Below are positions 1-64,000 of a stretch of DNA of 64,000 nt, in pieces. The position numbers and the translations under genes were made by a program. Under the pieces are notes generated by a model that was given only the letters and a program-made list of their open reading frames with translations, had not been told where the DNA came from and did no database searches. Origin of the DNA: Actinomycetota bacterium (GTDB taxonomy: Bacteria > Actinomycetota > Actinomycetes > Mycobacteriales > HKI-0501). Within the stretch, counting starts at the first letter, position 1. Each line of letters starts with the position of its first letter. The DNA lies in NCBI GenBank assembly GCA_030840805.1, contig JAVEDU010000096.1, forward strand, positions 1-64,000, in the 5' to 3' direction.

Positions 1-45
1 ACAGACACGCCGGCGTGTCGTGCTGCAAACCCCATGATCAACGCG
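1..45. repeat. Family A palindromic repeat, partial copy at window edge
   Basis: The first 45 bases match the right half of a long imperfect palindrome that recurs at 18925-18985, 19565-19624 and 26138-26198. The self-complementary core (GACACGCCGGCGTGTC) is at 4-19, and the right arm ending CCCCATGATCAACG follows. The left arm would lie before the window. It sits directly upstream of the first gene. Confidence 0.85.
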
Positions 46-92
46 GGATGTCTGCCTGGCAGCCTCGGGCGCCGCGTGTCAGGCTCGGGCCC

Positions 93-959
93 GTGAGCAT
101 CTCCGACCTGGGCCTGTACGGCCCCGACAGCGTGACGTGGCGGGTCCACGCCGACCCGGTCATGGGTGCCGCGGGTCTCCGGGCGCTGCTGCTCCAGGCC
201 CTGCACCCGCGGGCGATGGCGGGCGTCGCGGCGCATTCGGAGTTCCGTTCGGACCCGTGGGGGCGCCTGTTCCGGACAGCCGAGTACATCGGCGTCACCA
301 CGTACGGGACCTCCGAGGCCGCGGGCCGCGCCGCCGCCCGCGTCCGCGGCGTGCACCGCCGCGGCTCGGTGCTGGACCCGGCGACCGGCGAGACGTTCCG
401 CCTCGACGACCCCGAGCTGCTGCTGTGGGTGCACTGCGCCGAGGTCGACTCGTTCCTGACGACCGTCCGCCGGGCCGGCCTGCGGCTCACCGACGCCGAG
501 GCCGACCGGTACGTCGCCGAGCAGGTCCGCGGCGCCCGGCTGGTGGGGCTCGACCCCGCCGCGGACGGCGTGCCGGCGAGCGTGGCCCAGCTCGACGAGT
601 ACTTCGAGGAGGCCCGGCCGTCGCTGCGGCTGACCCCCGCGGCGATCGAGGCCGCGCATTTCCTGGCCGTACCGCCGATGCCGTGGCGGGTGCGGTTGAC
701 GACCCCCGCGGTACCGGCCTGGCTCTCGCTGATCACCCTCGGCCTCACCCTGCTGCCCGGCTGGGCGCGGCAGCTGTACGCGATGCCCCTGCTGCCGCTG
801 GTGGACGCCGGGGCCACCGTGTCCGTGCGGGCGCTGCGCACCGCACTGCTCGCCGTACCGGCGTCGCTGCGGGACGGCCCGCACGTGAAGGACGCGCGGG
901 CCCGGGTGGCCGCACACCCGGTGCGGCGGCTGGTCGCCGTGCCCGACCGGACGGCCTAG
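93..959 (+). CDS. MpaB-like oxygenase (DUF2236 family)
   Basis: This 288-residue protein belongs to the DUF2236 / latex-clearing-protein-like oxygenase superfamily, whose members use a haem-type centre. The start of the family is visible as LYGPDSVTWRVHADP, followed by the typical LLLQALHPRAMAGVAAHS stretch, which carries a conserved histidine. A hydrophobic stretch lies near residues 210-245. The frame is open back to an ATG at 15 inside the palindromic repeat. GTG at 93 was chosen because it sits just before the family's usual N-terminus, and ATG at 48 is an alternative. No strong ribosome site is seen for any of them. The substrate is unknown. It converges on the RecB-like gene. Confidence 0.8.
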   Translation: MSISDLGLYGPDSVTWRVHADPVMGAAGLRALLLQALHPRAMAGVAAHSEFRSDPWGRLFRTAEYIGVTTYGTSEAAGRAAARVRGVHRRGSVLDPATGETFRLDDPELLLWVHCAEVDSFLTTVRRAGLRLTDAEADRYVAEQVRGARLVGLDPAADGVPASVAQLDEYFEEARPSLRLTPAAIEAAHFLAVPPMPWRVRLTTPAVPAWLSLITLGLTLLPGWARQLYAMPLLPLVDAGATVSVRALRTALLAVPASLRDGPHVKDARARVAAHPVRRLVAVPDRTA

Positions 960-1273
960 GGATCGTCCCGCCGCCGGCCTTCCCGTGCCGCGGCGAGCGC
1001 GGGCCGCCACTCGGCGGCGGCCTGGGCGACGTCCCACCCGCGGCGGAACCCCTCCGGCCCACCGCCGGACCGCTCCGACCTCGCCGCGAGATGCCCTGAG
1101 CGCAACGAACAAGAACCCCGATGCCGGACGGCTCGTGCAGTCGGCGGTGGACCGGCTTCAACCCATCTCACGAGTGCATCGCCCGCTCGCCCCGGTCAGG
1201 CCACCCCGGTCCGTGACCTCCGGCACGAAGCCCTCGAGGCCGCCGGGCGGCTCGGCAGCCGGAGCCTGCCTCG
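960..1273. other. Intergenic region between convergent genes, no confident gene
   Basis: This 314-base gap separates the oxygenase gene from the RecB-family gene. On the minus strand 956-1171 can be read as a short protein with a plausible-looking tail (GFRRGWDVAQAAAEWRP), which might be the remnant of a gene end. It has no recognisable domain or ribosome site, so it is not called. No hairpin terminator stands out. Confidence 0.5.
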
Positions 1274-2152
1274 CTACCCGTGGGTGCGGGCGCTCGATGC
1301 GGTGGAAGAGCTCGTTCGGGCGTGTCCGGCCGGCTCCTGACCCTCCGCGACCGCCACCGAGACCCACGGCTCCTTCTCGGCCGACGCCGCGCGGCCCTCC
1401 GGGCAGTGCCGCCGGAAGTCACACCAGCCGCACCGCGTGCTCGGCGCCGGCGGGAACGCCTCGTCCTGCGTCGCCCCCGCCGCCAGCCTCCCGGTGGCGG
1501 CCACGATGTCCGCCGCGGTGCCCTCGGCGCGGCGAAGGTGCCGTGCCAGTGACTCCTCGGTGTGGGTGAACGCGTGCACGGTGCCGGTCGGCAGGTGGTG
1601 CAGCTCGACGGTGTGGCACGGCCGCCGCAGGGTGCGCCCGGCCGCGACCGCGTACAGCGCCAGGGCCTGCGAACCCCGGGTGTCGTCCGTGGACAGCTCC
1701 GAGCGCCCGGTCTTGTAGTCGACGACCACCAGCTCGCCGTCCCGGTCGTCCAGCCGGTCGATCCGGCCGCTGACCGCGAGGGTGTCGGTGCGGGTCGCGA
1801 CGGTGCGCTCCAGCCCGATCGGCTCGTCGTCCGGGTCCAGCTCCGCGACGTACTCCTCGACCCAGCGCGAGGCGCGCACGCGGGTGGCCTCCGACTGCTC
1901 GCGGTCCCGATAGCCGTCGGTGATCCACCCCGACCGCAGCAGGCCCACCGCGGCCGCCGCGGTGCGCCGGTCCCGAGGCAGGTCCCACCACGCCCGCAGC
2001 GCGTTGTGGACGCTCGCCCCGAGGGAGTTGTGCGCCCACGGCGCCCCGCGCGGCGGCGTCGGGCGGTCCAGGTAGGTCATCCGGTACCGCCGCGGGCAGT
2101 CGGAGTAGGACGCCAGGCGGGACGGCGTACAGCTGAAGAGCCGGGTGGGCAT
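1274..2152 (-). CDS. RecB-family PD-(D/E)XK nuclease
   Basis: This is a stand-alone RecB/Cas4-type nuclease of about 292 residues. The PD-(D/E)XK core is visible as GRIDRLDD followed by ELVVVDYKTG. One cysteine near the N-terminus (SDCPRRY) and three near the C-terminus (CGWCDFRRHC) match the four ligands of the iron-sulphur cluster known in this family. The likely role is processing of DNA ends; no helicase partner is nearby. ATG at 2152 was chosen because the family starts near TRLFSCTPSRL; an ATG at 2176 is also in frame. The last 40 or so residues after the cysteine cluster look like unconserved read-through. Confidence 0.85.
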   Translation of the reverse strand: MPTRLFSCTPSRLASYSDCPRRYRMTYLDRPTPPRGAPWAHNSLGASVHNALRAWWDLPRDRRTAAAAVGLLRSGWITDGYRDREQSEATRVRASRWVEEYVAELDPDDEPIGLERTVATRTDTLAVSGRIDRLDDRDGELVVVDYKTGRSELSTDDTRGSQALALYAVAAGRTLRRPCHTVELHHLPTGTVHAFTHTEESLARHLRRAEGTAADIVAATGRLAAGATQDEAFPPAPSTRCGWCDFRRHCPEGRAASAEKEPWVSVAVAEGQEPAGHARTSSSTASSARTHG

Positions 2153-2206
2153 GCCGTCGAAGCCGAGCTGCTGCATGCGCCGATCCTGCCACCCCGCGCC
2201 GACACC

Positions 2207-2827
2207 TCAGCCCGCGTGGTCGCGGATGAACCCGTACACGGCGTCGGCGATCAGCTGCACCGCGATCGCGGACAGCAGCAGGCCGGCGATCCGGGTGATC
2301 AGCACGATGCCGCTCTCCCGGATCACCCGGACGATGACACCGGAGAACCGCAGGAACAGGTACAGCACGACGTGGACGCCGACGATCGCCAGCGCGAGGG
2401 CGGTGTAGTCCGCGCGGGTGTGGGCACCCTGGGCGAACACGATCGTCGCCACGATGGCACCGGGCCCGGCCAGCAGCGGGGTCCCGAGCGGCACCAGCGC
2501 GACGTTGACGTCCGAGACCTGCTCCGGGGGCTTCTCGTTGCCGGTGAGCAGTTCGAGCGCGACCAGCAGGAGCAGCAGACCGCCCGCGCCCTGCAGCGCG
2601 GGGATGCCGATGTTCAGGTAGTCGAGGATGCTCTGCCCGGCGATCGCGAACGTCCCGATCACCAGGAACGCCACGCCGACCGCCTGCCAGGCGCCGCGGG
2701 CGCGGGCCTGGAGGGACTGCGAGCCGGTGAGCGCGAGGAAGATCGGCACCGTTCCCGGCGGGTCCATGATCACGAACAGGGTCACGAACGCCTCGCCGAG
2801 CAGGCGCAGGTTGACGAGGTCGTTCAC
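2207..2827 (-). CDS. MarC family integral membrane protein
   Basis: This 206-residue protein has about six hydrophobic segments and the family hallmarks MDPPGTVPIFLAL near residue 21 and PLGTPLLAGPGAI in the middle. MarC/SNARE-like proteins are inner-membrane proteins of unknown transport function; the early link to multiple antibiotic resistance has been withdrawn for E. coli MarC. Its start overlaps the stop of the upstream PHP gene by four bases (ATGA), so the two are probably translationally coupled. Confidence 0.92.
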   Translation of the reverse strand: MNDLVNLRLLGEAFVTLFVIMDPPGTVPIFLALTGSQSLQARARGAWQAVGVAFLVIGTFAIAGQSILDYLNIGIPALQGAGGLLLLLVALELLTGNEKPPEQVSDVNVALVPLGTPLLAGPGAIVATIVFAQGAHTRADYTALALAIVGVHVVLYLFLRFSGVIVRVIRESGIVLITRIAGLLLSAIAVQLIADAVYGFIRDHAG

Positions 2828-3684
2828 GCCGCCACCGGCGCCGATCCGGTGGCCTGGTCCAGCAGTTCCTCGTACACCGCCGGGTCCGTGGTGGCGGCAC
2901 CGAGCGCGACGGCCTTGTTCGCCCCGTGGAAGTCACTGGAACCCGTGACGAGCAGCCCGTGGTCCGCGGCGATCTCCCGGGTCCGGCGCCGGGCGTCGGC
3001 GTCGTGGTCCAGGTGGTCGGCCTCCAGGCCGGCGAGCCCGGCGGCGGCCATCGCGGCGTACGCCTCCGCCGGGACGACGGCCCCGCGGGCGGCGGCGAGC
3101 GGATGCGCGACCACCGGGACACCGCCCGCGGCCCGCACCATCCGGATCGCGTCGACGACCTCGGTGTCCGGCTTGACCACCCGGTACCGCCCGCCGCGGC
3201 CGATCCACTCCGGCGTGAACGCGGACGCCACGTCGGCGACCAGCCGGTGCCGGACCAGCGCACGGGCGACATGCGGCCGCCCGACCGGCCCACCGGCGGC
3301 CTCCCTGAGCACGTCGTCCCACCGCACCGGGTACCCGTCGGCCTGCATGAGCTCGACCATCCGGCGGGCCCGCACGATCCGACCGTCACGGACACGGGCG
3401 CGCTCGGCGCGGAGAACCGGCTCCGCGGGGTCGAACAGGTACGCCAGCAGGTGCATCCCGATCACCCGGCCGTCCGGCGCCGGCCACACGCAGGACAGCT
3501 CGGCGCCCGGGACCAGCGTGAGGCCCGGGGGGAGCGCCTCGGCCGCTCCGGCCCATCCCGCGGTGGTGTCGTGATCGGTCAGCGCGACGACGTCGAGCCC
3601 GGTCGCCGCCGCGGCCCGGACGAGGTCTACCGGGGAGGTGGTGCCGTCACTCGCCGTCGAGTGCGTGTGCAGGTCGATGCGCAT
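2824..3684 (-). CDS. PHP domain phosphoesterase (YciV/RNase AM-like)
   Basis: This 286-residue PHP-family metal-dependent phosphoesterase has its first metal motif HTHSTASDG immediately after the start. Further motifs are LTDHDTT, PGAELSC, a late VVAHPLA and DFHG near the C-terminus. Family members hydrolyse 3',5'-nucleoside bisphosphates or trim RNA 5' ends. The frame stays open much further upstream, but ATG at 3684 gives the canonical MRIDLHTHS start. A TACGCT box lies nine bases before that ATG, suggesting a very short leader. It is followed by marC with a four-base overlap. Confidence 0.92.
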   Translation of the reverse strand: MRIDLHTHSTASDGTTSPVDLVRAAAATGLDVVALTDHDTTAGWAGAAEALPPGLTLVPGAELSCVWPAPDGRVIGMHLLAYLFDPAEPVLRAERARVRDGRIVRARRMVELMQADGYPVRWDDVLREAAGGPVGRPHVARALVRHRLVADVASAFTPEWIGRGGRYRVVKPDTEVVDAIRMVRAAGGVPVVAHPLAAARGAVVPAEAYAAMAAAGLAGLEADHLDHDADARRRTREIAADHGLLVTGSSDFHGANKAVALGAATTDPAVYEELLDQATGSAPVAA

Positions 3685-3707
3685 CGTGTCCGGAGCGTAT
3701 CGGCCGG

Positions 3708-4472
3708 TCAGTCGCCACCGGAGGTGGAGTCGCGGCGGCGGCGCTCGGGGCGCGGCCGGGGGTCGGGCCCGTACATCTCGTCGAGCATCAGCAGGTACAG
3801 CTCGCGCGGCTGCGGCAGGTGGTGGACCTCGCGCAGGGCCTGGTCCTGGCCGGCCGACTCGAGGATGAAGCTGCCGTACCCCAGCATCCGGCCCAGCACG
3901 CTCTGGTTGTACGCCATGTCGGTGACGCGGGCGAGGGGCATCATCGCGACCTTGCGGTTCACCATGCCGGACACGACCATCACCCGGCGGCTGGTGAGCA
4001 CGAAGCGGTCGTAGTACCAGTCCCCGACCCGCCAGGACACCCACAGCACGACGACGCCCCAGACCGCGGTCGCCGTACCGACCACCAGGTTGGAGACGTG
4101 CCCGGTCATCCCGGCGAGATACCCGAGGAGGAACGTCGCCACGACCAGGACGACCATCTCCAGCCACAGCATGCTCCAGTGCCGGCGCCACTCACCGACG
4201 AAGTGCTCGCTGGTGAACAGGTACCGGAAGACCATCGGGCTCGGTACCGGATCGCCCGCGGCGACCACGTCGGGCGGCTCGTCCAGCATGCCGCTCGCCT
4301 CCAGGTAGGAGGCCCGGTTCCCGAACCGACGGCGGTTGCGCCGCGGGGCCGGGCGGGGCTCGGAGCCGTGCGGCGGTCCCGGCACCCTCGGCAGCGGTTC
4401 GGTGTCGTGCTCGCGCCGGGATCCGGCCGGCTGGTCCGCCGGCGGTCCCCCCGAGCCCGGGCCGGGTGGCAC
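3708..4472 (-). CDS. Bacterial PH-domain membrane protein
   Basis: This 254-residue protein has a proline- and arginine-rich N-terminal third (residues 1-60), two membrane helices (about 100-150), and then a PH-like (bPH, YdbS/YdbT type) domain. That domain shows DRFVLTSRRVMVVSGMVNRKVAMMP, split here as the DRFVLTSRR strand and the following basic turn. Such proteins are membrane anchored and their ligands are mostly unknown. The start is a GTG at 4472. It sits between a tiny membrane protein gene and the PHP gene on the same strand, with 23 bases to the latter. Confidence 0.82.
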   Translation of the reverse strand: MPPGPGSGGPPADQPAGSRREHDTEPLPRVPGPPHGSEPRPAPRRNRRRFGNRASYLEASGMLDEPPDVVAAGDPVPSPMVFRYLFTSEHFVGEWRRHWSMLWLEMVVLVVATFLLGYLAGMTGHVSNLVVGTATAVWGVVVLWVSWRVGDWYYDRFVLTSRRVMVVSGMVNRKVAMMPLARVTDMAYNQSVLGRMLGYGSFILESAGQDQALREVHHLPQPRELYLLMLDEMYGPDPRPRPERRRRDSTSGGD

Positions 4473-4481
4473 GACTCCGGC

Positions 4482-4634
4482 CTAGCTCAGATTGGAGATG
4501 AAGTCGCCGAAGCCGGTCGCGACGCCCGCCACGCCACTACCCAGCTGACGGAAGATGTTCGCGGCCTGGGACGGCTGCGTGACGATGTAGAAGACCAGGA
4601 ACGCGACCAGTACCCACGTCACCACCTTCTTCAT
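4482..4634 (-). CDS. Small single-pass membrane protein (50 aa)
   Basis: This gene of 50 residues starts MKKVVTWVLVAFLVFYIV, a single membrane helix with a positive N-terminus, followed by a glycine-rich amphipathic tail. The start at 4634 is supported by a strong purine-rich ribosome site (GGAGGCGGGGGAA) directly before the ATG; a longer reading to 4703 has no such site. Similar tiny proteins are common next to PH-domain genes in actinobacteria. It has no known function. Confidence 0.75.
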   Translation of the reverse strand: MKKVVTWVLVAFLVFYIVTQPSQAANIFRQLGSGVAGVATGFGDFISNLS

Positions 4635-4752
4635 TTCCCCCGCCTCCACAGAAACCTCGGCAGCCACTCCTGACTGCACAGTTTTACCACCGTAACGGCA
4701 CATCCATGTCCGTCCGGCAGGTCGCCCGCGCCCCGGGCGTGTCGGTTTCTTA

Positions 4753-5391
4753 CTATCCGTTTAGGTATGGTGACGGAACGCCAAAGATCAACGGTCCAGG
4801 TGCAGCCTCCCGCAGGTCGTGGAGATTCACGTCCTCCGCGAACAGGTAGCCGGCGTCGGCGGGCCACAGCACGGCCCACAGCCACAGGCCCTCCGCCTCC
4901 CCCACGTACGCGGAACGCCCGTCGGCGCCCCGCACCAGCCAGAGCGGAGTGGACTGGCCGTTCGTGGTGACCTTCGCCTGGGCGGCGGTCGTGGTGAGCG
5001 CGTCCGCCAGGGCCGGCCCGGGGTCGGGACCCTCCAGGCCGGCGTACCGGGCTCCCAAGCCGATTCCCGGCTCCTCGCAGACCAGCACGATGTCCGCCAC
5101 CCCGCCGAGCGGGGCGGGGCCGGTACAGGCGACCACGGTGGCCCGGCCGCCCTGCCGGTCGTCACCGACCCAGCCGACCCCGCTGACCGTCCAGCCGGGA
5201 AGCAGGGGCCACGGCGCCCACAGCGGGACGCTCGACGCCTCCCGCACCAGGTCGAGGGTCTCCTGGGTCGCGTGCGGCGGGACGTGCAGCGGAAGGACGG
5301 CGCCGTGGAGGTCACACCGCCAGTCCGAGGACATCAGATCGGGTGCTCGAACGTCGCCGCCGCAGCGGGGACAGCTCACGGGTACAGCCAC
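4753..5391 (-). CDS. DUF6758 family protein
   Basis: This 212-residue protein matches the actinobacterial DUF6758 family as I remember it from Streptomyces. It has an N-terminal zinc-ribbon-like CPRCGG, then SSDWRCDLHG, then WAPWPLLPGW, and a globular domain with DDRQGGRATVVAC and ADIVLVCEEPGIGLGARYAG. The function is unknown. GTG at 5391 (or 5379) is favoured because the CPRCGG knuckle normally lies close to the N-terminus; the open frame runs on to 5493. In Streptomyces this family also neighbours PHP and MarC genes, so the linkage is old. Confidence 0.8.
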   Translation of the reverse strand: MAVPVSCPRCGGDVRAPDLMSSDWRCDLHGAVLPLHVPPHATQETLDLVREASSVPLWAPWPLLPGWTVSGVGWVGDDRQGGRATVVACTGPAPLGGVADIVLVCEEPGIGLGARYAGLEGPDPGPALADALTTTAAQAKVTTNGQSTPLWLVRGADGRSAYVGEAEGLWLWAVLWPADAGYLFAEDVNLHDLREAAPGPLIFGVPSPYLNG

Positions 5392-5422
5392 GATGTCACG
5401 GTGACCCGACGGAGCGTGCGCG

Positions 5423-6043
5423 TCAAGGGGCGGGCGGCTCCGCGTACTGCCGGACCCAGGTGTGCATCGCGATCCCGCTCGCCACGCCCGCATTGATCGA
5501 GCGCGTGGAGCCGTACTGGGCGATCGAGCAGACCACGTCCAGGGCGGCTCGCGCGTCGTCGGACAGGCCCGGCCCCTCCTGCCCGAACAGCAGCACGCAC
5601 CGCCGCGGCAGCGTCACCGACTCCAGCGGCACGCTGCCCGGCAGGTTGTCGATACCGACGACCGCCAGGCCCTCGGCGTGCGCCCAGGCCAGGAACTCCG
5701 CGACCGTCGGGTGGTGCCGGACGTGCTGGTACCGGTCGGTCACCATCGCGCCGCGGCGGTTCCACCGGCGGCGGCCGACGATGTGCACCTCCGCCGCGAG
5801 GAACGCGTTCGCGGTGCGGACCACGGTGCCGATGTTGAGATCGTGCTGCCAGTTCTCGATCGCGACGTGGAACTCGTGCCGGTGGGTGTCCAGGTCCGCG
5901 ACGATCGCCTCGTGGCGCCAGTACCGGTACCGGTCGACGACGTTGCGGGTGTCGCCGTGGGTGAGCAGCTCCGGGTCGTACCGGGGGTCGTCGGGCCAGG
6001 GGCCCTCCCACGGCCCCACCCCGACCTCGCGCAGCTCCGTCAC
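5423..6043 (-). CDS. SpoU/TrmH family RNA 2'-O-methyltransferase
   Basis: This 206-residue SPOUT methylase shows all three family motifs: the asparagine motif in NIGTVVRTANAF, LLFGQEGPGLS, and the C-terminal knot SIAQYGSTRSINAGVA. It transfers methyl from S-adenosylmethionine to the 2'-hydroxyl of a ribose in tRNA or rRNA; the exact target cannot be told. The GTG start at 6043 overlaps the stop of the upstream secreted-protein gene by four bases (GTGA), indicating coupling. The frame continues open for 1.9 kb upstream, an artefact of GC content. Confidence 0.9.
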   Translation of the reverse strand: MTELREVGVGPWEGPWPDDPRYDPELLTHGDTRNVVDRYRYWRHEAIVADLDTHRHEFHVAIENWQHDLNIGTVVRTANAFLAAEVHIVGRRRWNRRGAMVTDRYQHVRHHPTVAEFLAWAHAEGLAVVGIDNLPGSVPLESVTLPRRCVLLFGQEGPGLSDDARAALDVVCSIAQYGSTRSINAGVASGIAMHTWVRQYAEPPAP

Positions 6044-7023
6044 GGTTGGTGAGCGTACGGCCAGTACGCGGCGACGCCCTCGCTGTACCCCTTCGTACCG
6101 GGCAGCCGCCGGACCGTGGACGTGCGCAGGTTCCACCCGCCGAGCCACCCCGCGTTCGTCTGCACGCTGAACAGCAACTCCGCGTCGCTCAGCCGGCCGT
6201 GCATCGCGTGAACGGCGTAGCCGGGCACCGGGTACCCGGCCGTGACCCGTCCGGTGGGGAGATGGAACACCCAGAGCCGCTGCCCCGCCGTCGTGCCACA
6301 CGCGAGCAGGGCGCGCGTCCCGCTCGGCAGCAGCTCGAAGCGCGGGCAGCCGTATGCGGCGCGGAGCCGGACGGTCCGCACGATCCGGTCCTCCGGGAAC
6401 CGGTACTCCTGCACGTACCGCGCGTATCCGTACCGCTCCTCCTGGACCGCCAGCCAGACACCGCGCCCGTCCGGCGAGTAGCGGAGATCGGAGACGGCCC
6501 TGCCCGGCGGCATCGCGAAGACCTGGCTCGTCGTGCTGTCCGCAGAGCGGTACATCCACAGCTCGTCCCGGTCGGGGACCGAGAGCTTGCGGACCACCAG
6601 CACGCCGGTGCGGCCCGGGGTGAAGATCGCCCGGTGCCCGAGGGTGAGGAACCGGCTCGCCCCGGACGCCTCGCGCACCCAGATCTCGTCGTTGCCCTCG
6701 TCCACCGTGCCCGCGATCCGCGTGAAGAGGAGCCGGCCGCCTGCGTAGTCCTGCGCCACCCCGCCGTCGCCCGACGCGACGGGGGTACGCGCAACGGCGG
6801 CGCCCCGCGGGTCCAGGGTCAGCCTCCACAGCGTGGTGCCGAGCAGTCCGGCGTACCCCCGCGTCGCGAACACGGTCTGGTGGGTCACCGGCGGCGGCGC
6901 GGCTGCGGCCCCGGCCCGCACCGGCAGCACCGTGCCGACGAGCGCCGCCACGGCGGCCACGCAGGTCAGCCACCCGCGACGGGTCACGGCGGCCAGTGAA
7001 CTCGCCCGCGGTCCCACCGACAA
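6040..7023 (-). CDS. Secreted beta-propeller (TolB/PD40-like) protein
   Basis: This 327-residue protein has an N-terminal signal sequence: basic residues, then GWLTCVAAVAALVGTVLPV, then an alanine-rich cleavage region near residue 40. It is followed by repeats with strands such as GRLLFTRIAGT, RYSPDGRGVWLAVQ and GTRALLACG. These resemble PD40/TolB propeller blades, here about six. It is probably exported and cell-surface or periplasmic. No catalytic motif is visible and no ligand can be named. It is translationally coupled to the SpoU methylase gene downstream, which is an unusual pairing. Confidence 0.75.
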   Translation of the reverse strand: MSVGPRASSLAAVTRRGWLTCVAAVAALVGTVLPVRAGAAAAPPPVTHQTVFATRGYAGLLGTTLWRLTLDPRGAAVARTPVASGDGGVAQDYAGGRLLFTRIAGTVDEGNDEIWVREASGASRFLTLGHRAIFTPGRTGVLVVRKLSVPDRDELWMYRSADSTTSQVFAMPPGRAVSDLRYSPDGRGVWLAVQEERYGYARYVQEYRFPEDRIVRTVRLRAAYGCPRFELLPSGTRALLACGTTAGQRLWVFHLPTGRVTAGYPVPGYAVHAMHGRLSDAELLFSVQTNAGWLGGWNLRTSTVRRLPGTKGYSEGVAAYWPYAHQP

Positions 7024-7074
7024 GGTTGCTGTCGGGTGCCGGGCGGCGCGGTCGCACCGCCCGGCACCCGGGCG

Positions 7075-7578
7075 TCAGGCCTTGGGCTCGGGGCGGCCGG
7101 GCTGCTCGCCGCCGCGGCTCTCGCCGTACGACTGCTTCGGGACCATCACCTTGCGGCGGAAGATGCACACCACGGTGCCGTCCTGCTTGTACCCGCGCGT
7201 CTCCACGTACACGATGCCGCGGTCGTCCTTGGACTTCGACGGCGTCTTGTCGAGCACGGTCGTCTCGCCGTAGATCGTGTCCCCGTGGAACGTCGGCGCG
7301 ATGTGGCGCAGCGACTCGATCTCCAGGTTCGCGATCGCCTTGCCGGAGACGTCCGGGACCGACATGCCCAGCAGCAGCGAGTAGATGTAGTTCCCGACCA
7401 CCACGTTCCTGCCGAAGTCCGTCGTCTTCTCGGCGTAGTTCGCGTCCAGGTGGAGCGGGTGGTGGTTCATCGTGATCAGACAGAACAGGTGGTCGTCGTA
7501 CTCGGTGACCGTCTTGCCGGGCCAGTGCTTGTAGACCGCGCCGACCTCGAACTCCTCGTAGTACCGACCGAACTGCAT
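7075..7578 (-). CDS. MaoC-type hydratase, probable mesaconyl-CoA hydratase
   Basis: This 167-residue hot-dog-fold MaoC protein is close to the Streptomyces protein I recall as the mesaconyl-CoA hydratase of the ethylmalonyl-CoA pathway (starting MQFGRYYEEFEVGAVYKHWP). The hydratase motif is in NHHPLHLDANYA and VGNYIYSLLLGM. ATG at 7578 has a perfect AGGAGG site seven bases upstream. The reaction would be reversible hydration of mesaconyl-CoA to methylmalyl-CoA. Its presumed partners, at 12791 and 16075, lie in separate units on the same strand. The function is inferred from similarity and could also be a general (R)-enoyl-CoA hydratase. Confidence 0.85.
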   Translation of the reverse strand: MQFGRYYEEFEVGAVYKHWPGKTVTEYDDHLFCLITMNHHPLHLDANYAEKTTDFGRNVVVGNYIYSLLLGMSVPDVSGKAIANLEIESLRHIAPTFHGDTIYGETTVLDKTPSKSKDDRGIVYVETRGYKQDGTVVCIFRRKVMVPKQSYGESRGGEQPGRPEPKA

Positions 7579-7661
7579 GCCCGTTCCCTCCTGTGATGTG
7601 CGTCGCCGCATGGTGCCCCACGGCGACCACGGACGCAGCGAGGAGTGTCACACTGACGCCC

Positions 7662-8105
7662 GTGCTTCGCCCTGGTGACGACATCCCGATCCGGCTCAAC
7701 GCCAGCCTCGCCCAGATCGCCGGTCTCGGCGCATTCGTGCTCGTCGCGACCGGGATGTTCACGATCTGGCTCGGACCGTTCTGGGGCGCGCTGGTCCACG
7801 CGCTGGGTGTGCTGACGCTCGTGCGCGAGGGTTCCGGCGTGGAGGTGTCACCCGCTGGCGTACGGTTCTGGGGCTTTCTGCGTCCCCGGTCGCTGACCTG
7901 GGCGCAGGTCCGCGACATCGAGGCGCCGGGGAGCCGTATCCACCTCTGCACCCGGACCGCGGTCCACGTCCTCGGCGCGCCGCGGCGGGGTCACCTGCTG
8001 GCGGACCCCGCGTTCGCCGGGAAGTACGCGCTGCTGCGGCAGACGTGGGAGCGCCAGCGCGCGGGGGGCACCGCGAGCACGGAGATCGGGACGGGGGTCC
8101 GTTGA
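7662..8105 (+). CDS. Small membrane protein with PH-like domain
   Basis: This 147-residue protein has two adjacent hydrophobic segments (IAGLGAFVLVATGMF and ALVHALGVLTLV) followed by a small beta-rich domain (VEVSPAGVRFWGFLRPRSLTWAQVRDIEA). That domain resembles the bacterial PH-like domain that follows membrane anchors. GTG at 7662 was chosen because the protein pattern starts there. It is the first gene of a three-gene operon, and its stop overlaps the TTG start of the next gene. It is transcribed divergently from the MaoC gene. Confidence 0.65.
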   Translation: MLRPGDDIPIRLNASLAQIAGLGAFVLVATGMFTIWLGPFWGALVHALGVLTLVREGSGVEVSPAGVRFWGFLRPRSLTWAQVRDIEAPGSRIHLCTRTAVHVLGAPRRGHLLADPAFAGKYALLRQTWERQRAGGTASTEIGTGVR

Positions 8106-8575
8106 GCGGGCACGGCACGTTGAGCAGGCCGGACACCGAGGTCCGTCTGGGCGGCCGCGGCAGGGCGGTACGGCTCGGGGTCACCGCGGTGTGCGCCCTG
8201 CTCGTGGTCGCCGGCACGCTGGTGGGCCAGGACGACGACTTCCCGTTCGGACCGTTCCGGATGTACTCCACGACCGACGACATCTCGGCGCCCGTGGCCT
8301 CGACGCGGCTGGAGGCCATCGACACCACCGGCCGGCGGTTCCGCCTGTCCGATGGCATGACCGGGATGCGGCGGGCCGAGATCGAGGGCCAGATGAGCCG
8401 GTTCCGGGCGGACCCGGCGCTGCTCGGCGGGCTCGCCGAGGCTTACGACGACCGCAATGCCGACCGGCCCCCGCTGGCCCGGATCGAGATCATCATCCGG
8501 CACTTCGACCTCGACGCCGGCAGGCCGACCGGCCGCTACACCGACACCCTCGACACCGGCTGGGACGCCTCGTGA
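8102..8575 (+). CDS. Membrane-anchored conserved hypothetical protein
   Basis: This 157-residue protein has one N-terminal membrane helix (VRLGVTAVCALLVVAGTLVG) and an exported domain beginning DDFPFGPFRMYSTTDD. Proteins of this type accompany HTTM-domain genes in actinobacteria, but I know no function. The TTG start at 8102 overlaps the previous stop by four bases (TTGA), and its stop overlaps the following GTG start by four, so the three genes are tightly coupled. Confidence 0.7.
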   Translation: MSGHGTLSRPDTEVRLGGRGRAVRLGVTAVCALLVVAGTLVGQDDDFPFGPFRMYSTTDDISAPVASTRLEAIDTTGRRFRLSDGMTGMRRAEIEGQMSRFRADPALLGGLAEAYDDRNADRPPLARIEIIIRHFDLDAGRPTGRYTDTLDTGWDAS

Positions 8576-9420
8576 GACTGTTCGATGCTGTCCCGCTGGG
8601 CCGACTGGCGGCGTTCCGCACGCTCGTCTACCTGTTCGTGCCGATCGACCTGCTGCTCACCACGAACTGGGTCCTCCAGCACAAGGACGTCCCCGGCGAC
8701 CTCTACCTGCCGCTGCTCCTCGGGCGGGTCCTGCCGCTGCCGACGCCCACGTACGCGCTCACGGTGGGGATCTTCGCCGCCCTGCTGGTCGCCAGCGTGG
8801 TCGCGGCCACCGGCCGGGCGCCGCGCCTGCTCGGGACCGCGGTGTTCCTCCTGTACCTCGAGTGGATGGTCATCGCGATGTCGTACGGGAAGGTGGACCA
8901 CGACCGGTTCGGCTTCCTCGTCGCGCTCGCCGTGCTGCCGACCGTCGGGCGGGCCCGCTGGGGTGACCTCACCCGGTCCGAGGCCGCGGGGTGGGCGCTG
9001 CGGGCGACCCAGTTCGCCGTCGTGGCCACGTACTTCTTCGCGGCCTGGGCCAAGCTCCGGTTCGGCGGGCTGGACTGGCTCACCGGTGCCACGCTCACCC
9101 GCGCCGTGCTGCGCCGGGGAACGTTCCTGTCCGACTGGGTGGTGGACTACCCCGGGCTGCTCGTCGGCTTCCAGTTCTTCATCGTCGCGTTCGAGCTGAC
9201 CTCGCCGGTGGTGCTGTTCCTCGCGTACCGCTGGCAGCAGCGGGCCATCGGCGCGCTCTACGCCTTCCACCTGATGACGTACGCGGCGATCACGATCAGC
9301 TTCCTGCCGCACTGCGTGGCGATGGCGTCGTTCCTGCCGCTGGAGAAGGTCCGGCCGCTGGTGTGGCTCAGCCGGTACCGCGCAGCCGATCCCGCTCCGC
9401 CTGCGGCAGCGCGCACATAG
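8572..9420 (+). CDS. HTTM-domain (VKD carboxylase-like) membrane protein
   Basis: This 282-residue polytopic membrane protein has about seven helices. The pattern resembles the HTTM domain found in vitamin-K-dependent gamma-carboxylases and many bacterial relatives: RTLVYLFVPIDLL at the start, LEWMVIAMSYGKVDHDRFGFLVAL, a central FFAAWAKLRFGGLDWLTG, and FQFFIVAFELTSPVVLFL. The KLRFGG region is the characteristic block. Start is GTG at 8572, coupled to the preceding gene. Its last 53 bases overlap the convergent DCC oxidoreductase gene, a family often found beside HTTM proteins. Confidence 0.82.
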   Translation: MRLFDAVPLGRLAAFRTLVYLFVPIDLLLTTNWVLQHKDVPGDLYLPLLLGRVLPLPTPTYALTVGIFAALLVASVVAATGRAPRLLGTAVFLLYLEWMVIAMSYGKVDHDRFGFLVALAVLPTVGRARWGDLTRSEAAGWALRATQFAVVATYFFAAWAKLRFGGLDWLTGATLTRAVLRRGTFLSDWVVDYPGLLVGFQFFIVAFELTSPVVLFLAYRWQQRAIGALYAFHLMTYAAITISFLPHCVAMASFLPLEKVRPLVWLSRYRAADPAPPAAART

Positions 9421-9751
9421 CCGTACCGCCGGGCAGCCTGTCCCGGTGGCGGGAGATCAGCCGGTACGCCGGCCACGCGGCGGCCAGCACCGGGCGCAGG
9501 AGGAGCAGGCGGCCGAGCACCCGCCAGTAGGAGCCGGCCGAGACGAGCAGGTCCCCGATCGCCTCGGGGCCCGCGGTCGTCCGGGCCCCGACCCACTGGA
9601 CGGCCTCCTCGGCCTCGGCCCGGGTGAGGCCGAGTGCCGCGAGGTCGGCGAACTGCCACGGGACGACCTCCGCGGGCGTCGGGATACGGCGCTCGATGAA
9701 CCGCGCGCAGGTCGAGCAGAACGCGCAGTCACCGTCGAAGACGAAGGTCAT
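9368..9751 (-). CDS. DCC-family thiol-disulphide oxidoreductase (DUF393)
   Basis: This 127-residue protein begins with the family signature FDGDCAFCSTCARF, giving the DCC motif plus a CxxC-like pair. Later it carries the family's SAGSYWRVLGRL and PAYRLISRHRDRL blocks. Members are predicted thioredoxin-fold redox proteins. The coding region overlaps the convergent HTTM gene by 53 bases. Upstream it overlaps the SUFU gene by four bases (ATGA). HTTM and DCC are also fused or adjacent in other bacteria, so a joint membrane redox role is likely but unproven. Confidence 0.88.
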   Translation of the reverse strand: MTFVFDGDCAFCSTCARFIERRIPTPAEVVPWQFADLAALGLTRAEAEEAVQWVGARTTAGPEAIGDLLVSAGSYWRVLGRLLLLRPVLAAAWPAYRLISRHRDRLPGGTAMCALPQAERDRLRGTG

Positions 9752-10221
9752 ACCGGCTCCACGGGCAGGAAGCGGACGACGCCACGATCGGCGCCGAGGT
9801 CGAGGTCGGGCACGGCTTCCGGCTCGCCGACGAGGACCGCCGACGCGGCGGCACCGTCCCAGAGCGGCCGGCCGAGCCGGATCGTCGCGCCGGGCCGCAC
9901 CACCAGGCCCTCCACCGCCGGCGTCGCGGCGAGGACGGCGAGCGACCGCAGCACGGTGTCCCGCGGCGCGTCGGTGCGCAGGAGCAGCTCCGCGCGCGGC
10001 CCCTCGGTGACGTCCGGGGCCACCAGCAGCGGGTCGACCATCGGCCGGCGGGACATGCCCAGCGTCGCGTAGGTGGTGGAACCGTCGTCCGCCGGGCCGA
10101 ACCGCAGCACGTCGATCCGGTCCACGCCGACGAACGACACGGTGGCCCGGCCGGAGTCCGCGCCGAGCGCCGACAGCAGATGTGCCTCCACCGTCACGAG
10201 CAGGTCATCGCCGGGGAGCAT
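9748..10221 (-). CDS. Suppressor-of-fused (SUFU) domain protein
   Basis: This 157-residue protein matches the bacterial SUFU-domain family known from actinobacteria: VDRIDVLRFGP, TYATLGMSRRPM, RAELLLRT, and the C-terminal RFLPV. Bacterial SUFU proteins have no settled function and are often suggested to be immunity proteins or protein-interaction domains. ATG at 10221 lies nine bases after the sucrase-ferredoxin gene, and the stop overlaps the DCC start, so three genes form an operon. Confidence 0.85.
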   Translation of the reverse strand: MLPGDDLLVTVEAHLLSALGADSGRATVSFVGVDRIDVLRFGPADDGSTTYATLGMSRRPMVDPLLVAPDVTEGPRAELLLRTDAPRDTVLRSLAVLAATPAVEGLVVRPGATIRLGRPLWDGAAASAVLVGEPEAVPDLDLGADRGVVRFLPVEPV

Positions 10222-10230
10222 GTGCCGATC

Positions 10231-11232
10231 CTAGGTCGCGGCCACCGCGAGGACGGCGGGCCGGGTCTCCCCGGCCACCTCGGTCAGCCCGACCACCCGG
10301 CGCACCGGCGCGCACGTCGCCTCGGTGGCACGGCAGGTGAGCTGCCGGCGTACCGCGGACTCCCCGTGCTCGACCAGGACCCTGAACCGCCGGTCCCGGA
10401 CGTCGAGCACGACCGCGGTGCACGCGCCGTCCGGCGTGACGTCCCGGGTCGCGAGGTCCGCCGTCCCGCGCGCGTCCAGGTGCATCCGGACGTGGTGCTC
10501 GGCGGCCTGCACGGCGTCCGGCGTACCGGCCCGGCCCCGGAAATGCGGCAGCACGATCTCGCCCCGGGCGTACGCGGCGGCGACCTCGGGTCCGGAGGCG
10601 GGGTCGAGCCGGCCGAAGTACAGACCGTCGGGGAAGCAGACGGCGCTGGCGGCGAACCGGTCCCCACCGAGATGCGTGGTCTCCCACGCGGCGGCGTGGT
10701 CGCGGGCGATGGCCGCGGCGACCGGACGCCCGAACTCTGCGCAGCACGCGTCCCGCCGCCCGTGCGTGCAGACGAGGAACACCGGCCCGGCGACCGTCTC
10801 CCCGAAGCCCGGCCGGCGACCGGCGGCGACCGCGGCGACGTCCAGGGCGGCGAGCTCCGCGAGGTCGGCGATCTCGCGGCCCTCGACCCACGGCCGCTCG
10901 GTGTTCACGACGTAGATCTGGTGGGGGCTGACGCGGCGTCGCCTGGCCGGGCGGCGGATCAGCTGCACCCGGATGCCGGCGGCCTCGGCGCGGGCGAGGA
11001 CCGGGCTGAGCTGCGCGGGCTGGAGCGGCCAGGGGCCGGGGTGCTCGACGAGGAGCCAACGGGTGGTGCCGGCGGGGGCGGTCCCGGCGAGCGGCTCACC
11101 GAGCCGGCGGGCGACGGTGGAGCAGCCGACCCGCCCCGGCGCCCGGGGCGTGGTGTCGTCGGGCGGGGTGTCCCCGGTGACGATGCTGTCGTCGGTGGCG
11201 CAGACGTCGTCCGCAGACGGGCTCGTCAGCAC
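10231..11232 (-). CDS. Sucrase/ferredoxin-like protein
   Basis: This 333-residue member of the sucrase/ferredoxin-like family has a thioredoxin-fold [2Fe-2S] type. It shows CSTVARRLGEPLAGTA at the N-terminus, WLLVEHPGPWP, and the cluster motif VCTHGRRDACCAEFGRPVA followed by TTHLGGDRFAA. Enzymatic activity is unproven despite the name. Two tandem GTG codons could start it (11235 and 11232). The second is seven bases from a GAGGAGG site and was chosen. It is the first gene of the SUFU-DCC operon and is divergent from the LexA-boxed radical SAM gene. Confidence 0.88.
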   Translation of the reverse strand: MLTSPSADDVCATDDSIVTGDTPPDDTTPRAPGRVGCSTVARRLGEPLAGTAPAGTTRWLLVEHPGPWPLQPAQLSPVLARAEAAGIRVQLIRRPARRRRVSPHQIYVVNTERPWVEGREIADLAELAALDVAAVAAGRRPGFGETVAGPVFLVCTHGRRDACCAEFGRPVAAAIARDHAAAWETTHLGGDRFAASAVCFPDGLYFGRLDPASGPEVAAAYARGEIVLPHFRGRAGTPDAVQAAEHHVRMHLDARGTADLATRDVTPDGACTAVVLDVRDRRFRVLVEHGESAVRRQLTCRATEATCAPVRRVVGLTEVAGETRPAVLAVAAT

Positions 11233-11350
11233 CACGCGACCTCCTCGACGCCGGGAGGGGAGCCTAACCCACACGACGGTGCCGGGGAGGTCGAGCCGAT
11301 CCCCCGCCCGGCCGTGGACCACCTCCCCACGTGCGGAGATGGACATCCGA

Positions 11351-11366
11351 TCGAACATGTGTTCGA
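11351..11366 (+). promoter_or_regulatory. LexA (SOS) box
   Basis: TCGAACATGTGTTCGA is a perfect match to the LexA box of mycobacteria and relatives (TCGAAC, four bases, GTTCGA). It lies 34 bases upstream of the radical SAM start at 11401, within the divergent intergenic region. It therefore probably puts the radical SAM gene under DNA-damage control. Confidence 0.85.
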
Positions 11367-11400
11367 CTGTTTCCGACCTTGGCGGACGGAGGTGACCGGC

Positions 11401-12441
11401 ATGCGGTGGGACGCCCAGCGGCTCGACGCCGACCCCGGCGAGGACGCGGCCCCGGCCCTGCCGATGCCGATCCGCGGGGCATTCGAGCGTACGTTCGACA
11501 CCCCGGAGTTCCGCGGCGTGACGTTCTACGAGATCCGCGCGAAGTCGGTGCTCAACCGGGTGCCGGAGGCCTCGCAGGTCCCGTTCCGGTGGACGGTGAA
11601 CCCGTACCGCGGCTGCACCCACGCCTGCACCTACTGCTTCGCCCGGAAGACCCACACCTACCTCGACCTCGACGCCGGCCTGGACTTCGACAGCCGCATC
11701 GTCGTCAAGACCAACGCGGCCGAGGTGCTCCGGCGGGAGCTCACCTCCCAGCGCTGGGTGCGCGAGCACGTCGCGATGGGGACGAACGTCGACTGCTACC
11801 AGCGGGCCGAGGGCCGGTACGCCCTCATGCCGGGGATCATCGGGGCCCTGCGGGACGCCGGTACGCCGTTCTCGATCCTGACCAAGGGGACGCTGGTGCT
11901 GCGCGACCTGCCGCTGCTCACGGCCGCCGCGGGCGAGGCGGGCTTCAGCGCGAACGTGTCGGTCGGCGCCCTCGACCGGGCGCTGTGGCGCACCGTGGAG
12001 GCCGGGACCCCGAGCCCCCAGGCGCGGCTCCGGGTCGTCTCCACGTTCGCCGAGGCGGGTATCCGGTGCGGGGTCCTGATGGCGCCGGTCCTGCCGTACC
12101 TGTCCGACGGCGAGGAGGCCGTGGACGCGACGGTGGCGGCCGTCGCCGCCGCGGGCGCCACCCACGTCACCGGGATCACGCTGCACCTGCGCCCGGGCGC
12201 GAGGGAGTGGTTCATGACGTGGCTGGCGCGCGAGCATCCCGAGCTGGTCGGCCCGTACCGGCGCCTGTACGGGCGTGGCGCGTACGCCCCCGAGGAGTAC
12301 CGCCGCGAGGTGTCCGCCCGGATCACGGCCGCGGCCCGGCGGCACGGCCTCGACCGGCGCGACGCGGCGAACGGGCGGTGGATCGAGCCGGCCGGGGCCC
12401 CCGCCCAGCCCGCGCCGCCGGCCCAGCTCAGCCTGCTCTGA
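11401..12441 (+). CDS. Rv2578c-family radical SAM protein (SplB-like)
   Basis: This 346-residue radical SAM protein has the cluster motif in NPYRGCTHACTYCFAR (C-x3-C-x2-C) and the Rv2578c-family signature GTNVDCYQRAEGRY. Relatives are described as similar to spore photoproduct lyase, but the reaction is not established. ATG at 11401 follows a GGAGGTGA site. A perfect LexA box just upstream suggests induction by DNA damage. I recall the mycobacterial gene as LexA-linked too, which agrees. The C-terminus is proline- and alanine-rich and dispensable-looking. Confidence 0.9.
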   Translation: MRWDAQRLDADPGEDAAPALPMPIRGAFERTFDTPEFRGVTFYEIRAKSVLNRVPEASQVPFRWTVNPYRGCTHACTYCFARKTHTYLDLDAGLDFDSRIVVKTNAAEVLRRELTSQRWVREHVAMGTNVDCYQRAEGRYALMPGIIGALRDAGTPFSILTKGTLVLRDLPLLTAAAGEAGFSANVSVGALDRALWRTVEAGTPSPQARLRVVSTFAEAGIRCGVLMAPVLPYLSDGEEAVDATVAAVAAAGATHVTGITLHLRPGAREWFMTWLAREHPELVGPYRRLYGRGAYAPEEYRREVSARITAAARRHGLDRRDAANGRWIEPAGAPAQPAPPAQLSLL

Positions 12442-12715
12442 ACGGCCACCGGTGCCGCCGCGGTGTCGTGAACGGCGCGTCGTCCATCGGCTCGTCGACC
12501 GAGTTCTCCGCGGCGGCCTCCGCACGGGCCGAGGCCGCTCCGCGGCGAGCACACGCGGTCCGGCCGCCGTACCCGGCCCCGCACGGTGGACGGCGCCCCA
12601 CCCCGCCAGACCGGCGAACCGCGGCGGCCGCGGCCGGGAGCACACCCGGGTGTGGCGGGGGAACCGCCGCGACCAGACGTTCTCGCCGACCCGGGGAGAA
12701 CCCGGAAAAGTTCAC
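12442..12715. other. Intergenic region, no confident gene
   Basis: This is the gap between the radical SAM gene and the terminator of the acyl-CoA dehydrogenase gene. A minus-strand frame at 12428-12715 (GTG start) is open for 95 codons but is rich in Arg, Ala and Pro, has no ribosome site, and starts directly behind a terminator. It is more likely a GC-driven frame than a gene. Confidence 0.5.
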
Positions 12716-12748
12716 GCGCCGGCTGCCGGGTCGATCGGCAGCCGGCGC
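12716..12748 (-). terminator. Hairpin terminator of the acyl-CoA dehydrogenase gene
   Basis: A perfect 12-base-pair stem (GCGCCGGCTGCC at 12716-12727 pairing with 12737-12748) with a nine-base loop lies 42 bases beyond the stop codon on the minus strand. It is followed within about six bases by a TTTT run. A strong intrinsic terminator is likely. Confidence 0.8.
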
Positions 12749-12761
12749 GGAGTCCGGGGTG

Positions 12762-12783
12762 CGGCGGGCGCAGGCGCCCGCCG
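12762..12783 (-). terminator. Second GC hairpin after the acyl-CoA dehydrogenase stop
   Basis: A perfect 10-base-pair stem (CGGCGGGCGC at 12762-12771 with 12774-12783) and a two-base gap lie seven bases after the stop. It has no T run of its own, so it probably works with the larger hairpin at 12716 or stabilises the mRNA 3' end. Confidence 0.6.
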
Positions 12784-12790
12784 CCGGGGT

Positions 12791-13987
12791 TCAGCGGGGC
12801 AGCTTGTACTCCTTGAGCAGCCCACGGCTGATGATGGTCTTCTGGATCTCGCTGGTGCCCTCGCCGATGAGCAGGAACGGCGCCTCACGCATGAGCCGCT
12901 CGATCTCGTACTCCTTGGAGTACCCGTAGCCACCGTGGATCCGGAACGCGTCCTGGGTGACCTCGGCGCAGAACTCGCTGGCGATGAGCTTCGCCATGCC
13001 GGCGGCGACGTCGTTGCGCTCGCCGGAGTCCTTCAGCCGCGCCGCGTTGGTCATCATCAGGTGCGCGGCCTCGACCTTGGTCGCCATCTCGGCGAGCTTG
13101 AACGCGATGGCCTGGTGCTCGGCGATCTTCTTGCCGAACGTCTCCCGCTGCTGCGCGTACTGCACCGCCAGCTCGAACGCGCGGATCGCGATGCCGCAGG
13201 CGCGGGCCGCGACGTTGACGCGGCCGACCTCGACGCCGTCCATCATCTGGTAGAAGCCCTTGCCGGGCTCCCCGCCGAGGATGCTGTCCTTGGAGATCCG
13301 GTAGCCGTCGAACACCGCCTCGGTGCTGTCGACGCCCTTGTAGCCCATCTTCTGGATCTTCCCGGGGATGGTGAGACCCGGGGAGACCTCGCCGAAGCCG
13401 GGCTCCTTCTCGACGAGGAACGTCGTCAGGTTCTTGTACGGCGACTCGGCGCCCTCGTCGGTCTTGACGAGCACCGCGATGAGCGTGGAGGACCCGCCGT
13501 TCGTCAGCCACATCTTCTGGCCGTCGATGACGTAGTCGTCGCCGTCCTTCTTGGCCTTCGTGCTGATCGCCGCGACGTCGGAGCCGAGGCCCGGCTCGCT
13601 CATCGAGAACGCGCCGCGCACCTCACCGGTCGCCATCTTCGGCAGGAGGCGCTTCTTCTGCTCCTCGGTGCCGTGCTGGGCCAGCATGTACGCCACGATG
13701 AAGTGGGTGTTGATCACGCCGGAGACGCTCATCCAGCCGCGGGCGATCTCCTCGACCACCAGCGCGTAGGTGAGCAGCGACTCCCCGAGACCGCCGTACT
13801 CCTCCGGGATGGTGAGGCCGAAGAGCCCCATCTCCTTCATCTGGTCGACGATCTCCTGCGGGTACTCGTCGGCGTGCTCGAGTTCCTGCGCGGTGGGGAT
13901 CACCTTCTTGTCCACGAAACTCCGAACCGTGGACAGGATCTCCTGCTGAATGTCGGTCAGACCGTGGGTCTGCGCGAGCCGGGCCAT
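12791..13987 (-). CDS. Acyl-CoA dehydrogenase, probable methylsuccinyl-CoA dehydrogenase
   Basis: This 398-residue flavoprotein of the acyl-CoA dehydrogenase family shows GAFSMSEPGLGSD, KMWLTNGG and the C-terminal IHGGYGYSKEYEIERLMREA. Overall it closely resembles the Streptomyces enzyme I associate with methylsuccinyl-CoA oxidation in the ethylmalonyl-CoA pathway. ATG at 13987 matches the family start MARLAQT; an ATG six codons upstream is less likely. It is transcribed alone and ends in two hairpins. If the assignment is right it makes mesaconyl-CoA, the substrate of the MaoC protein at 7075. General short- or branched-chain acyl-CoA oxidation is the alternative. Confidence 0.88.
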   Translation of the reverse strand: MARLAQTHGLTDIQQEILSTVRSFVDKKVIPTAQELEHADEYPQEIVDQMKEMGLFGLTIPEEYGGLGESLLTYALVVEEIARGWMSVSGVINTHFIVAYMLAQHGTEEQKKRLLPKMATGEVRGAFSMSEPGLGSDVAAISTKAKKDGDDYVIDGQKMWLTNGGSSTLIAVLVKTDEGAESPYKNLTTFLVEKEPGFGEVSPGLTIPGKIQKMGYKGVDSTEAVFDGYRISKDSILGGEPGKGFYQMMDGVEVGRVNVAARACGIAIRAFELAVQYAQQRETFGKKIAEHQAIAFKLAEMATKVEAAHLMMTNAARLKDSGERNDVAAGMAKLIASEFCAEVTQDAFRIHGGYGYSKEYEIERLMREAPFLLIGEGTSEIQKTIISRGLLKEYKLPR

Positions 13988-14056
13988 CTGTCGCTCCCGT
14001 TGCACCTCGGGGACACCGGCGTTGCCGGCGAGTTCTCGTTACCGACGAGTATTCCG

Positions 14057-14074
14057 CCACGGACGCCTCCGTGG
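14057..14074. promoter_or_regulatory. Possible operator palindrome before the dehydrogenase gene
   Basis: CCACGGA, CGCC and TCCGTGG form a seven-base inverted repeat 69 bases upstream of the dehydrogenase start. The ten bases CCACGGACGC also occur in front of the MaoC gene at 7627-7636. It may be a regulator site or part of a promoter; a small hairpin is the null explanation. Confidence 0.35.
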
Positions 14075-14175
14075 TAAGTCGAACCCTGTGAGAGAGGTCA
14101 CCGCGTACGGTTCAGCGCCTCCGCGGTACGTCCTACGCTGGCTCCACGTGTCCGGCCGAGACCCGCGAGGCGACC

Positions 14176-14556
14176 ATGACGTATCCGCCCGGCCCACCCG
14201 CCCCGCCGACCCCCGCCGGTGACCCCGGCGCCCCGCCGTGGCAGCGCGGCACGAACGTCCTCTCGGTGGTCAGCCTGGTGCTGTCCCTCCTCTCGTTCTG
14301 CGTCCTGCCGGTGGTCGGGGCCGTCGCCGGCATCATCACCGGCCATGTCGCGAGGCGGCAGATCCGCGAGACCGGAGAGGAGGGCGCCGGGCTCGCCACG
14401 GCGGGCATCGTGGTGGGGTGGGTCCACCTCGCGCTGGTCGGACTCGCCGCGGCGGCGGCGATCGCGCTGACGATCGCCGGGGCGGCGTTCCTGGAGAGCC
14501 ACCCGGGCGTGACACCGTCGGCGCCGCTGCCCTCGCCGACGGCCCTGCCGAGCTGA
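14176..14556 (+). CDS. DUF4190 membrane protein
   Basis: This 126-residue protein has a short proline-rich cytoplasmic N-terminus (MTYPPGPPAPPTP) and two membrane helices. The helices frame the DUF4190 signature GIITGHVARRQIRETGEEGAGLATAGIVVGW. The function is unknown. A second member of the same family lies at 15490, separated only by a convergent SDR gene, suggesting a local duplication. Upstream there is a TACGCT box at about 14132. Confidence 0.85.
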   Translation: MTYPPGPPAPPTPAGDPGAPPWQRGTNVLSVVSLVLSLLSFCVLPVVGAVAGIITGHVARRQIRETGEEGAGLATAGIVVGWVHLALVGLAAAAAIALTIAGAAFLESHPGVTPSAPLPSPTALPS

Positions 14557-14563
14557 CCGAGCC

Positions 14564-15334
14564 TCAGCCGCGCGCCTCCATGACGCTGTTCCCGCCATCG
14601 ACCACGAGCATCTGCCCCGTCACATAGGACGCGCCGGGCGACACGAGGAACGCCACGGCCGCCGCCACCTCGTCGGGGCTGCCGGGGCGGCCGACGGGCG
14701 TGTTCAGGCCGTACTGCAGTTCGGTGGTCGTCGAGGACCCGGTCCGGATCCACCCGGGAGCGACCGCGTTCACCGTGACGCCGTCCGCGACGACCTCCAT
14801 CGCGAGCGCGCGGGTGAGCCCGACCAGCCCCGCCTTCCCGGCGGCGTACCCGGCCTGGGCCGGCATCGCGTTCACCGGCCCGGTGGTGGCCGCGATGTTC
14901 ACGACCCGGCCCCAGCCCCGCTCCGACATCGACCCGACGAAGGCGCGGGAGGTGAGGAACGCGGTCGTCAGGTTCCGGTCGATCTCGGTGCGCCAGTCGG
15001 AGTCGGACAGCTGGGACACCGGCCGCAGCACGCCGGGGCTGGCGACAGACGCCATCCCGGCGTTGTTCACGACCACGTCCACGTCCCCGAGGCTGTCCCG
15101 GATCCCGTCGGCCAGCGCCTCGACCTCGGCACCGTCGGTCAGGTCGGCGACGAATCCGGTGACGCCCAACTCGGCGGCCCGGTCGTGGATCCGCTTGGTC
15201 GTCGAGACGATCGCCACCTGCGCGCCCATCGCCGAGATCCGGCGCGCGATGGCGTAGCCGATCCCGTCCGGGCTGCCGGCGCCGGTCACCAGCGCGACCC
15301 GCCCGTCGAGCTGCTCCCCGGAAATCTGCGTCAT
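14564..15334 (-). CDS. SDR family oxidoreductase (FabG-like)
   Basis: This 256-residue short-chain dehydrogenase has the NNAGMAS motif, catalytic Ser/Tyr/Lys in [10 protein letters not shown]...[10 protein letters not shown], the APGWIRTGS block, and the C-terminal [14 protein letters not shown] typical of FabG-like enzymes. The nucleotide-binding glycine motif is lengthened to [10 protein letters not shown] by two residues compared with TGxxxGxG. The usual catalytic serine position reads as Ala-Thr-Thr, so activity depends on a threonine or is altered. The substrate is unknown. It converges on the DUF4190 gene with a seven-base gap. Confidence 0.85.
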
Positions 15335-15489
15335 GCTCGGTCCCCTCGTTCGCCGCGCTCCGGACGGATCGCCCGGGACGGTGGGTCCCCAGTGTGCTGT
15401 GCGGGGCCCCTCGTTGTCCGGTTGTGGCGTTCGGCGCGTCGCCGCGTCGCGGTGACGTACCCTCGGCTCGGCCGACGACGAGGACGGGT

Positions 15490-16005
15490 ATGAGCAACGA
15501 CGACTACTTCGCACAGCGACCCGCGGGGGACGGCAGCCAGCCGCCGCCCCCCGCCGGGCAGCCCGGCCCGTACACGGCGCCCGCCGCACCCGCCGTCCCG
15601 CTGTACGGCGCGCCCGCGCCCGAGTACGGCGCCCAGACGCCGGACGCCCAGCAGCCGGGCTACGCGTACCCCGCGTACGGCACCCCGCAGTACGGCACCC
15701 CGCAGCCGGGGTACGGCAATCCCGGCTACGGCTACCCCTACACGGCCCGCAAGACCAACGGCCTCGCCATCGCCTCGATGATCGTGTCGCTCGTGTCCCT
15801 GGCGACCTGCCCGCCGCTGCTGGGCCTGGTCGGCGCGATCATGGGGCACGTCGCCCGCCGGCAGGTCACCCAGCGGAACGAGGACGGTGCCGGGATGGCG
15901 CTCGCCGGCATCATCATCGGCTGGATCGTCGTGGCGCTCAGCGCCGTGATTCTGCTGATCTTCATCGCGGCGGCACCGTGGTCGGGCGGCTACAACACCT
16001 ACTGA
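15490..16005 (+). CDS. DUF4190 membrane protein with Pro/Gly/Tyr-rich head
   Basis: This 171-residue protein has a long low-complexity cytoplasmic head (residues 1-90) of Pro, Gly, Tyr and Ala repeats such as [21 protein letters not shown]. Two membrane helices with the DUF4190 core [29 protein letters not shown] follow. Such heads occur on many actinobacterial membrane proteins. It is a paralogue of the protein at 14176. The gene ends at a perfect 48-base palindrome. Confidence 0.85.
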
Positions 16006-16018
16006 CGCCCGCCCGTAC

Positions 16019-16066
16019 CACGACAGAACCGCCGCCCCGGAGCTCCGGGGCGGCGGTTCTGTCGTG
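16019..16066. terminator. Perfect 48-base palindrome, bidirectional terminator
   Basis: The left arm 16019-16042 (CACGACAGAACCGCCGCC then CCGGAG) is exactly complementary to 16043-16066, a 24-base-pair stem with no loop bases. It lies between the convergent DUF4190 and CoA-ester lyase stops, so it would terminate both. No long T run is present. Confidence 0.85.
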
Positions 16067-16074
16067 TGCGGAGA

Positions 16075-17037
16075 TCAGCTCTCCGGCGGGGTGAACTTCT
16101 CGGTCCGCTGCAGGCCCGCGGACCGGCCCTTGCCGGCGATGACGAGCGCCATCTTGCGGCTCGCCTCGTCGATCATCTCGTCGCCGAGCATGGCGGCGCC
16201 GCGCTTGCCGCCCGCCTCGGACGTGTACCAGTCGTACGCGTCGAGGATCAGCTCGGCGTGGTCGTAGTCCTTCTGCGCCGGGCTGAAGACCTCGTTCGCC
16301 GCGTCGAGCTGGCCCGGGTGCAGCACCCACTTGCCGTCGAACCCGAGCGCCGCGGAGCGACCGGCCACGCGACGGAAGCCGTCGACGTCCTTGATCTGCA
16401 GGTACGGACCGTCGATGGCCTGCAGGTCGTGCTTGCGCGCGGCCATCAGGATGCTCATCAGGATGTGGTGGTACGCGTCGCCGACGTCGTAGCCGGGCGG
16501 CTGCTCGCCCACGACCAGCGACTTCATGTTGATGCTGGCCATGAAGTCGGCCGGCCCGAAGATGAGCGTCTGCACGCGCCGGCTGGCCTCGGCGATCTCG
16601 TCGATCGCGAGCAGGCCCCGGGCGTTCTCGATCTGCGCCTCGATGCCGATCCGGCCGACCTCGAAGCCCATCGTCTTCTCGATCTGGGTGAGCGTTATGT
16701 CCAGCCACTGGACCTGGGCGCCGCTCTGGACCTTCGGCAGCATGATGCAGTCGAGGTTGTCGCCCGCGCCCTCGACGACCTCGACGACGTCGCGGTACGT
16801 CCAGTGGGTGGTCAGGTCGTTGACCCGGACGACCCGGATCTTGTCGCCCCAGCCGCCCTCGTTCAGCGCGGCGACGATGTTCTTGCGCGCACCGGGCTTG
16901 GCGAGCGGGGCGCAGGCGTCCTCCAGGTCCAGGAACACCTGGTCGGCCGCCAAACCCTTCGCCTTGTCGATCATCTTGGTGGAACTGCCGGGCACGGCCA
17001 GGCAGGAACGGCGTGGACGCAGGACGCTCTCGGTCAT
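16075..17037 (-). CDS. HpcH/HpaI CoA-ester lyase, probable methylmalyl-CoA lyase
   Basis: This 320-residue member of the citrate lyase beta/malyl-CoA lyase family shows RSCLAVPGSSTKM, the metal and substrate region FLDLEDACAP, MLPKVQSG, AQIENARGLL, IFGPADFMASI and GKWVLHPGQ. The likely role is cleavage of methylmalyl-CoA to glyoxylate and propionyl-CoA, or of malyl-CoA. Together with the MaoC and dehydrogenase genes in this window it would complete the lower ethylmalonyl-CoA pathway. The ATG start at 17037 has an AGAGG site. A TAGGCT box lies near 17079-17084 on the minus strand. Confidence 0.88.
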   Translation of the reverse strand: MTESVLRPRRSCLAVPGSSTKMIDKAKGLAADQVFLDLEDACAPLAKPGARKNIVAALNEGGWGDKIRVVRVNDLTTHWTYRDVVEVVEGAGDNLDCIMLPKVQSGAQVQWLDITLTQIEKTMGFEVGRIGIEAQIENARGLLAIDEIAEASRRVQTLIFGPADFMASINMKSLVVGEQPPGYDVGDAYHHILMSILMAARKHDLQAIDGPYLQIKDVDGFRRVAGRSAALGFDGKWVLHPGQLDAANEVFSPAQKDYDHAELILDAYDWYTSEAGGKRGAAMLGDEMIDEASRKMALVIAGKGRSAGLQRTEKFTPPES

Positions 17038-17157
17038 CTCGACCTCTCCGGAGTTCGGGCACCAGTTGCCCCGAGCCTAACGATCGCTCAGGTCGCTCCG
17101 CGGAAATGTGTGCGCCATGTCACCGAGCCGCGACGGGATGCGGTACGAACCAGTTCC

Positions 17158-18006
17158 ATGAACCCTCATACCCCTGTCGTCGTGGTGACCGGCGCGGGCT
17201 CCGGGATCGGCGCCGCCGCGGCCACCGAGCTCGCCCGCCGCGGCCTCGAGGTCGTCGTCGTCGGCCGGAGCCGCACCAAGCTCGACCGCACGGTGACCGC
17301 CGTCGCCGCGGCGAGCGGACGGGAGCCGGCCTCGTTCACCGCCGACTACACGCGGTTCGCCGACGTGCGGCGGCTCGGGGCCGAGCTGCGCGCGGCGTTC
17401 CCGCGGATCGACGTGCTGGCCAACAACGCCGGCGCCGTCGCGGGTCGCCGGAAGATCACCGTGGACGGACACGAGCTGACCATGCAGGTGAACCACCTCG
17501 CGCCGTACCTGCTGACCCACGAGCTGCTCGGCTCGCTCCGCGCGGCCGGCCGGGCCCGGGTCATCGGCACGGCGTCGATCGCGGAGGTCTGGGGCTGGCC
17601 GGACCCCGACGACCTCGACGGCGCCCGCGCCCGGTTCCACAGCCGGTGGGTCGCGTACGGCTCGGCGAAGAAGGCCGACATCCTCTTCGGCCGGGAGGCG
17701 TCGCGCCGGCTCCAGGGCACCGGCGTGGTGGCGACGTCGTTCCACCCCGGCGTCGTGCGGAGCGGCTTCGGGACGAGGAGCCTCTGGTTCTCGCTGGGGA
17801 GGCTGTTCTACGCGAGCCCGGAAAGCGGCGCCGACACCCTGGTGCACCTGGCGACGCACGACGACGGCGTCGAGTTCCCCGGCGGGTTCTTCGCCGACCG
17901 CCGGCTGCGCTGGTCGACGCCCGCCGCACGGGACCCGCAGCTGGCCAGCCGGCTGTGGGACGCGAGCGCGGCGGCCGTCGGGGTCTCACCCGACTGGCTC
18001 GGCTGA
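17158..18006 (+). CDS. SDR family oxidoreductase
   Basis: This 282-residue SDR of the retinol-dehydrogenase-like subgroup has TGAGSGIG near residue 11, NNAGAV, the long-chain block VNHLAPYLLTHELL, and catalytic YGSAKKAD (Tyr-x3-Lys). The substrate is unknown. ATG at 17158 was chosen because it precedes VVVVTGAGSG by seven codons. The 3' end overlaps the convergent EamA transporter gene by 21 bases. Confidence 0.85.
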   Translation: MNPHTPVVVVTGAGSGIGAAAATELARRGLEVVVVGRSRTKLDRTVTAVAAASGREPASFTADYTRFADVRRLGAELRAAFPRIDVLANNAGAVAGRRKITVDGHELTMQVNHLAPYLLTHELLGSLRAAGRARVIGTASIAEVWGWPDPDDLDGARARFHSRWVAYGSAKKADILFGREASRRLQGTGVVATSFHPGVVRSGFGTRSLWFSLGRLFYASPESGADTLVHLATHDDGVEFPGGFFADRRLRWSTPAARDPQLASRLWDASAAAVGVSPDWLG

Positions 18007-18873
18007 ACGGCGCCGCATCCCGAGGACCACGACCGCGAGACCGGCGAGCAGCAGGGTGATACCCGGCCACGCCAGCGCGGGCGGTACCTGGTCGAGGAAC
18101 ACCCACGCGAGCACGGCGGCCCCGGGCACCTCGAACAGGATCACCAGGCTCACGACGGTCGCCGGGACGCGGTCCAGGACCTGGTTGAACAGCGAGTGCC
18201 CGAGGAACTGCGGTCCCACCGTGATCGCCAGCAGCCCGAGCCACGAGCCGGTGTCGTACCCGCCGAGCGGCGTGTCCGTGGCCAGGCACAGGACGAGCAG
18301 CAGCGCCGCGCAGACCGCGTAACAGAGCGCCGTGTACACCGTGGTGCTCGCGGTCCGGCGTACGCGCTCACCGACGAGGACGTACCCGGCGGCGAGCGCT
18401 CCCCCGGCCAGCGCCAGCGCGTCGCCGGCGAGCGCCCGCGGCGACACCGACAGGTCCACTCCGGTGAGGAGCACCACCCCGGCGAGCGACACCGCGATCC
18501 CGGCCCAGGTGGCACGCGGGGCCCGGGTGAGGATCGCCGTCCACACCGGCGTGGTGCAGACCAGCGCGGTCGAGGTGGCGACGCTGGTCAGGTGCAGGCT
18601 CGGCACCCAGGTGGCGAAATGTGCCGCCAGCAGCACGCCGGCGAGCACACACCAGCCGACGGTCCGCCGGTCGAGCGCCCGCAGCTCGGCCCGCCGCCGG
18701 ACCGCGGTGAACGGCAGGAGCACCGCGGCCGCGAGGGCGTTCCGCCAGAACGCCACCGCGAACGGTGCCACCGCGGACGCCGCGATGAGCGGCCCGGAGC
18801 TGGACACGGCGAGCACCGCGACCCCGAGCAGGGCGATCGTGGCGGTGCCGACGGTGCGCGGGCGTGGGGACAC
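17986..18873 (-). CDS. EamA/DMT family transporter
   Basis: This 295-residue protein has about ten membrane helices arranged as two EamA repeats. Characteristic stretches are FAVAFWRNALAA, VATSTALVCTTPVWTAIL in repeat one and PATVVSLVILFEVPGAAVLAWVFL in repeat two. It is a predicted exporter of metabolites; the substrate cannot be inferred. GTG at 18873 was chosen because a GGGAGAGG site lies nine bases before it; an ATG three codons upstream directly abuts that site. It overlaps the SDR gene tail by 21 bases. Confidence 0.88.
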   Translation of the reverse strand: MSPRPRTVGTATIALLGVAVLAVSSSGPLIAASAVAPFAVAFWRNALAAAVLLPFTAVRRRAELRALDRRTVGWCVLAGVLLAAHFATWVPSLHLTSVATSTALVCTTPVWTAILTRAPRATWAGIAVSLAGVVLLTGVDLSVSPRALAGDALALAGGALAAGYVLVGERVRRTASTTVYTALCYAVCAALLLVLCLATDTPLGGYDTGSWLGLLAITVGPQFLGHSLFNQVLDRVPATVVSLVILFEVPGAAVLAWVFLDQVPPALAWPGITLLLAGLAVVVLGMRRRSAEPVG

Positions 18874-18924
18874 GGCCCGCATCCTCTCCCGGCGGTCCGC
18901 GCCCGGGCGGTGTCCCCCACCGCG

Positions 18925-18985
18925 ATGATCATGGGGCTTGCCACCGACACGCCGGCGTGTCGTGAGGCAAAGCCCATGATCAACG
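18925..18985. repeat. Family A palindromic repeat
   Basis: Arms ATGATCATGGGGCTTGCC and GGCAAAGCCCATGATCAAC surround the core GACACGCCGGCGTGTC. This copy lies between two divergently oriented genes, so it is not simply a terminator. Confidence 0.85.
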
Positions 18986-19029
18986 CGGGGTTGCGGCGGC
19001 GCCCGGTGTGCTCCGGGGGCCGGGACCGC

Positions 19030-19035
19030 TACGGT
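19030..19035 (+). promoter_or_regulatory. TACGGT -10 box, leaderless start
   Basis: TACGGT ends six bases before the GTG at 19042 with no ribosome site between, as expected for a leaderless transcript. Confidence 0.55.
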
Positions 19036-19041
19036 CGCACG

Positions 19042-19554
19042 GTGGACGTACAGATGCACCCGCTCGTCGCCGAGGCGATGAAGAAGGCACCCCTGGTCTG
19101 GGTCGAGCCCGACGGCCACGGCTCGACCCCGGCCTGGTGCGTGTGGCACGAGGGCTCCGCGTACGTGGTGTCCGGCCCGGGCGAGCAGCCGGTGCCGGGG
19201 CTCGCCGGCGCGGCGCGCTGCCAGGTGGTGGTCCGCTCCGGCGACACCCTGGCGCGGATCCTCCGCTGGACCGCCGCGGTCACGACGGTCGAACCCGGTA
19301 CGCCGGAGTGGGACGCGATCGTCCCCACGCTCCTGCCGAAGCGGCTGAACCTCGCCGACGCCGAGAATGCCCCGGCACGCTGGGCCGCCGAGTGCCGGGT
19401 CAGCCGGCTGACCCCCGACGGCCCGCCCGACGAGGTGGGCGACACGCTGCCGACCGCGAGCGGGGCGGCGGCGCCCCCGGCCACCCCGGCGGCGACCCGG
19501 GTGACGGTGCCGTACACGATCGGCCGGCCGCGGGGCCGGCGCCGCCAGCACTGA
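19042..19554 (+). CDS. Conserved actinobacterial hypothetical protein
   Basis: This 170-residue protein matches a conserved actinobacterial family as I recall from Streptomyces. It has HPLVAEAMKKAPLVWV at the N-terminus, WCVWHEGSAYVVSGPGEQPVPGL, and EPGTPEWDAIVPTLLPKRLN. The beta-rich pattern suggests a flavin-reductase or pyridoxamine-oxidase-like fold, but no cofactor motif is visible and no function is known. The C-terminus is basic and rich in Ala/Pro. GTG at 19042 directly follows a -10-like box. The gene is bracketed by two copies of the family A palindrome. Confidence 0.75.
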   Translation: MDVQMHPLVAEAMKKAPLVWVEPDGHGSTPAWCVWHEGSAYVVSGPGEQPVPGLAGAARCQVVVRSGDTLARILRWTAAVTTVEPGTPEWDAIVPTLLPKRLNLADAENAPARWAAECRVSRLTPDGPPDEVGDTLPTASGAAAPPATPAATRVTVPYTIGRPRGRRRQH

Positions 19555-19564
19555 CCCACCTCAC

Positions 19565-19624
19565 GTTGATCATGGGGTTTCGGCACGACACGCCGGCAGG
19601 TCTGCCGACAACCCCACGATCAAC
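19565..19624. repeat. Family A palindromic repeat, diverged core
   Basis: Outer arms GTTGATCATGGGGTTTC and ACCCCACGATCAAC are kept, but the core right half has changed to CGGCAGGTCTGCCG. It lies between convergent genes and supplies the TGA stop codon of the PhzF gene (19620-19622). Confidence 0.85.
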
Positions 19625-20492
19625 GCGGGACCCGGATCTCCCCCGACCCGACCGGGACCACCTGCCCCGCCACGGTGGCCCGCGCCGCCCGGCCACCCTC
19701 CGCGCGCACCGTGCACCGCAGCTCGCTCGGCCGGCCGATCTCCGCGCCCTGCCGCACCGTGTAGGCGCTCTCGCCGTCGCCCGGCACGAGCCCCGACGCG
19801 ACCAGCCACACCCCGTACCCCAGCGCCGCGGAACCGGTCGCCGGATCCTCCGGCACCCCGACGTCGCCACAGAACACCCGCGCGTGCACCGAGTGCGTCT
19901 CGGCGTCCCAGGCGTCGATGCTGACGCCGGTGGCGGCGCCGAGGCGGCGCAGGGCGTCGTGGTTCGGCACCGCGCGGGCGACCGCCTCGGGCCGGACCCC
20001 CACGAACGCGAACGAGATCCCGCACCCGGCGAGCCGCGGCGGCGGACCGGCGAGGTCCTCGGCGGCGAGCCCGACCGCGGCCAGCAGCGGCGCCGGGTCG
20101 ATCGGCTCCCCGACCTCCGGTGTGCCGCCGGTCAGCGTGACGAAATCGTCGTCGCCCGCCCCGACCAGCACGGGCAGCAGGCCCGCGCCGCACTCCTGGA
20201 CGACCCGGCCGCGACCGATCCGGCCGAGCCGGGCGAGCGTGTGCGCGGTGCCCACGCTGGGGTGCCCGGCGAACGGCAGCTCGGTCTCCGGCGTGAAGAT
20301 CCGCACCCGGTAGTCCGCACCGGGCGACGGCGGCAGCACGAACGTGGTCTCCGACAGGTTGAACTCCCGCGCCAGCGCCTGCAACTGCCCGGTGCCGAGC
20401 GCATCGGCGCCGAACACGACGGCGAGCGGGTTCCCGGCGAACGGGGCGGCGGTGAAGACGTCGACGATCTCGTACCGGAGGGTGGTGGTCAC
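19620..20492 (-). CDS. PhzF family isomerase/epimerase
   Basis: This 290-residue PhzF-like protein has the N-terminal [17 protein letters not shown], the catalytic glutamate in [29 protein letters not shown], and a second-domain [19 protein letters not shown]. Members catalyse isomerisations by a proton shuttle; only some make phenazines, and no other phenazine genes are present, so the substrate is unknown. The GTG start at 20492 follows a TAGGCT box by six bases. The last codons and the stop lie in a family A palindrome. Confidence 0.92.
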
Positions 20493-20498
20493 GGCCGC

Positions 20499-20504
20499 AG
20501 CCTA
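20499..20504 (-). promoter_or_regulatory. TAGGCT -10 box for phzF-like gene
   Basis: Reading on the minus strand, TAGGCT is followed by six bases and the GTG start at 20492. No ribosome site fits between, so a leaderless transcript is likely. Confidence 0.55.
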
Positions 20505-20535
20505 GTGACGCGACGCGATCATTTCTGGGTACCTA

Positions 20536-20541
20536 TACCCT
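20536..20541 (+). promoter_or_regulatory. TACCCT -10 box for MgtE-N/CBS gene
   Basis: TACCCT lies eight bases before the GTG at 20550. With the opposing box at 20499-20504 it makes a compact divergent promoter pair. Confidence 0.5.
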
Positions 20542-20549
20542 GACCTCCC

Positions 20550-21815
20550 GTGACGACGGCGACGCGAATCTATCTGGCCCGGCTGGCCGGGATCGCCGTC
20601 TTCGACCCCAACGGCGACCAGGTCGGGCGGGTACGGGACGTGGTGGTCCGGTTCCGGCCGGGAACGGTGCCGCCCCGGGTGACCGGCCTCGTCATGGAGA
20701 TCCAGCAGCGGCGCCGCATCTTCGTCCCGATCGGCCGGGTGATGGCCGCCGATGTCGACGCCGTCGTGCTGAACACCGGCACGCTGAGCCTGCGCCGCTT
20801 CGAGCAGCGCCCCGGCGAGACGCTGGTCCTCGGCGAGCTGCTGGACCGGCAGGTGCGGGTCACCGACTCCGGGCTGCCCGCCATGGTCGTCGACCTCGCG
20901 ATGGAGCAGGCCCGGAACCGGGACTGGCTCGTCACCCGCGTCGCCGTCCGCGAGGTGCCGCCCGGGTTCCTCGGCCGGCGCCGGGGCCACCTGCGCCAGC
21001 TGGAGTGGGACGAGATCACCGGGCTGGCCGGCAGCGAGGCGGCGCAGGGCGCGGCGACGCTGCTGAGCGTGTACGAGGACATGCGGCCCGCCGACCTGGC
21101 GCACGCGTTGAAGGACCTCCCGGACAAGCGCCGGATCGAGGTCGCCGCGGCCCTGGACGACGAGCGCCTCGCCGACGTGATGGAGGAGCTGCCCGAGACC
21201 GACCAGGTCCGGATCCTCGGGACGCTGGCGGTGGAGCGCGCCGCGGACGTGCTGGAGGCGATGAACCCGGACGACGCCGCGGACCTGCTGGCCGAGCTTC
21301 CCGTCGGCGAGCAGGAACGCCTCCTCGAGCTGATGGAGCCCGAGGAGGCGGCCCCGGTCCGGCAGCTGCTCGTCTACACCGAGGGCACCGCCGGTTCGAT
21401 GATGACCTCGGAGCCCGTGGTGCTCCCCCCGGACGCGACCGTCGCCGAGGCGCTGGCCCGGATCCGCTCCCCCGAGCTGCCGCCCGCCCTGGCCGCGCAG
21501 GTGTACGTGTGCCGGCCACCGATGGCGACACCGACCGGCCGGTACCTCGGCACCGTCCACTTCCAGCGGCTGCTGCGCGAGCCGCCCGGTGACCTGATCG
21601 GCGGGGTCGTCGACGGGGCCATCACCCCGTTGACGCCGGAGGTCCCGCTGACCCAGGTCACGCGGCAGATGGCGACGTACAACCTGGTCGCGATGCCGGT
21701 GGTGGACTCCGCCGACCGGCTCGTCGGCGCGGTCACGGTGGACGACGTCCTCGACCACCTGCTCCCCGAGGACTGGCGCGACCGGGAGTACGGGGACGTG
21801 AACGGTCATGGCTGA
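20550..21815 (+). CDS. MgtE intracellular N-domain / CBS-domain protein
   Basis: This 421-residue soluble protein has an N-terminal PRC-barrel-like region (residues 1-150: GIAVFDPNGDQVGRVRDVVVRF), then MgtE-N helical repeats (MRPADLAHALKDLPDKRRIEVAAAL and similar), then two CBS domains (TEGTAGSMMTSEPVVLPPDATVAEAL; PVVDSADRLVGAVTVDDVLDHLLPED). No transport helices follow, so it is the magnesium-sensing part of MgtE without the channel. The next gene, DUF1003, overlaps its end by eight bases. The same pair is conserved near mrp in other actinobacteria, pointing to a shared membrane-associated role. Confidence 0.9.
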   Translation: MTTATRIYLARLAGIAVFDPNGDQVGRVRDVVVRFRPGTVPPRVTGLVMEIQQRRRIFVPIGRVMAADVDAVVLNTGTLSLRRFEQRPGETLVLGELLDRQVRVTDSGLPAMVVDLAMEQARNRDWLVTRVAVREVPPGFLGRRRGHLRQLEWDEITGLAGSEAAQGAATLLSVYEDMRPADLAHALKDLPDKRRIEVAAALDDERLADVMEELPETDQVRILGTLAVERAADVLEAMNPDDAADLLAELPVGEQERLLELMEPEEAAPVRQLLVYTEGTAGSMMTSEPVVLPPDATVAEALARIRSPELPPALAAQVYVCRPPMATPTGRYLGTVHFQRLLREPPGDLIGGVVDGAITPLTPEVPLTQVTRQMATYNLVAMPVVDSADRLVGAVTVDDVLDHLLPEDWRDREYGDVNGHG

Positions 21816-22395
21816 GCGCTCCCCCACCCGTCGGCTGGACACCCCGCGCCAGGACCGGCGGTGGCAGGTCCCGAGGTGGGACCCCGACACGTTCGGCCGG
21901 TTCTCCGAGCGGATCGCCCGGTTCTCCGGTACGGCCCGGTTCCTCCTCTACATGACGACGCTCATCGTCGTCTGGCTGCTGTGGAACACGCTGGCGCCCA
22001 AGGAGTGGCGGTTCGACCCGTACACGTTCACGTTCCTGACCCTGCTGCTGAGCCTGCAGGCCTCCTACGCGGCGCCGCTCATCCTGCTGGCCCAGAACCG
22101 CCAGGCCGACCGGGACCGCGTCCAGCTGGAGGAGGACCGGCAGCGGACCACCGCCGCGAAGGCCGACACCGAGTACCTCGCCCGGGAGATCGCCGCGCTG
22201 CGGATCGCGCTCGGCGAGGTCGCCACCCGCGACTTCGTCCGGTCCGAGCTGCGGCAGCTGTTCGACGAGGACCGCCGGCACGACGGCGACCGCGCCGCCG
22301 CCGAGTCGAGCCGCGACCGCGACCGCCGCCGGGACCGGCGCAACGAGGACAGAAGGGACGAGCCGTCCGTGCGCGGGCGTCCGCACGACGACTGA
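21808..22395 (+). CDS. DUF1003 membrane protein
   Basis: This 195-residue protein has two close membrane helices (FLLYMTTLIVVWLLWN and FLTLLLSLQASYAAPLILLAQNRQ) that form the DUF1003 core. A highly charged, coiled C-terminal tail rich in Arg, Asp and Glu follows from about residue 100. The function is unknown. The ATG start overlaps the preceding CBS-protein gene by eight bases, so the two are an operon. Confidence 0.9.
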   Translation: MAERSPTRRLDTPRQDRRWQVPRWDPDTFGRFSERIARFSGTARFLLYMTTLIVVWLLWNTLAPKEWRFDPYTFTFLTLLLSLQASYAAPLILLAQNRQADRDRVQLEEDRQRTTAAKADTEYLAREIAALRIALGEVATRDFVRSELRQLFDEDRRHDGDRAAAESSRDRDRRRDRRNEDRRDEPSVRGRPHDD

Positions 22396-22423
22396 GAAGT
22401 TTCCGGCGGAAACACCCGGTCGG

Positions 22424-22452
22424 CTCAACAGGTGGCCCGATCCTGCCGATGG
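22424..22452 (+). promoter_or_regulatory. Flagellar/WhiG-type (sigma-28-like) promoter candidate for pilB
   Basis: CTCA at 22424-22427 is followed after 17 bases by GCCGATGG at 22445-22452. This resembles the GCCGATA-type -10 of FliA/WhiG promoters. The GTG start at 22460 lies seven bases after the box. The same layout precedes the chemoreceptor gene at 40896-40922. Confidence 0.5.
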
Positions 22453-22459
22453 TGCTCAG

Positions 22460-24403
22460 GTGACGAGCTCCCGGGGTCAGACCACCATCCGTCGCCGCAT
22501 CGGCGACGTGCTCATCGAGCACGGCGTCATCACCGCCGAGCATCTGGCTCAGACCCTGCTGGTCCAGGCGGATGTCGCACCCGGCCAGCGCCGGAAGCGG
22601 CTCGGGACGCTGCTGGTCGAGCTGGGGTTCGCCACCGAACGCGACATCGCGACCGCCCTCGCCAGCGCGCTCGGCCTCGAGGTCATCGACCTCTCCGAGT
22701 ACATGATCCCCGCCGAGATCGCCCGCGTGCTCCCCCGCACGGTGGCGGAACGGCACGAGGTGATGGTGCTCGCCCGGCAGGGCCACAGCGCGATCGTGGC
22801 GACCTCCGACCCGACGAACATCATCGCGATCGACGACGTGAAGCTGTACACCGGCGCGTCGGACGTCGAGCTGGTGGTCGCGGTCGGGCAGCAGCTCCGG
22901 GAGGCGCTCGCCCGGGCCTGGAGCCTCGCCAGCGACTCGTCCGAGGTCGGCGCGCTCGCCAGCACGCTGGACACCGCGTCGGCCGAGGACGTCCCGGCGG
23001 ACGCCGGCGTGGACGACGCCCCGATCGTCAAGCTGGTCAACGCCGTGCTCTCCGACGCCGCCCGGGCCGGGGTCTCCGACGTCCACATCGAGCCGCAGCG
23101 CAACGAGCTGCGGATCCGGTACCGCGTCGACGGCCTGCTCCGCGACGTGATGACCGTCCCCAAGGGCGCCACGGCGGCCGTGACCAGCCGCATCAAGATC
23201 ATCTCGGGGCTGGACATCGCCGAGCGCCGCCGCCCGCAGGACGGCCGGACCCGGCTGGCGGTCGACGGCATGGCCATCGACGTCCGCGTGTCCACACTGC
23301 CGACCATGCACGGCGAGAAGGTGGTCATGCGGCTGCTCGCCAAGGCCACCGACATCCCTGACCTGCAGGCGAGCGGCTTCGACGAGACCCAGCTCGGGAT
23401 GCTGCGCACCGCGCTCGAGTCGCCGCAGGGGCTCATCGTGATCTGCGGGCCCACCGGGTCCGGCAAGACCTCCACGCTGTACGCCGGGATCAACGAGGTC
23501 TCCAACCCCGAGCGGAACGTGGTGACCCTGGAGGACCCGGTCGAGATCCAGCTCCCCGGGATCAACCAGGTCCAGGTGAACGTGAAGGCGGGCATGACGT
23601 TCGCGGCCGGGCTGCGGTCGGTGCTGCGGCAGGACCCGGACGTCGTCCTCGTCGGTGAGGTCCGGGACGCCGAGACGGCGGGGCTGGCGCTGGAGGCCTC
23701 CCTGACCGGCCACCTGGTGCTGACCACGCTCCACACCAACGGCGCCGTCGAGGCGATCACCCGGCTGGTGGAGATGGGCATCGACCCGTTCCTCGTCGCG
23801 TCGTCGCTCACGCTCGTCGCGGCGCAGCGGCTCGTGCGCCGCCCGTGCAACGCGTGCGCGGCGCCGTACCTGCCGTCCCCCGACGTGCTGTTCAAGCTCG
23901 GCGTCGTCGCCGAGGACCTCGTCGACGCGAACCCCCTGATGGGCGTCGGCTGCCCGGAGTGCTCGGGCTCGGGCTACAAGGGGCGTACCGGCGTGTTCGA
24001 GATCCTCACCGTGAACGCCGACATGCGCCGCGTGCTCCTGGACGGCGGCGGCGAGATCGCGATCTCCCAGGCGGCGAAGGAGGGCGGGCTGCGCACCCTG
24101 CGCGCCGACGGCATCACCCGGGCGATGCGCGGGCTCACCACGTTCGAGGAGATCCTGCGCGTCACCCACGCCGACAGCGAGTCGATGCTCCGCTGCGGGA
24201 ACTGCGAGCGCCGGGTGGCCGCCGACATGGTGGCGTGCCCGTGGTGCGCGCACGACCTCGACACCGGGACGTGCCACGGCTGCCACAAGGCGCTCCGGCC
24301 CGAGTGGCACATCTGCCCGTACTGCCGCGAGACGACGCCGGCCGGGGACCGGGCGACGGTCACCGGGGAGTACGTGCCGCGGCGCGCCCACCGGGGCGAC
24401 TGA
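22460..24403 (+). CDS. pilB: GspE/PilB-type secretion ATPase with C-terminal zinc ribbons
   Basis: This 647-residue type II secretion / type IV pilus assembly ATPase has an N-terminal GspE-N domain (residues 10-130: LGTLLVELGFATERDIATALA), then the ATPase core. The core shows DVHIEPQRNELRIRYRVDG, Walker A GPTGSGKTST, the Asp box, VGEVRDAETAGLALEASLTGHLV, and the CNAC...CPEC zinc site. After the normal end (about residue 570) comes an extra tail with four CxxC pairs (CGNC, CPWC, CHGC, CPYC), a double zinc ribbon. No pilC, pilT, pilD or pilin gene is nearby, so it is an orphan inserted between DUF1003 and mrp. Confidence 0.9.
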   Translation: MTSSRGQTTIRRRIGDVLIEHGVITAEHLAQTLLVQADVAPGQRRKRLGTLLVELGFATERDIATALASALGLEVIDLSEYMIPAEIARVLPRTVAERHEVMVLARQGHSAIVATSDPTNIIAIDDVKLYTGASDVELVVAVGQQLREALARAWSLASDSSEVGALASTLDTASAEDVPADAGVDDAPIVKLVNAVLSDAARAGVSDVHIEPQRNELRIRYRVDGLLRDVMTVPKGATAAVTSRIKIISGLDIAERRRPQDGRTRLAVDGMAIDVRVSTLPTMHGEKVVMRLLAKATDIPDLQASGFDETQLGMLRTALESPQGLIVICGPTGSGKTSTLYAGINEVSNPERNVVTLEDPVEIQLPGINQVQVNVKAGMTFAAGLRSVLRQDPDVVLVGEVRDAETAGLALEASLTGHLVLTTLHTNGAVEAITRLVEMGIDPFLVASSLTLVAAQRLVRRPCNACAAPYLPSPDVLFKLGVVAEDLVDANPLMGVGCPECSGSGYKGRTGVFEILTVNADMRRVLLDGGGEIAISQAAKEGGLRTLRADGITRAMRGLTTFEEILRVTHADSESMLRCGNCERRVAADMVACPWCAHDLDTGTCHGCHKALRPEWHICPYCRETTPAGDRATVTGEYVPRRAHRGD

Positions 24404-24416
24404 CCCGGGCGGGGTC

Positions 24417-24911
24417 TCAGCCCGCGGCGGCGGACGACGCGATGCCCTCCGGGGCGCCGGCGGCGATCTTCTCCATGGCGGCGCCCAGCGCGGCCAGCTC
24501 GGCTGGTTCGAGCAGGCTCGTCATGTGTTCCGCGATGCCGCGCAGGTGGATCGGCGACGCGGCCCGGAGGGCGTCGAAGCCCTCGTTGGTGATCTCGGCG
24601 TACGTCCCGCGCAGGTCGTCCTCGCACGGCGTCCGCCGGAGGAGCCCCGCGCGGACCATCCGGTCGACCAGCCGCGTCACCCCGGAACGGGACAGCAGCA
24701 CGCGGTCGGCGAGCTCGGTCATCCGGAGCCGCTTCGCCGGGGTCTCGACCAGTTGGACGAGGACGTCGTACCAGGCGAGCGGCAGCTGCTTCGCGGCCAC
24801 CAGCTCGGCTTCGAGGGTCCGGACGACCGTCGCGTGCGCACGGAGGAAGGACCGCCACACCGCCAGTTCGGCATCGGTGGGCGCCCCGGCTCCGTTGTCC
24901 CGGCCGACCAT
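24417..24911 (-). CDS. MarR family transcriptional regulator
   Basis: This 164-residue winged-helix regulator has LPLAWYDVLVQLVETPAKRLRMTELADRVLLSRSGVTRLVDRMVRAGLL, which gives the MarR helix-turn-helix and recognition helix. The wing is CEDDLRGTYAEITNEG. It probably acts as a dimeric repressor responding to a small molecule. It is transcribed toward pilB and divergent from mrp, with 83 bases between the starts. Its target may be itself or mrp; neither is shown. Like pilB it interrupts the usual DUF1003-mrp neighbourhood. Confidence 0.9.
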   Translation of the reverse strand: MVGRDNGAGAPTDAELAVWRSFLRAHATVVRTLEAELVAAKQLPLAWYDVLVQLVETPAKRLRMTELADRVLLSRSGVTRLVDRMVRAGLLRRTPCEDDLRGTYAEITNEGFDALRAASPIHLRGIAEHMTSLLEPAELAALGAAMEKIAAGAPEGIASSAAAG

Positions 24912-24981
24912 TCCGGCGAATATACGCCTTCCGGCCGTCTACCGACGGGTAGCCGAATCGAGTTCGCCGAGCGGCCCGGCA

Positions 24982-24987
24982 TAGCAT
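24982..24987 (+). promoter_or_regulatory. TAGCAT -10 box for mrp, leaderless start
   Basis: TAGCAT is followed by seven bases and the ATG at 24995. This favours the second of two in-frame ATGs as the real start. Confidence 0.55.
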
Positions 24988-24994
24988 GGGCACC

Positions 24995-26122
24995 ATGGCA
25001 CTCCCCACGGTCGAGGCGGTACGCACCGCCCTCGCGAAGGTCAACGACCCCGAGATCCGACGCCCCATCACCGACCTCGGCATGGTCAAGGAGGTCGTCG
25101 TCGGCCCCGACGGCGTCGTCCGCGTCGGCGTCTACCTCACCGTCGCGGGGTGTCCGATGCGGGACACGATCACGAAGGACGTCACCGCGGCGGTCGCTGT
25201 CCTGCCCGGAGTCAGCGGCGTCGCCGTCGAGCTGGACGTGATGAGCGACGAGCAGCGCAAGGGCCTCCAGGAGACGCTGCGCGGCGGGGCGGCGGAACCG
25301 GTGATCCCGTTCGCGCAGCCGGGCTCGCTCACCCGGGTGTACGCGGTGGCGTCCGGCAAGGGCGGCGTCGGCAAGTCCAGCGTGACGGTGAACCTCGCGG
25401 CCTCGCTCGCGGCCCGCGGCCTGTCGGTCGGCGTCGTGGACGCCGACATCTACGGATTCTCGATCCCGCGCATGCTGGGCGTGACCGGCAAGCCGACCCA
25501 GGTCGAGTCGATGATCATGCCGCCGCAGGCGCACGGCGTGAAGGTGATCTCGATCGGGATGTTCACCCCCGGCAACACGGCCGTGGTGTGGCGCGGACCG
25601 ATGCTCCACCGGGCCCTCCAGCAGTTCCTCGCCGACGTCTGGTGGGGCGATCTGGACGTCCTGCTCCTGGACCTCCCGCCGGGCACCGGCGACATCGCGA
25701 TCAGCGTGGCCCAGCTCATCCCCAGTGCCGAGATCCTCGTCGTGACGACACCGCAGCTGGCCGCGGCCGAGGTCGCCGAGCGGGCCGGGTCGATCGCCCT
25801 GCAGACGCACCAGCAGGTCGTCGGCGTGGTCGAGAACATGTCCTGGCTCGAGCTGCCGGACGGTCAGCGGATGGAGGTCTTCGGGTCCGGTGGCGGACAG
25901 GCCGTGGCGGACGCGCTGACCAAGTCGCTCGGCGCCAAGGTGCCGCTGCTCGGTCAGATCCCGCTCGACACCTCGCTCCGCGAGGGCGGCGACGTCGGTC
26001 TCCCGCTGGTGCTCACCAACCCGAGCTCGCCGGCCGCCGCGGCGCTCGACGCGATCGCGGACGGCCTCGCCGCCCGGCGCCGGGGTCTGGCAGGCATGTC
26101 GCTGGGGCTCTCCCCCGCCTGA
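24995..26122 (+). CDS. mrp: Mrp/NBP35-type iron-sulphur carrier ATPase
   Basis: This 375-residue protein has an N-terminal MIP18/DUF59 domain (residues 1-100) with VAGCPMRDTI, then a deviant Walker A ATPase (SGKGGVGKSSVTVNLA, DADIYGFSIPRML, LDLPPGTGDIAIS). It would assemble or transfer Fe-S clusters. The CxxC pair that most Mrp proteins carry after VENMS is absent here (VENMSWLELPDGQRMEVFG), so bridging-cluster binding must differ. The start at 24995 is chosen over 24986 because of the promoter spacing. Convergent tatB follows after a family A palindrome. Confidence 0.92.
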   Translation: MALPTVEAVRTALAKVNDPEIRRPITDLGMVKEVVVGPDGVVRVGVYLTVAGCPMRDTITKDVTAAVAVLPGVSGVAVELDVMSDEQRKGLQETLRGGAAEPVIPFAQPGSLTRVYAVASGKGGVGKSSVTVNLAASLAARGLSVGVVDADIYGFSIPRMLGVTGKPTQVESMIMPPQAHGVKVISIGMFTPGNTAVVWRGPMLHRALQQFLADVWWGDLDVLLLDLPPGTGDIAISVAQLIPSAEILVVTTPQLAAAEVAERAGSIALQTHQQVVGVVENMSWLELPDGQRMEVFGSGGGQAVADALTKSLGAKVPLLGQIPLDTSLREGGDVGLPLVLTNPSSPAAAALDAIADGLAARRRGLAGMSLGLSPA

Positions 26123-26137
26123 CCGCCCTCACCCCAA

Positions 26138-26198
26138 GTTGATCATGGGGTCTGCAACACGACACGCCGGCGTGTCTGCTGCAAACCCCATGATCAAC
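26138..26198. repeat. Family A palindromic repeat
   Basis: Arms GTTGATCATGGGG and CCCCATGATCAAC enclose TCTGCAACAC, the core GACACGCCGGCGTGTC and TGCTGCAAA. It lies between the convergent mrp and tatB stops and could terminate both. Confidence 0.88.
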
Positions 26199-26206
26199 GC
26201 GGAAGG

Positions 26207-26626
26207 TCAGGTGGCGTCGTTGTCGAACGGGGCCTGCTCGCCCTCGTCGAGCCGGCGGCGAGGCCGGTTCCCTCCCGACGCGGGCGGGTCGGCCGAGTAC
26301 CCGTCGTCCGGCCCGAAACCCTCCATCGCGTTGTGGCCGATGTCCTCGACATCGCGATACGCGTCGCGCAGCGGCCGGGTGAGCCGATCCTCGTCCTCCT
26401 CGGACAGGAGGTGCTTGCGCACGAACGTCCGCGGGTTCAGGTCCTCCAGGTCCAGATCGGTGCCCAGCTCGTCCCGCAGCTCGGTCGTGGCGTTGCGGGC
26501 CATCTGGCGCATGCCGCGGAGCATCCGGGCGGCATCGCCGATCACCTGGGGCAGCCGCTCCGGGCCGAAGATGAAGAGGCCGAGCAACAGCAGCCCGACG
26601 ATCTCCAGGAAGTTGAGGTTGCCCAT
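26207..26626 (-). CDS. tatB: Sec-independent translocase subunit TatB
   Basis: This 139-residue protein has the N-terminal helix FLEIVGLLLLGLFIFGPERLP, the TatA/B hallmark including Phe-Gly-Pro. An amphipathic helix (VIGDAARMLRGMRQMARNATTELRDEL) and a long acidic tail follow. It is part of the twin-arginine export receptor in the membrane. The ATG overlaps the protease stop by one base (TGATG). Position after htrA and sigE matches the actinobacterial order, where the gene is called tatB rather than tatA. Confidence 0.93.
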   Translation of the reverse strand: MGNLNFLEIVGLLLLGLFIFGPERLPQVIGDAARMLRGMRQMARNATTELRDELGTDLDLEDLNPRTFVRKHLLSEEDEDRLTRPLRDAYRDVEDIGHNAMEGFGPDDGYSADPPASGGNRPRRRLDEGEQAPFDNDAT

Positions 26627-27975
26627 CAGTTCGTCTCGGTGAGGGTGACGGTCACGGTCGACGAGGTTCCGCCGCGGTTGTAGGCGACCGGGATCTGCGC
26701 CCCGGCGGGGAACTTCCGGATGAAGGCGATGAGGTCCGTCGGGTCGGACACCCGGCGGCCGTTGAACGCCGTGATGACGTCGCCGGCCCGCAGCCCGGCC
26801 GTCCGCGCGGGTCCGGCCGGTACCTCCTCCAGCCGCACACCGCCGGTGGAGCTGACGTACGACTGGTCGAGGGTCGCGCCGATGATCGTCCGCTTCGCCC
26901 GGCCCGTCGCGATGAGCTGCTCGGCGATCCGCTTGGCCTGGTTGATCGGGATGGAGAACCCGAGGCCGATGCTGCCGCCCTCGCGGGCCGCGCCGGCGAG
27001 CGTCGCGATCGCGCTGTTCACGCCGACCACCCGGCCCGAGCCGTCCACCAGCGGACCACCCGAGTTGCCGGGGTTGATCGCCGCGTCGGTCTGCAGCGCG
27101 GCCATGTAGGCCTCCATGTCGCCGTTCTCGCCGCCCGTCACGACCGGGCGGTCGACGGCACTGATGATGCCCGAGGTTACCGTGCCCTGAAGGCCCAACG
27201 GCGAACCGAACGCGACCACCGGGTCGCCGACCACAGCCTGGTCGGAGTCCCCGAACCGGACGGCCGGCAGCTTCGTCCGCTCGATCTTCAGCACCGCGAT
27301 GTCGGAGTTGGGGTCCCGGCCCACGATCTTCCCCGGGGAGGAGGTGCCGTCCTGGAACACCACCCGCAGTGCCCCGCCGTTCGCGGCCGGCGCGGCGACG
27401 TGGTTGTTCGTGATGATGTAGCCGTTCGGGGACACCACGAAGCCGGAGCCGTTGCCGCGCTTGCCGGCCGCGCTGATCTCGATGGAGACGACGCTCGGCT
27501 GTACCCGCCTGGCGATCCCGGCGACCGAGGCCGGTGCGCGGTTCGCCAGCGCGGGCGAGCCCGTCGTGCCCCGCCCGCCGAGGTCCACCACGTCCGACCC
27601 GGTGAACCGGGCCGCGGCCGCGAAGCCGAGCGCGCCGCCCAGCGTGCCCGCGAGCAGAGCGGCGATGAGGGCCACGCTCAGCAGGCCGCCGACGCGGCGC
27701 GGCGGGCCGGCGGTGTCCGTGGGGAGCGGCGGCGGCGGGGCGGGCGGCGGGGCGGGGGCGATCCACGCGGGTGCCGAGCCGGGGTCGCGCCAGGGGTCAC
27801 GTGGCGCGTCGGTGGCCCACCACGGCGACCCCTGCGCGGGCGGCGGCGCCACCGGTGGCGCGGCCGGTACGGGGGACGACCCGCCGTTGCCGGCAACGTC
27901 CGCGGACCACGGCGAGGTACCCGGCTCGGGACGAGGTCCTCCGCCCAGCGGCTCGTCGGGGCGCTGGTCGCTCAC
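26626..27975 (-). CDS. HtrA-like trypsin-type serine protease with PDZ domain
   Basis: This 449-residue protein has a proline-rich cytoplasmic head (residues 1-90), one membrane helix (LLSVALIAALLAGTLGGALGF), then a trypsin-like domain. The catalytic His is in ITNNHVA, Asp in PNSDIAVLK, and Ser in NPGNSGGPL. A C-terminal PDZ domain carries GLRAGDVITAFNGRRVSDPTDL. It is an extracytoplasmic quality-control protease in the SigE envelope-stress group. The GTG start at 27975 lacks a clear ribosome site. It is coupled to tatB by a one-base overlap. Confidence 0.93.
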   Translation of the reverse strand: MSDQRPDEPLGGGPRPEPGTSPWSADVAGNGGSSPVPAAPPVAPPPAQGSPWWATDAPRDPWRDPGSAPAWIAPAPPPAPPPPLPTDTAGPPRRVGGLLSVALIAALLAGTLGGALGFAAAARFTGSDVVDLGGRGTTGSPALANRAPASVAGIARRVQPSVVSIEISAAGKRGNGSGFVVSPNGYIITNNHVAAPAANGGALRVVFQDGTSSPGKIVGRDPNSDIAVLKIERTKLPAVRFGDSDQAVVGDPVVAFGSPLGLQGTVTSGIISAVDRPVVTGGENGDMEAYMAALQTDAAINPGNSGGPLVDGSGRVVGVNSAIATLAGAAREGGSIGLGFSIPINQAKRIAEQLIATGRAKRTIIGATLDQSYVSSTGGVRLEEVPAGPARTAGLRAGDVITAFNGRRVSDPTDLIAFIRKFPAGAQIPVAYNRGGTSSTVTVTLTETN

Positions 27976-28048
27976 TGTTCACGCTCATCCGCGCTGTCGG
28001 CCGAACACAAGCATGCCTCGCGGGGGCTCGTGCCGGCGTCAGCTGCGC

Positions 28049-29167
28049 TCAGTCGAACGGATTCGCCCACGATCCCACGCGGTGGATTCCCCTGCCCAAC
28101 CGGGCGAGGACCCCGTCGTCGGGCGGCCGGTGCGGCAGGGCCCGGACCAGCTCCGGGGTGAGCGAGTCCGGCGCGTCCAGCACCAGCGTGTACACGGCGG
28201 TCCGGCCCGCCCACACCACGGTGCGCTGGAGGCCGGTACGCAGGTGCACCGTCGTGCCGGCGACCTGGCTGCGCTCGAACCCGTGCAGCGCGCCGGCGTC
28301 GAGGCCGCCCTGCTCGACGAACAGCGAGGCCGCGAACAGCCCGTCGCTGTACGCGAGCTGGACCACCCGGTGGCCGCCGGAGGCCAGCTCGGTCGCGCGG
28401 TACCGCTCCATGCCGCCGGGCAGCACGTCGGGCAGCTGCCACCCGGCCCGTCGCAGCGTGGTGAGCGCGGCGTCGTCGAGCGTGCGCGGCGGCGGGGAGG
28501 GCTCGGCACGGCTCCGGGCGGCGGGGACGGGGGCCGCGGCGGCACCGGCGTCGAGCTGGACGAAGGCCGTCGCCCGGACGATGTCGCCGCCCGCGTCGTA
28601 CAGCTCGCGCCGCAGCAGGAGACCGGTCTCCCGGTCGAGCCAGAAGCGGCCCGCCACCCGGTTCCCGCCGTGCGCCCAGGCCTCGACGACGGTCGCCGGG
28701 CGCCCGGCGCCGCGCTCCGCAGCGGCCACCGCGAGGCGGTAGTGGTGGCCGAGGGCGGCGAGCGCGTCCCCGTCGAGCTCGGTGGCCTGGCCGTCGGGGA
28801 CGGTGTGACCGCCGCCGGGTGTCCGGACGTCGAACCAGGTCCCGCGGGCCGGGTCGTGCCGGACGTCGACGACCGTCACGGCGCCGCCGGACGCCTCGCT
28901 GCTCAGCCACTGGGTGCCCGAGTACGTGGCCGTGCGCTGGGCCGTCACCGCCCGCCGCAGCAGGTCGAGGGCCCGCTGCTCGGCGGCCGGCAGGGTCCGC
29001 GGGGACTGCGTCAGGGTCATCGAGGGCGGCGCCACCGCGACATCCGGTTCCCGCGGCGTGACGGCCCCGACCCCGGCCGAGCACACGGCCGCCCCCAGCG
29101 CACCGACGCCGGCCACCAGGGCGGCACGGCGGGCGGCGTGGACCACCGGTGCGGTCCGTACCCTCAC
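28049..29167 (-). CDS. MucB/RseB-like sigma-E regulatory protein
   Basis: This 372-residue exported protein has an N-terminal signal or anchor (AALVAGVGALGAAVCSAGV) and a MucB/RseB-type domain (LLRRAVTAQRTATYSGTQWLSS, then RFWLDRETGLLLRRELYD). A C-terminal domain contains WQLPDVLPGGM and RTVVWAGRTAVYTLVLDAP. RseB proteins bind the periplasmic part of the anti-sigma factor and sense envelope lipids. The gene begins four bases after the anti-sigma gene, so it fits as the third gene of the sigE operon. The assignment is by pattern and position. Confidence 0.8.
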   Translation of the reverse strand: MRVRTAPVVHAARRAALVAGVGALGAAVCSAGVGAVTPREPDVAVAPPSMTLTQSPRTLPAAEQRALDLLRRAVTAQRTATYSGTQWLSSEASGGAVTVVDVRHDPARGTWFDVRTPGGGHTVPDGQATELDGDALAALGHHYRLAVAAAERGAGRPATVVEAWAHGGNRVAGRFWLDRETGLLLRRELYDAGGDIVRATAFVQLDAGAAAAPVPAARSRAEPSPPPRTLDDAALTTLRRAGWQLPDVLPGGMERYRATELASGGHRVVQLAYSDGLFAASLFVEQGGLDAGALHGFERSQVAGTTVHLRTGLQRTVVWAGRTAVYTLVLDAPDSLTPELVRALPHRPPDDGVLARLGRGIHRVGSWANPFD

Positions 29168-29171
29168 GCGC

Positions 29172-29858
29172 TCATCGGGTGCCGGCCGGCTCGACCACCA
29201 GCACGACCGGATCCGCGCCAGGGACGCCGACGGCGGTCCGGTTGTGCACCACCGTGTAGGAGTCGACGGCGGGGACGACGGTCTGCGGCCGGTCGACCGA
29301 GCCGAGCGCGGCGACGGTCGCGATGCTCAGCGCGAAGGCGGCCAGCCCTCCGGCGGCGGCGCCCAGCCGCCGACGGCGGGTGGTCCGACCACGCCCCCGC
29401 CCGACCGCGACGGTCCGGCCACGGGGCCGGTCCACGGCCCCCATCGGGCGGGTCCGGTCGGGGGCGACGGGTCGCTCGCGGCCGTCCGGAAAGGGATTGC
29501 CGTCCCCGGGGCGCGTCGTGTCGGCGGCCGGGGTCCCGGCGCGGGGGTCTCGGAAGCCGGCGACCATCCGCAGCGGCGGAGGCGCGGGGTGGAGCGTCAG
29601 CGGTGTGGCCGAGGTGCCGGCCGCCACGCCGGGAAGGCGGAGCAGACGGTCGGCGAGGCTCGGCGGTACCTCGGGACCGGCGAGGCGCGCGAGCCGCGCC
29701 TTCAACCGGCGCTGCGCCTCCACCTCGGCCCGGCAGTCGTCGCAGCGGGCCAGGTGCGCGAGCGCGCGCTCGCGTGCCGCGTGATCGAGCGCGCCGTCCG
29801 CGACGGCGGCGACGAGTCCGCCGAGGTGGGGGTCCCTGCGGTGTCCGTGGTTGCTCAC
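29172..29858 (-). CDS. Anti-sigma factor with zinc-finger (zf-HC2) domain
   Basis: This 228-residue protein has a zinc-binding anti-sigma motif near residue 35 (H-x3-C-x2-C in HLARCDDC). Then come a long basic, proline-rich linker, one membrane helix ([20 protein letters not shown], about residue 175) and a short exported tail. It would hold SigE inactive at the membrane. The GTG start overlaps the sigE stop by four bases, giving equal synthesis of sigma and anti-sigma. It is larger than the mycobacterial RseA but in the same position. Confidence 0.88.
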
Positions 29859-30424
29859 GGCTTCTCCTCACCGGCGTGCCCCGCGCGGCGTGGTGCGCGA
29901 TGGGCCAACGCCTCCCGCAGCTGGACCCGGCCGCGGTGGATCCGACTGCGGACGGTACCCAGCTTGATGCCGAGGGTGGTGGCGATCTCCTCGTAGGAGA
30001 GCCCCTCGATGTCACAGAGCACGACCGCGACCCGGAACTCGGGCGCCAGCGCGTCGAGCGCGGCCTGTACGTCGTCGTCCAGGCGGTCGTCGGTGTACGC
30101 CTGCTCGGGCGTGCGGCCGGGGCCTGCGATGCGCTCGGCGTCGTCGGGGAGCGCATCGAACCGGATCCTGGCCTTCCGGCGCACCGAGTCCAGGAACAGG
30201 TTCGTGGTGATGCGATGGAGCCAGCCCTCGAAGGTGCCGGGCTGGAATCCGTCCAGGGACCGGAACACCCGGACGAACGCGTCCTGCGTCAGGTCCTCGG
30301 CGTCGTACCGGTTGCCGGTGAGGCGGTACGCGAGCCGGTACACCCGCGGGGAGTGGTCGCGGACGACCTGCTCCCAGGTGGGCACCGTCCAACCGCCGTC
30401 GGGCTCGAGGGGCACGTCGGTCAC
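29855..30424 (-). CDS. sigE: ECF sigma factor SigE
   Basis: This 189-residue group 4 sigma factor has region 2 ([28 protein letters not shown], then [15 protein letters not shown]) and region 4 ([37 protein letters not shown]). It matches actinobacterial SigE, the envelope-stress factor. GTG at 30424 follows a GGGAGGGGGG site and is preferred. An ATG at 30457 is in frame and overlaps the end of a six-codon reading frame that itself has an AGGAGG site. An ECF-type promoter lies upstream at 30537-30565, suggesting autoregulation. Confidence 0.92.
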
Positions 30425-30453
30425 CGGAGTCCCCCCTCCCGCGAGACAGGCGG

Positions 30454-30474
30454 TCATTCAGACGTACCGGCCAT
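30454..30474 (-). other. Possible six-codon leader peptide before sigE
   Basis: An ATG at 30474 preceded by AGGAGG encodes MAGTSE and stops at a TGA that overlaps the alternative sigE ATG at 30457 (ATGA). It could be a translated leader that couples to sigE, or chance. It is too short to judge by composition. Confidence 0.3.
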
Positions 30475-30536
30475 GGTGCGCCGTCCTCCTCGCTGATGCA
30501 TCCTCGCAGGCGGGGACCTTCGCCCCGTTGCGCGTA

Positions 30537-30565
30537 CAACGTTCGCGGCCGGTCCGGAGTTCCCC
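30537..30565 (-). promoter_or_regulatory. ECF-type promoter of sigE
   Basis: On the minus strand GGGGAACT (30565-30558) is followed by CGTTG (30541-30537), about 16 bases apart. This fits the GGAAC / GTT pattern of SigE- and SigH-type promoters of actinobacteria. It would give a leader of about 100 bases and an autoregulatory loop. Confidence 0.6.
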
Positions 30566-30648
30566 GGGGCCGTCCCCGGTGTGGCGAGGCACCCGGTCGT
30601 GGCGTGGTCGCCTACGCTGGCCGGACAGTCCAGCTGCGGAGGTGCGAG

Positions 30649-31317
30649 ATCGCCGGGTCCAGGTCGGGCGGTGCGCTGGCCGCGAGTGGCGCTCTCGCCG
30701 CGAGCATCGAGTTCGCCGAGTCCTTCGTCCCCGAGGACGCCGTGCTCGCCACGGCGCGGTCGCGCGCCGCCGAGGTCGGCTGCGTCCCGATCGGCCCGGG
30801 CGGAGGCGCGACGCTGCGGATGCTGGCGGCGACCCTCGGCGCCCGTTCTGTCGTCGAACTGGGTACCGGCACCGGTGTGAGCGGTGTCTGGCTGCTCCGC
30901 GGGATGCGCCCCGACGGCGTGCTGACCAGCATCGACGTCGAGTCCGAGCACCAGCGGCTGGCGCGGCAGTCCTTCGTGGAGGCGGGGTTCGCCTCCTCGC
31001 GGTTCCGGCTGATCAACGGCCGGGCGCTGGACGTCCTCCCGCGGCTCGCCGATGCCTCCTACGACCTCGTGCTGGTCGACGCGGACAAGACCGAGTACTC
31101 GGACTACCTCACCGCGGCCCTGCGCCTGCTCCGCCCGGGTGGCGTCGTGGCGATGGACAACGCGCTGTGGAGCGGCCGGGTGGCGGACCCCGCGGCCCGC
31201 GACCCCGAGTCGGTGGCGCTGCGCGAGGTCGCGAAGCTCGTCCGGGACCACGACGAGCTGGTGCCGGCGCTGCTGCCCGTCGGAGACGGCCTGCTGGTCG
31301 CGGTCAAGCAGGCCTAG
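30649..31317 (+). CDS. O-methyltransferase (family 3), start codon unclear
   Basis: This S-adenosylmethionine-dependent O-methyltransferase of the CCoAOMT-like family has VVELGTGTGVSGVWLLRGM (motif I), SIDVESEHQ, LVLVDADKTEYSDYL (metal site) and GGVVAMDNALWSG. The same family lies next to sigE in mycobacteria. No ATG, GTG or TTG fits well: the in-frame GTG at 30604 lies before a TACGCT box (30613-30618). The only good ribosome site (GGAGGT, 30638-30643) points at an ATC codon at 30649. The start given here is that ATC; 30604 is the alternative, adding 15 residues. Confidence 0.85.
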   Translation: MAGSRSGGALAASGALAASIEFAESFVPEDAVLATARSRAAEVGCVPIGPGGGATLRMLAATLGARSVVELGTGTGVSGVWLLRGMRPDGVLTSIDVESEHQRLARQSFVEAGFASSRFRLINGRALDVLPRLADASYDLVLVDADKTEYSDYLTAALRLLRPGGVVAMDNALWSGRVADPAARDPESVALREVAKLVRDHDELVPALLPVGDGLLVAVKQA

Positions 31318-31336
31318 CCGGTCGAGCAGGCTCGGC

Positions 31337-32569
31337 TCAGGGCACGACCTGCTCGCCCTTGCCGAGCACGACGATGCCCGAGTCGGTCACCGTGTAGAGC
31401 TTGCGGTCGCGGTCGAGGTCGACGCCGATCTGCACGCCCGCCGGGATCACCACGTTCTTGTCGAGGATGGCCCGGCGCACGACGGCGCCCGGCCCGATCC
31501 GCACGCCCTGCATGATCACCGAGTCCGACACGGTGGCGCCCTCGGCGACCTGGACGTCCGGGGAGATCACCGAGTGGTGCACCTCGGCGTTGGTGATGAT
31601 CGAACCCATGCCGACCATGGACTCGTTGGCCCGGCCACCGAGCACGAACTTGGCCGGCGGCAGCTGCGGCGGGCTGGTGAGGATCGGCCATTGCCGGTTG
31701 TACAGGTTGAACACCGGGTGCACGGACACGAGGTCCATGTGCGAGTCGTAGTAGGCGTCCAGCGTTCCGACGTCCCGCCAGTACCCGCGGTCGCGGTCGG
31801 TCGTGCCGGGTACCTCGTTCTGCGCGAAGTCGTACACCTCCGCGGCGCCCTGCTCGACCATCATCGGGATGATGTTGCCGCCCATGTCGTGCACCGAGCC
31901 CGAGTCGCCGGCATCGATGCGCAGCGCCTCGATGAGGGCCTCGGTGGTGAAGACGTAGTTGCCCATCGAGGCGAACGTCGAGTCCGGGTCGTCCGGCAGC
32001 CCCGGCGGGTCCGTCGGCTTCTCCAGGAACTGCGAGATCCGCCGGCCGTCCGGCGCGGTGTCGATGACGCCGAACGCGTGGGCCTCCTTGCGGGGCACCC
32101 GGATGCCCGCGACGGTGACCCCGGCACCGGACTCGATGTGCTGCTCGACCATCTGCCGCGGGTCCATGCGGTACACGTGGTCGGCGCCGAACACCACGAT
32201 GTACTCGGGCTCGTCGTCGTACACCAGGTTCAGCGACTGGTAGATCGCGTCGGCCGACCCGGTGTACCAGCGCGGGCCGAGACGCTGCTGCGCCGGCACC
32301 GGCGTGACGTAGTTGCCGAGGAGCGTGCTCATCCGCCAGGTCGTCGTGATGTGCCGGTCCAGGGAGTGCGACTTGTACTGCGTCAGCACACAGATCCGCA
32401 GGTAGCCGGCGTTGACCAGGTTGGAGAGGACGAAGTCCACCAGCCGGTACTGACCGCCGAAGGGCACCGCCGGCTTCGCCCGGTCGGCGGTGAGTGGCAT
32501 CAGCCGCTTGCCTTCGCCACCGGCCAGCACGATCCCCAGGACGGAGCGCGCCTGCGTCCCACGTCTCAT
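31337..32569 (-). CDS. glgC: Glucose-1-phosphate adenylyltransferase
   Basis: This 410-residue ADP-glucose pyrophosphorylase has [30 protein letters not shown] (nucleotide loop and allosteric Lys), [29 protein letters not shown], and a C-terminal left-handed beta-helix of hexapeptide repeats. It makes ADP-glucose for glycogen and maltose-1-phosphate synthesis. ATG at 32569 lies seven bases from a TAGGGT box, consistent with a leaderless mRNA. It is divergent from glgM with only 23 bases between the two start codons. Confidence 0.95.
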
Positions 32570-32576
32570 GGTCAAG

Positions 32577-32586
32577 ACCCTAGTGT
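32577..32586. promoter_or_regulatory. Overlapping divergent -10 boxes of glgC and glgM
   Basis: ACCCTAGTGT contains TAGTGT on the plus strand (six bases before the glgM ATG) and TAGGGT on the minus strand (seven bases before the glgC ATG). The two boxes share the central TA. Both genes would have leaderless transcripts and cannot be fully active at the same moment. Confidence 0.6.
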
Positions 32587-32592
32587 GATCAC

Positions 32593-33750
32593 ATGCGCGT
32601 CGCAGTCTTGACGAATGAGTTCCCGCCCACGATCTACGGCGGCGCGGGGGTGCACGTCGATTTCCTGGTGCGTGAGCTGCGAAAGCTCGTCGACGTGGAC
32701 GTCCACTGCTTCGGTGCGCCACGGCCGGGGGCGACCGCGCACGTACCGCCGGTCGAGCTCGCCGGCGCGAACCCGGCGCTGCGCACGCTGGGCATCGACG
32801 TGGCGATGGCCGCGGCGGTGCACGGTGCGGACGTGGTGCATTCGCACACCTGGTACGCCAACCTCGGCGGGCACCTGACCTCGCTGCTGCACGGCGTCCC
32901 GCACGTGGTCAGCGCGCACTCGCTGGAGCCGATGCGGCCGTGGAAGGCCGAGCAGCTCGGCGGCGGGTACGCGATCTCCAGCTGGGCCGAGCGCACGGCG
33001 TACGAGGCGGCGGCCGCGGTGATCGCGGTCAGCAACGGGATGCGGAACGACGTGCTGGCGGCGTATCCCGCGGTGGACCCCGCGCGCGTGCACGTGGTCC
33101 ACAACGGCGTCGACACCGACTTCTACGCGCCGGACCCGTCGATGGGCACCGTCCGCGCGCTGGGCATCGACCCGGACCGGCCGTACGTGCTCTACGTCGG
33201 CCGGATCACCCGCCAGAAGGGCCTGCCGCACCTGCTGGCCGCGGCGCACCGGCTCGACCCGGGCATCCAGGTGGTGCTGTGCGCGTCCGCCCCGGACACA
33301 CCGGACATCGCGGCCGAGGTGTCCGCCGGAGTGGCGGACCTGACGGCCGAGCGGGGCGGCGGGGTGTTCTGGGTGGAGGACATGCTGCCGCGGCCGGACG
33401 TGGTGCAGTTGCTGTCGCATGCGACCGCGTTCTGCTGCCCGTCGGTGTACGAGCCGCTGGGCATCGTGAACCTGGAGGCGATGGCCTGCGGGACGGCCGT
33501 GGTGGCGAGCGACGTGGGCGGGATCCCCGAGGTCGTGGTGGACGGCGAGACCGGCTACCTCGCGCATTTCGACCCGGCGCGGGTCGCGGAGTTCGAGGCC
33601 GCGCTCGCGGACGGGCTGAACGCGCTGGTCCGGGACCCGGATCGGGCGCGGCAGATGGGCGCCGCCGGCCGCAAACGGGCGGTGGAGCACTTCGCCTGGG
33701 ACGCGATCGCCCAGCAGACGAGGGGAATCTACGACAGCGTCCGTGGTTGA
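32593..33750 (+). CDS. glgM: GT4 alpha-glucan / maltose-1-phosphate synthase GlgM (GlgA-like)
   Basis: This 385-residue GT-B glycosyltransferase of family GT4 has [14 protein letters not shown] at the acceptor site, [27 protein letters not shown]-type donor loop ([11 protein letters not shown]), and the E-x7-E motif in [20 protein letters not shown]. This is the actinobacterial type first called GlgA and shown in mycobacteria to make maltose-1-phosphate from ADP-glucose and glucose-1-phosphate (GlgM). It is divergent from glgC, whose product is its donor. ATG at 32593 follows a -10 box by six bases. Confidence 0.93.
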
Positions 33751-34387
33751 GGTGGTCGCCGGGGCCGTGTCCGGCCCGATCAGCTCCGTCATCCCCTCCG
33801 TACACGGGGTCGTCTCGCCGTGCTCGCCCACAAGACCGGGCCGGTCAGTGGTCGTCAGGTCGCGGAGCGGACCGGCGGCGGTGCCGGCCCCCGGCGGGTG
33901 AACGAGGTCCTCCGCGAGCTCACCGACGCCGGCATCGTGCTGCGGGGGCCCCACCCGCCCGCGTACCTGAACCGGCCGAACCGGGAGCACCTCGCCGCGC
34001 CCGCCATCGAGGCCCTCGCGGGGATGCGCGGCGAACTGATCGACCGAATGCGGAAAGGCGCTGGTGGAGTGGGATCCCCCGTCTCCCGCGGTGTGGATGT
34101 TCGGGTCCGCCGCGCGCGCGGACGGCACCGTTCGCAGCGACACCGACATCCTGGTGCTGTGGCCGGACGACGTGGACATCGCCGACGAGGTCTGGGCCCA
34201 GCAGTTCACCGACTTCGGGAGCGACGTCCTTGCCTGGAGCGGCAACCACTGCGAGCGTGTCGAGTTCAGCGAGAGCGAGTTCGCGGACATGGCCGCACAC
34301 GGCGAACGCCTCGTGGACCAGCTGCGGCGGGACTCGATCCACCTCGCTGGGGACACGCCGTACGAGCGCTCGCGGAGGGCGTCCTGA
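33743..34387 (+). pseudogene. Frameshifted wHTH-nucleotidyltransferase (MNT-like)
   Basis: Three reading segments together make one protein. Frame A (from GTG at 33743) gives GAVSGPISSVIPSVHG. From about 33812 the frame moves by a one-base loss to VLAHKTGPVSGRQVAERTGG...RRVNEVLRELTDAGIVL, a winged helix with LNRPNREHLAAPAIEAL. Near 34052 (CGGAAAGG) a one-base gain restores the first frame. It then reads WDPPSPAVWMFGSAARADGTV and RSDTDILVLWP, the GSxxR...DxD motif of minimal nucleotidyltransferases. The full-length family is about 215 residues. It may once have been the antitoxin-like partner of the HEPN gene that follows. Confidence 0.75.
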
Positions 34388-34771
34388 TGGCCATGGCACC
34401 CGAGACCGGGACCCCGGCGCACCTCGCAAGGCCGCGGAGTCCTCGAGGCGGCCAGAGCCGCGTTGCCACTGGAGCTCGACAACGCGGCCGCCTCCAGCGC
34501 GGTCACGTCTGGGATCAACGCCAAGGACGTCGTCTGCCTGGTCAAGACGCGGCACACGTCGAATGGTGACGACCACCGGCTCGCTGTGGAGGAGTCGCGC
34601 CGCAGCGGCACGCCAGGCGAGAACCTCGCGTCGACTCTCGACCGGCTGATCGCCCTGAAACCGAAGGCACAGTATCGGCCGGTTCAGGTGACAGCGGCCG
34701 AGGCACGTCCTGCCGTCGACTGGGCCGCGCGGATGCCGGCCGCCGCGGAGCAGGTCATGCCGTCGTCCTGA
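34387..34771 (+). pseudogene. Frameshifted HEPN-like partner of the nucleotidyltransferase
   Basis: The ATG at 34387 overlaps the previous TGA (TGATG), the coupling expected of an MNT-HEPN pair. The first frame reads MAMAPETGTPAHLA. Two one-base losses near 34428 and 34440 are then needed to continue into EAARAALPLELDNAAASSAVTSGINAKDVVCLV. That frame stays open to 34771 and includes KTRHTSNGDDHRLAVEESRR and LDRLIALKPKAQYRPVQV. The R-x4-6-H active site of HEPN RNases cannot be placed with confidence. GC content looks lower than in the flanking genes. Confidence 0.65.
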
Positions 34772-36268
34772 TCAGGCCGCGGTAATCCCCTGCAGCCACC
34801 GCACCAGGGTCCGCACACCCCAGCCGGTCGCGCCCCGGGCCAGCTCGCCGTCCGGCTTGTCCGACCAGGCCGGCCCGGACATGTCCAGATGCGCCCAGCG
34901 GTCGGCCGCGTCGCCGGCGAACTCCCGCAGGTACAGGGCGGCCGTGATCGCGCCCGGGTTGCCCGCCGCGTTGTTGACATCGGCCACGTCGGACCGCAGC
35001 TCACCTACGTAGTCCTCGGCGAGCGGCATCCGCCACACCCGCTCCCCCGCCTCGCCCGCCGCCGCGGCGAGGGCGTCCGCGAGCTCGTCCGACGGGCTGA
35101 ACAACGCGGCCGTCCGCTTGCCCAGCGAGACGCTCTGCGCGCCGGTCAGCGTCGCGAGGTCCACCAGCACGTCCGGCCGCAGCCGCGCCGCCGCGTACGC
35201 GAGTGCGTCGGCGAGCACCAGCCGCCCCTCGGCGTCGGTGTTCAGCACCTCGCTGGTCTTGCCGCCGTGGTGCCGGATCACGTCGCCGGGGCGGTACGCC
35301 GAGCCGCTGGGCATGTTCTCGGCGATGGGGAGCAGCGCGGTGACCCTGATCGGCAGCTCGAGCGCCGCGGCGGCCAGCACGGTCCCGAGCACGGCCGCGG
35401 CACCGCCCATGTCCTTCTTCATCAGCGCCATGCCGGGGCCGGGCTTGATCGAGATGCCGCCGGTGTCGAACGTGATGCCCTTGCCGACGAGCACGACGTG
35501 CTGCTTCGCGCCGCGCGGTGCCCATGTCAGCTCCACGAGCCGCGGCCCCCGCGCCGAGCCGCCGCCGACCGCGAGGAGGCCACCGAAGCCCTCCGCCGCG
35601 AGTTGCTCCGGGCCCCGGACGGTGGCGGCGACGCCGTGCGCCGCGGCAGCCTTCACCGCGGCGTTCGCGAGCCACTCCGGCGACTTCAGCAGGCCGGGGG
35701 TGTTCACCAGGTCCCGCGCGAGCCACGTCGCCTCGGCGATCACCCGCGCGATGGCCACCTCGGCGTCGACGGTGTCGGGGTCCTCGGTGAGCAGGTCGAT
35801 CCGGCGCAGCTTCGGCGGCTCCGCCCCGCTCGCCAGCGTGAACCGGTACGCCGCCAGCAGCAGCCCCTCGGCCAGCCCGCGGACCGCGTCGGGCGCCGGC
35901 CCGTCGGGCAGCGCGACCGTGGCCCGCGGCCGGCCCGACACGGCCCGGGTGACGGCGGCACCGGCGGACCGCATCGCGGCCTCGCCGCCGTCGCCGATCC
36001 CGACCAGATGGACGACCGACGGGGTCGAGGTGGGGCGCGGCAGCGTGTGCAGCGACCCCGCCTTGCCGGTGTGCCCGGCGTCCGCGAGGAACGCCGTCAG
36101 CACGTCCGTCAGGTCGTCCGGAACGGCAGACGCGAGCACCGGCCCCTCGTCGTCGGCACCGGGCGCGACCGGCAGGACGAGCACGTCGGCCCGCCGGTAC
36201 GGCGACACGGCCGACCGGATCTCGGGGAGCCGGCGCGCGGGCACCCCGGGCACGGAGACGAGCGGCAC
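34772..36268 (-). CDS. pepA: Leucyl aminopeptidase (M17)
   Basis: This 498-residue cytosolic metallo-aminopeptidase has VLVGKGITFDTGGISIKPG (metal ligands Lys and Asp), MKKDMGGAAAVLG, ENMPSGSAYRPGDVI, and the signature NTDAEGRLVLADAL, followed by DLATLTGAQ. It releases N-terminal residues from peptides with two divalent metals. GTG at 36268 is chosen because GGAGGT lies five bases before it, although the frame is open to 36319. It meets the decayed nucleotidyltransferase-HEPN genes head-on with no gap. Confidence 0.94.
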   Translation of the reverse strand: MPLVSVPGVPARRLPEIRSAVSPYRRADVLVLPVAPGADDEGPVLASAVPDDLTDVLTAFLADAGHTGKAGSLHTLPRPTSTPSVVHLVGIGDGGEAAMRSAGAAVTRAVSGRPRATVALPDGPAPDAVRGLAEGLLLAAYRFTLASGAEPPKLRRIDLLTEDPDTVDAEVAIARVIAEATWLARDLVNTPGLLKSPEWLANAAVKAAAAHGVAATVRGPEQLAAEGFGGLLAVGGGSARGPRLVELTWAPRGAKQHVVLVGKGITFDTGGISIKPGPGMALMKKDMGGAAAVLGTVLAAAALELPIRVTALLPIAENMPSGSAYRPGDVIRHHGGKTSEVLNTDAEGRLVLADALAYAAARLRPDVLVDLATLTGAQSVSLGKRTAALFSPSDELADALAAAAGEAGERVWRMPLAEDYVGELRSDVADVNNAAGNPGAITAALYLREFAGDAADRWAHLDMSGPAWSDKPDGELARGATGWGVRTLVRWLQGITAA

Positions 36269-36325
36269 TGGGGACCTCCGTCGATCGGGCGGGTACGGCC
36301 ACGACGCTACGCCCCGCACAGAGAA

Positions 36326-36360
36326 CGGCCCCGGTCACCAACTCGGTGGGTCCGGGGCCG
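36326..36360 (-). terminator. Hairpin terminator after the DUF3117 gene
   Basis: CGGCCCCGG at 36326-36334 pairs with CCGGGGCCG at 36352-36360, and CACC/GGTG pair inside. It lies 23 bases beyond the DUF3117 stop on the minus strand and 58 bases before the aminopeptidase start, separating the two units. Confidence 0.7.
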
Positions 36361-36382
36361 CGTGGAACTCAGGCGACAGCTC

Positions 36383-36550
36383 TCAGCCCACGACGTTCTT
36401 CAGAGCATCACCGAGGTCGCTCGCCTCTTCGGCCGACATCTCGACCACCAGGCGTCCACCGCCCTCGAGCGGGACGCGCATGACAATGCCGCGACCCTCC
36501 TTGGTGACCTCGAGCGGACCGTCACCCGTCCGCGGCTTCATAGCCGCCAT
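36383..36550 (-). CDS. DUF3117 small protein (55 aa)
   Basis: This 55-residue protein begins MAAMKPRTGDGPLEVTKEGR and ends with EEASDLGDALKNVVG. It is an almost invariant actinobacterial family (DUF3117, Rv1211 in M. tuberculosis as I recall). The gene lies between tag/folP2 and glg genes there as well. The function is unsettled. A GAGGGGAG ribosome site lies six bases before the ATG at 36550. It is followed by a hairpin terminator. Confidence 0.93.
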   Translation of the reverse strand: MAAMKPRTGDGPLEVTKEGRGIVMRVPLEGGGRLVVEMSAEEASDLGDALKNVVG

Positions 36551-36732
36551 GTTGTGCTCCCCTCGACCAGTGACCGCTGGATTGCCCGGTCACGCCGTCC
36601 GACCGCGGGGCACCGAACGGTGGCCGCAGTGTCATCTCGGTCATTCTCCCGCATGATCGGGTCCCGGCCCAAACCGGGGGACGGTACGGCACGCCGCGCG
36701 GCCCCCGGGCCCAGGGCTGGCATGCTCGCGAC

Positions 36733-37602
36733 ATGCACGCGCGTTCGGCCCTGTTCGACCTGTACGGCGACCATCTCCGCACCCGCGGAGGCGTCGCGCC
36801 GGTCGCCACACTGGTGCGGTTGCTGGCCCCGGTGGGCATCGCGGCGCCCGCCGTCCGCACCGCGATCTCGCGGATGGTGCGGCAGGGCTGGCTGCGGCCG
36901 GAGCGGGACCGGCGCGGCTCGGCGTACGCGCTGACGCCGCGGGCCGCCCGCCGGGTGGACGACGCCGCCGCCCGGATCTACCGCACCGGCGACACCTCCT
37001 GGGACGGGCGCTGGCACCTGCTCGTCGTCACCCCGCCGGAGGGGCGGACGGCCCGGACCCGGCTGGCGAACGACCTGGGGTTCCTCGGGTACGGCGCGCT
37101 CGCCGGCGGCACCTGGGTCTCCCCGCGCGCCGCCGCGGAGGTCGACACGCTGCTCGCCGACGCGGGCGTCCGGGCGGAGCGGTTCCACGCCACGCATCTC
37201 GACGGCCTCGGCGGCGACACCGGGCTGGTCCGGCGCGCCTGGGACCTCGACGCGCTCGCCGCCGCGTACACCGAGTTCGTCACCGCGCTGCGGCCGGTCG
37301 TGGAGCCGGTGGCGGCCGACGGGGACGACGAGCGGGCGTTCGCGGCGCGGTTCCAGCTGGTCCACGCGTGGCGCGCGTTCCTGTTCCGCGACCCGGGGCT
37401 GCCCGCGGCGCTGCTGCCGGACGACTGGCCCGGCACCGCGGCGGCCATCTTCTTCGACCACCACGCCGCCCGGCTGCGCGCCGCCGCCGGGCGTCAGGTG
37501 GACCGGTGCCTGCCCGTAGGGTCGGGGCGAACCGACCGATCCGGAGGAACACCGTGTCCGACACCCTCACCGTCGAGCGCGCCGGCGGCGTCGCCACCCT
37601 GA
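36733..37602 (+). CDS. PaaX family transcriptional regulator
   Basis: This 289-residue protein has an N-terminal winged helix (SALFDLYGDHLRTRGGVAPVATLVRLLAPVGIAAPAVRTAISRMVRQGWL) and the PaaX C-domain (WRAFLFRDPGLPAALLPDDWPGTAA). PaaX proteins repress phenylacetate or related CoA-thioester pathways in response to acyl-CoA ligands. The gene overlaps the following enoyl-CoA hydratase gene by 49 bases in another frame, so the two are co-transcribed. A CATGCT box lies six bases before the ATG. Confidence 0.92.
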   Translation: MHARSALFDLYGDHLRTRGGVAPVATLVRLLAPVGIAAPAVRTAISRMVRQGWLRPERDRRGSAYALTPRAARRVDDAAARIYRTGDTSWDGRWHLLVVTPPEGRTARTRLANDLGFLGYGALAGGTWVSPRAAAEVDTLLADAGVRAERFHATHLDGLGGDTGLVRRAWDLDALAAAYTEFVTALRPVVEPVAADGDDERAFAARFQLVHAWRAFLFRDPGLPAALLPDDWPGTAAAIFFDHHAARLRAAAGRQVDRCLPVGSGRTDRSGGTPCPTPSPSSAPAASPP

Positions 37603-38345
37603 CCATGCGGCGCCCCGAGTCGATGAACTCACTGTCCGTCGAGCTCAAGGAGGCCCTGCTCGCCGGGCTGGCCGACGTGCGGGACGACGACACGGTCCGC
37701 GCGGTGGTGCTCGCGGGCGAGGGCCGGGCGTTCTGCGTCGGCCAGGACCTGCGCGAGCATGTCGGGATGCTGGCGTCGGGCGACGCCGCGCCGCTGAGCA
37801 CGGTCCGCGCGCATTACAACCCGATCACGCTCGGCATCGCCGAGATGCCGAAGCCGGTCGTCGCCGCGGTGCGGGGCATGGCCGCCGGGGCCGGCGGGGC
37901 GCTGGCGTTCGCGTCCGACTTCCGGGTCGGCGGCCCGTCGACCGGATTCCTGATGGCGTTCGCGAACGTGGGCCTCGCCGCCGACTCCGGCGCCTCCTGG
38001 ACACTCCAGCGGCTGGTCGGGTTCGCGAAGGCCACCGAGCTGCTGCTGCTCGCCCGGCCGATCGACGCCACCGAGGCGGACCGGCTCGGGCTGCTGACCC
38101 GGCTCGTCGAGTCCGACGACGACGTGCTCCCGGCCGCGCAGGAGCTGGCCGCCCGGCTCGCCGCGGGTCCCACCGTGGCCTACCGGGAGATCAAGGCCTC
38201 GCTGGCGTACGCGGCCTCGGCCTCGCTGGCCGACGCCCTGGAGCGGGAGGCCGAGGCGCAGACCGTCACCGGCGCTACCGAGGACCACCGGAACGCGACC
38301 GAGGCCTTCGTCGCGAAGCGTCAGCGCACGTTCGCGGGCCGCTGA
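37554..38345 (+). CDS. Enoyl-CoA hydratase/isomerase family protein (PaaG-like)
   Basis: This 263-residue crotonase-fold protein has ERAGGVATLTMRRPESMNSL, GRAFCVGQDLREH, and the oxyanion-hole region VRGMAAGAGGALAFASDFRV. The later catalytic position reads FANVGLAADSGASWTLQRLVG, where Asp rather than Glu is found, as in PaaG-type isomerases. It may act on a ring-oxidised phenylacetyl-CoA or another acyl-CoA. The GTG start at 37554 has a GGAGGA site. Co-transcription with paaX supports a regulated CoA-thioester pathway. No other paa gene is present. Confidence 0.88.
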   Translation: MSDTLTVERAGGVATLTMRRPESMNSLSVELKEALLAGLADVRDDDTVRAVVLAGEGRAFCVGQDLREHVGMLASGDAAPLSTVRAHYNPITLGIAEMPKPVVAAVRGMAAGAGGALAFASDFRVGGPSTGFLMAFANVGLAADSGASWTLQRLVGFAKATELLLLARPIDATEADRLGLLTRLVESDDDVLPAAQELAARLAAGPTVAYREIKASLAYAASASLADALEREAEAQTVTGATEDHRNATEAFVAKRQRTFAGR

Positions 38346-38911
38346 ACCAGGTCCACGTGGCAGCCGGCGAGGTGGTCGTCGACCATCCCACTCGCCTGCA
38401 TGAGCGCGTACGCGGTGGTCGGCCCGACGAACGCGAAGCCGCGCCCCTTCAGGCCCCTCGCCATCGCGACCGACTCGGGCGTGCTGGCCGGGACGTCGGC
38501 GGGCGTGGCAGGCCGGGGCCGCGGGGCGGGGGCGTACGACCACAGCAGGTCGGACAGCCCCCCGTCGAGGTCGAGGGCGACCCGGGCGTTGCGGATCGCG
38601 GCGTCGATCTTGGCGCGGTTCCGGACGATCCCGGCGTCGGCGAGCAGCCGCTGGACGTCCGCGGGCCCGAACTCGGCCACCGCGGCGGCGCGGAACCCGG
38701 CGAACGCGCGCCGGAACGCCTCCCGCTTGCGCAGGATCGTGATCCAGGACAGCCCGGACTGGAACGCCTCGAGGGTCAGCCGCTCGTACATCGCGTCGTC
38801 GTCCCGGATCGGGCGGCCCCACTCGGTGTCGTGGTAGGCGAGGTACTCGGGCGCGCTGCCGGCCCAGGCGCACCGGGCGAGTCCGTCCACGCCGGTGAGC
38901 AGGCCGGTCAC
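38321..38911 (-). CDS. tag: DNA-3-methyladenine glycosylase I
   Basis: This 196-residue Tag protein has RCAWAGSAPEYLAYHDTEWGRPI (zinc-binding Cys and His), LTLEAFQSGLSWITILRKREAFRRAF, and a C-terminal KGRGFAFVGPTTAYALMQASGMVDDH with the second zinc region near GCHVD. It excises 3-methyladenine from alkylated DNA. GTG at 38911 overlaps the SRPBCC stop by four bases. The end overlaps the convergent hydratase gene by 25 bases. The same gene stands next to DUF3117 in mycobacteria. Confidence 0.94.
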   Translation of the reverse strand: MTGLLTGVDGLARCAWAGSAPEYLAYHDTEWGRPIRDDDAMYERLTLEAFQSGLSWITILRKREAFRRAFAGFRAAAVAEFGPADVQRLLADAGIVRNRAKIDAAIRNARVALDLDGGLSDLLWSYAPAPRPRPATPADVPASTPESVAMARGLKGRGFAFVGPTTAYALMQASGMVDDHLAGCHVDLVQRPANVR

Positions 38912-39384
38912 CGGTGCTCCACGAGCCGCGCGAACGCGGCGAGCGACCGGCGGGCGCCGAACGTGAACAGCGGCCGGGCCACCGCCCAGGCGAGCCGCCC
39001 CGTCCGCCCACCGGGCAGGTGGAGCCACTCCCGGAGCCCGAAGCGGGTGCCGCCGTCCGGTGTGGACGCGAACCGGAACTCCCCGGGGCCGCGCACCCAC
39101 CGTCCGGTGTGGAGGACCTCGACCGAGTCCGGTGGCGCGAACCGGGTGATCTCCAGCACGTCCAGGAACCCGACCGGGCCGATCCCGGTGAACGCCTCGA
39201 TCACGCTGTCCTCGCTCCGGCCGTCGCCGTGGACGACCCGGAGCCGGGTGAGCGGGATCCACCGGCCCTGGCCCACCCAGTCGGTCGCGGCGTCGAACAC
39301 CGCGGCCGGGGCCGCGGCGATGTCCCGGTCCGCCGCGAGCACGCCCTCGCCGCGGCGGGTCAGGTCAACGGGGGTGCCGCTCAT
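38908..39384 (-). CDS. SRPBCC (START-like) family protein
   Basis: This 158-residue polyketide-cyclase/dehydrase-like helix-grip protein has a family start LAADRDIAAAPAAVFDAATDW, and FRFASTPDGGTRFGLREWLHLP in the last strands before a long C-terminal helix. It would bind a hydrophobic ligand; none can be named. ATG at 39384 overlaps the DivIVA-domain gene by 20 bases and the stop overlaps tag, so three genes are coupled. Confidence 0.85.
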   Translation of the reverse strand: MSGTPVDLTRRGEGVLAADRDIAAAPAAVFDAATDWVGQGRWIPLTRLRVVHGDGRSEDSVIEAFTGIGPVGFLDVLEITRFAPPDSVEVLHTGRWVRGPGEFRFASTPDGGTRFGLREWLHLPGGRTGRLAWAVARPLFTFGARRSLAAFARLVEHR

Positions 39385-39916
39385 TGCCGAGGAGGTCGCC
39401 CAGCACCGCGGTGTCGTCGCCGGCGGGTGCGGGCCGGGTGTCCGGCTCCGGGCCGGCCTCGGCGTCGTCCTCGCCGAGATCGCCGGCGGGGTCGTCGCCG
39501 GCCGCCCCGACGTGGTTCGGGTACACCCCGGCGGCGGCCCGGAACACCTCGGTGCGGTCGAGGTCCGGGTCGGAGCGGACCGCGTGGGCGCCGGTCGGGT
39601 GCTCGTTGTCCGCGCGGAGCAGCCAGAGCTCCTGCCGCAGGGCGAGGAGCTCCGCGTCGCGCGCGCCGAGCTCGTGCCCGGCGCGCTCCAGGACACCGTC
39701 CACCTGGTCCATCCGGTAGCCGCGCGGCACCACGTCGAACCGGATGGCGTCCAGGTCGCTCGGCGCCGCCGGGCGGTCCTGGGGCAGGTCGTGGGGTGCG
39801 GCATCGGGGGCCGCCGGTTCCAGCCCGGACGCCCTGCCGAGCGTGAAGGCGACCGCGCCGAACACGATGAGCCCGAGGACCAGGGCGACCGCCAGGGTCA
39901 GCAGGAGATCTCGCAC
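39365..39916 (-). CDS. DivIVA-domain membrane protein
   Basis: This 183-residue protein has an N-terminal membrane helix (LLLTLAVALVLGLIVFGAVAFTLG), a linker, and a DivIVA-like segment near residue 60 (RFDVVPRGYRMDQVDGVLERAGHEL). A short coiled coil (ARDAELLALRQELWLLRADNE) and an acidic tail follow. Similar proteins lie beside tag and folP2 in mycobacteria. It may sense membrane curvature or interact with Wag31, but that is inference. The GTG start at 39916 is six bases after a CACGAT box. Confidence 0.85.
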   Translation of the reverse strand: MRDLLLTLAVALVLGLIVFGAVAFTLGRASGLEPAAPDAAPHDLPQDRPAAPSDLDAIRFDVVPRGYRMDQVDGVLERAGHELGARDAELLALRQELWLLRADNEHPTGAHAVRSDPDLDRTEVFRAAAGVYPNHVGAAGDDPAGDLGEDDAEAGPEPDTRPAPAGDDTAVLGDLLGNERHPR

Positions 39917-39969
39917 GCGGGCATCGTGTCACGCTGGGCGGGGCCAGGACGAGCGGAGGCGGGGCACAG

Positions 39970-40878
39970 ATGAGACCGGCGAACGGGGACGCACGCACCG
40001 GGGCATCCGGGAACGGGGTGCTACGGCTGGGTTCCCGCACGTTCGGGCCCACCGAGCTGGTCGTCATGGCGATCGTGAACCGCACCCCGGACTCCTTCTT
40101 CGACCGGGGCGCGACGTACACCGACGACGCCGCGATGGCGGCCGTGGACCGGGCGGTGGCCGAGGGCGCGGACATCGTGGACATCGGGGGCGTGAAGGCC
40201 GGGCCCGGCCCCGAGGTCGACGCGGACGAGGAGCTGCGCCGGACCGTCGGGTTCATCGAGGCGGTCCGGGCCCGGCACCCCGGCATCGTGATCAGCGCGG
40301 ACACCTGGCGCGCCGAGGTCGGGGCCGCCGCGGTGGCCGCGGGCGCCGACCTGCTCAACGACACCTGGGGCGGGCCCGACCCGGCCCTCGCCGAGGTCGC
40401 GGCCGGTACCGGCGCGGGGCTGGTGTGCGCCCACGCCGGCGGGCTGGCGCCGCGGTCCCGGCCGCACCGCGTGCAGTATGCCGACGTCGTCGCGGACGTC
40501 CTCGCCACCACGACCGGGCTCGCCGCCCGGGCGGTCGACCTCGGCGTACGTCCGGACGGGATCCTGATCGACCCGGCGCACGACTTCGGGAAGAACACCC
40601 GGCACTCGCTGGAGATCACCCGCCGGCTGGGCGAGCTGGCGGCCACCGGCTGGCCCGTGCTGGTCGCGCTGTCCCACAAGGACTTCATCGGGGAGACCCT
40701 GGACCTCCCCGTCGACCAGCGGCTGGAGGGGACCCTGGCCGCGACGGCCCTGAGCGCGTGGCACGGCGCGCGGGTGTTCCGGGCCCACGACGTGGCCGCG
40801 ACCCGGCGCGTGCTCGACCTGGTGTCGGCCGTGCGCGGGGATGCTCCCCCGGCGGTGTCCCGCCGCGGGCTGGCCTGA
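39970..40878 (+). CDS. folP2: Dihydropteroate synthase-like protein (FolP2 type)
   Basis: This 302-residue TIM-barrel protein of the DHPS family has VMAIVNRTPDSFFDRGATYTD, ADIVDIGGVKAGPG, ISADTWRAEVG, LLNDTWGG, and LIDPAHDFGKNTRHSLEITRRL. It shows the mycobacterial FolP2 features (NRTPDSFFD in place of NVTPDSFSDGG), and FolP2 lacks clear DHPS activity in mycobacteria. It is divergent from the DivIVA-domain gene. In mycobacteria gpgS lies between these two genes; here it is absent. Confidence 0.88.
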   Translation: MRPANGDARTGASGNGVLRLGSRTFGPTELVVMAIVNRTPDSFFDRGATYTDDAAMAAVDRAVAEGADIVDIGGVKAGPGPEVDADEELRRTVGFIEAVRARHPGIVISADTWRAEVGAAAVAAGADLLNDTWGGPDPALAEVAAGTGAGLVCAHAGGLAPRSRPHRVQYADVVADVLATTTGLAARAVDLGVRPDGILIDPAHDFGKNTRHSLEITRRLGELAATGWPVLVALSHKDFIGETLDLPVDQRLEGTLAATALSAWHGARVFRAHDVAATRRVLDLVSAVRGDAPPAVSRRGLA

Positions 40879-40895
40879 TCCCACGGGGGGACGGG

Positions 40896-40922
40896 TTCAG
40901 GTTCCGGCCCGCGGATACCGAT
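40896..40922 (+). promoter_or_regulatory. Flagellar/WhiG-type (sigma-28-like) promoter candidate for chemoreceptor
   Basis: TTCA at 40896-40899, 17 bases, then ACCGAT at 40917-40922 followed by GA. This has the same layout and spacing as the motif before pilB at 22424-22452. It would start transcription about 70 bases before the ATG at 41000. Confidence 0.45.
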
Positions 40923-40999
40923 GATCTCTGTGACGCCCCCCCGTCGCGAGCCATCGGTCTGCGCCCGGGATCTGACCTGCCCGAGAGGAACCACCCCAG

Positions 41000-42322
41000 A
41001 TGCCGCCCGTGCTCGCCCGTCTCATCCCTGCGGTGCAGCTGTCGGAGGTGGCCTTCCGGTCCCGGCACCGGGCGTTGCGGGCGATCCTCTGGCTGCACAT
41101 CCCCCTGGTCGCCGGGGTCGCGGTGCTGGGTGGCCACGGCGGCGGCGGCCACGCCGGCGGGATGCACGGCCAGCACGGCGAGGGCGCGACCTTCCTCTGG
41201 GTCGTCATCGCCGCGGCGGCCGGCTGCGCCGTGCTGTCCATGACCGCGCGGGGCCGCCGCACCCGGGCGGTGGCCGTCTCGGTCGGGCTGCTCCTGTCCG
41301 CCGTGGCGCTCGTGCACGGCGGCGGCGGGCTGACCGACCTGCACTTCCACTTCTTCGTCGTCCTCGCCCTGATCAGCCTGTACCAGGACTGGGCACCGTT
41401 CGGCGTCGCCGTGCTCCTCGTCGCCGCGCACCACCTCGGCATGGGCCTCCTCGCCCCTACCCAGGTGTTCTCCGACCCCCGCGTCCAGCAGAACCCGCTG
41501 CCGTGGGCACTCCTGCACGCCACGTTCGTCATCGCGATGTGCGGTGCGCAGATGGCGTACTGGCGGTTCTCCGCGGTCGCGCAGGAGGAGTCGGAGCGGA
41601 TCCGCGAGCGGATCTCCGCGGAGACGGAGGGCAGCCTCCGCGCCGCCGCGACCGAGGCGGCGGACGCCGCGCGCCGCGAGCAGATCGCCGCCGAGGAGGG
41701 CGCCGCGCAGCTCGTCCGCAGCACCGAGCTCGCCGCCCGGCTCGAAGAGGTCGTCGAGGCGGTCGCCGCGCAGGGCGTACGGCTCGCCACGGACGCCGGC
41801 GAGGCGATGCAGACGCTGGAGGACCGGCTCGGCGAGACGACCCGCATCGTGGCCGCCGCGACCGGCGAGGCCGGTACCGCGCTGAGCGAGGCGACGAGCG
41901 CCTCGGCCCGGATCGACATCCTGCTCGCCGCGGTCGCGGACATCGCCGCCGTCACCGGGGTGATCCAGGCCGTGGCACAACAGACGAACCTCCTGGCCCT
42001 CAACGCCACCATCGAAGCCGCCCGGGCCGGGGAGTACGGCCGGGGGTTCGGCGTCGTCGCCGTCGAGGTGAAGGAGCTCGCCGCCCAGACGGCCGCGGCC
42101 ACCGGGCGGATCGAGACCACCGTGGCCGACGTCACCGCCGGAGCGGCCGCCGTCGCGGCCGCGATGACGGCGGTGTCCCGGCGGCTGTCCACCGTGGCCA
42201 CCATGCAGGACGAGGCGACCGAGACGATCGGACGGCAGACCGAGCTGGCCGCCCGGACCCGGAACTCGGTGATCGACGCCGCCGGCGAGGCCGGCTCCTC
42301 GGTGGCCGCGCTGCGGACCTGA
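41000..42322 (+). CDS. Methyl-accepting chemotaxis protein with membrane sensor
   Basis: This 440-residue protein has an N-terminal membrane unit of about six helices. The first external loop is His/Gly-rich ([19 protein letters not shown]), and a helix carries [20 protein letters not shown] coiled-coil signalling domain without HAMP or PAS follows, with the hairpin tip [21 protein letters not shown] and [15 protein letters not shown]. The tip shows it would dock CheA/CheW. The His-rich loop suggests metal, pH or redox sensing. No che or fli genes are in the window. An AGAGGA site precedes the ATG. Confidence 0.92.
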
Positions 42323-42324
42323 GG

Positions 42325-42873
42325 CTAGGCGGCGATGCCGTCCTCGCAGGCGTCCAGCGCCTCGGGCACGGTCTTGACGACCTGCAGCACCTCCAGGGCC
42401 GTGGCCCGGACGAAGCCCTCCTCCGTCAGCCGTCCCAGCCAGTCGAGCAACGGCGTGTAGAAGCCGTCCGGGTCGAGCAGGACGACCGGCTTGCTGTGGA
42501 ACACCAGCGATCGGGACGTCCACGTCTCGAACAGCTCCTCCAGCGTGCCGATCCCGCCGGGCAGCGCCACGAACGCATCCGCCCGGTCGTCCATCCCGGC
42601 CTTCCGCTCCCGCATCGTGCCGGTGAGGATCAGCTCGTCGGAGTCCGTGTCGGCGATCTCCTGGTCGGACAGGGCGGCCGGGATGACCCCCACCGTCCGG
42701 GCCCCGCCGGCCCGGGCGGCGCGGGCGACGGCGCCCATCATCGAGACCTTGCCGCCGCCGGTGACGAGGGTGTGGCCGCGCCGCGCCAGTTCGGTGCCCA
42801 GCTCGGTGGCCAGCTCGACGTACCGCGGGTCGATCAGTTCCGACGACGCGCAGTACACGCAGATCGCGGCCAC
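42325..42873 (-). CDS. LOG family protein (TIGR00730)
   Basis: This 182-residue Rossmann-fold protein of the lysine-decarboxylase-like LOG family has the signature LVTGGGKVSMMGAVARAA, MRERKAGMDDRADAFVALPGGIGTLEELFE (PGGxGTxxE) and HSKPVVLLDPDGFY. Members cleave nucleoside 5'-monophosphates at the glycosidic bond, including cytokinin riboside phosphates. The GTG start at 42873 directly abuts the stop of the next LOG gene upstream (TGAGTG), so the paralogues are co-transcribed. Confidence 0.92.
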   Translation of the reverse strand: MAAICVYCASSELIDPRYVELATELGTELARRGHTLVTGGGKVSMMGAVARAARAGGARTVGVIPAALSDQEIADTDSDELILTGTMRERKAGMDDRADAFVALPGGIGTLEELFETWTSRSLVFHSKPVVLLDPDGFYTPLLDWLGRLTEEGFVRATALEVLQVVKTVPEALDACEDGIAA

Positions 42874-43746
42874 TCAGCTCTCCGGCCGGTTCGCCGCCCG
42901 CTGCTGGTCGTGCGCGGTCTCGGCGACCGCCTCGCACTCCGCCGGGCTGCCCCACCGCTGGGCCTCGCGGATCGTCGCGACCGCCTCGTCCACGTCGTCG
43001 GTCACCGAGATCAGTCCGAGGTCGGCCTCGTGGATCATCCCGGCCGGGAGCATCGCGGTACGGAGCCAGTCGATCAGCCCGGACCAGTACGCGGTCCCGA
43101 GCAGCACGACCGGGAACCGCGTGACCTTGCCGGTCTGCACCAGCGTCAGCGCCTCGAACAGCTCGTCCATCGTGCCGAAGCCGCCGGGGAGCACCACGAA
43201 CGCCTGGGAGTACTTCACGAACATCGTCTTGCGCGCGAAGAAGTACCGGAAGTTGATGCCGAGGTCGACGTAGTCGTTCAGGTCCTGCTCGATCGGCAGC
43301 TCGATGCCGAGCCCGACCGACGTGCCGCCGGCCTCGCACGCCCCCTTGTTGGCGGCCTCCATCGCGCCCGGGCCACCGCCGGTGATCACCGCGAAGCCGG
43401 CCGCCGCCAGTGCCCCGCCGACCCTCTCCCCGAGCACGTACTCGGCGGAGTCGCGGCGGGTCCGCGCGGATCCGAAGACGCTCACCGCCCGCCCCAGCTC
43501 GGCGAGCTGGCCGAAGCCCTCGACGAACTCGGCCTGGATGCGCAGCACCCGCCACGGGTCGGTGTGGACCCAGTCGCTGGGCCCGCGGCTGTCCAGCAGC
43601 CGCTGGTCGGTGGTGGACGTCGGCACCTGGCGGCCTCGCAGGGTCACCGGACCCCGGTGCCGCTCGTCGGTGCCGGGCACCGCGCCGCGGTGCAACTCGG
43701 ATGTGATGCCGTCGTCGGGCCGGACGGCCCCGTTCTCGGAGGTCAT
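42874..43746 (-). CDS. LOG family protein, longer paralogue
   Basis: This protein of about 290 residues belongs to the second TIGR00730 subfamily. It has a 70-residue N-terminal extension, then AVSVFGSARTRRDSAEY, VITGGGPGAMEAANKGA, FFARKTMFVKYSQAFVVLPGGFGTMDELFE and AYWSGLIDWL. This type sits beside dapE in mycobacteria (Rv1205 region as I recall). A nucleotide phosphoribohydrolase activity is predicted. ATG at 43746 is preferred over a GTG three codons upstream. Confidence 0.92.
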   Translation of the reverse strand: MTSENGAVRPDDGITSELHRGAVPGTDERHRGPVTLRGRQVPTSTTDQRLLDSRGPSDWVHTDPWRVLRIQAEFVEGFGQLAELGRAVSVFGSARTRRDSAEYVLGERVGGALAAAGFAVITGGGPGAMEAANKGACEAGGTSVGLGIELPIEQDLNDYVDLGINFRYFFARKTMFVKYSQAFVVLPGGFGTMDELFEALTLVQTGKVTRFPVVLLGTAYWSGLIDWLRTAMLPAGMIHEADLGLISVTDDVDEAVATIREAQRWGSPAECEAVAETAHDQQRAANRPES

Positions 43747-43803
43747 GGGCGCCACCGTAAACCGGCGTTGCCACGGCTGCCCGACGGTCCCGGGAACACT
43801 GCC

Positions 43804-44862
43804 CTACCTGCCGAGGTACGCGCGGAGCGCCTCGGCGGCCGCGGTGATCTTCGGGATCTCGACGTACTCCTCGCGCTTGTGGGCGAGGTTCGGGTCGCCG
43901 GGGCCGAAGTTCACGGCCGGGATCCCGAGGGCGGCGAAGCGCGCCACGTCGGTCCAGCCGTACTTGGCGGACGGCGCACCGCCCACCGCGGCGAGGAAGT
44001 CCCCGGCGGCCGGGGCGGCGAGCCCGGGCAGCGCACCCGGCGCGGAATCGGTGACCTCCACGGTGAACCCGGCGAACACGTCCCGCACGTGCCGCTCGGC
44101 GTCCGCCTCGTCCCGGTCGGGGGCGAACCGGAAGTTCACCGTCACCGCGCACTCGTCCGGGATCACGTTGCCCGCGACTCCGCCCTCGATGCGCACGGCG
44201 TTCAGCCCCTCGCGGTACGTGCAGCCGTCGATCTCCACCGACCGCGGCTCGTACGCCCCGAGCCGGGTCAGCACCTCGCCCGCCGCGTGGACGGCGTTCT
44301 CGCCGAGCCACGAGCGGGCGGAGTGCGCCCGCTGCCCGGTGGTCCGCACCACGGCCCGCAGGGTGCCCTGGCAGCCGGCCTCGACCAGCCCGTTCGTCGG
44401 CTCCATCAGGATCGCGAGATCGGCGTCGAGGAGCGGACGGTGCTCGCGGGCGAGGCGCCCGAGGCCGTTCCTCGTGGCCTCGACCTCCTCGTTGTCGTAA
44501 CAGACGATCGTCAGGTCGTACGCCGGGTCGGGGATCGTCGCGGCGAGGTGCAGCAGCACCGCGACGCCGGACTTCATGTCCGAGGTGCCGCAGCCGTACA
44601 TCCGGTCGCCGTCCACCCGGGAGGGGACGTTGTCGGCGATCGGGACGGTGTCCAGGTGCCCCGCCAGGAGCACACGCCGCGACCGTCCGAGCTCGGTACG
44701 GGCGATGATCGAGTCACCGTCCCGGACCACCTCGAAACGGCCCAGCCCGCGCAGGGCGGACTCCACGGCGTCGGCGAGCCGGCGTTCGTCACCGGACACC
44801 GACTCGGTGTCGACCAGGGTGGCCGTGAGGTCGATCGGGTCGGCGGTGAGGTCCAGGTGCAT
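43804..44862 (-). CDS. dapE: Succinyl-diaminopimelate desuccinylase
   Basis: This 352-residue M20 family di-zinc amidohydrolase has [13 protein letters not shown] (His and catalytic Asp), [19 protein letters not shown] (bridging Asp), [10 protein letters not shown] (Glu pair), [13 protein letters not shown] and a C-terminal His in [11 protein letters not shown]. It releases succinate from N-succinyl-LL-diaminopimelate in lysine and peptidoglycan synthesis. ATG at 44862 is seven bases from a TAGCCT box that overlaps the end of the upstream VOC gene, so it has its own leaderless promoter. Confidence 0.94.
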
Positions 44863-44869
44863 GCGGGTC

Positions 44870-44875
44870 AGGCTA
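44870..44875 (-). promoter_or_regulatory. TAGCCT -10 box for dapE
   Basis: On the minus strand TAGCCT is followed by seven bases and the ATG at 44862. It overlaps the stop codon of the VOC gene. Confidence 0.55.
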
Positions 44876-45580
44876 GCTTTCGGGCCCGAACGCGCAGAAC
44901 TCGTTGCCCTCCGGGTCGGCCAGCACCCACCAGCGGGCGTCGTCGTCGGGCTCGCGCAGAACCCTCGCGCCCCGGTCCACGAGCAGCCGCGGATCGTCCG
45001 TGGTCACGTCCCAGTGCCAGCGGTTCTTGGCCGTCTTCGGCTCCGGTACCGGGGTGAACACCCAGTACCGCCACGGGAAGCCCGCCGCTCCCTCCACCCA
45101 CGCCCACGGCGCGCCGTCACGGCGGCAGGCCTCCCCGCCCGTGGCGCCCGCCCACCACCGCGCCTGCGCCCAGGGATCGGCGCAGTCCACGACCAGTTCG
45201 AACGCCTCCACGGCGGGCGGCTTGTGGTACGGATGCGGGCCCATCGCGCAGAACGTGGTGCCCTCCGGGTCGGCCAGCACCCACCAGTCGCGGTCCCCGC
45301 CGGGCTCGGACTCGACGGTGGCGCCGAGCGCGACCAGCGGGGACGGGTCGTACGTCGGCAGCCGGACGTCGAGGTGCAGGCGGGTCTTCACCGTCCGGGG
45401 CTCGGGGACGCGGTTCACCCAGATCCGGCGGTGCGGGTCCGCCGCGTCGAGGCGCAGGTCCCCGTCGTCCCCGGCGACCGGGTCCAGGCCCAGCACCGCG
45501 GCCCAGAACCGACCGAGCGCGACCGGGTCCCCGGCGTCCGCGCACAGGTCCTTGAACTTGGCATCCGGCATCTGCGTCAC
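44873..45580 (-). CDS. VOC family protein with two glyoxalase-like domains
   Basis: This 235-residue protein consists of two tandem VOC domains. Each begins with a DP(V/W)-like helix start ([36 protein letters not shown]) and ends in a [17 protein letters not shown] / [17 protein letters not shown] strand pair. The glyoxalase_6-like type binds small ligands or confers resistance; the substrate is unknown. Start is at 45580; the open frame in another register is not used. It precedes dapE, which seems to have its own promoter. Confidence 0.88.
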
Positions 45581-45627
45581 CCCTCACAGGGCGCCGTCCG
45601 CGTTTCCGCCCCGCGGACGGTTGGCCC

Positions 45628-45633
45628 TAGGCT
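45628..45633 (+). promoter_or_regulatory. TAGGCT -10 box for dapD
   Basis: TAGGCT is followed by seven bases (GCGGGCC) and the ATG at 45641. No ribosome site is present, so the transcript is probably leaderless. Confidence 0.58.
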
Positions 45634-45640
45634 GCGGGCC

Positions 45641-46672
45641 ATGACCGTACCGACCACCACTGACAATTCCGCGCCCGCCACGGTGCTCACCGGCGCCTGG
45701 GGCGTCGGCATCGCCACCGTGACCGACGGCGGTCAGGTCCTCGACACCTGGTTCCCCGCGCCGCGCCTGGACCCCGACGCCGCGCTGGTCGAGCGCCTCG
45801 GCATCGCCGACGGCGGCACGGTCGCCGTGGCGGACGCCGAGGCCGAGAACCTGCTGGGCATCCCCGGCGGCGGCCTGCTGGGCCCCGACGCCGCCCGCGG
45901 GGTGCGGCGCGAGGTCGTCGTCACGCACCTGCCGGACCTGTCCGCGGCGCCGGCCGACACGTACGACGCCTACCTGCGCCTGCACCTGCTCTCGCACCGG
46001 CTGGTGAAGCCGCACGGGCTGTCGCTGGACGGCGTGTTCGGGGCGCTGCCGAACGTGGTCTGGACCTCGGCCGGCCCCTGTGCCGTCGACGACTTCGAGA
46101 ACACGCGGCTGCGACTGCGGGCGACCGGGGTGGCCGTGCAGGTGTTCGGCGTGGACAAGTTCCCGCGGATGACCGACTACGTGGTGCCGACCGGCGTCCG
46201 CATCGCCGACGCGGACCGGGTCCGCCTCGGCGCGCACCTCGCGCCCGGGACGACCGTGATGCACGAGGGCTTCGTGAACTTCAACGCCGGCACGCTCGGC
46301 AACTCGATGGTCGAGGGCCGGATCTCGGCCGGCGTGGTCGTCGGCAACGGGTCGGACATCGGCGGCGGCGCGTCGATCATGGGCACGCTGTCCGGCGGCG
46401 GCAAGCAGGTCGTCTCGATCGGCGAGCGGTGTCTGCTGGGCGCCAACGCCGGGATCGGGATCTCGCTCGGGAACGACTGCGTGGTCGAGGCCGGGGCCTA
46501 CGTCACGGCGGGGTCGAAGCTCACGCTGCCGGACGGGCGGGTCGTCAAGGCCGCGGAGCTGTCCGGGCAGTCCGGCCTGCTCTTCCGCCGGAACTCGGTG
46601 AGCGGCGCGCTGGAGGCGGTCCCGCGGCAGGGCCAGGGCATCGAGCTGAACGCGGCACTGCACGCCAACTGA
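45641..46672 (+). CDS. dapD: Tetrahydrodipicolinate N-succinyltransferase, actinobacterial type
   Basis: This 343-residue protein has a mixed N-terminal domain and a C-terminal left-handed beta-helix ([42 protein letters not shown]). It ends with [15 protein letters not shown], typical of the mycobacterial DapD group. It succinylates tetrahydrodipicolinate in diaminopimelate synthesis. dapE lies divergently upstream behind the VOC gene and dapC converges on it. A family B palindrome follows its stop by eight bases. Confidence 0.94.
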
Positions 46673-46679
46673 CCCTCTG

Positions 46680-46733
46680 GTGATCACCACCTCCCTTTCG
46701 TCGCCGGGGCGACGAAAGGGAGGTGGTGATCAC
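46680..46733. repeat. Family B palindromic repeat, perfect 26-bp arms
   Basis: Arms at 46680-46705 (GTGATCACCACCTCCC then TTTCGTCGCC) and 46708-46733 are exactly complementary, with a two-base loop. It lies between convergent dapD and dapC and contains the dapC stop codon. It shares its outer 12 bases and a GGCGACGAA segment with the repeat at 55442-55498. Confidence 0.88.
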
Positions 46734-47866
46734 GGGGTAGCGGAGAGGCGCTCCACCGCCGCGGCCACCCGCTCGTCGGTCGCCGTGAGCGCCACCCGGA
46801 CGTGCCGGCGACCGGCCGGTCCGTAGAACTCCCCCGGCGCGACCAGGATCCCGCGCTCCGCCAGCCACGACACCGTGGTCCAGCAGTCCTCGCCGCGGGT
46901 CACCCACAGGTACAGCCCGGCCTCGGAGTGCTCGACCGTGAACCCGGCGCCGACCAGGGCGGCCCGCAGCCGCGTCCGCCGCACCCCGTACCGCGCCCTC
47001 TGCTCGGCCACGTGGGCGGAGTCCCCCAGCGCCGCGATCATGGCGGCCTGCACCGGGGCGGGCACGATCATCCCGGCGTGCTTGCGGATCTCCAGCAGCC
47101 GGGCGATCAGCGCCGGGTCACCGCCGACGTACCCGGCACGGTACCCGGCGAGATTCGACCGCTTGGACAGCGAGTGCACGGCCAGGATGCCGTCCAGCGA
47201 GCCGCCGTTGACGGCGGGATCGAGCACGCTGACCGGCTCGGCCTCCCAGCCGAGCTCCAGGTAGCACTCGTCCGACACCACCACGGCGCCCCGCTCCCGG
47301 GCCCACGCGACCACCTTCGCGAGGTGCGCAGCGGGCAGGACACGGCCGGTCGGGTTGGACGGCGAGTTGACCCACACGAGCGACACCGGCGCGGGGCCCA
47401 CCGCGGCCGTCGAGTCGGCCCGCAGGACGGCCGCACCCGCCAGCCGCGTGCCCACGTCGTAGGTCGGGTACGCGAGCTCCGGGATCACCACGGTGTCCGC
47501 GGGGCCGAGACCGAGCAGCGTGGGCAGCCACGCCACCATCTCCTTGGACCCGATGGTCGGGAGCACGCCCACCTCGGCCGGCGCCCCGCACCGCGTCACG
47601 AACCACGCGGCGATCGCCGCACGCAGCGCGGGCGAACCGGCCGTGAGCGGGTACGCGGGCGCGTCGGCCGCCGCGGCCAGCGCCTCCCGGACCGGTGCGG
47701 GCGTCGGATCGACCGGCGTGCCGACGGAGAGGTCCACCACACCGCCGTCGACGGCGCGGGCCGTCACCGCGTACGGCGCGAGGGAGTCCCACGGGAAGTC
47801 GGGAAGCGAGCGCGCCGCCGACCCGGAGCGGGCGGGCGGCGCGATCGGCTGAGAAGGAGTGCTCAC
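46730..47866 (-). CDS. dapC: N-succinyldiaminopimelate aminotransferase
   Basis: This 378-residue class I/II PLP aminotransferase has [52 protein letters not shown], and the PLP lysine in [19 protein letters not shown]. Paired with fdxA as in other actinobacteria, it is the DapC type acting on succinyl-amino-ketopimelate. GTG at 47866 overlaps the fdxA stop by four bases. The stop codon lies in a family B palindrome, so the last residues abut the repeat. Confidence 0.93.
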
Positions 47867-48183
47867 TCGGCCTTCGGGGGCAGCGCGGCGACGAGCGGGT
47901 GGTCCTTGTCGATCTTGCCCATCTTGGAGGCCCCACCCGGCGAACCGAGGTCGTCGAAGAAGTCGACGTTCGCGGTGTAGTAGTCCTTCCACTGCGCCGG
48001 CACGTCGTCCTCGTAGAAGATCGCCTCGACCGGGCACACCGGCTCGCAGGCACCGCAGTCCACGCACTCGTCGGGGTGGATGTAGAGCATCCGGTTGCCC
48101 TCGTAGATGCAGTCGACGGGGCATTCCTCGATGCACGCCTTGTCGAGCACGTCGACACAGGGCTCGGCGATGACGTAGGTCAC
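47863..48183 (-). CDS. fdxA: 7Fe ferredoxin
   Basis: This 106-residue ferredoxin has a [3Fe-4S] cluster region ([23 protein letters not shown]) and a [4Fe-4S] motif [15 protein letters not shown], followed by the tail typical of actinobacterial FdxA ([22 protein letters not shown]). It is a soluble electron carrier. The GTG start at 48183 with an AGAGGA site gives the usual TYVIAEPC beginning; the frame is open to 48237. It is coupled to dapC by overlap. Confidence 0.95.
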
Positions 48184-48313
48184 GGGACAGTCCTCTCGGC
48201 GATCCGACAGCGCAGCACCGCGGGTCGGGGACAACACTTCGGTAGGGGAAGCAACGCCTCCTTAGTATCCCGCTCAGGAGATCAATGCGTCCCCCGGGGG
48301 GTGGAACGTTCAG

Positions 48314-49252
48314 GTGGGTGGATCGATCAATGCCTCAGACCTCGGACACCGGGTCGTGGTGCGACGCCGGATCGGGATGACCGACGGGCGCCCGCGGTAC
48401 ACCGACGTCCTCGGTGAGCTGCGGTCTCTCGGCGACGGGGTGGCCGTCGTACGCACGAAGGACGGTACCGAGGTGGCGGTCCCGACGGCCGAGATCGCCC
48501 TCGCCAAACGGGTCCCACCTGCTCCGGTACGCCGTACGCACCTCCCCGACCTGGAGCTCGAACGCATCGCCGCGCTCGGCTGGCCGGGCACCGAGTCCGA
48601 GGAACGGGACGGGTGGCTGCTCCGGGCCGGCGGCGGGTTCACCGGGCGCGCGAACTCGGCCCTCCCCCTGACCGCGGAGCCGGACGTCGCGCCGGTGCTC
48701 CGCTGGTACGCCGAGCGCGGGCTGCCCGCGCTCGTCCACCTCCCGACGACCGCCGACCTGTTCACCACCCTCACGGGCCGGGGCTGGGAGGTGCTCCACG
48801 GCGCGGTCGTCCTCACCGCGTCGGGCGCGGCCGTCCTCCGCACCCTGGCCGGGCCCGGGGACCTGCCCGCCGTGGAGGTGCACGAGAGGCCGGACGCCGA
48901 CTGGCTGTCGCTCTACCACCATCGGGGCGGCCCCCTCCCCCCGGCGGCGGTGGGCGTGCTGACCGCGGGCATTGCCCCGGAGTTCGTGACGCTGCGGATC
49001 GACGGCCGGCCGGTGGCGAGCTGCCGTACCGCCACCGCGGAGGGCTGGCTCGGGCTGTCGGCGGTCGAGGTGGACCCGGAGTTCCGCCGGCGGGGCCTGG
49101 CCACGCATCTGCTCCGCCAGGTGCTGGAGCGCACCGACGCGCCGCACGTCTACCTGCAGACCGAGCAGTCGAACGCGCCCGCGCTGGCCCTCTACCGGCG
49201 CGCGGGCTTCACCCCGCACCACGAGTACCGCTACCTGCGCGCGCCGGGCTGA
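48314..49252 (+). CDS. GNAT family N-acetyltransferase with SH3-like N-domain
   Basis: This 312-residue protein has residues 1-65 forming a small beta-barrel-like domain (LGHRVVVRRRIG...DVLGELRSLGDGVAVVRTKDG). The rest has two GNAT-like parts, the second with the acetyl-CoA loop EVDPEFRRRGLATHLLRQVLE and QTEQSNAPALALYRRAGF. The acceptor is unknown. The same architecture neighbours fdxA in Streptomyces. The start is a GTG at 48314. The last 22 bases overlap the convergent membrane protein gene. Confidence 0.85.
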   Translation: MGGSINASDLGHRVVVRRRIGMTDGRPRYTDVLGELRSLGDGVAVVRTKDGTEVAVPTAEIALAKRVPPAPVRRTHLPDLELERIAALGWPGTESEERDGWLLRAGGGFTGRANSALPLTAEPDVAPVLRWYAERGLPALVHLPTTADLFTTLTGRGWEVLHGAVVLTASGAAVLRTLAGPGDLPAVEVHERPDADWLSLYHHRGGPLPPAAVGVLTAGIAPEFVTLRIDGRPVASCRTATAEGWLGLSAVEVDPEFRRRGLATHLLRQVLERTDAPHVYLQTEQSNAPALALYRRAGFTPHHEYRYLRAPG

Positions 49253-49740
49253 CGGGACTTCGTCAGCACCCGGTCGGCCTGCTGCTTCCAGGCCCGGCCG
49301 GTCGGGTCCAGCCCGAGCGCCACCGCCAGCAGCACCCCGGCGGCGGCCCCGACGACGAGCAGCCCGGCGCAGAGGGCCAGCTCCTCCGCCACGACCCCGA
49401 GGTCGAACGCGGGACTGCCGCCGACCACCGGCCCGGCCGCGGCGACCAGCGGCGTCGTGGCGACCGTGACGAAGAACAGGTCCCCGGTCACCAGCGGCAC
49501 CCGGCGCCGGAGCGTCCACCGGAACCCGACGACCGCCACGGCCACCACCGTCGCCAGCGCCGACCACGCGGCGAGCTGGAACGTGTCCGTGCCCGCCGGC
49601 AGCGCGAACCGCGCGACCAGCCGGGCCACGAGGTCGATCCCCACCAGCACGCCGGTCGTCGCCGCGATGCGCCGCACCCGGGTCCGGGCACCGGCGGAGA
49701 GTGACCGGGTGGGCCGCCGCCGCACCGTCTGCGCCTTCAT
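49231..49740 (-). CDS. Hypothetical membrane protein (four helices)
   Basis: This 169-residue protein has a basic N-terminus (KAQTVRRRPTRS) and four predicted membrane helices, about residues 28-45, 55-75, 88-108 and 120-145. I do not recognise the family. ATG at 49740 is chosen because a TACGAT box lies exactly seven bases before it; ATGs at 49749 and 49767 are less well placed. It overlaps the GNAT gene by 22 bases. Confidence 0.7.
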   Translation of the reverse strand: MKAQTVRRRPTRSLSAGARTRVRRIAATTGVLVGIDLVARLVARFALPAGTDTFQLAAWSALATVVAVAVVGFRWTLRRRVPLVTGDLFFVTVATTPLVAAAGPVVGGSPAFDLGVVAEELALCAGLLVVGAAAGVLLAVALGLDPTGRAWKQQADRVLTKSRQPGARR

Positions 49741-49747
49741 GGCTGGC

Positions 49748-49753
49748 ATCGTA
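49748..49753 (-). promoter_or_regulatory. TACGAT -10 box, leaderless start
   Basis: On the minus strand TACGAT is followed by seven bases and the ATG at 49740. Confidence 0.5.
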
Positions 49754-49779
49754 GGAGCTCCACGCACCCGCCGGGGTGC

Positions 49780-50235
49780 CTACAGCGAGGTCACCGGCAT
49801 CTGCGTGTGCCTGCCGCGGGTCGCGGCGGAGAGGCGGAACAGCCCCACCATGAAGCTGCCCGCGCCGCACAGGAACACCGCGACCCCCATCCCGGTACCG
49901 GTGAGGATCAGGTCCCCCTCCGCCGTGGGGGTGGCCAGGGCGCCCATCGTCACGAACCACCCCACCACCGGCGCGATGCCGCCGATCCGGCTGCCGGTCG
50001 CCCAGGCGGCGTACGCGACCAGCGGTACGCCGAGGACCGCGCCGAGCACGGGGGACACCGGCAGTGGCCAGTCGGCGAGCCGCAACGGGGTCAGCAGGCC
50101 CTCGACCAGTGCGGACGCGGCACCGGCCACGAACGCGACCACCCCACCGGCGATCCGTACGGCGAGGTCGCCCCGCCCCGGGCGCGCGTGCACGCCGGGC
50201 GCGGCGGGGGCCGTGTCGCGAAGGGTCGGGATCAC
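49780..50235 (-). CDS. DUF6113-like membrane protein
   Basis: This 151-residue protein has about four helices: VRIAGGVVAFVAGAASALVEG, VLGAVLGVPLVAYAAWATG, IAPVVGWFVTMGAL and VAVFLCGAGSFMVGLF. The pattern (TGSR.GG.APVVGWF...EGDLIL) resembles DUF6113 proteins that follow mshB in Streptomyces. The function is unknown. GTG at 50235 is six bases behind a TACGCT box and is preferred over the longer reading from 50289. Confidence 0.75.
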   Translation of the reverse strand: MIPTLRDTAPAAPGVHARPGRGDLAVRIAGGVVAFVAGAASALVEGLLTPLRLADWPLPVSPVLGAVLGVPLVAYAAWATGSRIGGIAPVVGWFVTMGALATPTAEGDLILTGTGMGVAVFLCGAGSFMVGLFRLSAATRGRHTQMPVTSL

Positions 50236-50241
50236 GCGGCG

Positions 50242-50247
50242 AGCGTA
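50242..50247 (-). promoter_or_regulatory. TACGCT -10 box, leaderless start
   Basis: On the minus strand TACGCT is followed by six bases and the GTG at 50235. Confidence 0.5.
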
Positions 50248-50285
50248 ACCGGACGGGCGCGGACGCCCACCGCCCCCGGCGGGGA

Positions 50286-52280
50286 TCACCGCGGGGTGGC
50301 GGCGCCGTCGGTCAGGTCGACCACGAGCGACCGTGCCGGCACCGGCACCGGCACCAGCGCGGGCAGCGCCACGGTCGCGGGCCCGGCGGCCAGGGCCGCC
50401 TCGAGCACGTCGGTGATGTCGGTGCCGATCAGCTCGTGACGGTCGAGGAGCGCGTCGCGCAGGGCCTCGACGAGGTGCCGGTTACCGGCGATCAGGTCCA
50501 GCACGTAGCGCTTCTGCTCGGCGAGCAGACCCTCGACCGAGGCGCGACCGCTCGGGTCGGCCAGCACGCGGCCGACCAGGTTCGAGTCGCTGAACGCGCT
50601 GTTCTGTACCGCCGCATACGAGATCAGCGAACCGGTCATGCCCGCGGCGCCGACCATCTCGGCCGCGACGTTGGTGGCGTACAGGAGGTCGCCCGCCGGC
50701 CCGGTGGAGATGTCACCGAAGAACAGCTCCTCGGCGCACTGGCCGCCCATCGCGATCCGGATGAGGGCGGTCAGCTCGGCCCGGGAGCGGGTGTACACGT
50801 CCTCGCGGTCGGAGTGCGCCAGGAGGCCGAGCGCGTTGCGCCGCTTGACGATCGTGAGGATGTCGAGGCGGCGTTCCGGGGCCAGCAGCCACGCGACCGT
50901 GCAGTGCCCGGCCTCGTGGGTGGCGATCAGCCGCTTCTCGTGCTCGGTGTACCCGACGGGCTGGCCGAGGCCGACCTCCTCGGTGAGCCGCGCCTCCTGG
51001 AGATCCGCCCAGGTCATCGCGACGTCGCCGCGGCGGACCGCGATGACCAGGGCCTCGTCGAAGACGTGTTCCAGCATCGCCGGGGACCACCCGCCGGTGA
51101 GCGCGGCGAGCGCGTCGCGGTGCTCCGGACCGTCCAGCTCGGGCGTGTGGGCCTTGCGGGCGAGGAAGTGGTCGACCAGCGCGCGGCGGCCCACGCGGTC
51201 CGGGTTGTCGAAGGTGAGCTTGCGGTCGAACCGGCCCGGGCGGAGCAGCGCGGGGTCCAGCCCGTCGGCCCGGTTGGTGGACGCGATGAGCAGGATGTTC
51301 GCCGGACGCAGCGCGGGGTTGGCCAGCGTGAAGGGCAGGACCTTGTTCAGCCGCACCACGAGCCGCGCGACGGCCTTGCGGCGGCGGGACACCGTGTCGA
51401 AGGACTGGAGCTGGACCAGCAGCTCGTTCACGACCGGGCCGGCGAGATCGGTGGCCCCGAGCGCGTGGGTGGCGGTCGCCGGCAGGGCGTACGTCGACGG
51501 CAGCTGGGCCGTCCCGCTGCAGCCGGCCAGGCCGGCGGGCAGCGCGGAGAACTCCATCCCCCGGCGGGCGCCCGCGATGGCGTCGAACTCGTCGATGAAG
51601 CCGATCGCGCCGCCCTCGCGCTCGGCGAGCTTGCGCAGCTCCTTGAAGTACGACCGGATCTTCTTCGCGGTGGCGCCGTAGAACGAGGACTGGAAGCTGG
51701 TCGCGGAGGCGAACAGGAACGGAACCCCGGCCTCGGCCGCGATGGCCTTGGCGGTGTAGGTCTTTCCGGTGCCGGGCGGCCCCTCGAACAGCAGGCCACG
51801 TCGCGCCCGGCCGCCGGTCGCCCGGGCGAACGTCTCGTGCGCCAGGAACAGGTTCAGCGACCGGACGACGTCCTCCTTGACGACGTCGATCCCGACCACG
51901 TCGTCCAGCCGGACGTCGAGCTGCTCGGGCCGGATGATCTCGTGCGGGGACCGGGACGGCACCAGGAACCCGGCGACCAGCACGCCGATCAGCAGCGCGA
52001 AGAAGACGCCGGGAAGCAGGATCGGAGCCCACTCCGCGGTGTCGTTCACCGCCGCGTCGGCCCGGCCGGGCACGGCGATCAGCCAGAATGCCGCGGCCAG
52101 CACGGCGCTCGTGACGACGACGGTCGTGAGGACGAGTGACGTCCAGCGCCGGCGGCGGTACGCCCGGCGCGTGCGCCCGACATCCGTCTTCCGGGCGTCG
52201 ACCACCCCGGATGCCCCGAGCGAGGCAAGCGTGGCGTTCCCCCGAGCCGCCGACCGTGCGTTCCGTGACCACGACCGCAC
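50286..52280 (-). CDS. FtsH-like membrane AAA protease
   Basis: This protein of about 664 residues has two N-terminal membrane helices (LVLTTVVVTSAVLAAAFWLI and ILLPGVFFALLIGVLVAGFLV) with a very short external loop. An AAA domain follows (Walker A GPPGTGKT, Walker B GAIGFIDEFDAI, RPGRFDRK), with an insertion of about 60 residues after Walker B. The zinc protease domain has HEAGH and GPAGDLLYAT. It is more diverged than housekeeping FtsH and probably a second, specialised paralogue. The start is uncertain: GTG at 52280 or 52205. It lies downstream of mshB. Confidence 0.88.
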   Translation of the reverse strand: MRSWSRNARSAARGNATLASLGASGVVDARKTDVGRTRRAYRRRRWTSLVLTTVVVTSAVLAAAFWLIAVPGRADAAVNDTAEWAPILLPGVFFALLIGVLVAGFLVPSRSPHEIIRPEQLDVRLDDVVGIDVVKEDVVRSLNLFLAHETFARATGGRARRGLLFEGPPGTGKTYTAKAIAAEAGVPFLFASATSFQSSFYGATAKKIRSYFKELRKLAEREGGAIGFIDEFDAIAGARRGMEFSALPAGLAGCSGTAQLPSTYALPATATHALGATDLAGPVVNELLVQLQSFDTVSRRRKAVARLVVRLNKVLPFTLANPALRPANILLIASTNRADGLDPALLRPGRFDRKLTFDNPDRVGRRALVDHFLARKAHTPELDGPEHRDALAALTGGWSPAMLEHVFDEALVIAVRRGDVAMTWADLQEARLTEEVGLGQPVGYTEHEKRLIATHEAGHCTVAWLLAPERRLDILTIVKRRNALGLLAHSDREDVYTRSRAELTALIRIAMGGQCAEELFFGDISTGPAGDLLYATNVAAEMVGAAGMTGSLISYAAVQNSAFSDSNLVGRVLADPSGRASVEGLLAEQKRYVLDLIAGNRHLVEALRDALLDRHELIGTDITDVLEAALAAGPATVALPALVPVPVPARSLVVDLTDGAATPR

Positions 52281-52442
52281 CGGCGTTCACGCCCCTTACC
52301 GTCTCCGGGCGCCGAGGCGCGCCGACGTGCCCCACCTGGGCACATCACCGACTGTGAGGGTCGTGGCGGACGGAAAGCCAGCCACAGGCGGAAGTTCACC
52401 CGCTTGGGCCACAGGGGAGCTACCGTCTGTGATCGCGTGCTG
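52281..52442. other. Gap between mshB and the ftsH-like gene
   Basis: These 162 bases carry no gene. A short hairpin (GTGCCC at 52327-52332 with GGGCAC at 52338-52343) is the only structure seen, about 47 bases before the ftsH-like start. Confidence 0.4.
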
Positions 52443-53318
52443 TCAGTCAGTACCAGCGAACAGGTCGGTCTCCCAGCCGTCGGCCACCGACTTCTCCCCC
52501 ACCGCGAGCGTGTAGTGCTCGGTGCCGAGCGCACCCTCGCCGCCGAGCTCGGCCAGCGTGAACAGCCAGTCATCCGCCGCGATCTGGGTCGCGTGGGCCC
52601 GCATGGCGGCGAGCTTCGCCGCGGTGTGCGGCTTCCCGTCGATCTCGGCCACGATCTCGTCGTCCGGCGTGCCGAACGGCAGGTCCGCCACGTCCGTCAC
52701 GCCACCGAACGGGTTGTCCGCGCTGCCGGCGAACCGTTCCAGCCCCGCCGCGAGGAACGACTTCGGTACGGCCGTCCAGTACACCTTCTGCACCTGCCAC
52801 GCCTCGCCGTGCTGCGGGAACGCCGCGGGGTCCGCCGCCAGCTCCACGCCCCGCATCGCCACCCGGTGGGCCTGGATGTGGTCGGGGTGGCCGTAGAAGC
52901 CGTTCGGGTCGTACGTCAGGACGACCTGCGGCCGCACCTCGCGCAGGATCTCCACCAACCGGCCGGCCGCCTCGTCGAGGTCCGCCTGCCAGAAGCTCCG
53001 CGGGTTCTCGTTCTGCGGCAGCCCCATCATCCCGCTGTCCCGGTACCGGCCCGGCCCGCCGAGGAACCGGTGGTCCGTCACGCCCAGCTCCCGGCAGGCC
53101 TCGCGCAGCTCGGCGATCCGGTACCCGCCCAGCTGGTTCCCGCGGTCGGCGGCCAGCTCCGCGTACTCCGGGACGCGCACCTCGCCCTCCTCCCCGAGTG
53201 TGCACGTGACGAGCGTGACCTGGGCGCCCTCCGCGGCGTACCGCGCCATCGTCGCCCCGGTGCCGACGGTCTCGTCGTCGGGGTGGGCGTGCACGAGGAG
53301 CAGGCGGCGTGTCGTCAT
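52443..53318 (-). CDS. mshB: GlcNAc-Ins deacetylase of mycothiol synthesis
   Basis: This 291-residue LmbE-like zinc deacetylase has the family motif [22 protein letters not shown] (AHPDDE), [26 protein letters not shown], and the C-terminal metal His in [12 protein letters not shown]. It deacetylates N-acetylglucosaminyl inositol, the second step of mycothiol synthesis, so this organism uses mycothiol. ATG at 53318 lies eight bases from a TACGCT box. The DUF6113-like gene two places downstream supports the mshB assignment over Mca. Confidence 0.93.
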
Positions 53319-53326
53319 GGCAGGTG

Positions 53327-53332
53327 AGCGTA
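53327..53332 (-). promoter_or_regulatory. TACGCT -10 box for mshB
   Basis: On the minus strand TACGCT is followed by eight bases and the ATG at 53318; a ribosome site is lacking. Confidence 0.5.
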
Positions 53333-53361
53333 CGTCGGCGGCGCTTGCGAGGATCATCGGC

Positions 53362-55431
53362 ATGACCGTCCCCTTTCCCCGTCTCGCCGCACGTACCCGC
53401 AACTTCACGCTCGGCCAGCCGCGCACCCCGACCGTGTCGGGCGACGGGCGGCGGGTGGTGTTCCTGCGTTCGTCCTCGGGTACCGATCGCGTGCACTCGC
53501 TGTGGGTTCTGGACGCCGAGACCGGCGTGGAACGGTGCGTGGCCGACCCGCGGGTGCTGCTCCCGGAGTCCGACGACATCCCCGCCGCGGAACGCGCCCT
53601 GCGCGAGCGTCGCCGCGAGTCCTCGGCCGGGATCGTGGCCTACGCGTGCAACGACGCGGGGACGGTCGCGGTCTTCGCGCTGTCCGGGCGGCTGTTCCGG
53701 CTGGACCTGCTCGCCGGATCCGACGCGGAGGAGGTGCGCACCGCCGGGCCGGTGCTGGACCCGCGGCTCGACCCGGCCGGACGGCGCATCGCGTACGTCA
53801 CCGACGGCCGGCTCCACGTCGTGGACATCGACGGCTCCGACGCCTGCCTCGCCGCCGAGGACGACGTGACCTGGGGCCTGCCGGACTTCATCGCGGCGGA
53901 GGAGCTGGGGCGGTTCCGCGGCCACTGGTGGTCGCCGGACGGCACCGCGGTGCTGGCCGCCCGGGTCGACGAGTCACCGGTCCCGGTGTGGCACATCAGC
54001 GATCCGGCGGACCCCGCCCGGCCGGCGACCGCGGTGCACTACCCGCATGCCGGTGCGCCCAACGCGGTCGTGACGCTCCACGTCCTCACCCTCGGCGGCG
54101 GCCGGGTGGACGTGGCGTGGGACCGGACCGGGTACGAGTACCTGGTCACCGCGGGCTGGCCCGTGGCGGCGGCCGGGCCGGTGCTGGGCGTGCTGAGCCG
54201 GGACCAGCGCTCCTCGCGGGTGCTGGTCGCCGACCCGGTGACCGGCGAGACCACGACGGTCGAGACGCGGTGCGACGAGGCGTTCACCCAAGCCGTGCCC
54301 GGGACCCCGGACGTGCTCGCGGACGGGCGGCTGCTGACCGGCCGGGAGGCCCGCCTGTACGTCGACGGCGGTGCGCTGACCCCGCCGGAGCTGTACGTCC
54401 GCGGCGTGTCCGGGCACCTCGACGGCGATCTGCTGGTGGAGGGCACCGCCGGGGAGCCGGAGTGCAACCACGTGTGGCGGGTTCCCGTCGACGGCGGAGC
54501 CCCGGAGCGGCTGACCGCCGACCACGGGTACCACTCGGGTCGCGCGGGCGCCGAGACGCTCCTGCTGGTGGAGCGGAGCCTCGACCTGCCCGACGCCCGG
54601 ATGACCGTCCACCGGGACGGGTCGGAGTGGACGGTGCGGTCGTTCGCCGTGGCGCCGCCGTACGCGCCGCGGCCGGTCCTGGCCCGGGTGACGGAGCGAC
54701 GCCTGCCGTCGGCGGTGCTATACCCGGCCGGGCACCGGGCGGGCGACCCGTTGCCGGTGCTGATGGACCCGTACGCGGGTCCGCACCACCAGGAGGTCGT
54801 CGCGTACCGGGGCGCCTGGCTGGAACCGCAGTGGTGGGCCGACCAGGGGTTCGCGGTGGTCGTCGTGGACGGGCGCGGTACGCCGGGGATCTCGGCGGAG
54901 TTCGAGCGGGGCGTCGCGGGCGACCTCGCCGGTCCCGTGCTGACGGACCAGGTCGACGCGCTGCGCGCCCTGGCCGGCGAGCACCCCGACCTGGACCTGA
55001 CGCGGGTCGCCATCCGTGGCTGGTCGTTCGGCGGGCACCTCGCCGCGCTGGCGGTGCTGCTACGGCCGGACGTCTTCCACGCGGCGGTGGCGGGCGCCCC
55101 GGTCACCGACTTCGCGCTGTACGACACCGCGTACACCGAGCGGTACCTCGGGCTGCCGCAGGAGAACCCCGAGGCCTACGCCCGGTCGTCCGCGATCACG
55201 TTCGCGGCGGAGCTGACCCGGCCGCTGATGCTCATCCACGGGCTCGCGGACGACAACGTGGTGGCCGCGCACACGCTGCGGTTGTCCTCGGCCCTGCTGG
55301 CGGCCGGGAAGGCACACGAGGTGCTGCCGCTGACCGGCGTGACACACATGGCCTCGGACGAGGTGGTGGCGGAGAACCTGCTGGTGTTGCAGCGGGACTT
55401 CCTGCGCCGGGCCCTGCGCCTGACCGGCTGA
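53362..55431 (+). CDS. S9 family prolyl peptidase (DPP IV-like)
   Basis: This 689-residue protein has an N-terminal propeller (residues 10-430) including [28 protein letters not shown], the conserved EE pair region of dipeptidyl peptidase IV. An alpha/beta hydrolase domain follows, with nucleophile [11 protein letters not shown], Asp in [11 protein letters not shown], and His in TGVTHMA. It cleaves dipeptides from proline peptides. No signal peptide is visible, so it is likely cytosolic. ATG at 53362 starts the [12 protein letters not shown] sequence. It is divergent from mshB. Confidence 0.92.
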
Positions 55432-55441
55432 GCCGCCCCTG

Positions 55442-55498
55442 CCGTGATCACCACCGGTAACTCGCGCTACGGCGACGAACAACCGGTGGTGATCACGG
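55442..55498. repeat. Family B palindromic repeat
   Basis: Outer arms CCGTGATCACCACCGGT (55442-55458) and 55482-55498 are exactly complementary (17 bases), with a 23-base middle containing GGCGACGAA. It lies between the convergent peptidase and typA stops. Confidence 0.85.
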
Positions 55499-55506
55499 AG
55501 TGGAGG

Positions 55507-57390
<1,884 letters not shown>

Positions 57391-57555
57391 GCGAAGGCAC
57401 TCGATCCTGTAGGACGGGATGGGCCGCGCGAGGCGCACGACAGGTCCCAGTGTACGGGCATCGGCCGGCAAGGCTCTCCGGGCGGTGTCGGACGCCATAC
57501 TGCTCGCCGGTACGTTCAGCTCGGCCGAGGTCGACGCTGCCCCGGGAGGATTGCC

Positions 57556-58998
57556 GTGACCGAGTTCGACGCCGCCGGCGCGGCGGTGCAGGCCGCCCTG
57601 GACGCCGGTGCCCGGTACGCCGACGCACGAGTGATGTCCCGCCGGTACGAGGGGATGTCCGCCCGCAACGGCGAGGTCGAGGACCTCACCCAGAGCGAGG
57701 AGTCCGGCCTCGGCGTGCGGGCGCTGGTCGGTTCCTCCTGGGGCTTCGCCGCGGTACCGGACCTGACGGACGCCGCGGCACGGGACGCGGGCGCCCGCGC
57801 GGCCGCGATCGCGAAGGCGAGCGCCCTGGTCCCCGGCCCGGCCGCCGACCTCCTCCCGGTGGACGTGCGCACCGGCTCCTGGGGCAACCCGGTCCAGATC
57901 GACGCCCTCTCCGTGCCGCTGAGCGACAAGGGCGACCTGCTGGTCGCGGTCACGTCGACGATGCGGGAGCACGGCGCCGACATCGCCCTCGCGTCGTACG
58001 AGATCTGGGACACCCGCAAGTGGTTCGTCTCCAGCGAGGGCCACCGCATCGACCAGCACCTGCGCGAGTGCGGCGCCGGGATGAACAGCACCGCGATCGG
58101 CGAGCACGAGACGCAGCGCCGCTCGTACCCCGGCATCCGCGGACAGTTCGGCACCTCCGGCTGGGAGCTGGTCGAGCAGATCGACCTGCCCGGCAACGCG
58201 GCCCGGATCGCCGAGGAGTCGCGGGCGCTGCTGACCGCGCCGCAGTGTCCGGCCGGGGAGACGACGCTGATCCTCGGCGGCGAGCAGATGGCGCTGCAGA
58301 TCCACGAGTCCGTCGGCCACGCGGTCGAGCTGGACCGGATCCTCGGGTGGGAGGCCGCGTTCGCCGGCACGTCGTGGCTGGACCTGTCCCGGCTCGGCTC
58401 GCTGCGGTTCGGGTCCGAGCTGATGACGATCACCGCCGATCCCACGCTGCCGGGGGCGCTGGGCTCGTTCGGGTACGACGACGAGGGCACCCCCGCCGCC
58501 CCGCACGACATCGTCCGGGACGGGGTGTGGACGGGCGTGCTCGCCGGGCGGGACTCCGCGACGGTCGCCGGGCTGCCGTACGCCGGGGCGGTCCGCGCCG
58601 ACGGGTACGCCCGCCTCCCGATGGTGCGGATGACGAACGTCGGGCTGCTCCCGGGTACCGACTCGCTCGAGGACATGATCGCCGCCACCGACGAGGGGGT
58701 GTACATGGACACGAACCGCTCGTGGTCGATCGACGACCGGCGGCTGAACTTCCAGTTCGGCTGTGAGATCGGCTGGGAGGTCACCCGCGGCCGGCGCGGC
58801 CGGATGCTGCGCAACCCCACCTACACCGGGATCTCGCCGCGCTTCTGGGGCGCGATGGACATGCTCGGCAACCCCGCGGAGTGGGTGTTCTGGGGCACCC
58901 CGAACTGCGGCAAGGGCCAGCCCGGCCAGATCGGGCACACCGGCCATCCGTCCGTCCCGGCCCGCTTCACCGGCGTCCGGGTGGGGGTGACCGGATGA
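57556..58998 (+). CDS. tldD: TldD family metalloprotease
   Basis: This 480-residue catalytic subunit of the TldD/TldE peptidase has the zinc motif in QIHESVGHAVELDRI (HExxxH) and the TldD block GTPAAPHDIVRDGVWTGVLAGRDSA. The C-terminal block is GCEIGWEVTRGRRGRMLRNPTYTG. The complex degrades unfolded or modified peptides and processes some ribosomal peptides. GTG at 57556 follows a GGGAGGA site. Its stop overlaps the tldE start by four bases. Confidence 0.95.
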   Translation: MTEFDAAGAAVQAALDAGARYADARVMSRRYEGMSARNGEVEDLTQSEESGLGVRALVGSSWGFAAVPDLTDAAARDAGARAAAIAKASALVPGPAADLLPVDVRTGSWGNPVQIDALSVPLSDKGDLLVAVTSTMREHGADIALASYEIWDTRKWFVSSEGHRIDQHLRECGAGMNSTAIGEHETQRRSYPGIRGQFGTSGWELVEQIDLPGNAARIAEESRALLTAPQCPAGETTLILGGEQMALQIHESVGHAVELDRILGWEAAFAGTSWLDLSRLGSLRFGSELMTITADPTLPGALGSFGYDDEGTPAAPHDIVRDGVWTGVLAGRDSATVAGLPYAGAVRADGYARLPMVRMTNVGLLPGTDSLEDMIAATDEGVYMDTNRSWSIDDRRLNFQFGCEIGWEVTRGRRGRMLRNPTYTGISPRFWGAMDMLGNPAEWVFWGTPNCGKGQPGQIGHTGHPSVPARFTGVRVGVTG

Positions 58999-60350
58999 GC
59001 GCCGCCCTCGCCGCGGCCGTCCTGGAGCTCGTCCGCGCCGCCGCCCCGGACGCGGAGGCCGAGGTGCGCGTCGCGGAGACCACGCTGGCGCTGACCCGGT
59101 TCGCCAACTCGTTCGTCCACCAGAACGTCACCGACACCGGTACCCGGGTCAGGCTGCGGATGCACCTCGACGGGCGGACCGCCACGGGCTCCACGAACGG
59201 CACCGACACCGACTCGCTCGGCCGCCTCGTCGCCTCCACGATCGCCGCCGCCCGGCTGCTGCCGCCGGACCAGGGCTGGCCCGGCCTCACCCCGCCGGGC
59301 CCCACCGCGACGGCCGGGAACTGGGACGACGCGACCGCCGACGCCCCGCCGGAGGTCCGCGCCCGCATCGTCCGGGACTTCGTGGCCGCGGCGGGCGGGC
59401 TGGAGACGGCCGGGTTCTGCCGGACCCATGCCGAGCGGCTCGCCTACGCCAACACCGCGGGCCAGGAGGTCGCCGCCGCGTACACGTCGGCGGCGGCCGA
59501 CGGGATCGCCCGGCTCGCCGCGGGCCCCGGCGGCGTCCGGGCGGACGGGGTGGCCCGGCAGGCCGCGACCGCGGTCGGCGAGCTGGACGGCGCCGCGCTC
59601 GGCACGATCGCCGCGGCCAAGGCCCGGGCCGGGGCGGACCCCGTCGACCTGCCGCCCGGCCGGTACGAGGTGGTGCTGGAGCCCAGCGCCGTCGCCGACG
59701 TACTGACGCTGCTCGGGATGTACGGCTTCAACGGCCGGGCCGTGACCGAGGGGCGCTCCTTCCTCGTCCCGGGCACCGCGCAGTTCGACCCCGCGGTCAC
59801 CGTGGACGACGACGCGACCGACCCGGCCGCGATCGGGCCGGGGTTCGACGCCGAGGGCACGCCGAAGGGGCCCACCCCGCTCGTCACCGCGGGCCTGTCC
59901 GGCGGCCCCGTACACGACCGGCGGACGGCCGCCGAGGCGGGCACCGAGAGCACCGGCCACGCGATTCCCGGCGGCGAGCGGTTCGGTGCGATGCCGGAGA
60001 ACCTCTTCCTCCGGCCGGGCCCCGGCGGGACGGTGGACGACCTGGTCGCGGGCGTGGAGCGGGGGCTGCTCGTGAGCGACCTCTGGTACACCCGTGTGCT
60101 CGACCCGAAGACCCTCGTCGTCACCGGGCTGACCCGCAACGGCGTCTGGCTCATCGAGGACGGCCAGATCCGCCGGGCGGTCTCGAACCTGCGGTTCACC
60201 CAGTCGTACGCCGACGCGCTCGGCCCCGGCAACGTCGCGGGCGTGGGCTCCGTCCCGGCCGGCGTGCCGGTGTCCTGGGACCTCGGCGCGGTCAGCACGC
60301 CGCCGCTCCGGCTCGCCTCCTGGAACATGACCGGCGGCGCCGCCGGCTGA
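58995..60350 (+). CDS. tldE: TldE/PmbA family protein, partner of TldD
   Basis: This 451-residue TldE-like subunit lacks the zinc motif at the position where TldD has HExxxH. It has DVLTLLGMYGFNGRAVTEGRSF instead, then STGHAIPGGERFGAMPENLFLRPG and GLLVSDLWYTRVLDPKTLVVTGLTRNGVWLIEDGQI. It shapes the substrate channel of the TldD-TldE heterodimer. ATG at 58995 overlaps the tldD stop (ATGA). Confidence 0.94.
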   Translation: MSAALAAAVLELVRAAAPDAEAEVRVAETTLALTRFANSFVHQNVTDTGTRVRLRMHLDGRTATGSTNGTDTDSLGRLVASTIAAARLLPPDQGWPGLTPPGPTATAGNWDDATADAPPEVRARIVRDFVAAAGGLETAGFCRTHAERLAYANTAGQEVAAAYTSAAADGIARLAAGPGGVRADGVARQAATAVGELDGAALGTIAAAKARAGADPVDLPPGRYEVVLEPSAVADVLTLLGMYGFNGRAVTEGRSFLVPGTAQFDPAVTVDDDATDPAAIGPGFDAEGTPKGPTPLVTAGLSGGPVHDRRTAAEAGTESTGHAIPGGERFGAMPENLFLRPGPGGTVDDLVAGVERGLLVSDLWYTRVLDPKTLVVTGLTRNGVWLIEDGQIRRAVSNLRFTQSYADALGPGNVAGVGSVPAGVPVSWDLGAVSTPPLRLASWNMTGGAAG

Positions 60351-60430
60351 GGCCGGAACGGAAGTGCCCCACACTCGGCGCCCCGATGTGATGTGATGCG
60401 AGACACACCGCTTCGCCGGAGGTGAGGACC

Positions 60431-60721
60431 ATGTCCAACCCGACCACGACCGCCAACGAGGTCGCCGAGGTACGCAAGGCACTCGCGACCCTCAAGCACG
60501 CGGTGGGACGACTGCGGGCCCGACACGGCGAGACGCTCGGGCTGGCGAGGCTCGCGGCCGACGTCGAGCGCGTCGGCGAGGACCTCGCGCTGCTCGGCAA
60601 CCTGCCCCCGGTTCCGATACGCGGCGACCGGCTCCCCCGGGTCGAGCTCGTCCAGGACACCCCGTACGACGCCACCGTGTTCCGCGACGCGGACGACGAG
60701 GGCCTGTCGGGCATGCGCTGA
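60431..60721 (+). CDS. Small hypothetical protein (96 aa)
   Basis: This 96-residue protein is mostly a predicted helical hairpin (NEVAEVRKALATLKHAVGRLRARHGETLGLARLAADVERVGEDLALLG). A short tail follows (GDRLPRVELVQDTPYDATVFRDADDEG). I do not recognise the family. ATG at 60431 follows a GGAGGTGAGG site. It precedes the sdh genes by 39 bases and may share their transcript. Confidence 0.7.
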   Translation: MSNPTTTANEVAEVRKALATLKHAVGRLRARHGETLGLARLAADVERVGEDLALLGNLPPVPIRGDRLPRVELVQDTPYDATVFRDADDEGLSGMR

Positions 60722-60760
60722 GCCCCACCCCGCCCGATCCCCCTCCCCCCCGGAGCCCAG

Positions 60761-61582
60761 ATGACGAGTACGCGAATCCCGCCGGCGAGCGCCACCCCAG
60801 CCACCGCCGGGCGGGCCGCCATCGCGGCCCGGACCCTGCGGACCGACCGCTGGTGGCTGCAGCCCGCCGTCACGTTCGCGGTCCTGTTCGCGTTCGTCGT
60901 GTACTCGACGGTCCGGGCCTTCTCGAACGCGGCGTACTTCGTCCCGGCGTACGACTACATCTCGCCGTTCTACTCCCCGTGCCTCGCGGCGAACTGCGCG
61001 GACGGCGCCAGCCACCTGGGCCAGCCGCTGGGAAACCTGGGGATCATCTCGCCGGCGCTGCTCATCCTGATCGTGCCGCTGGGGTTCCGGCTCACCTGCT
61101 ACTACTACCGGAAGGCGTACTACCGCGCGTTCTGGCTGTCGCCGCCCGCCTGCGCCGTTGCCGAGCCGCACGCGAAGTACTCCGGTGAGACCCGGTTCCC
61201 GCTGATCCTGCAGAACCTGCACCGGTACTTCTTCTACCTCGGCCTGGTCCTCAACGTGATCCTGACCTACGACGCGTTCATCGCGTTCAAGGGCAAGGAC
61301 GGCGGGATCGGCCTCGGGATCGGCACGCTCGTGCTGCTCGGCAACGCGACGCTGCTGTGGCTGTACAGCCTCTCCTGCCATTCCTGCCGGCACGCGGTCG
61401 GCGGCCGGCTGAAGCACTTCAGCGCGCACCCCGTGCGGTACCGCCTCTGGACCTGGGTGTCCCGGCTGAACGGCCACCACATGAAGTTCGCCTGGGTCTC
61501 GCTGATCTGGGTGGCCCTCGCCGACCTCTACGTGTCGCTGGTCGCGAGCGGGACGCTCACCGACCTCCGCATCGTCAACTGA
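60761..61582 (+). CDS. sdhC: Succinate dehydrogenase membrane anchor subunit
   Basis: This 273-residue membrane protein has five helices and FNAAYFVPAYDYISPFYSPCLAANC-like features (SNAAYFVPAYDYISPFYSPC). LILQNLHRYFFYLGLVLNVI and RLNGHHMKFAWVSLIWVALADLYV supply candidate haem-binding histidines. This is the actinobacterial Sdh1-type single anchor rather than paired SdhC/SdhD. It passes electrons to menaquinone. ATG at 60761 follows a GGAG site. sdhA begins eight bases after its stop. Confidence 0.9.
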   Translation: MTSTRIPPASATPATAGRAAIAARTLRTDRWWLQPAVTFAVLFAFVVYSTVRAFSNAAYFVPAYDYISPFYSPCLAANCADGASHLGQPLGNLGIISPALLILIVPLGFRLTCYYYRKAYYRAFWLSPPACAVAEPHAKYSGETRFPLILQNLHRYFFYLGLVLNVILTYDAFIAFKGKDGGIGLGIGTLVLLGNATLLWLYSLSCHSCRHAVGGRLKHFSAHPVRYRLWTWVSRLNGHHMKFAWVSLIWVALADLYVSLVASGTLTDLRIVN

Positions 61583-61590
61583 GAGCCGGG

Positions 61591-63447
61591 GTGTCCCCAG
61601 TGGAACGACACGAGTTCGACGTGGTCGTGATCGGCGCGGGCGGGGCCGGTCTACGGGCCGCAATCGCCGCACGCGAGGCCGGCAAGCGCGTCGCGATCAT
61701 CTGCAAGTCCCTGTTCGGCAAGGCCCACACGGTGATGGCCGAGGGCGGCGCCGCGGCCGCGATGGGCAACGTGAACTCCGCCGACAACTGGCAGGTCCAC
61801 TTCCGGGACACCATGCGCGGCGGCAAGTTCCTGAACAACTGGCGGATGGCCGAGCTGCACGCCAAGGAGGCACCGGACCGGGTCTGGGAGCTGGAGACCT
61901 ACGGCGCGCTGTTCGACCGCACCCCGGACGGCAGGATCAGTCAGCGGAACTTCGGCGGCCACGAGTACCCGCGGCTCGCCCATGTCGGCGACCGCACCGG
62001 CCTGGAGCTGATCCGCACGCTCCAGCAGAAGATCGTCTCGCTGCAACAGGACGACGGCGACGACGAGAACCTGAAGGTCTTCGCCGAGGTCACGGTCACC
62101 CGGCTGCTCAAGGACGGGGACCGGATCGCGGGCGCCTTCGGGTACCGGCGGCAGACCGGCGAGTTCCTGGTGTTCGACGCGCCCGCGGTCGTGCTGGCCA
62201 CCGGCGGGATCGGCAAGTCCTACAAGGTCACCAGCAACTCGTGGGAGTACACCGGCGACGGGCACGCGCTGGCGTTGGCCGCCGGGGCGACGCTGCTGAA
62301 CATGGAGTTCGTCCAGTTCCACCCGACCGGCATGGTCTGGCCGCCGAGCGTGAAGGGCATCCTCGTCACCGAGTCCGTCCGGGGCGACGGCGGCGTGCTC
62401 CGGAACACCGAGGGCAAGCGGTTCATGTTCGAGTACATCCCGGACGTGTTCAAGGACAAGTACGCGACCAGCGAGGAGGAGGGCGACCGCTGGTACGACG
62501 ACCAGGCGAACAACCGCCGCCCGCCCGAGCTGCTGCCCCGTGACGAGGTGGCCCGTGCCATCAACTCCGAGGTGAAGGCCGGCCGCGGCACCCCGCACGG
62601 CGGCGTGTTCCTGGACGTGTCGACCCGGCTGCCCGCCGCCGAGATCACCCGGCGGCTGCCGTCGATGTACCACCAGTTCAAGGAACTGGCCGATGTGGAC
62701 ATCACCGCCGAGCCGATGGAGGTCGGCCCGACCGCCCATTACGTGATGGGCGGTGTAGAGGTCGACCCGGACACCGCGGCGGCGACGGTGCCGGGACTCT
62801 TCGCGGCGGGGGAGGTGTCCGGCGGGATGCACGGCTCGAACCGGCTCGGCGGGAACTCGCTGTCCGACCTGCTCGTGTTCGGGCGCCGGGCCGGGCTGGG
62901 CGCGGCGTCCTATCTGGACTCGCTGGCCGCCCGACCGGTCGTGGCAGAGGCCGACGTGGCGGAGGCGACCACGGCCGCGCTGGCCCCGTTCGACCGGGCG
63001 GCCGGCGAGAACCCGTTCGCGCTCCAGGGCGAGCTGCAGCAGACGATGCACGACCTCGTCGGCATCATCCGCACCGCGGAGGAGATGGAACAGGCCCTGG
63101 ACCGGCTGACGGACCTGCGCAAACGCGCCGCGGCGGCGGGTGCCGGCGGCGGCAGGGTCTTCAACCCCGGCTGGCACGTCGCGCTCGACCTGGTGAACCT
63201 CCTGCTGATCTCCGAGTGCATCGCCCGGTCCGCGCTGGAACGGCAGGAGAGCCGCGGCGGCCACACCCGGGACGACTTCCCCGCGATGAGCGCCGAGTGG
63301 CGGCAGGAGAACCTCATCTGCGCGCTCCCGGCTCCCGGCACCGAGGTGCAGCTCCGCCGGCAGCCGCTGCCGGCGATGCCGCGCGAGCTCCTCGACCTGT
63401 TCGACCGCGACGAACTCGCGAAGTACATGACCGACGAGGAGCTGTAA
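61591..63447 (+). CDS. sdhA: Succinate dehydrogenase flavoprotein subunit
   Basis: This 618-residue flavoprotein has the FAD Rossmann motif VVVIGAGGAGLRAAIAAREAG, the covalent-FAD region FGKAHTVMAEGGAAAAMGN, catalytic VQFHPTGM, LVTESVRGDGGVLRN and HYVMGGVEVDPDT, and LGGNSLSDLLVFGRRAG. It oxidises succinate to fumarate. GTG at 61591 (or 61600) is the start. sdhB overlaps its stop by one base (TAATG). Confidence 0.95.
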   Translation: MSPVERHEFDVVVIGAGGAGLRAAIAAREAGKRVAIICKSLFGKAHTVMAEGGAAAAMGNVNSADNWQVHFRDTMRGGKFLNNWRMAELHAKEAPDRVWELETYGALFDRTPDGRISQRNFGGHEYPRLAHVGDRTGLELIRTLQQKIVSLQQDDGDDENLKVFAEVTVTRLLKDGDRIAGAFGYRRQTGEFLVFDAPAVVLATGGIGKSYKVTSNSWEYTGDGHALALAAGATLLNMEFVQFHPTGMVWPPSVKGILVTESVRGDGGVLRNTEGKRFMFEYIPDVFKDKYATSEEEGDRWYDDQANNRRPPELLPRDEVARAINSEVKAGRGTPHGGVFLDVSTRLPAAEITRRLPSMYHQFKELADVDITAEPMEVGPTAHYVMGGVEVDPDTAAATVPGLFAAGEVSGGMHGSNRLGGNSLSDLLVFGRRAGLGAASYLDSLAARPVVAEADVAEATTAALAPFDRAAGENPFALQGELQQTMHDLVGIIRTAEEMEQALDRLTDLRKRAAAAGAGGGRVFNPGWHVALDLVNLLLISECIARSALERQESRGGHTRDDFPAMSAEWRQENLICALPAPGTEVQLRRQPLPAMPRELLDLFDRDELAKYMTDEEL

Positions 63448-64000
63448 TGGGGTACCAGGCGAGGTTCCGGGTCTGGCGCGGCGACGACACCGGGGGCGAC
63501 CTGGCCGACTTCACCGTCGAGGTCAACGAGGGCGAGGTGGTCCTGGACATCGTCCACCGCATCCAGGCCACCCAGGCGCCCGACCTCGCCGTGCGGTGGA
63601 ACTGCAAGGCCGGCAAGTGCGGCTCGTGCAGCGCCGAGATCAACGGCCGGCCGCGACTGCTGTGCATGACGCGGATGAGCACGTTCGGCGAGTCCGAGGT
63701 CGTCACGGTGACGCCGCTGCGGACGTTCCCGGTCGTCCGGGACCTCGTCACCGACGTGTCGTTCAACTACGTCAAGGCGCGGGAGATGCCGGCGTTCGCC
63801 CCACCGCCCGGCCTGGCGCCCGGCGAGTACCGGATGCAGCAGGTCGACGTCGAGCGCTCGCAGGAGTTCCGCAAGTGCATCGAGTGCTTCCTGTGCCAGA
63901 ACACCTGCCACGTGGTGCGGGACCACGAGGAGAACAAGGAGGAGTTCGCCGGGCCGCGGTACTTCATCCGCGCGGCCGAGCTGGACATGCACCCGCTCGA
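63447..64000 (+). CDS. sdhB: Succinate dehydrogenase iron-sulphur subunit, partial
   Basis: The 5' part (184 codons) of the iron-sulphur subunit runs off the window end. It shows the [2Fe-2S] motif CKAGKCGSCSAEINGRPRLLC and the first cysteines of the [4Fe-4S]/[3Fe-4S] domain (CIECFLCQNTC). ATG at 63447 overlaps the sdhA stop by one base. A full subunit is usually about 245-250 residues, so roughly 60-65 codons are missing. Confidence 0.95.
   Translation, partial: MGYQARFRVWRGDDTGGDLADFTVEVNEGEVVLDIVHRIQATQAPDLAVRWNCKAGKCGSCSAEINGRPRLLCMTRMSTFGESEVVTVTPLRTFPVVRDLVTDVSFNYVKAREMPAFAPPPGLAPGEYRMQQVDVERSQEFRKCIECFLCQNTCHVVRDHEENKEEFAGPRYFIRAAELDMHPL

Follow-up and report, generated by a model that had tools for sequence, protein, structure and literature searches.

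Genes that keep a LexA box throughout a phylum are typically lexA, recA and genes of DNA repair. Rv2578c of Mycobacterium tuberculosis, the protein after which the NF038135 family of radical SAM proteins is named, is reportedly among the LexA targets listed by Davis 2002 and Smollett 2012. The main text of one study of M. tuberculosis describes a 'DNA repair photolyase', named there without a gene number, as RecA-dependent and induced by mitomycin C (PMC8151990); this is probably Rv2578c. An outbreak strain of the same species is described as carrying a deletion that disrupts Rv2578c and dhaA (PMC3031603), so the gene can evidently be lost there. The gene vnz_31145 ('Radical SAM protein') of Streptomyces venezuelae is given as 19.97-fold up with mitomycin C and as belonging to the LexA ChIP-seq set; its LexA box is printed as TCGACCGTTCGCTC and the authors propose a role in UV-damage repair (PMC9380542). 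A Streptomyces member of the family is described elsewhere as a phage attachment gene, with its repair role called speculative (PMC12924846). SOS control of a gene named 'splB' is predicted in alpha- and betaproteobacteria (PMC3323433), and we take this 'splB' to be the PA0069 family, to which the Rv2578c family is related. LexA control of the Rv2578c family is therefore partly published already, and the open-licence literature yielded no paper on a family-wide LexA link, nor one on Rv2578c and LexA or PA0069 and LexA.

Here we describe a member of the Rv2578c family in the window, that is, the whole stretch of 64,000 nucleotides that was analysed from an actinobacterium of the order Mycobacteriales. 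We read it, with a probability of roughly 0.6, as an SOS gene that stands alone and encodes a radical SAM enzyme which has the predicted fold of spore photoproduct lyase (SPL) and acts on damaged nucleic acid by a chemistry unlike that of SPL. The features on which this reading draws are as follows.

10231..11235, reverse strand: divergent sucrase/ferredoxin-like gene, PF06999 match; the GTG start at 11235 is our reading.
11351..11366, no strand: LexA box TCGAACATGTGTTCGA, palindromic operator; exact match, with a box of the same type in 184 of 188 relatives.
11365..11370, forward strand: GACTGT, which shares its first two bases with the box and may be a -10 element, as the TAnnnT pattern of relatives suggests.
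11388..11392, forward strand: GGAGG, likely ribosome-binding site, read from the sequence.
11401..12441, forward strand: Rv2578c-family radical SAM gene, 346 aa; NF038135 at 517.5 bits (cut-off 430), and PF04055.
11614..11637, forward strand: CxxxCxxC cluster motif, residues 72-79; C72, C76 and C79 are invariant in 65 aligned sequences.

The LexA box in the window

The preliminary description had placed a perfect LexA box 34 bases before the start codon, and this is confirmed: TCGAACATGTGTTCGA agrees with TCGAACN4GTTCGA at 12 of 12 bases (0/12 mismatches), is the sole exact match in the window and is separated by 34 b from the ATG at 11401. A further site with one mismatch lies within the radical SAM coding sequence (11483-11498). 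At the matching position a site with at most one mismatch occurs in none of 116 relatives and one with two mismatches in four, so we rejected it as a second LexA box and treat it as a coincidence of codons.

A sigma-70 scan found no promoter at the radical SAM promoter region. In 60 of 90 promoters with a box ending in TA, this TA is also the beginning of a TAnnnT motif (the other 95 boxes end differently), and LexA would then cover the -10 element. GACTGT may be the window's equivalent of the overlapped element.

Conservation across Actinomycetota

The comparison covered 203 loci, made up of 80 named contigs (of 569, the best 80 were taken), 30 loci that a search of 61 genomes gave, 22 more from 296 genomes sampled across the phylum, in which listed matches under about 290 bits were mostly left out, and 71 fetched stretches. 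Removal of the window's own gene and of 14 remote or below-cut-off rows leaves a set of 188; these 14 are L199-L207, nine matches that score under 300 bits, and L214-L218, five matches from the same order that fall below the cut-off. A promoter was scored as carrying the box if a site with no more than 2 mismatches in 12, or with the exact core GAACN4GTTC, lay in the 200 b before the matched start.

By this test the box is present in 184 of the 188 Actinomycetota relatives (23 perfect), which include many close kin, Streptomyces above all, and are not independent events. The background rate, taken from 200 b windows of flanking DNA from the 80 named contigs, is 59 in 4,670, five of them with the exact core. 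The box-bearing members span 30 family codes by a hand count. Three of the four misses (L041, L079 and L146) have sites with 3 mismatches at -24, and the fourth (L165) has a duplicated gene start with TCGAACATGTGTTCTA before the first copy.

The exact core alone gives 58/80, 24/36, 18/22 and 49/50 in four sets, counting the window's own gene and omitting one locus with short upstream DNA (L152). The corresponding controls are 0 in each set for the reversed motif, 0, 0, 0 and 1 for windows inside the gene, and 0 to 0.23% for shuffles. Streptomyces, where 27 of 30 genomes have a Rv2578c-family gene over the cut-off, mostly carries GGGAACATGTGTTCTA and similar boxes near -46; 16 further Streptomyces promoters have the exact core in 15 cases and a site with 2 mismatches in the remaining one.

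The core occurs in one of the five same-order matches below the cut-off, being absent from L214-L216 and L218 (two of f8, the second copy of f12 and one of f2), and in one of the nine matches under 300 bits (L199). The PA0069-like genes of family f32 (L200-L205) are without the exact core; L205 has a site with 2 mismatches. A lexA match was found in 14 of 16 genomes checked, and lexA-like genes in all six f32 genomes that were checked. One genome (G066) has the box, at L148, and no lexA match, perhaps owing to an assembly gap, and another (G009) has neither.

The f32 group, which belongs to the deeper actinobacteria, seems to use a different type of LexA site. A site resembling CAAACN4GTTTG seemingly precedes the f32 lexA-like genes (L246-L251, judged by eye), some of which are present in several copies. 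By eye, no such site was seen before the PA0069-like genes of f32, though L205 may have a degenerate one.

Agreement with published LexA targets

The 14-mer TCGACCGTTCGCTC printed for vnz_31145 has a single occurrence in the 8.22 Mb Streptomyces genome G362, on the reverse strand and 25-38 b before a Rv2578c-family gene. The recA box printed in the same text (PMC9380542) also occurs once in G362, before recA. As two printed boxes are each found once, G362 would be S. venezuelae or a very near relative, and vnz_31145 would be a member of the Rv2578c family. A single-strand pattern of the printed vnz_31145 box before an MRW start matched none of 392 Streptomyces genomes, because the box as printed sits on the other strand. 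Distances to the start are -61 as printed against -38 to -25 here for vnz_31145, and -162 as printed against -155 here for recA. About 20 b upstream of the printed TCGACCGTTCGCTC, at -58 in the same promoter of G362 (L275), lies the conserved GGGAACAGGTGTTCTA; it is the better LexA site, and the printed box is probably not the true operator.

Taken with the phylum-wide footprint, the published ChIP-seq and RNA-seq on a gene matched to the family give strong support to the LexA control and damage induction that had been suggested for this gene. We regard LexA control of the radical SAM gene as close to certain. Since the same switch precedes the gene in relatives across the actinobacteria, the Rv2578c-family enzyme very probably belongs to the DNA-damage response.

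Protein family and fold

The NF038135 match covers residues 1-318 of the window protein. An AlphaFold model built from 56 sequences (mean pLDDT 90.2, pTM 0.86) is nearest to SPL by Foldseek (E 3e-9, TM 0.59). VIA-align to SPL (PDB 4fhc and others) gives Z 19.8-20.2 and rmsd 4.6-5.0 over 274-281 residues, spanning 14-320, and the next entry after SPL has Z 15.2. When the family profile was compared with the PDB, SPL was the sole significant family (E 7e-5, next 0.02). The resemblance to SPL that the preliminary description had noted is thus borne out for the predicted fold.

Intein-like insertions are present in 29 loci (for example L097, L098, L101, L107, L108, L120, L146, L149 and L205), with 22 in the 73 loci L126-L198. 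All 29 lie at one place, between Tyr78 and Cys79, and close with HN, after which the protein reads CFAR; intein-bearing members have a model of their own in NCBIfam (NF038136). As the insert stands just before the third cluster cysteine, cluster binding would be impossible until its removal.

An SOS-induced enzyme need not be a repair enzyme, and this one could modify RNA, protein or a free nucleotide, for example in translation control or phage defence. The core fold is common to SuiB, PFL-activase, lipoyl synthase and viperin (Z about 14-15), and comparison of 26 of the 80 named loci gave no neighbour common across families, repair genes included. SPL nevertheless stands clearly above the others (Z about 20 against 15.2), and no other PDB family is significant by profile. 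We consider such a non-repair role unlikely, though it is the alternative to be taken most seriously.

A true SPL with the same cysteine and tyrosine chemistry would share the predicted fold. It would also agree with a minority of alignments (2 of 10 hhalign runs and one further alignment), which set SPL Cys141 on residue 132, a cysteine in the window protein, and Tyr99 on Tyr87. Most alignments (4 of 4 MAFFT runs, 6 of 10 hhalign runs and one further alignment) place Cys141 on Thr128 and Tyr99 on Phe80, and under this placing Asp144 falls on Asp131; the cysteine and tyrosine are unaligned in the other 2 of 10 hhalign runs. The Thr128 placing is favoured by a T-D-P run common to SPL-family proteins and the Rv2578c family.

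All 45 family rows have Thr at residue 128, and 44 have Phe at residue 80, with Leu in the other one; residue 132 is Cys in 11, the window protein included, and Pro in 32. Nine plasmid rows have Thr (5), Ala (3) or Ser (1) at residue 128 and Phe (5) or Tyr (4) at residue 80. The SPL model TIGR04070 gives no match to the window protein at E 0.001, against a score of 516.9 for a real splB. In 30 Streptomyces genomes no true SPL was found over the cut-off; ten have a weak SPL-like match near 100 bits. SPL-type chemistry is not supported, because neither placing puts a conserved cysteine at the position of the SPL catalytic cysteine, and we judge a true SPL to be very improbable.

Neighbouring genes

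The preliminary description had also raised the possibility that the divergent sucrase/ferredoxin-like gene is affected by the box and supplies a redox partner. Of 109 other loci, compared with flanks of 1.5 to 6 kb that are incomplete in some cases, a single one has such a gene nearby, so a redox-partner role is not supported; we rejected it as a conserved partner, and this neighbour is probably outside the system. The box might act on the divergent gene alone, or on the two genes together as a single SOS unit that includes a redox partner; their divergent arrangement and the distance of about 115 b from the box to the likely ferredoxin-like start accord with this. The box, however, stays with the radical SAM gene in relative after relative (184/188), unlike this neighbour, and we give either arrangement scant credence.

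The widest neighbour cluster in the 26 loci spans five labels and lies several kb away; many of the ORFs listed in the comparison are antisense shadows. In Micromonospora-type loci a gene for a DCC1-like thiol-disulphide oxidoreductase is directly divergent from the radical SAM gene, with a match in 16 loci (L019, L020, L028, L033, L034, L044, L053 and others). The window has a DCC1-like gene at 9368-9751, and two other genes lie between it and the radical SAM gene.

SOS regulon of the source genome

The 4.46 Mb assembly has four exact LexA boxes, where base composition predicts 0.06. Besides the one described here, the box in C71 precedes lexA, that in C86 precedes a small ORF and, after it, an imuA'-like ORF, and that in C63 precedes a small ORF without a name. 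The lexA gene (G000:C71:84602-85234) is identified by a family match of 250.8 bits, over the cut-off, and has three boxes upstream. One-mismatch boxes precede what appear to be recA, ruvC and a helicase gene of the uvrD/pcrA type; these names, and imuA'-like, are our reading of the translations. The window's genome has an ordinary actinobacterial SOS regulon, in which the radical SAM gene has one of the best operators.

The exact box of C63 lies just before the small ORF, which begins MRVRCRVDGREVVV (L002 / L259, G000:C63:69792). This ORF is possibly a further SOS gene.

Sites with up to 2 mismatches number seven in the window, against a shuffle mean of 2.28 and a shuffle maximum of 7. As 2 of 100 shuffles reach seven, such weak matches mean little by themselves. 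That the box before the radical SAM gene is likewise a chance match in a GC-rich window, where sites with up to 2 mismatches are common, can be dismissed given the number of exact boxes in the genome and the retention of the box in relatives.

Relatives in other phyla

The nearest sister family is PA0069 (NF033668), which the window protein matches at 228.2 bits, below the cut-off of 360. Relatives were matched in 70 plasmid records, of which 14 were compared. Ten of 11 alphaproteobacterial loci, of 2.3-2.7 kb each, contain exactly one GTTCN7GTTC on either strand. In eight of the 11, representing five genera, it lies 12-64 b before a candidate start, which is annotated in L222 and L223. In the remaining three the start could not be placed (L232), the site is about 400 b away (L227) or there is no site (L229). 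In Aeromonas caviae, CTGTATATATAAACAG stands 15 b upstream of an ATG of its copy. We take GTTCN7GTTC and the Aeromonas-type site to be the LexA operators of their groups. None of the tested LexA-box patterns precedes the copies of Legionella adelaidensis and Gemmatirosa; Legionella is presumably without lexA.

Among genes of the SPL family itself, no LexA-type box was found within 200 b upstream in five cases (L233-L237, five of seven matched records). One of these (L234) is second in an operon, so they amount to four fair tests.

Proposed function and comparison with known systems

The preferred reading, repair of damaged nucleic acid under SOS control, would work as follows. In undamaged cells LexA would bind the box, abutting or overlapping the promoter, and keep the gene silent. 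The formation of RecA filaments on damaged DNA would lead LexA to cleave itself, and the gene would be transcribed. The enzyme would then split SAM on its [4Fe-4S] cluster to give a 5'-deoxyadenosyl radical, which would most likely be used on a DNA lesion or a damaged nucleotide. Either the lesion or the quenching of the radical should differ from spore photoproduct repair, because no cysteine is conserved across the family where SPL has its hydrogen donor. It is reasonable to propose, as the preliminary description did, that the enzyme acts on DNA or nucleotides, and action on damaged nucleic acid in particular seems somewhat better than an even prospect.

The presence of LexA control across phyla makes a repair reaction not yet assigned to an enzyme the best bet. 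A radical SAM enzyme whose box is conserved in the manner of lexA and recA points to such a reaction, perhaps a direct reversal of the lesion, in the phylum to which mycobacteria and antibiotic producers belong. More tentatively, and with a chance that we put a little short of even, the Rv2578c/PA0069 branch may be an overlooked core SOS enzyme of bacteria, one that repairs DNA damage of a kind different from the spore photoproduct through a radical chemistry in which the SPL cysteine has no part. LexA control of this branch would have been kept or regained through at least three operator types (GAACN4GTTC, GTTCN7GTTC and CTGTN8ACAG).

Among the closest known systems, M. tuberculosis Rv2578c has the window protein as a member of its family. 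The PA0069 family resembles the Rv2578c family in having the LexA box of its own group upstream in several proteobacteria, and differs in the type of that box. SPL (SplB) shares with the window protein the predicted fold, the CxxxCxxC motif and the Asp of the Cys141 motif (D144 to D131), but where SPL has its catalytic Cys141 and relay Tyr99, the Rv2578c family has Thr and Phe in most alignments.
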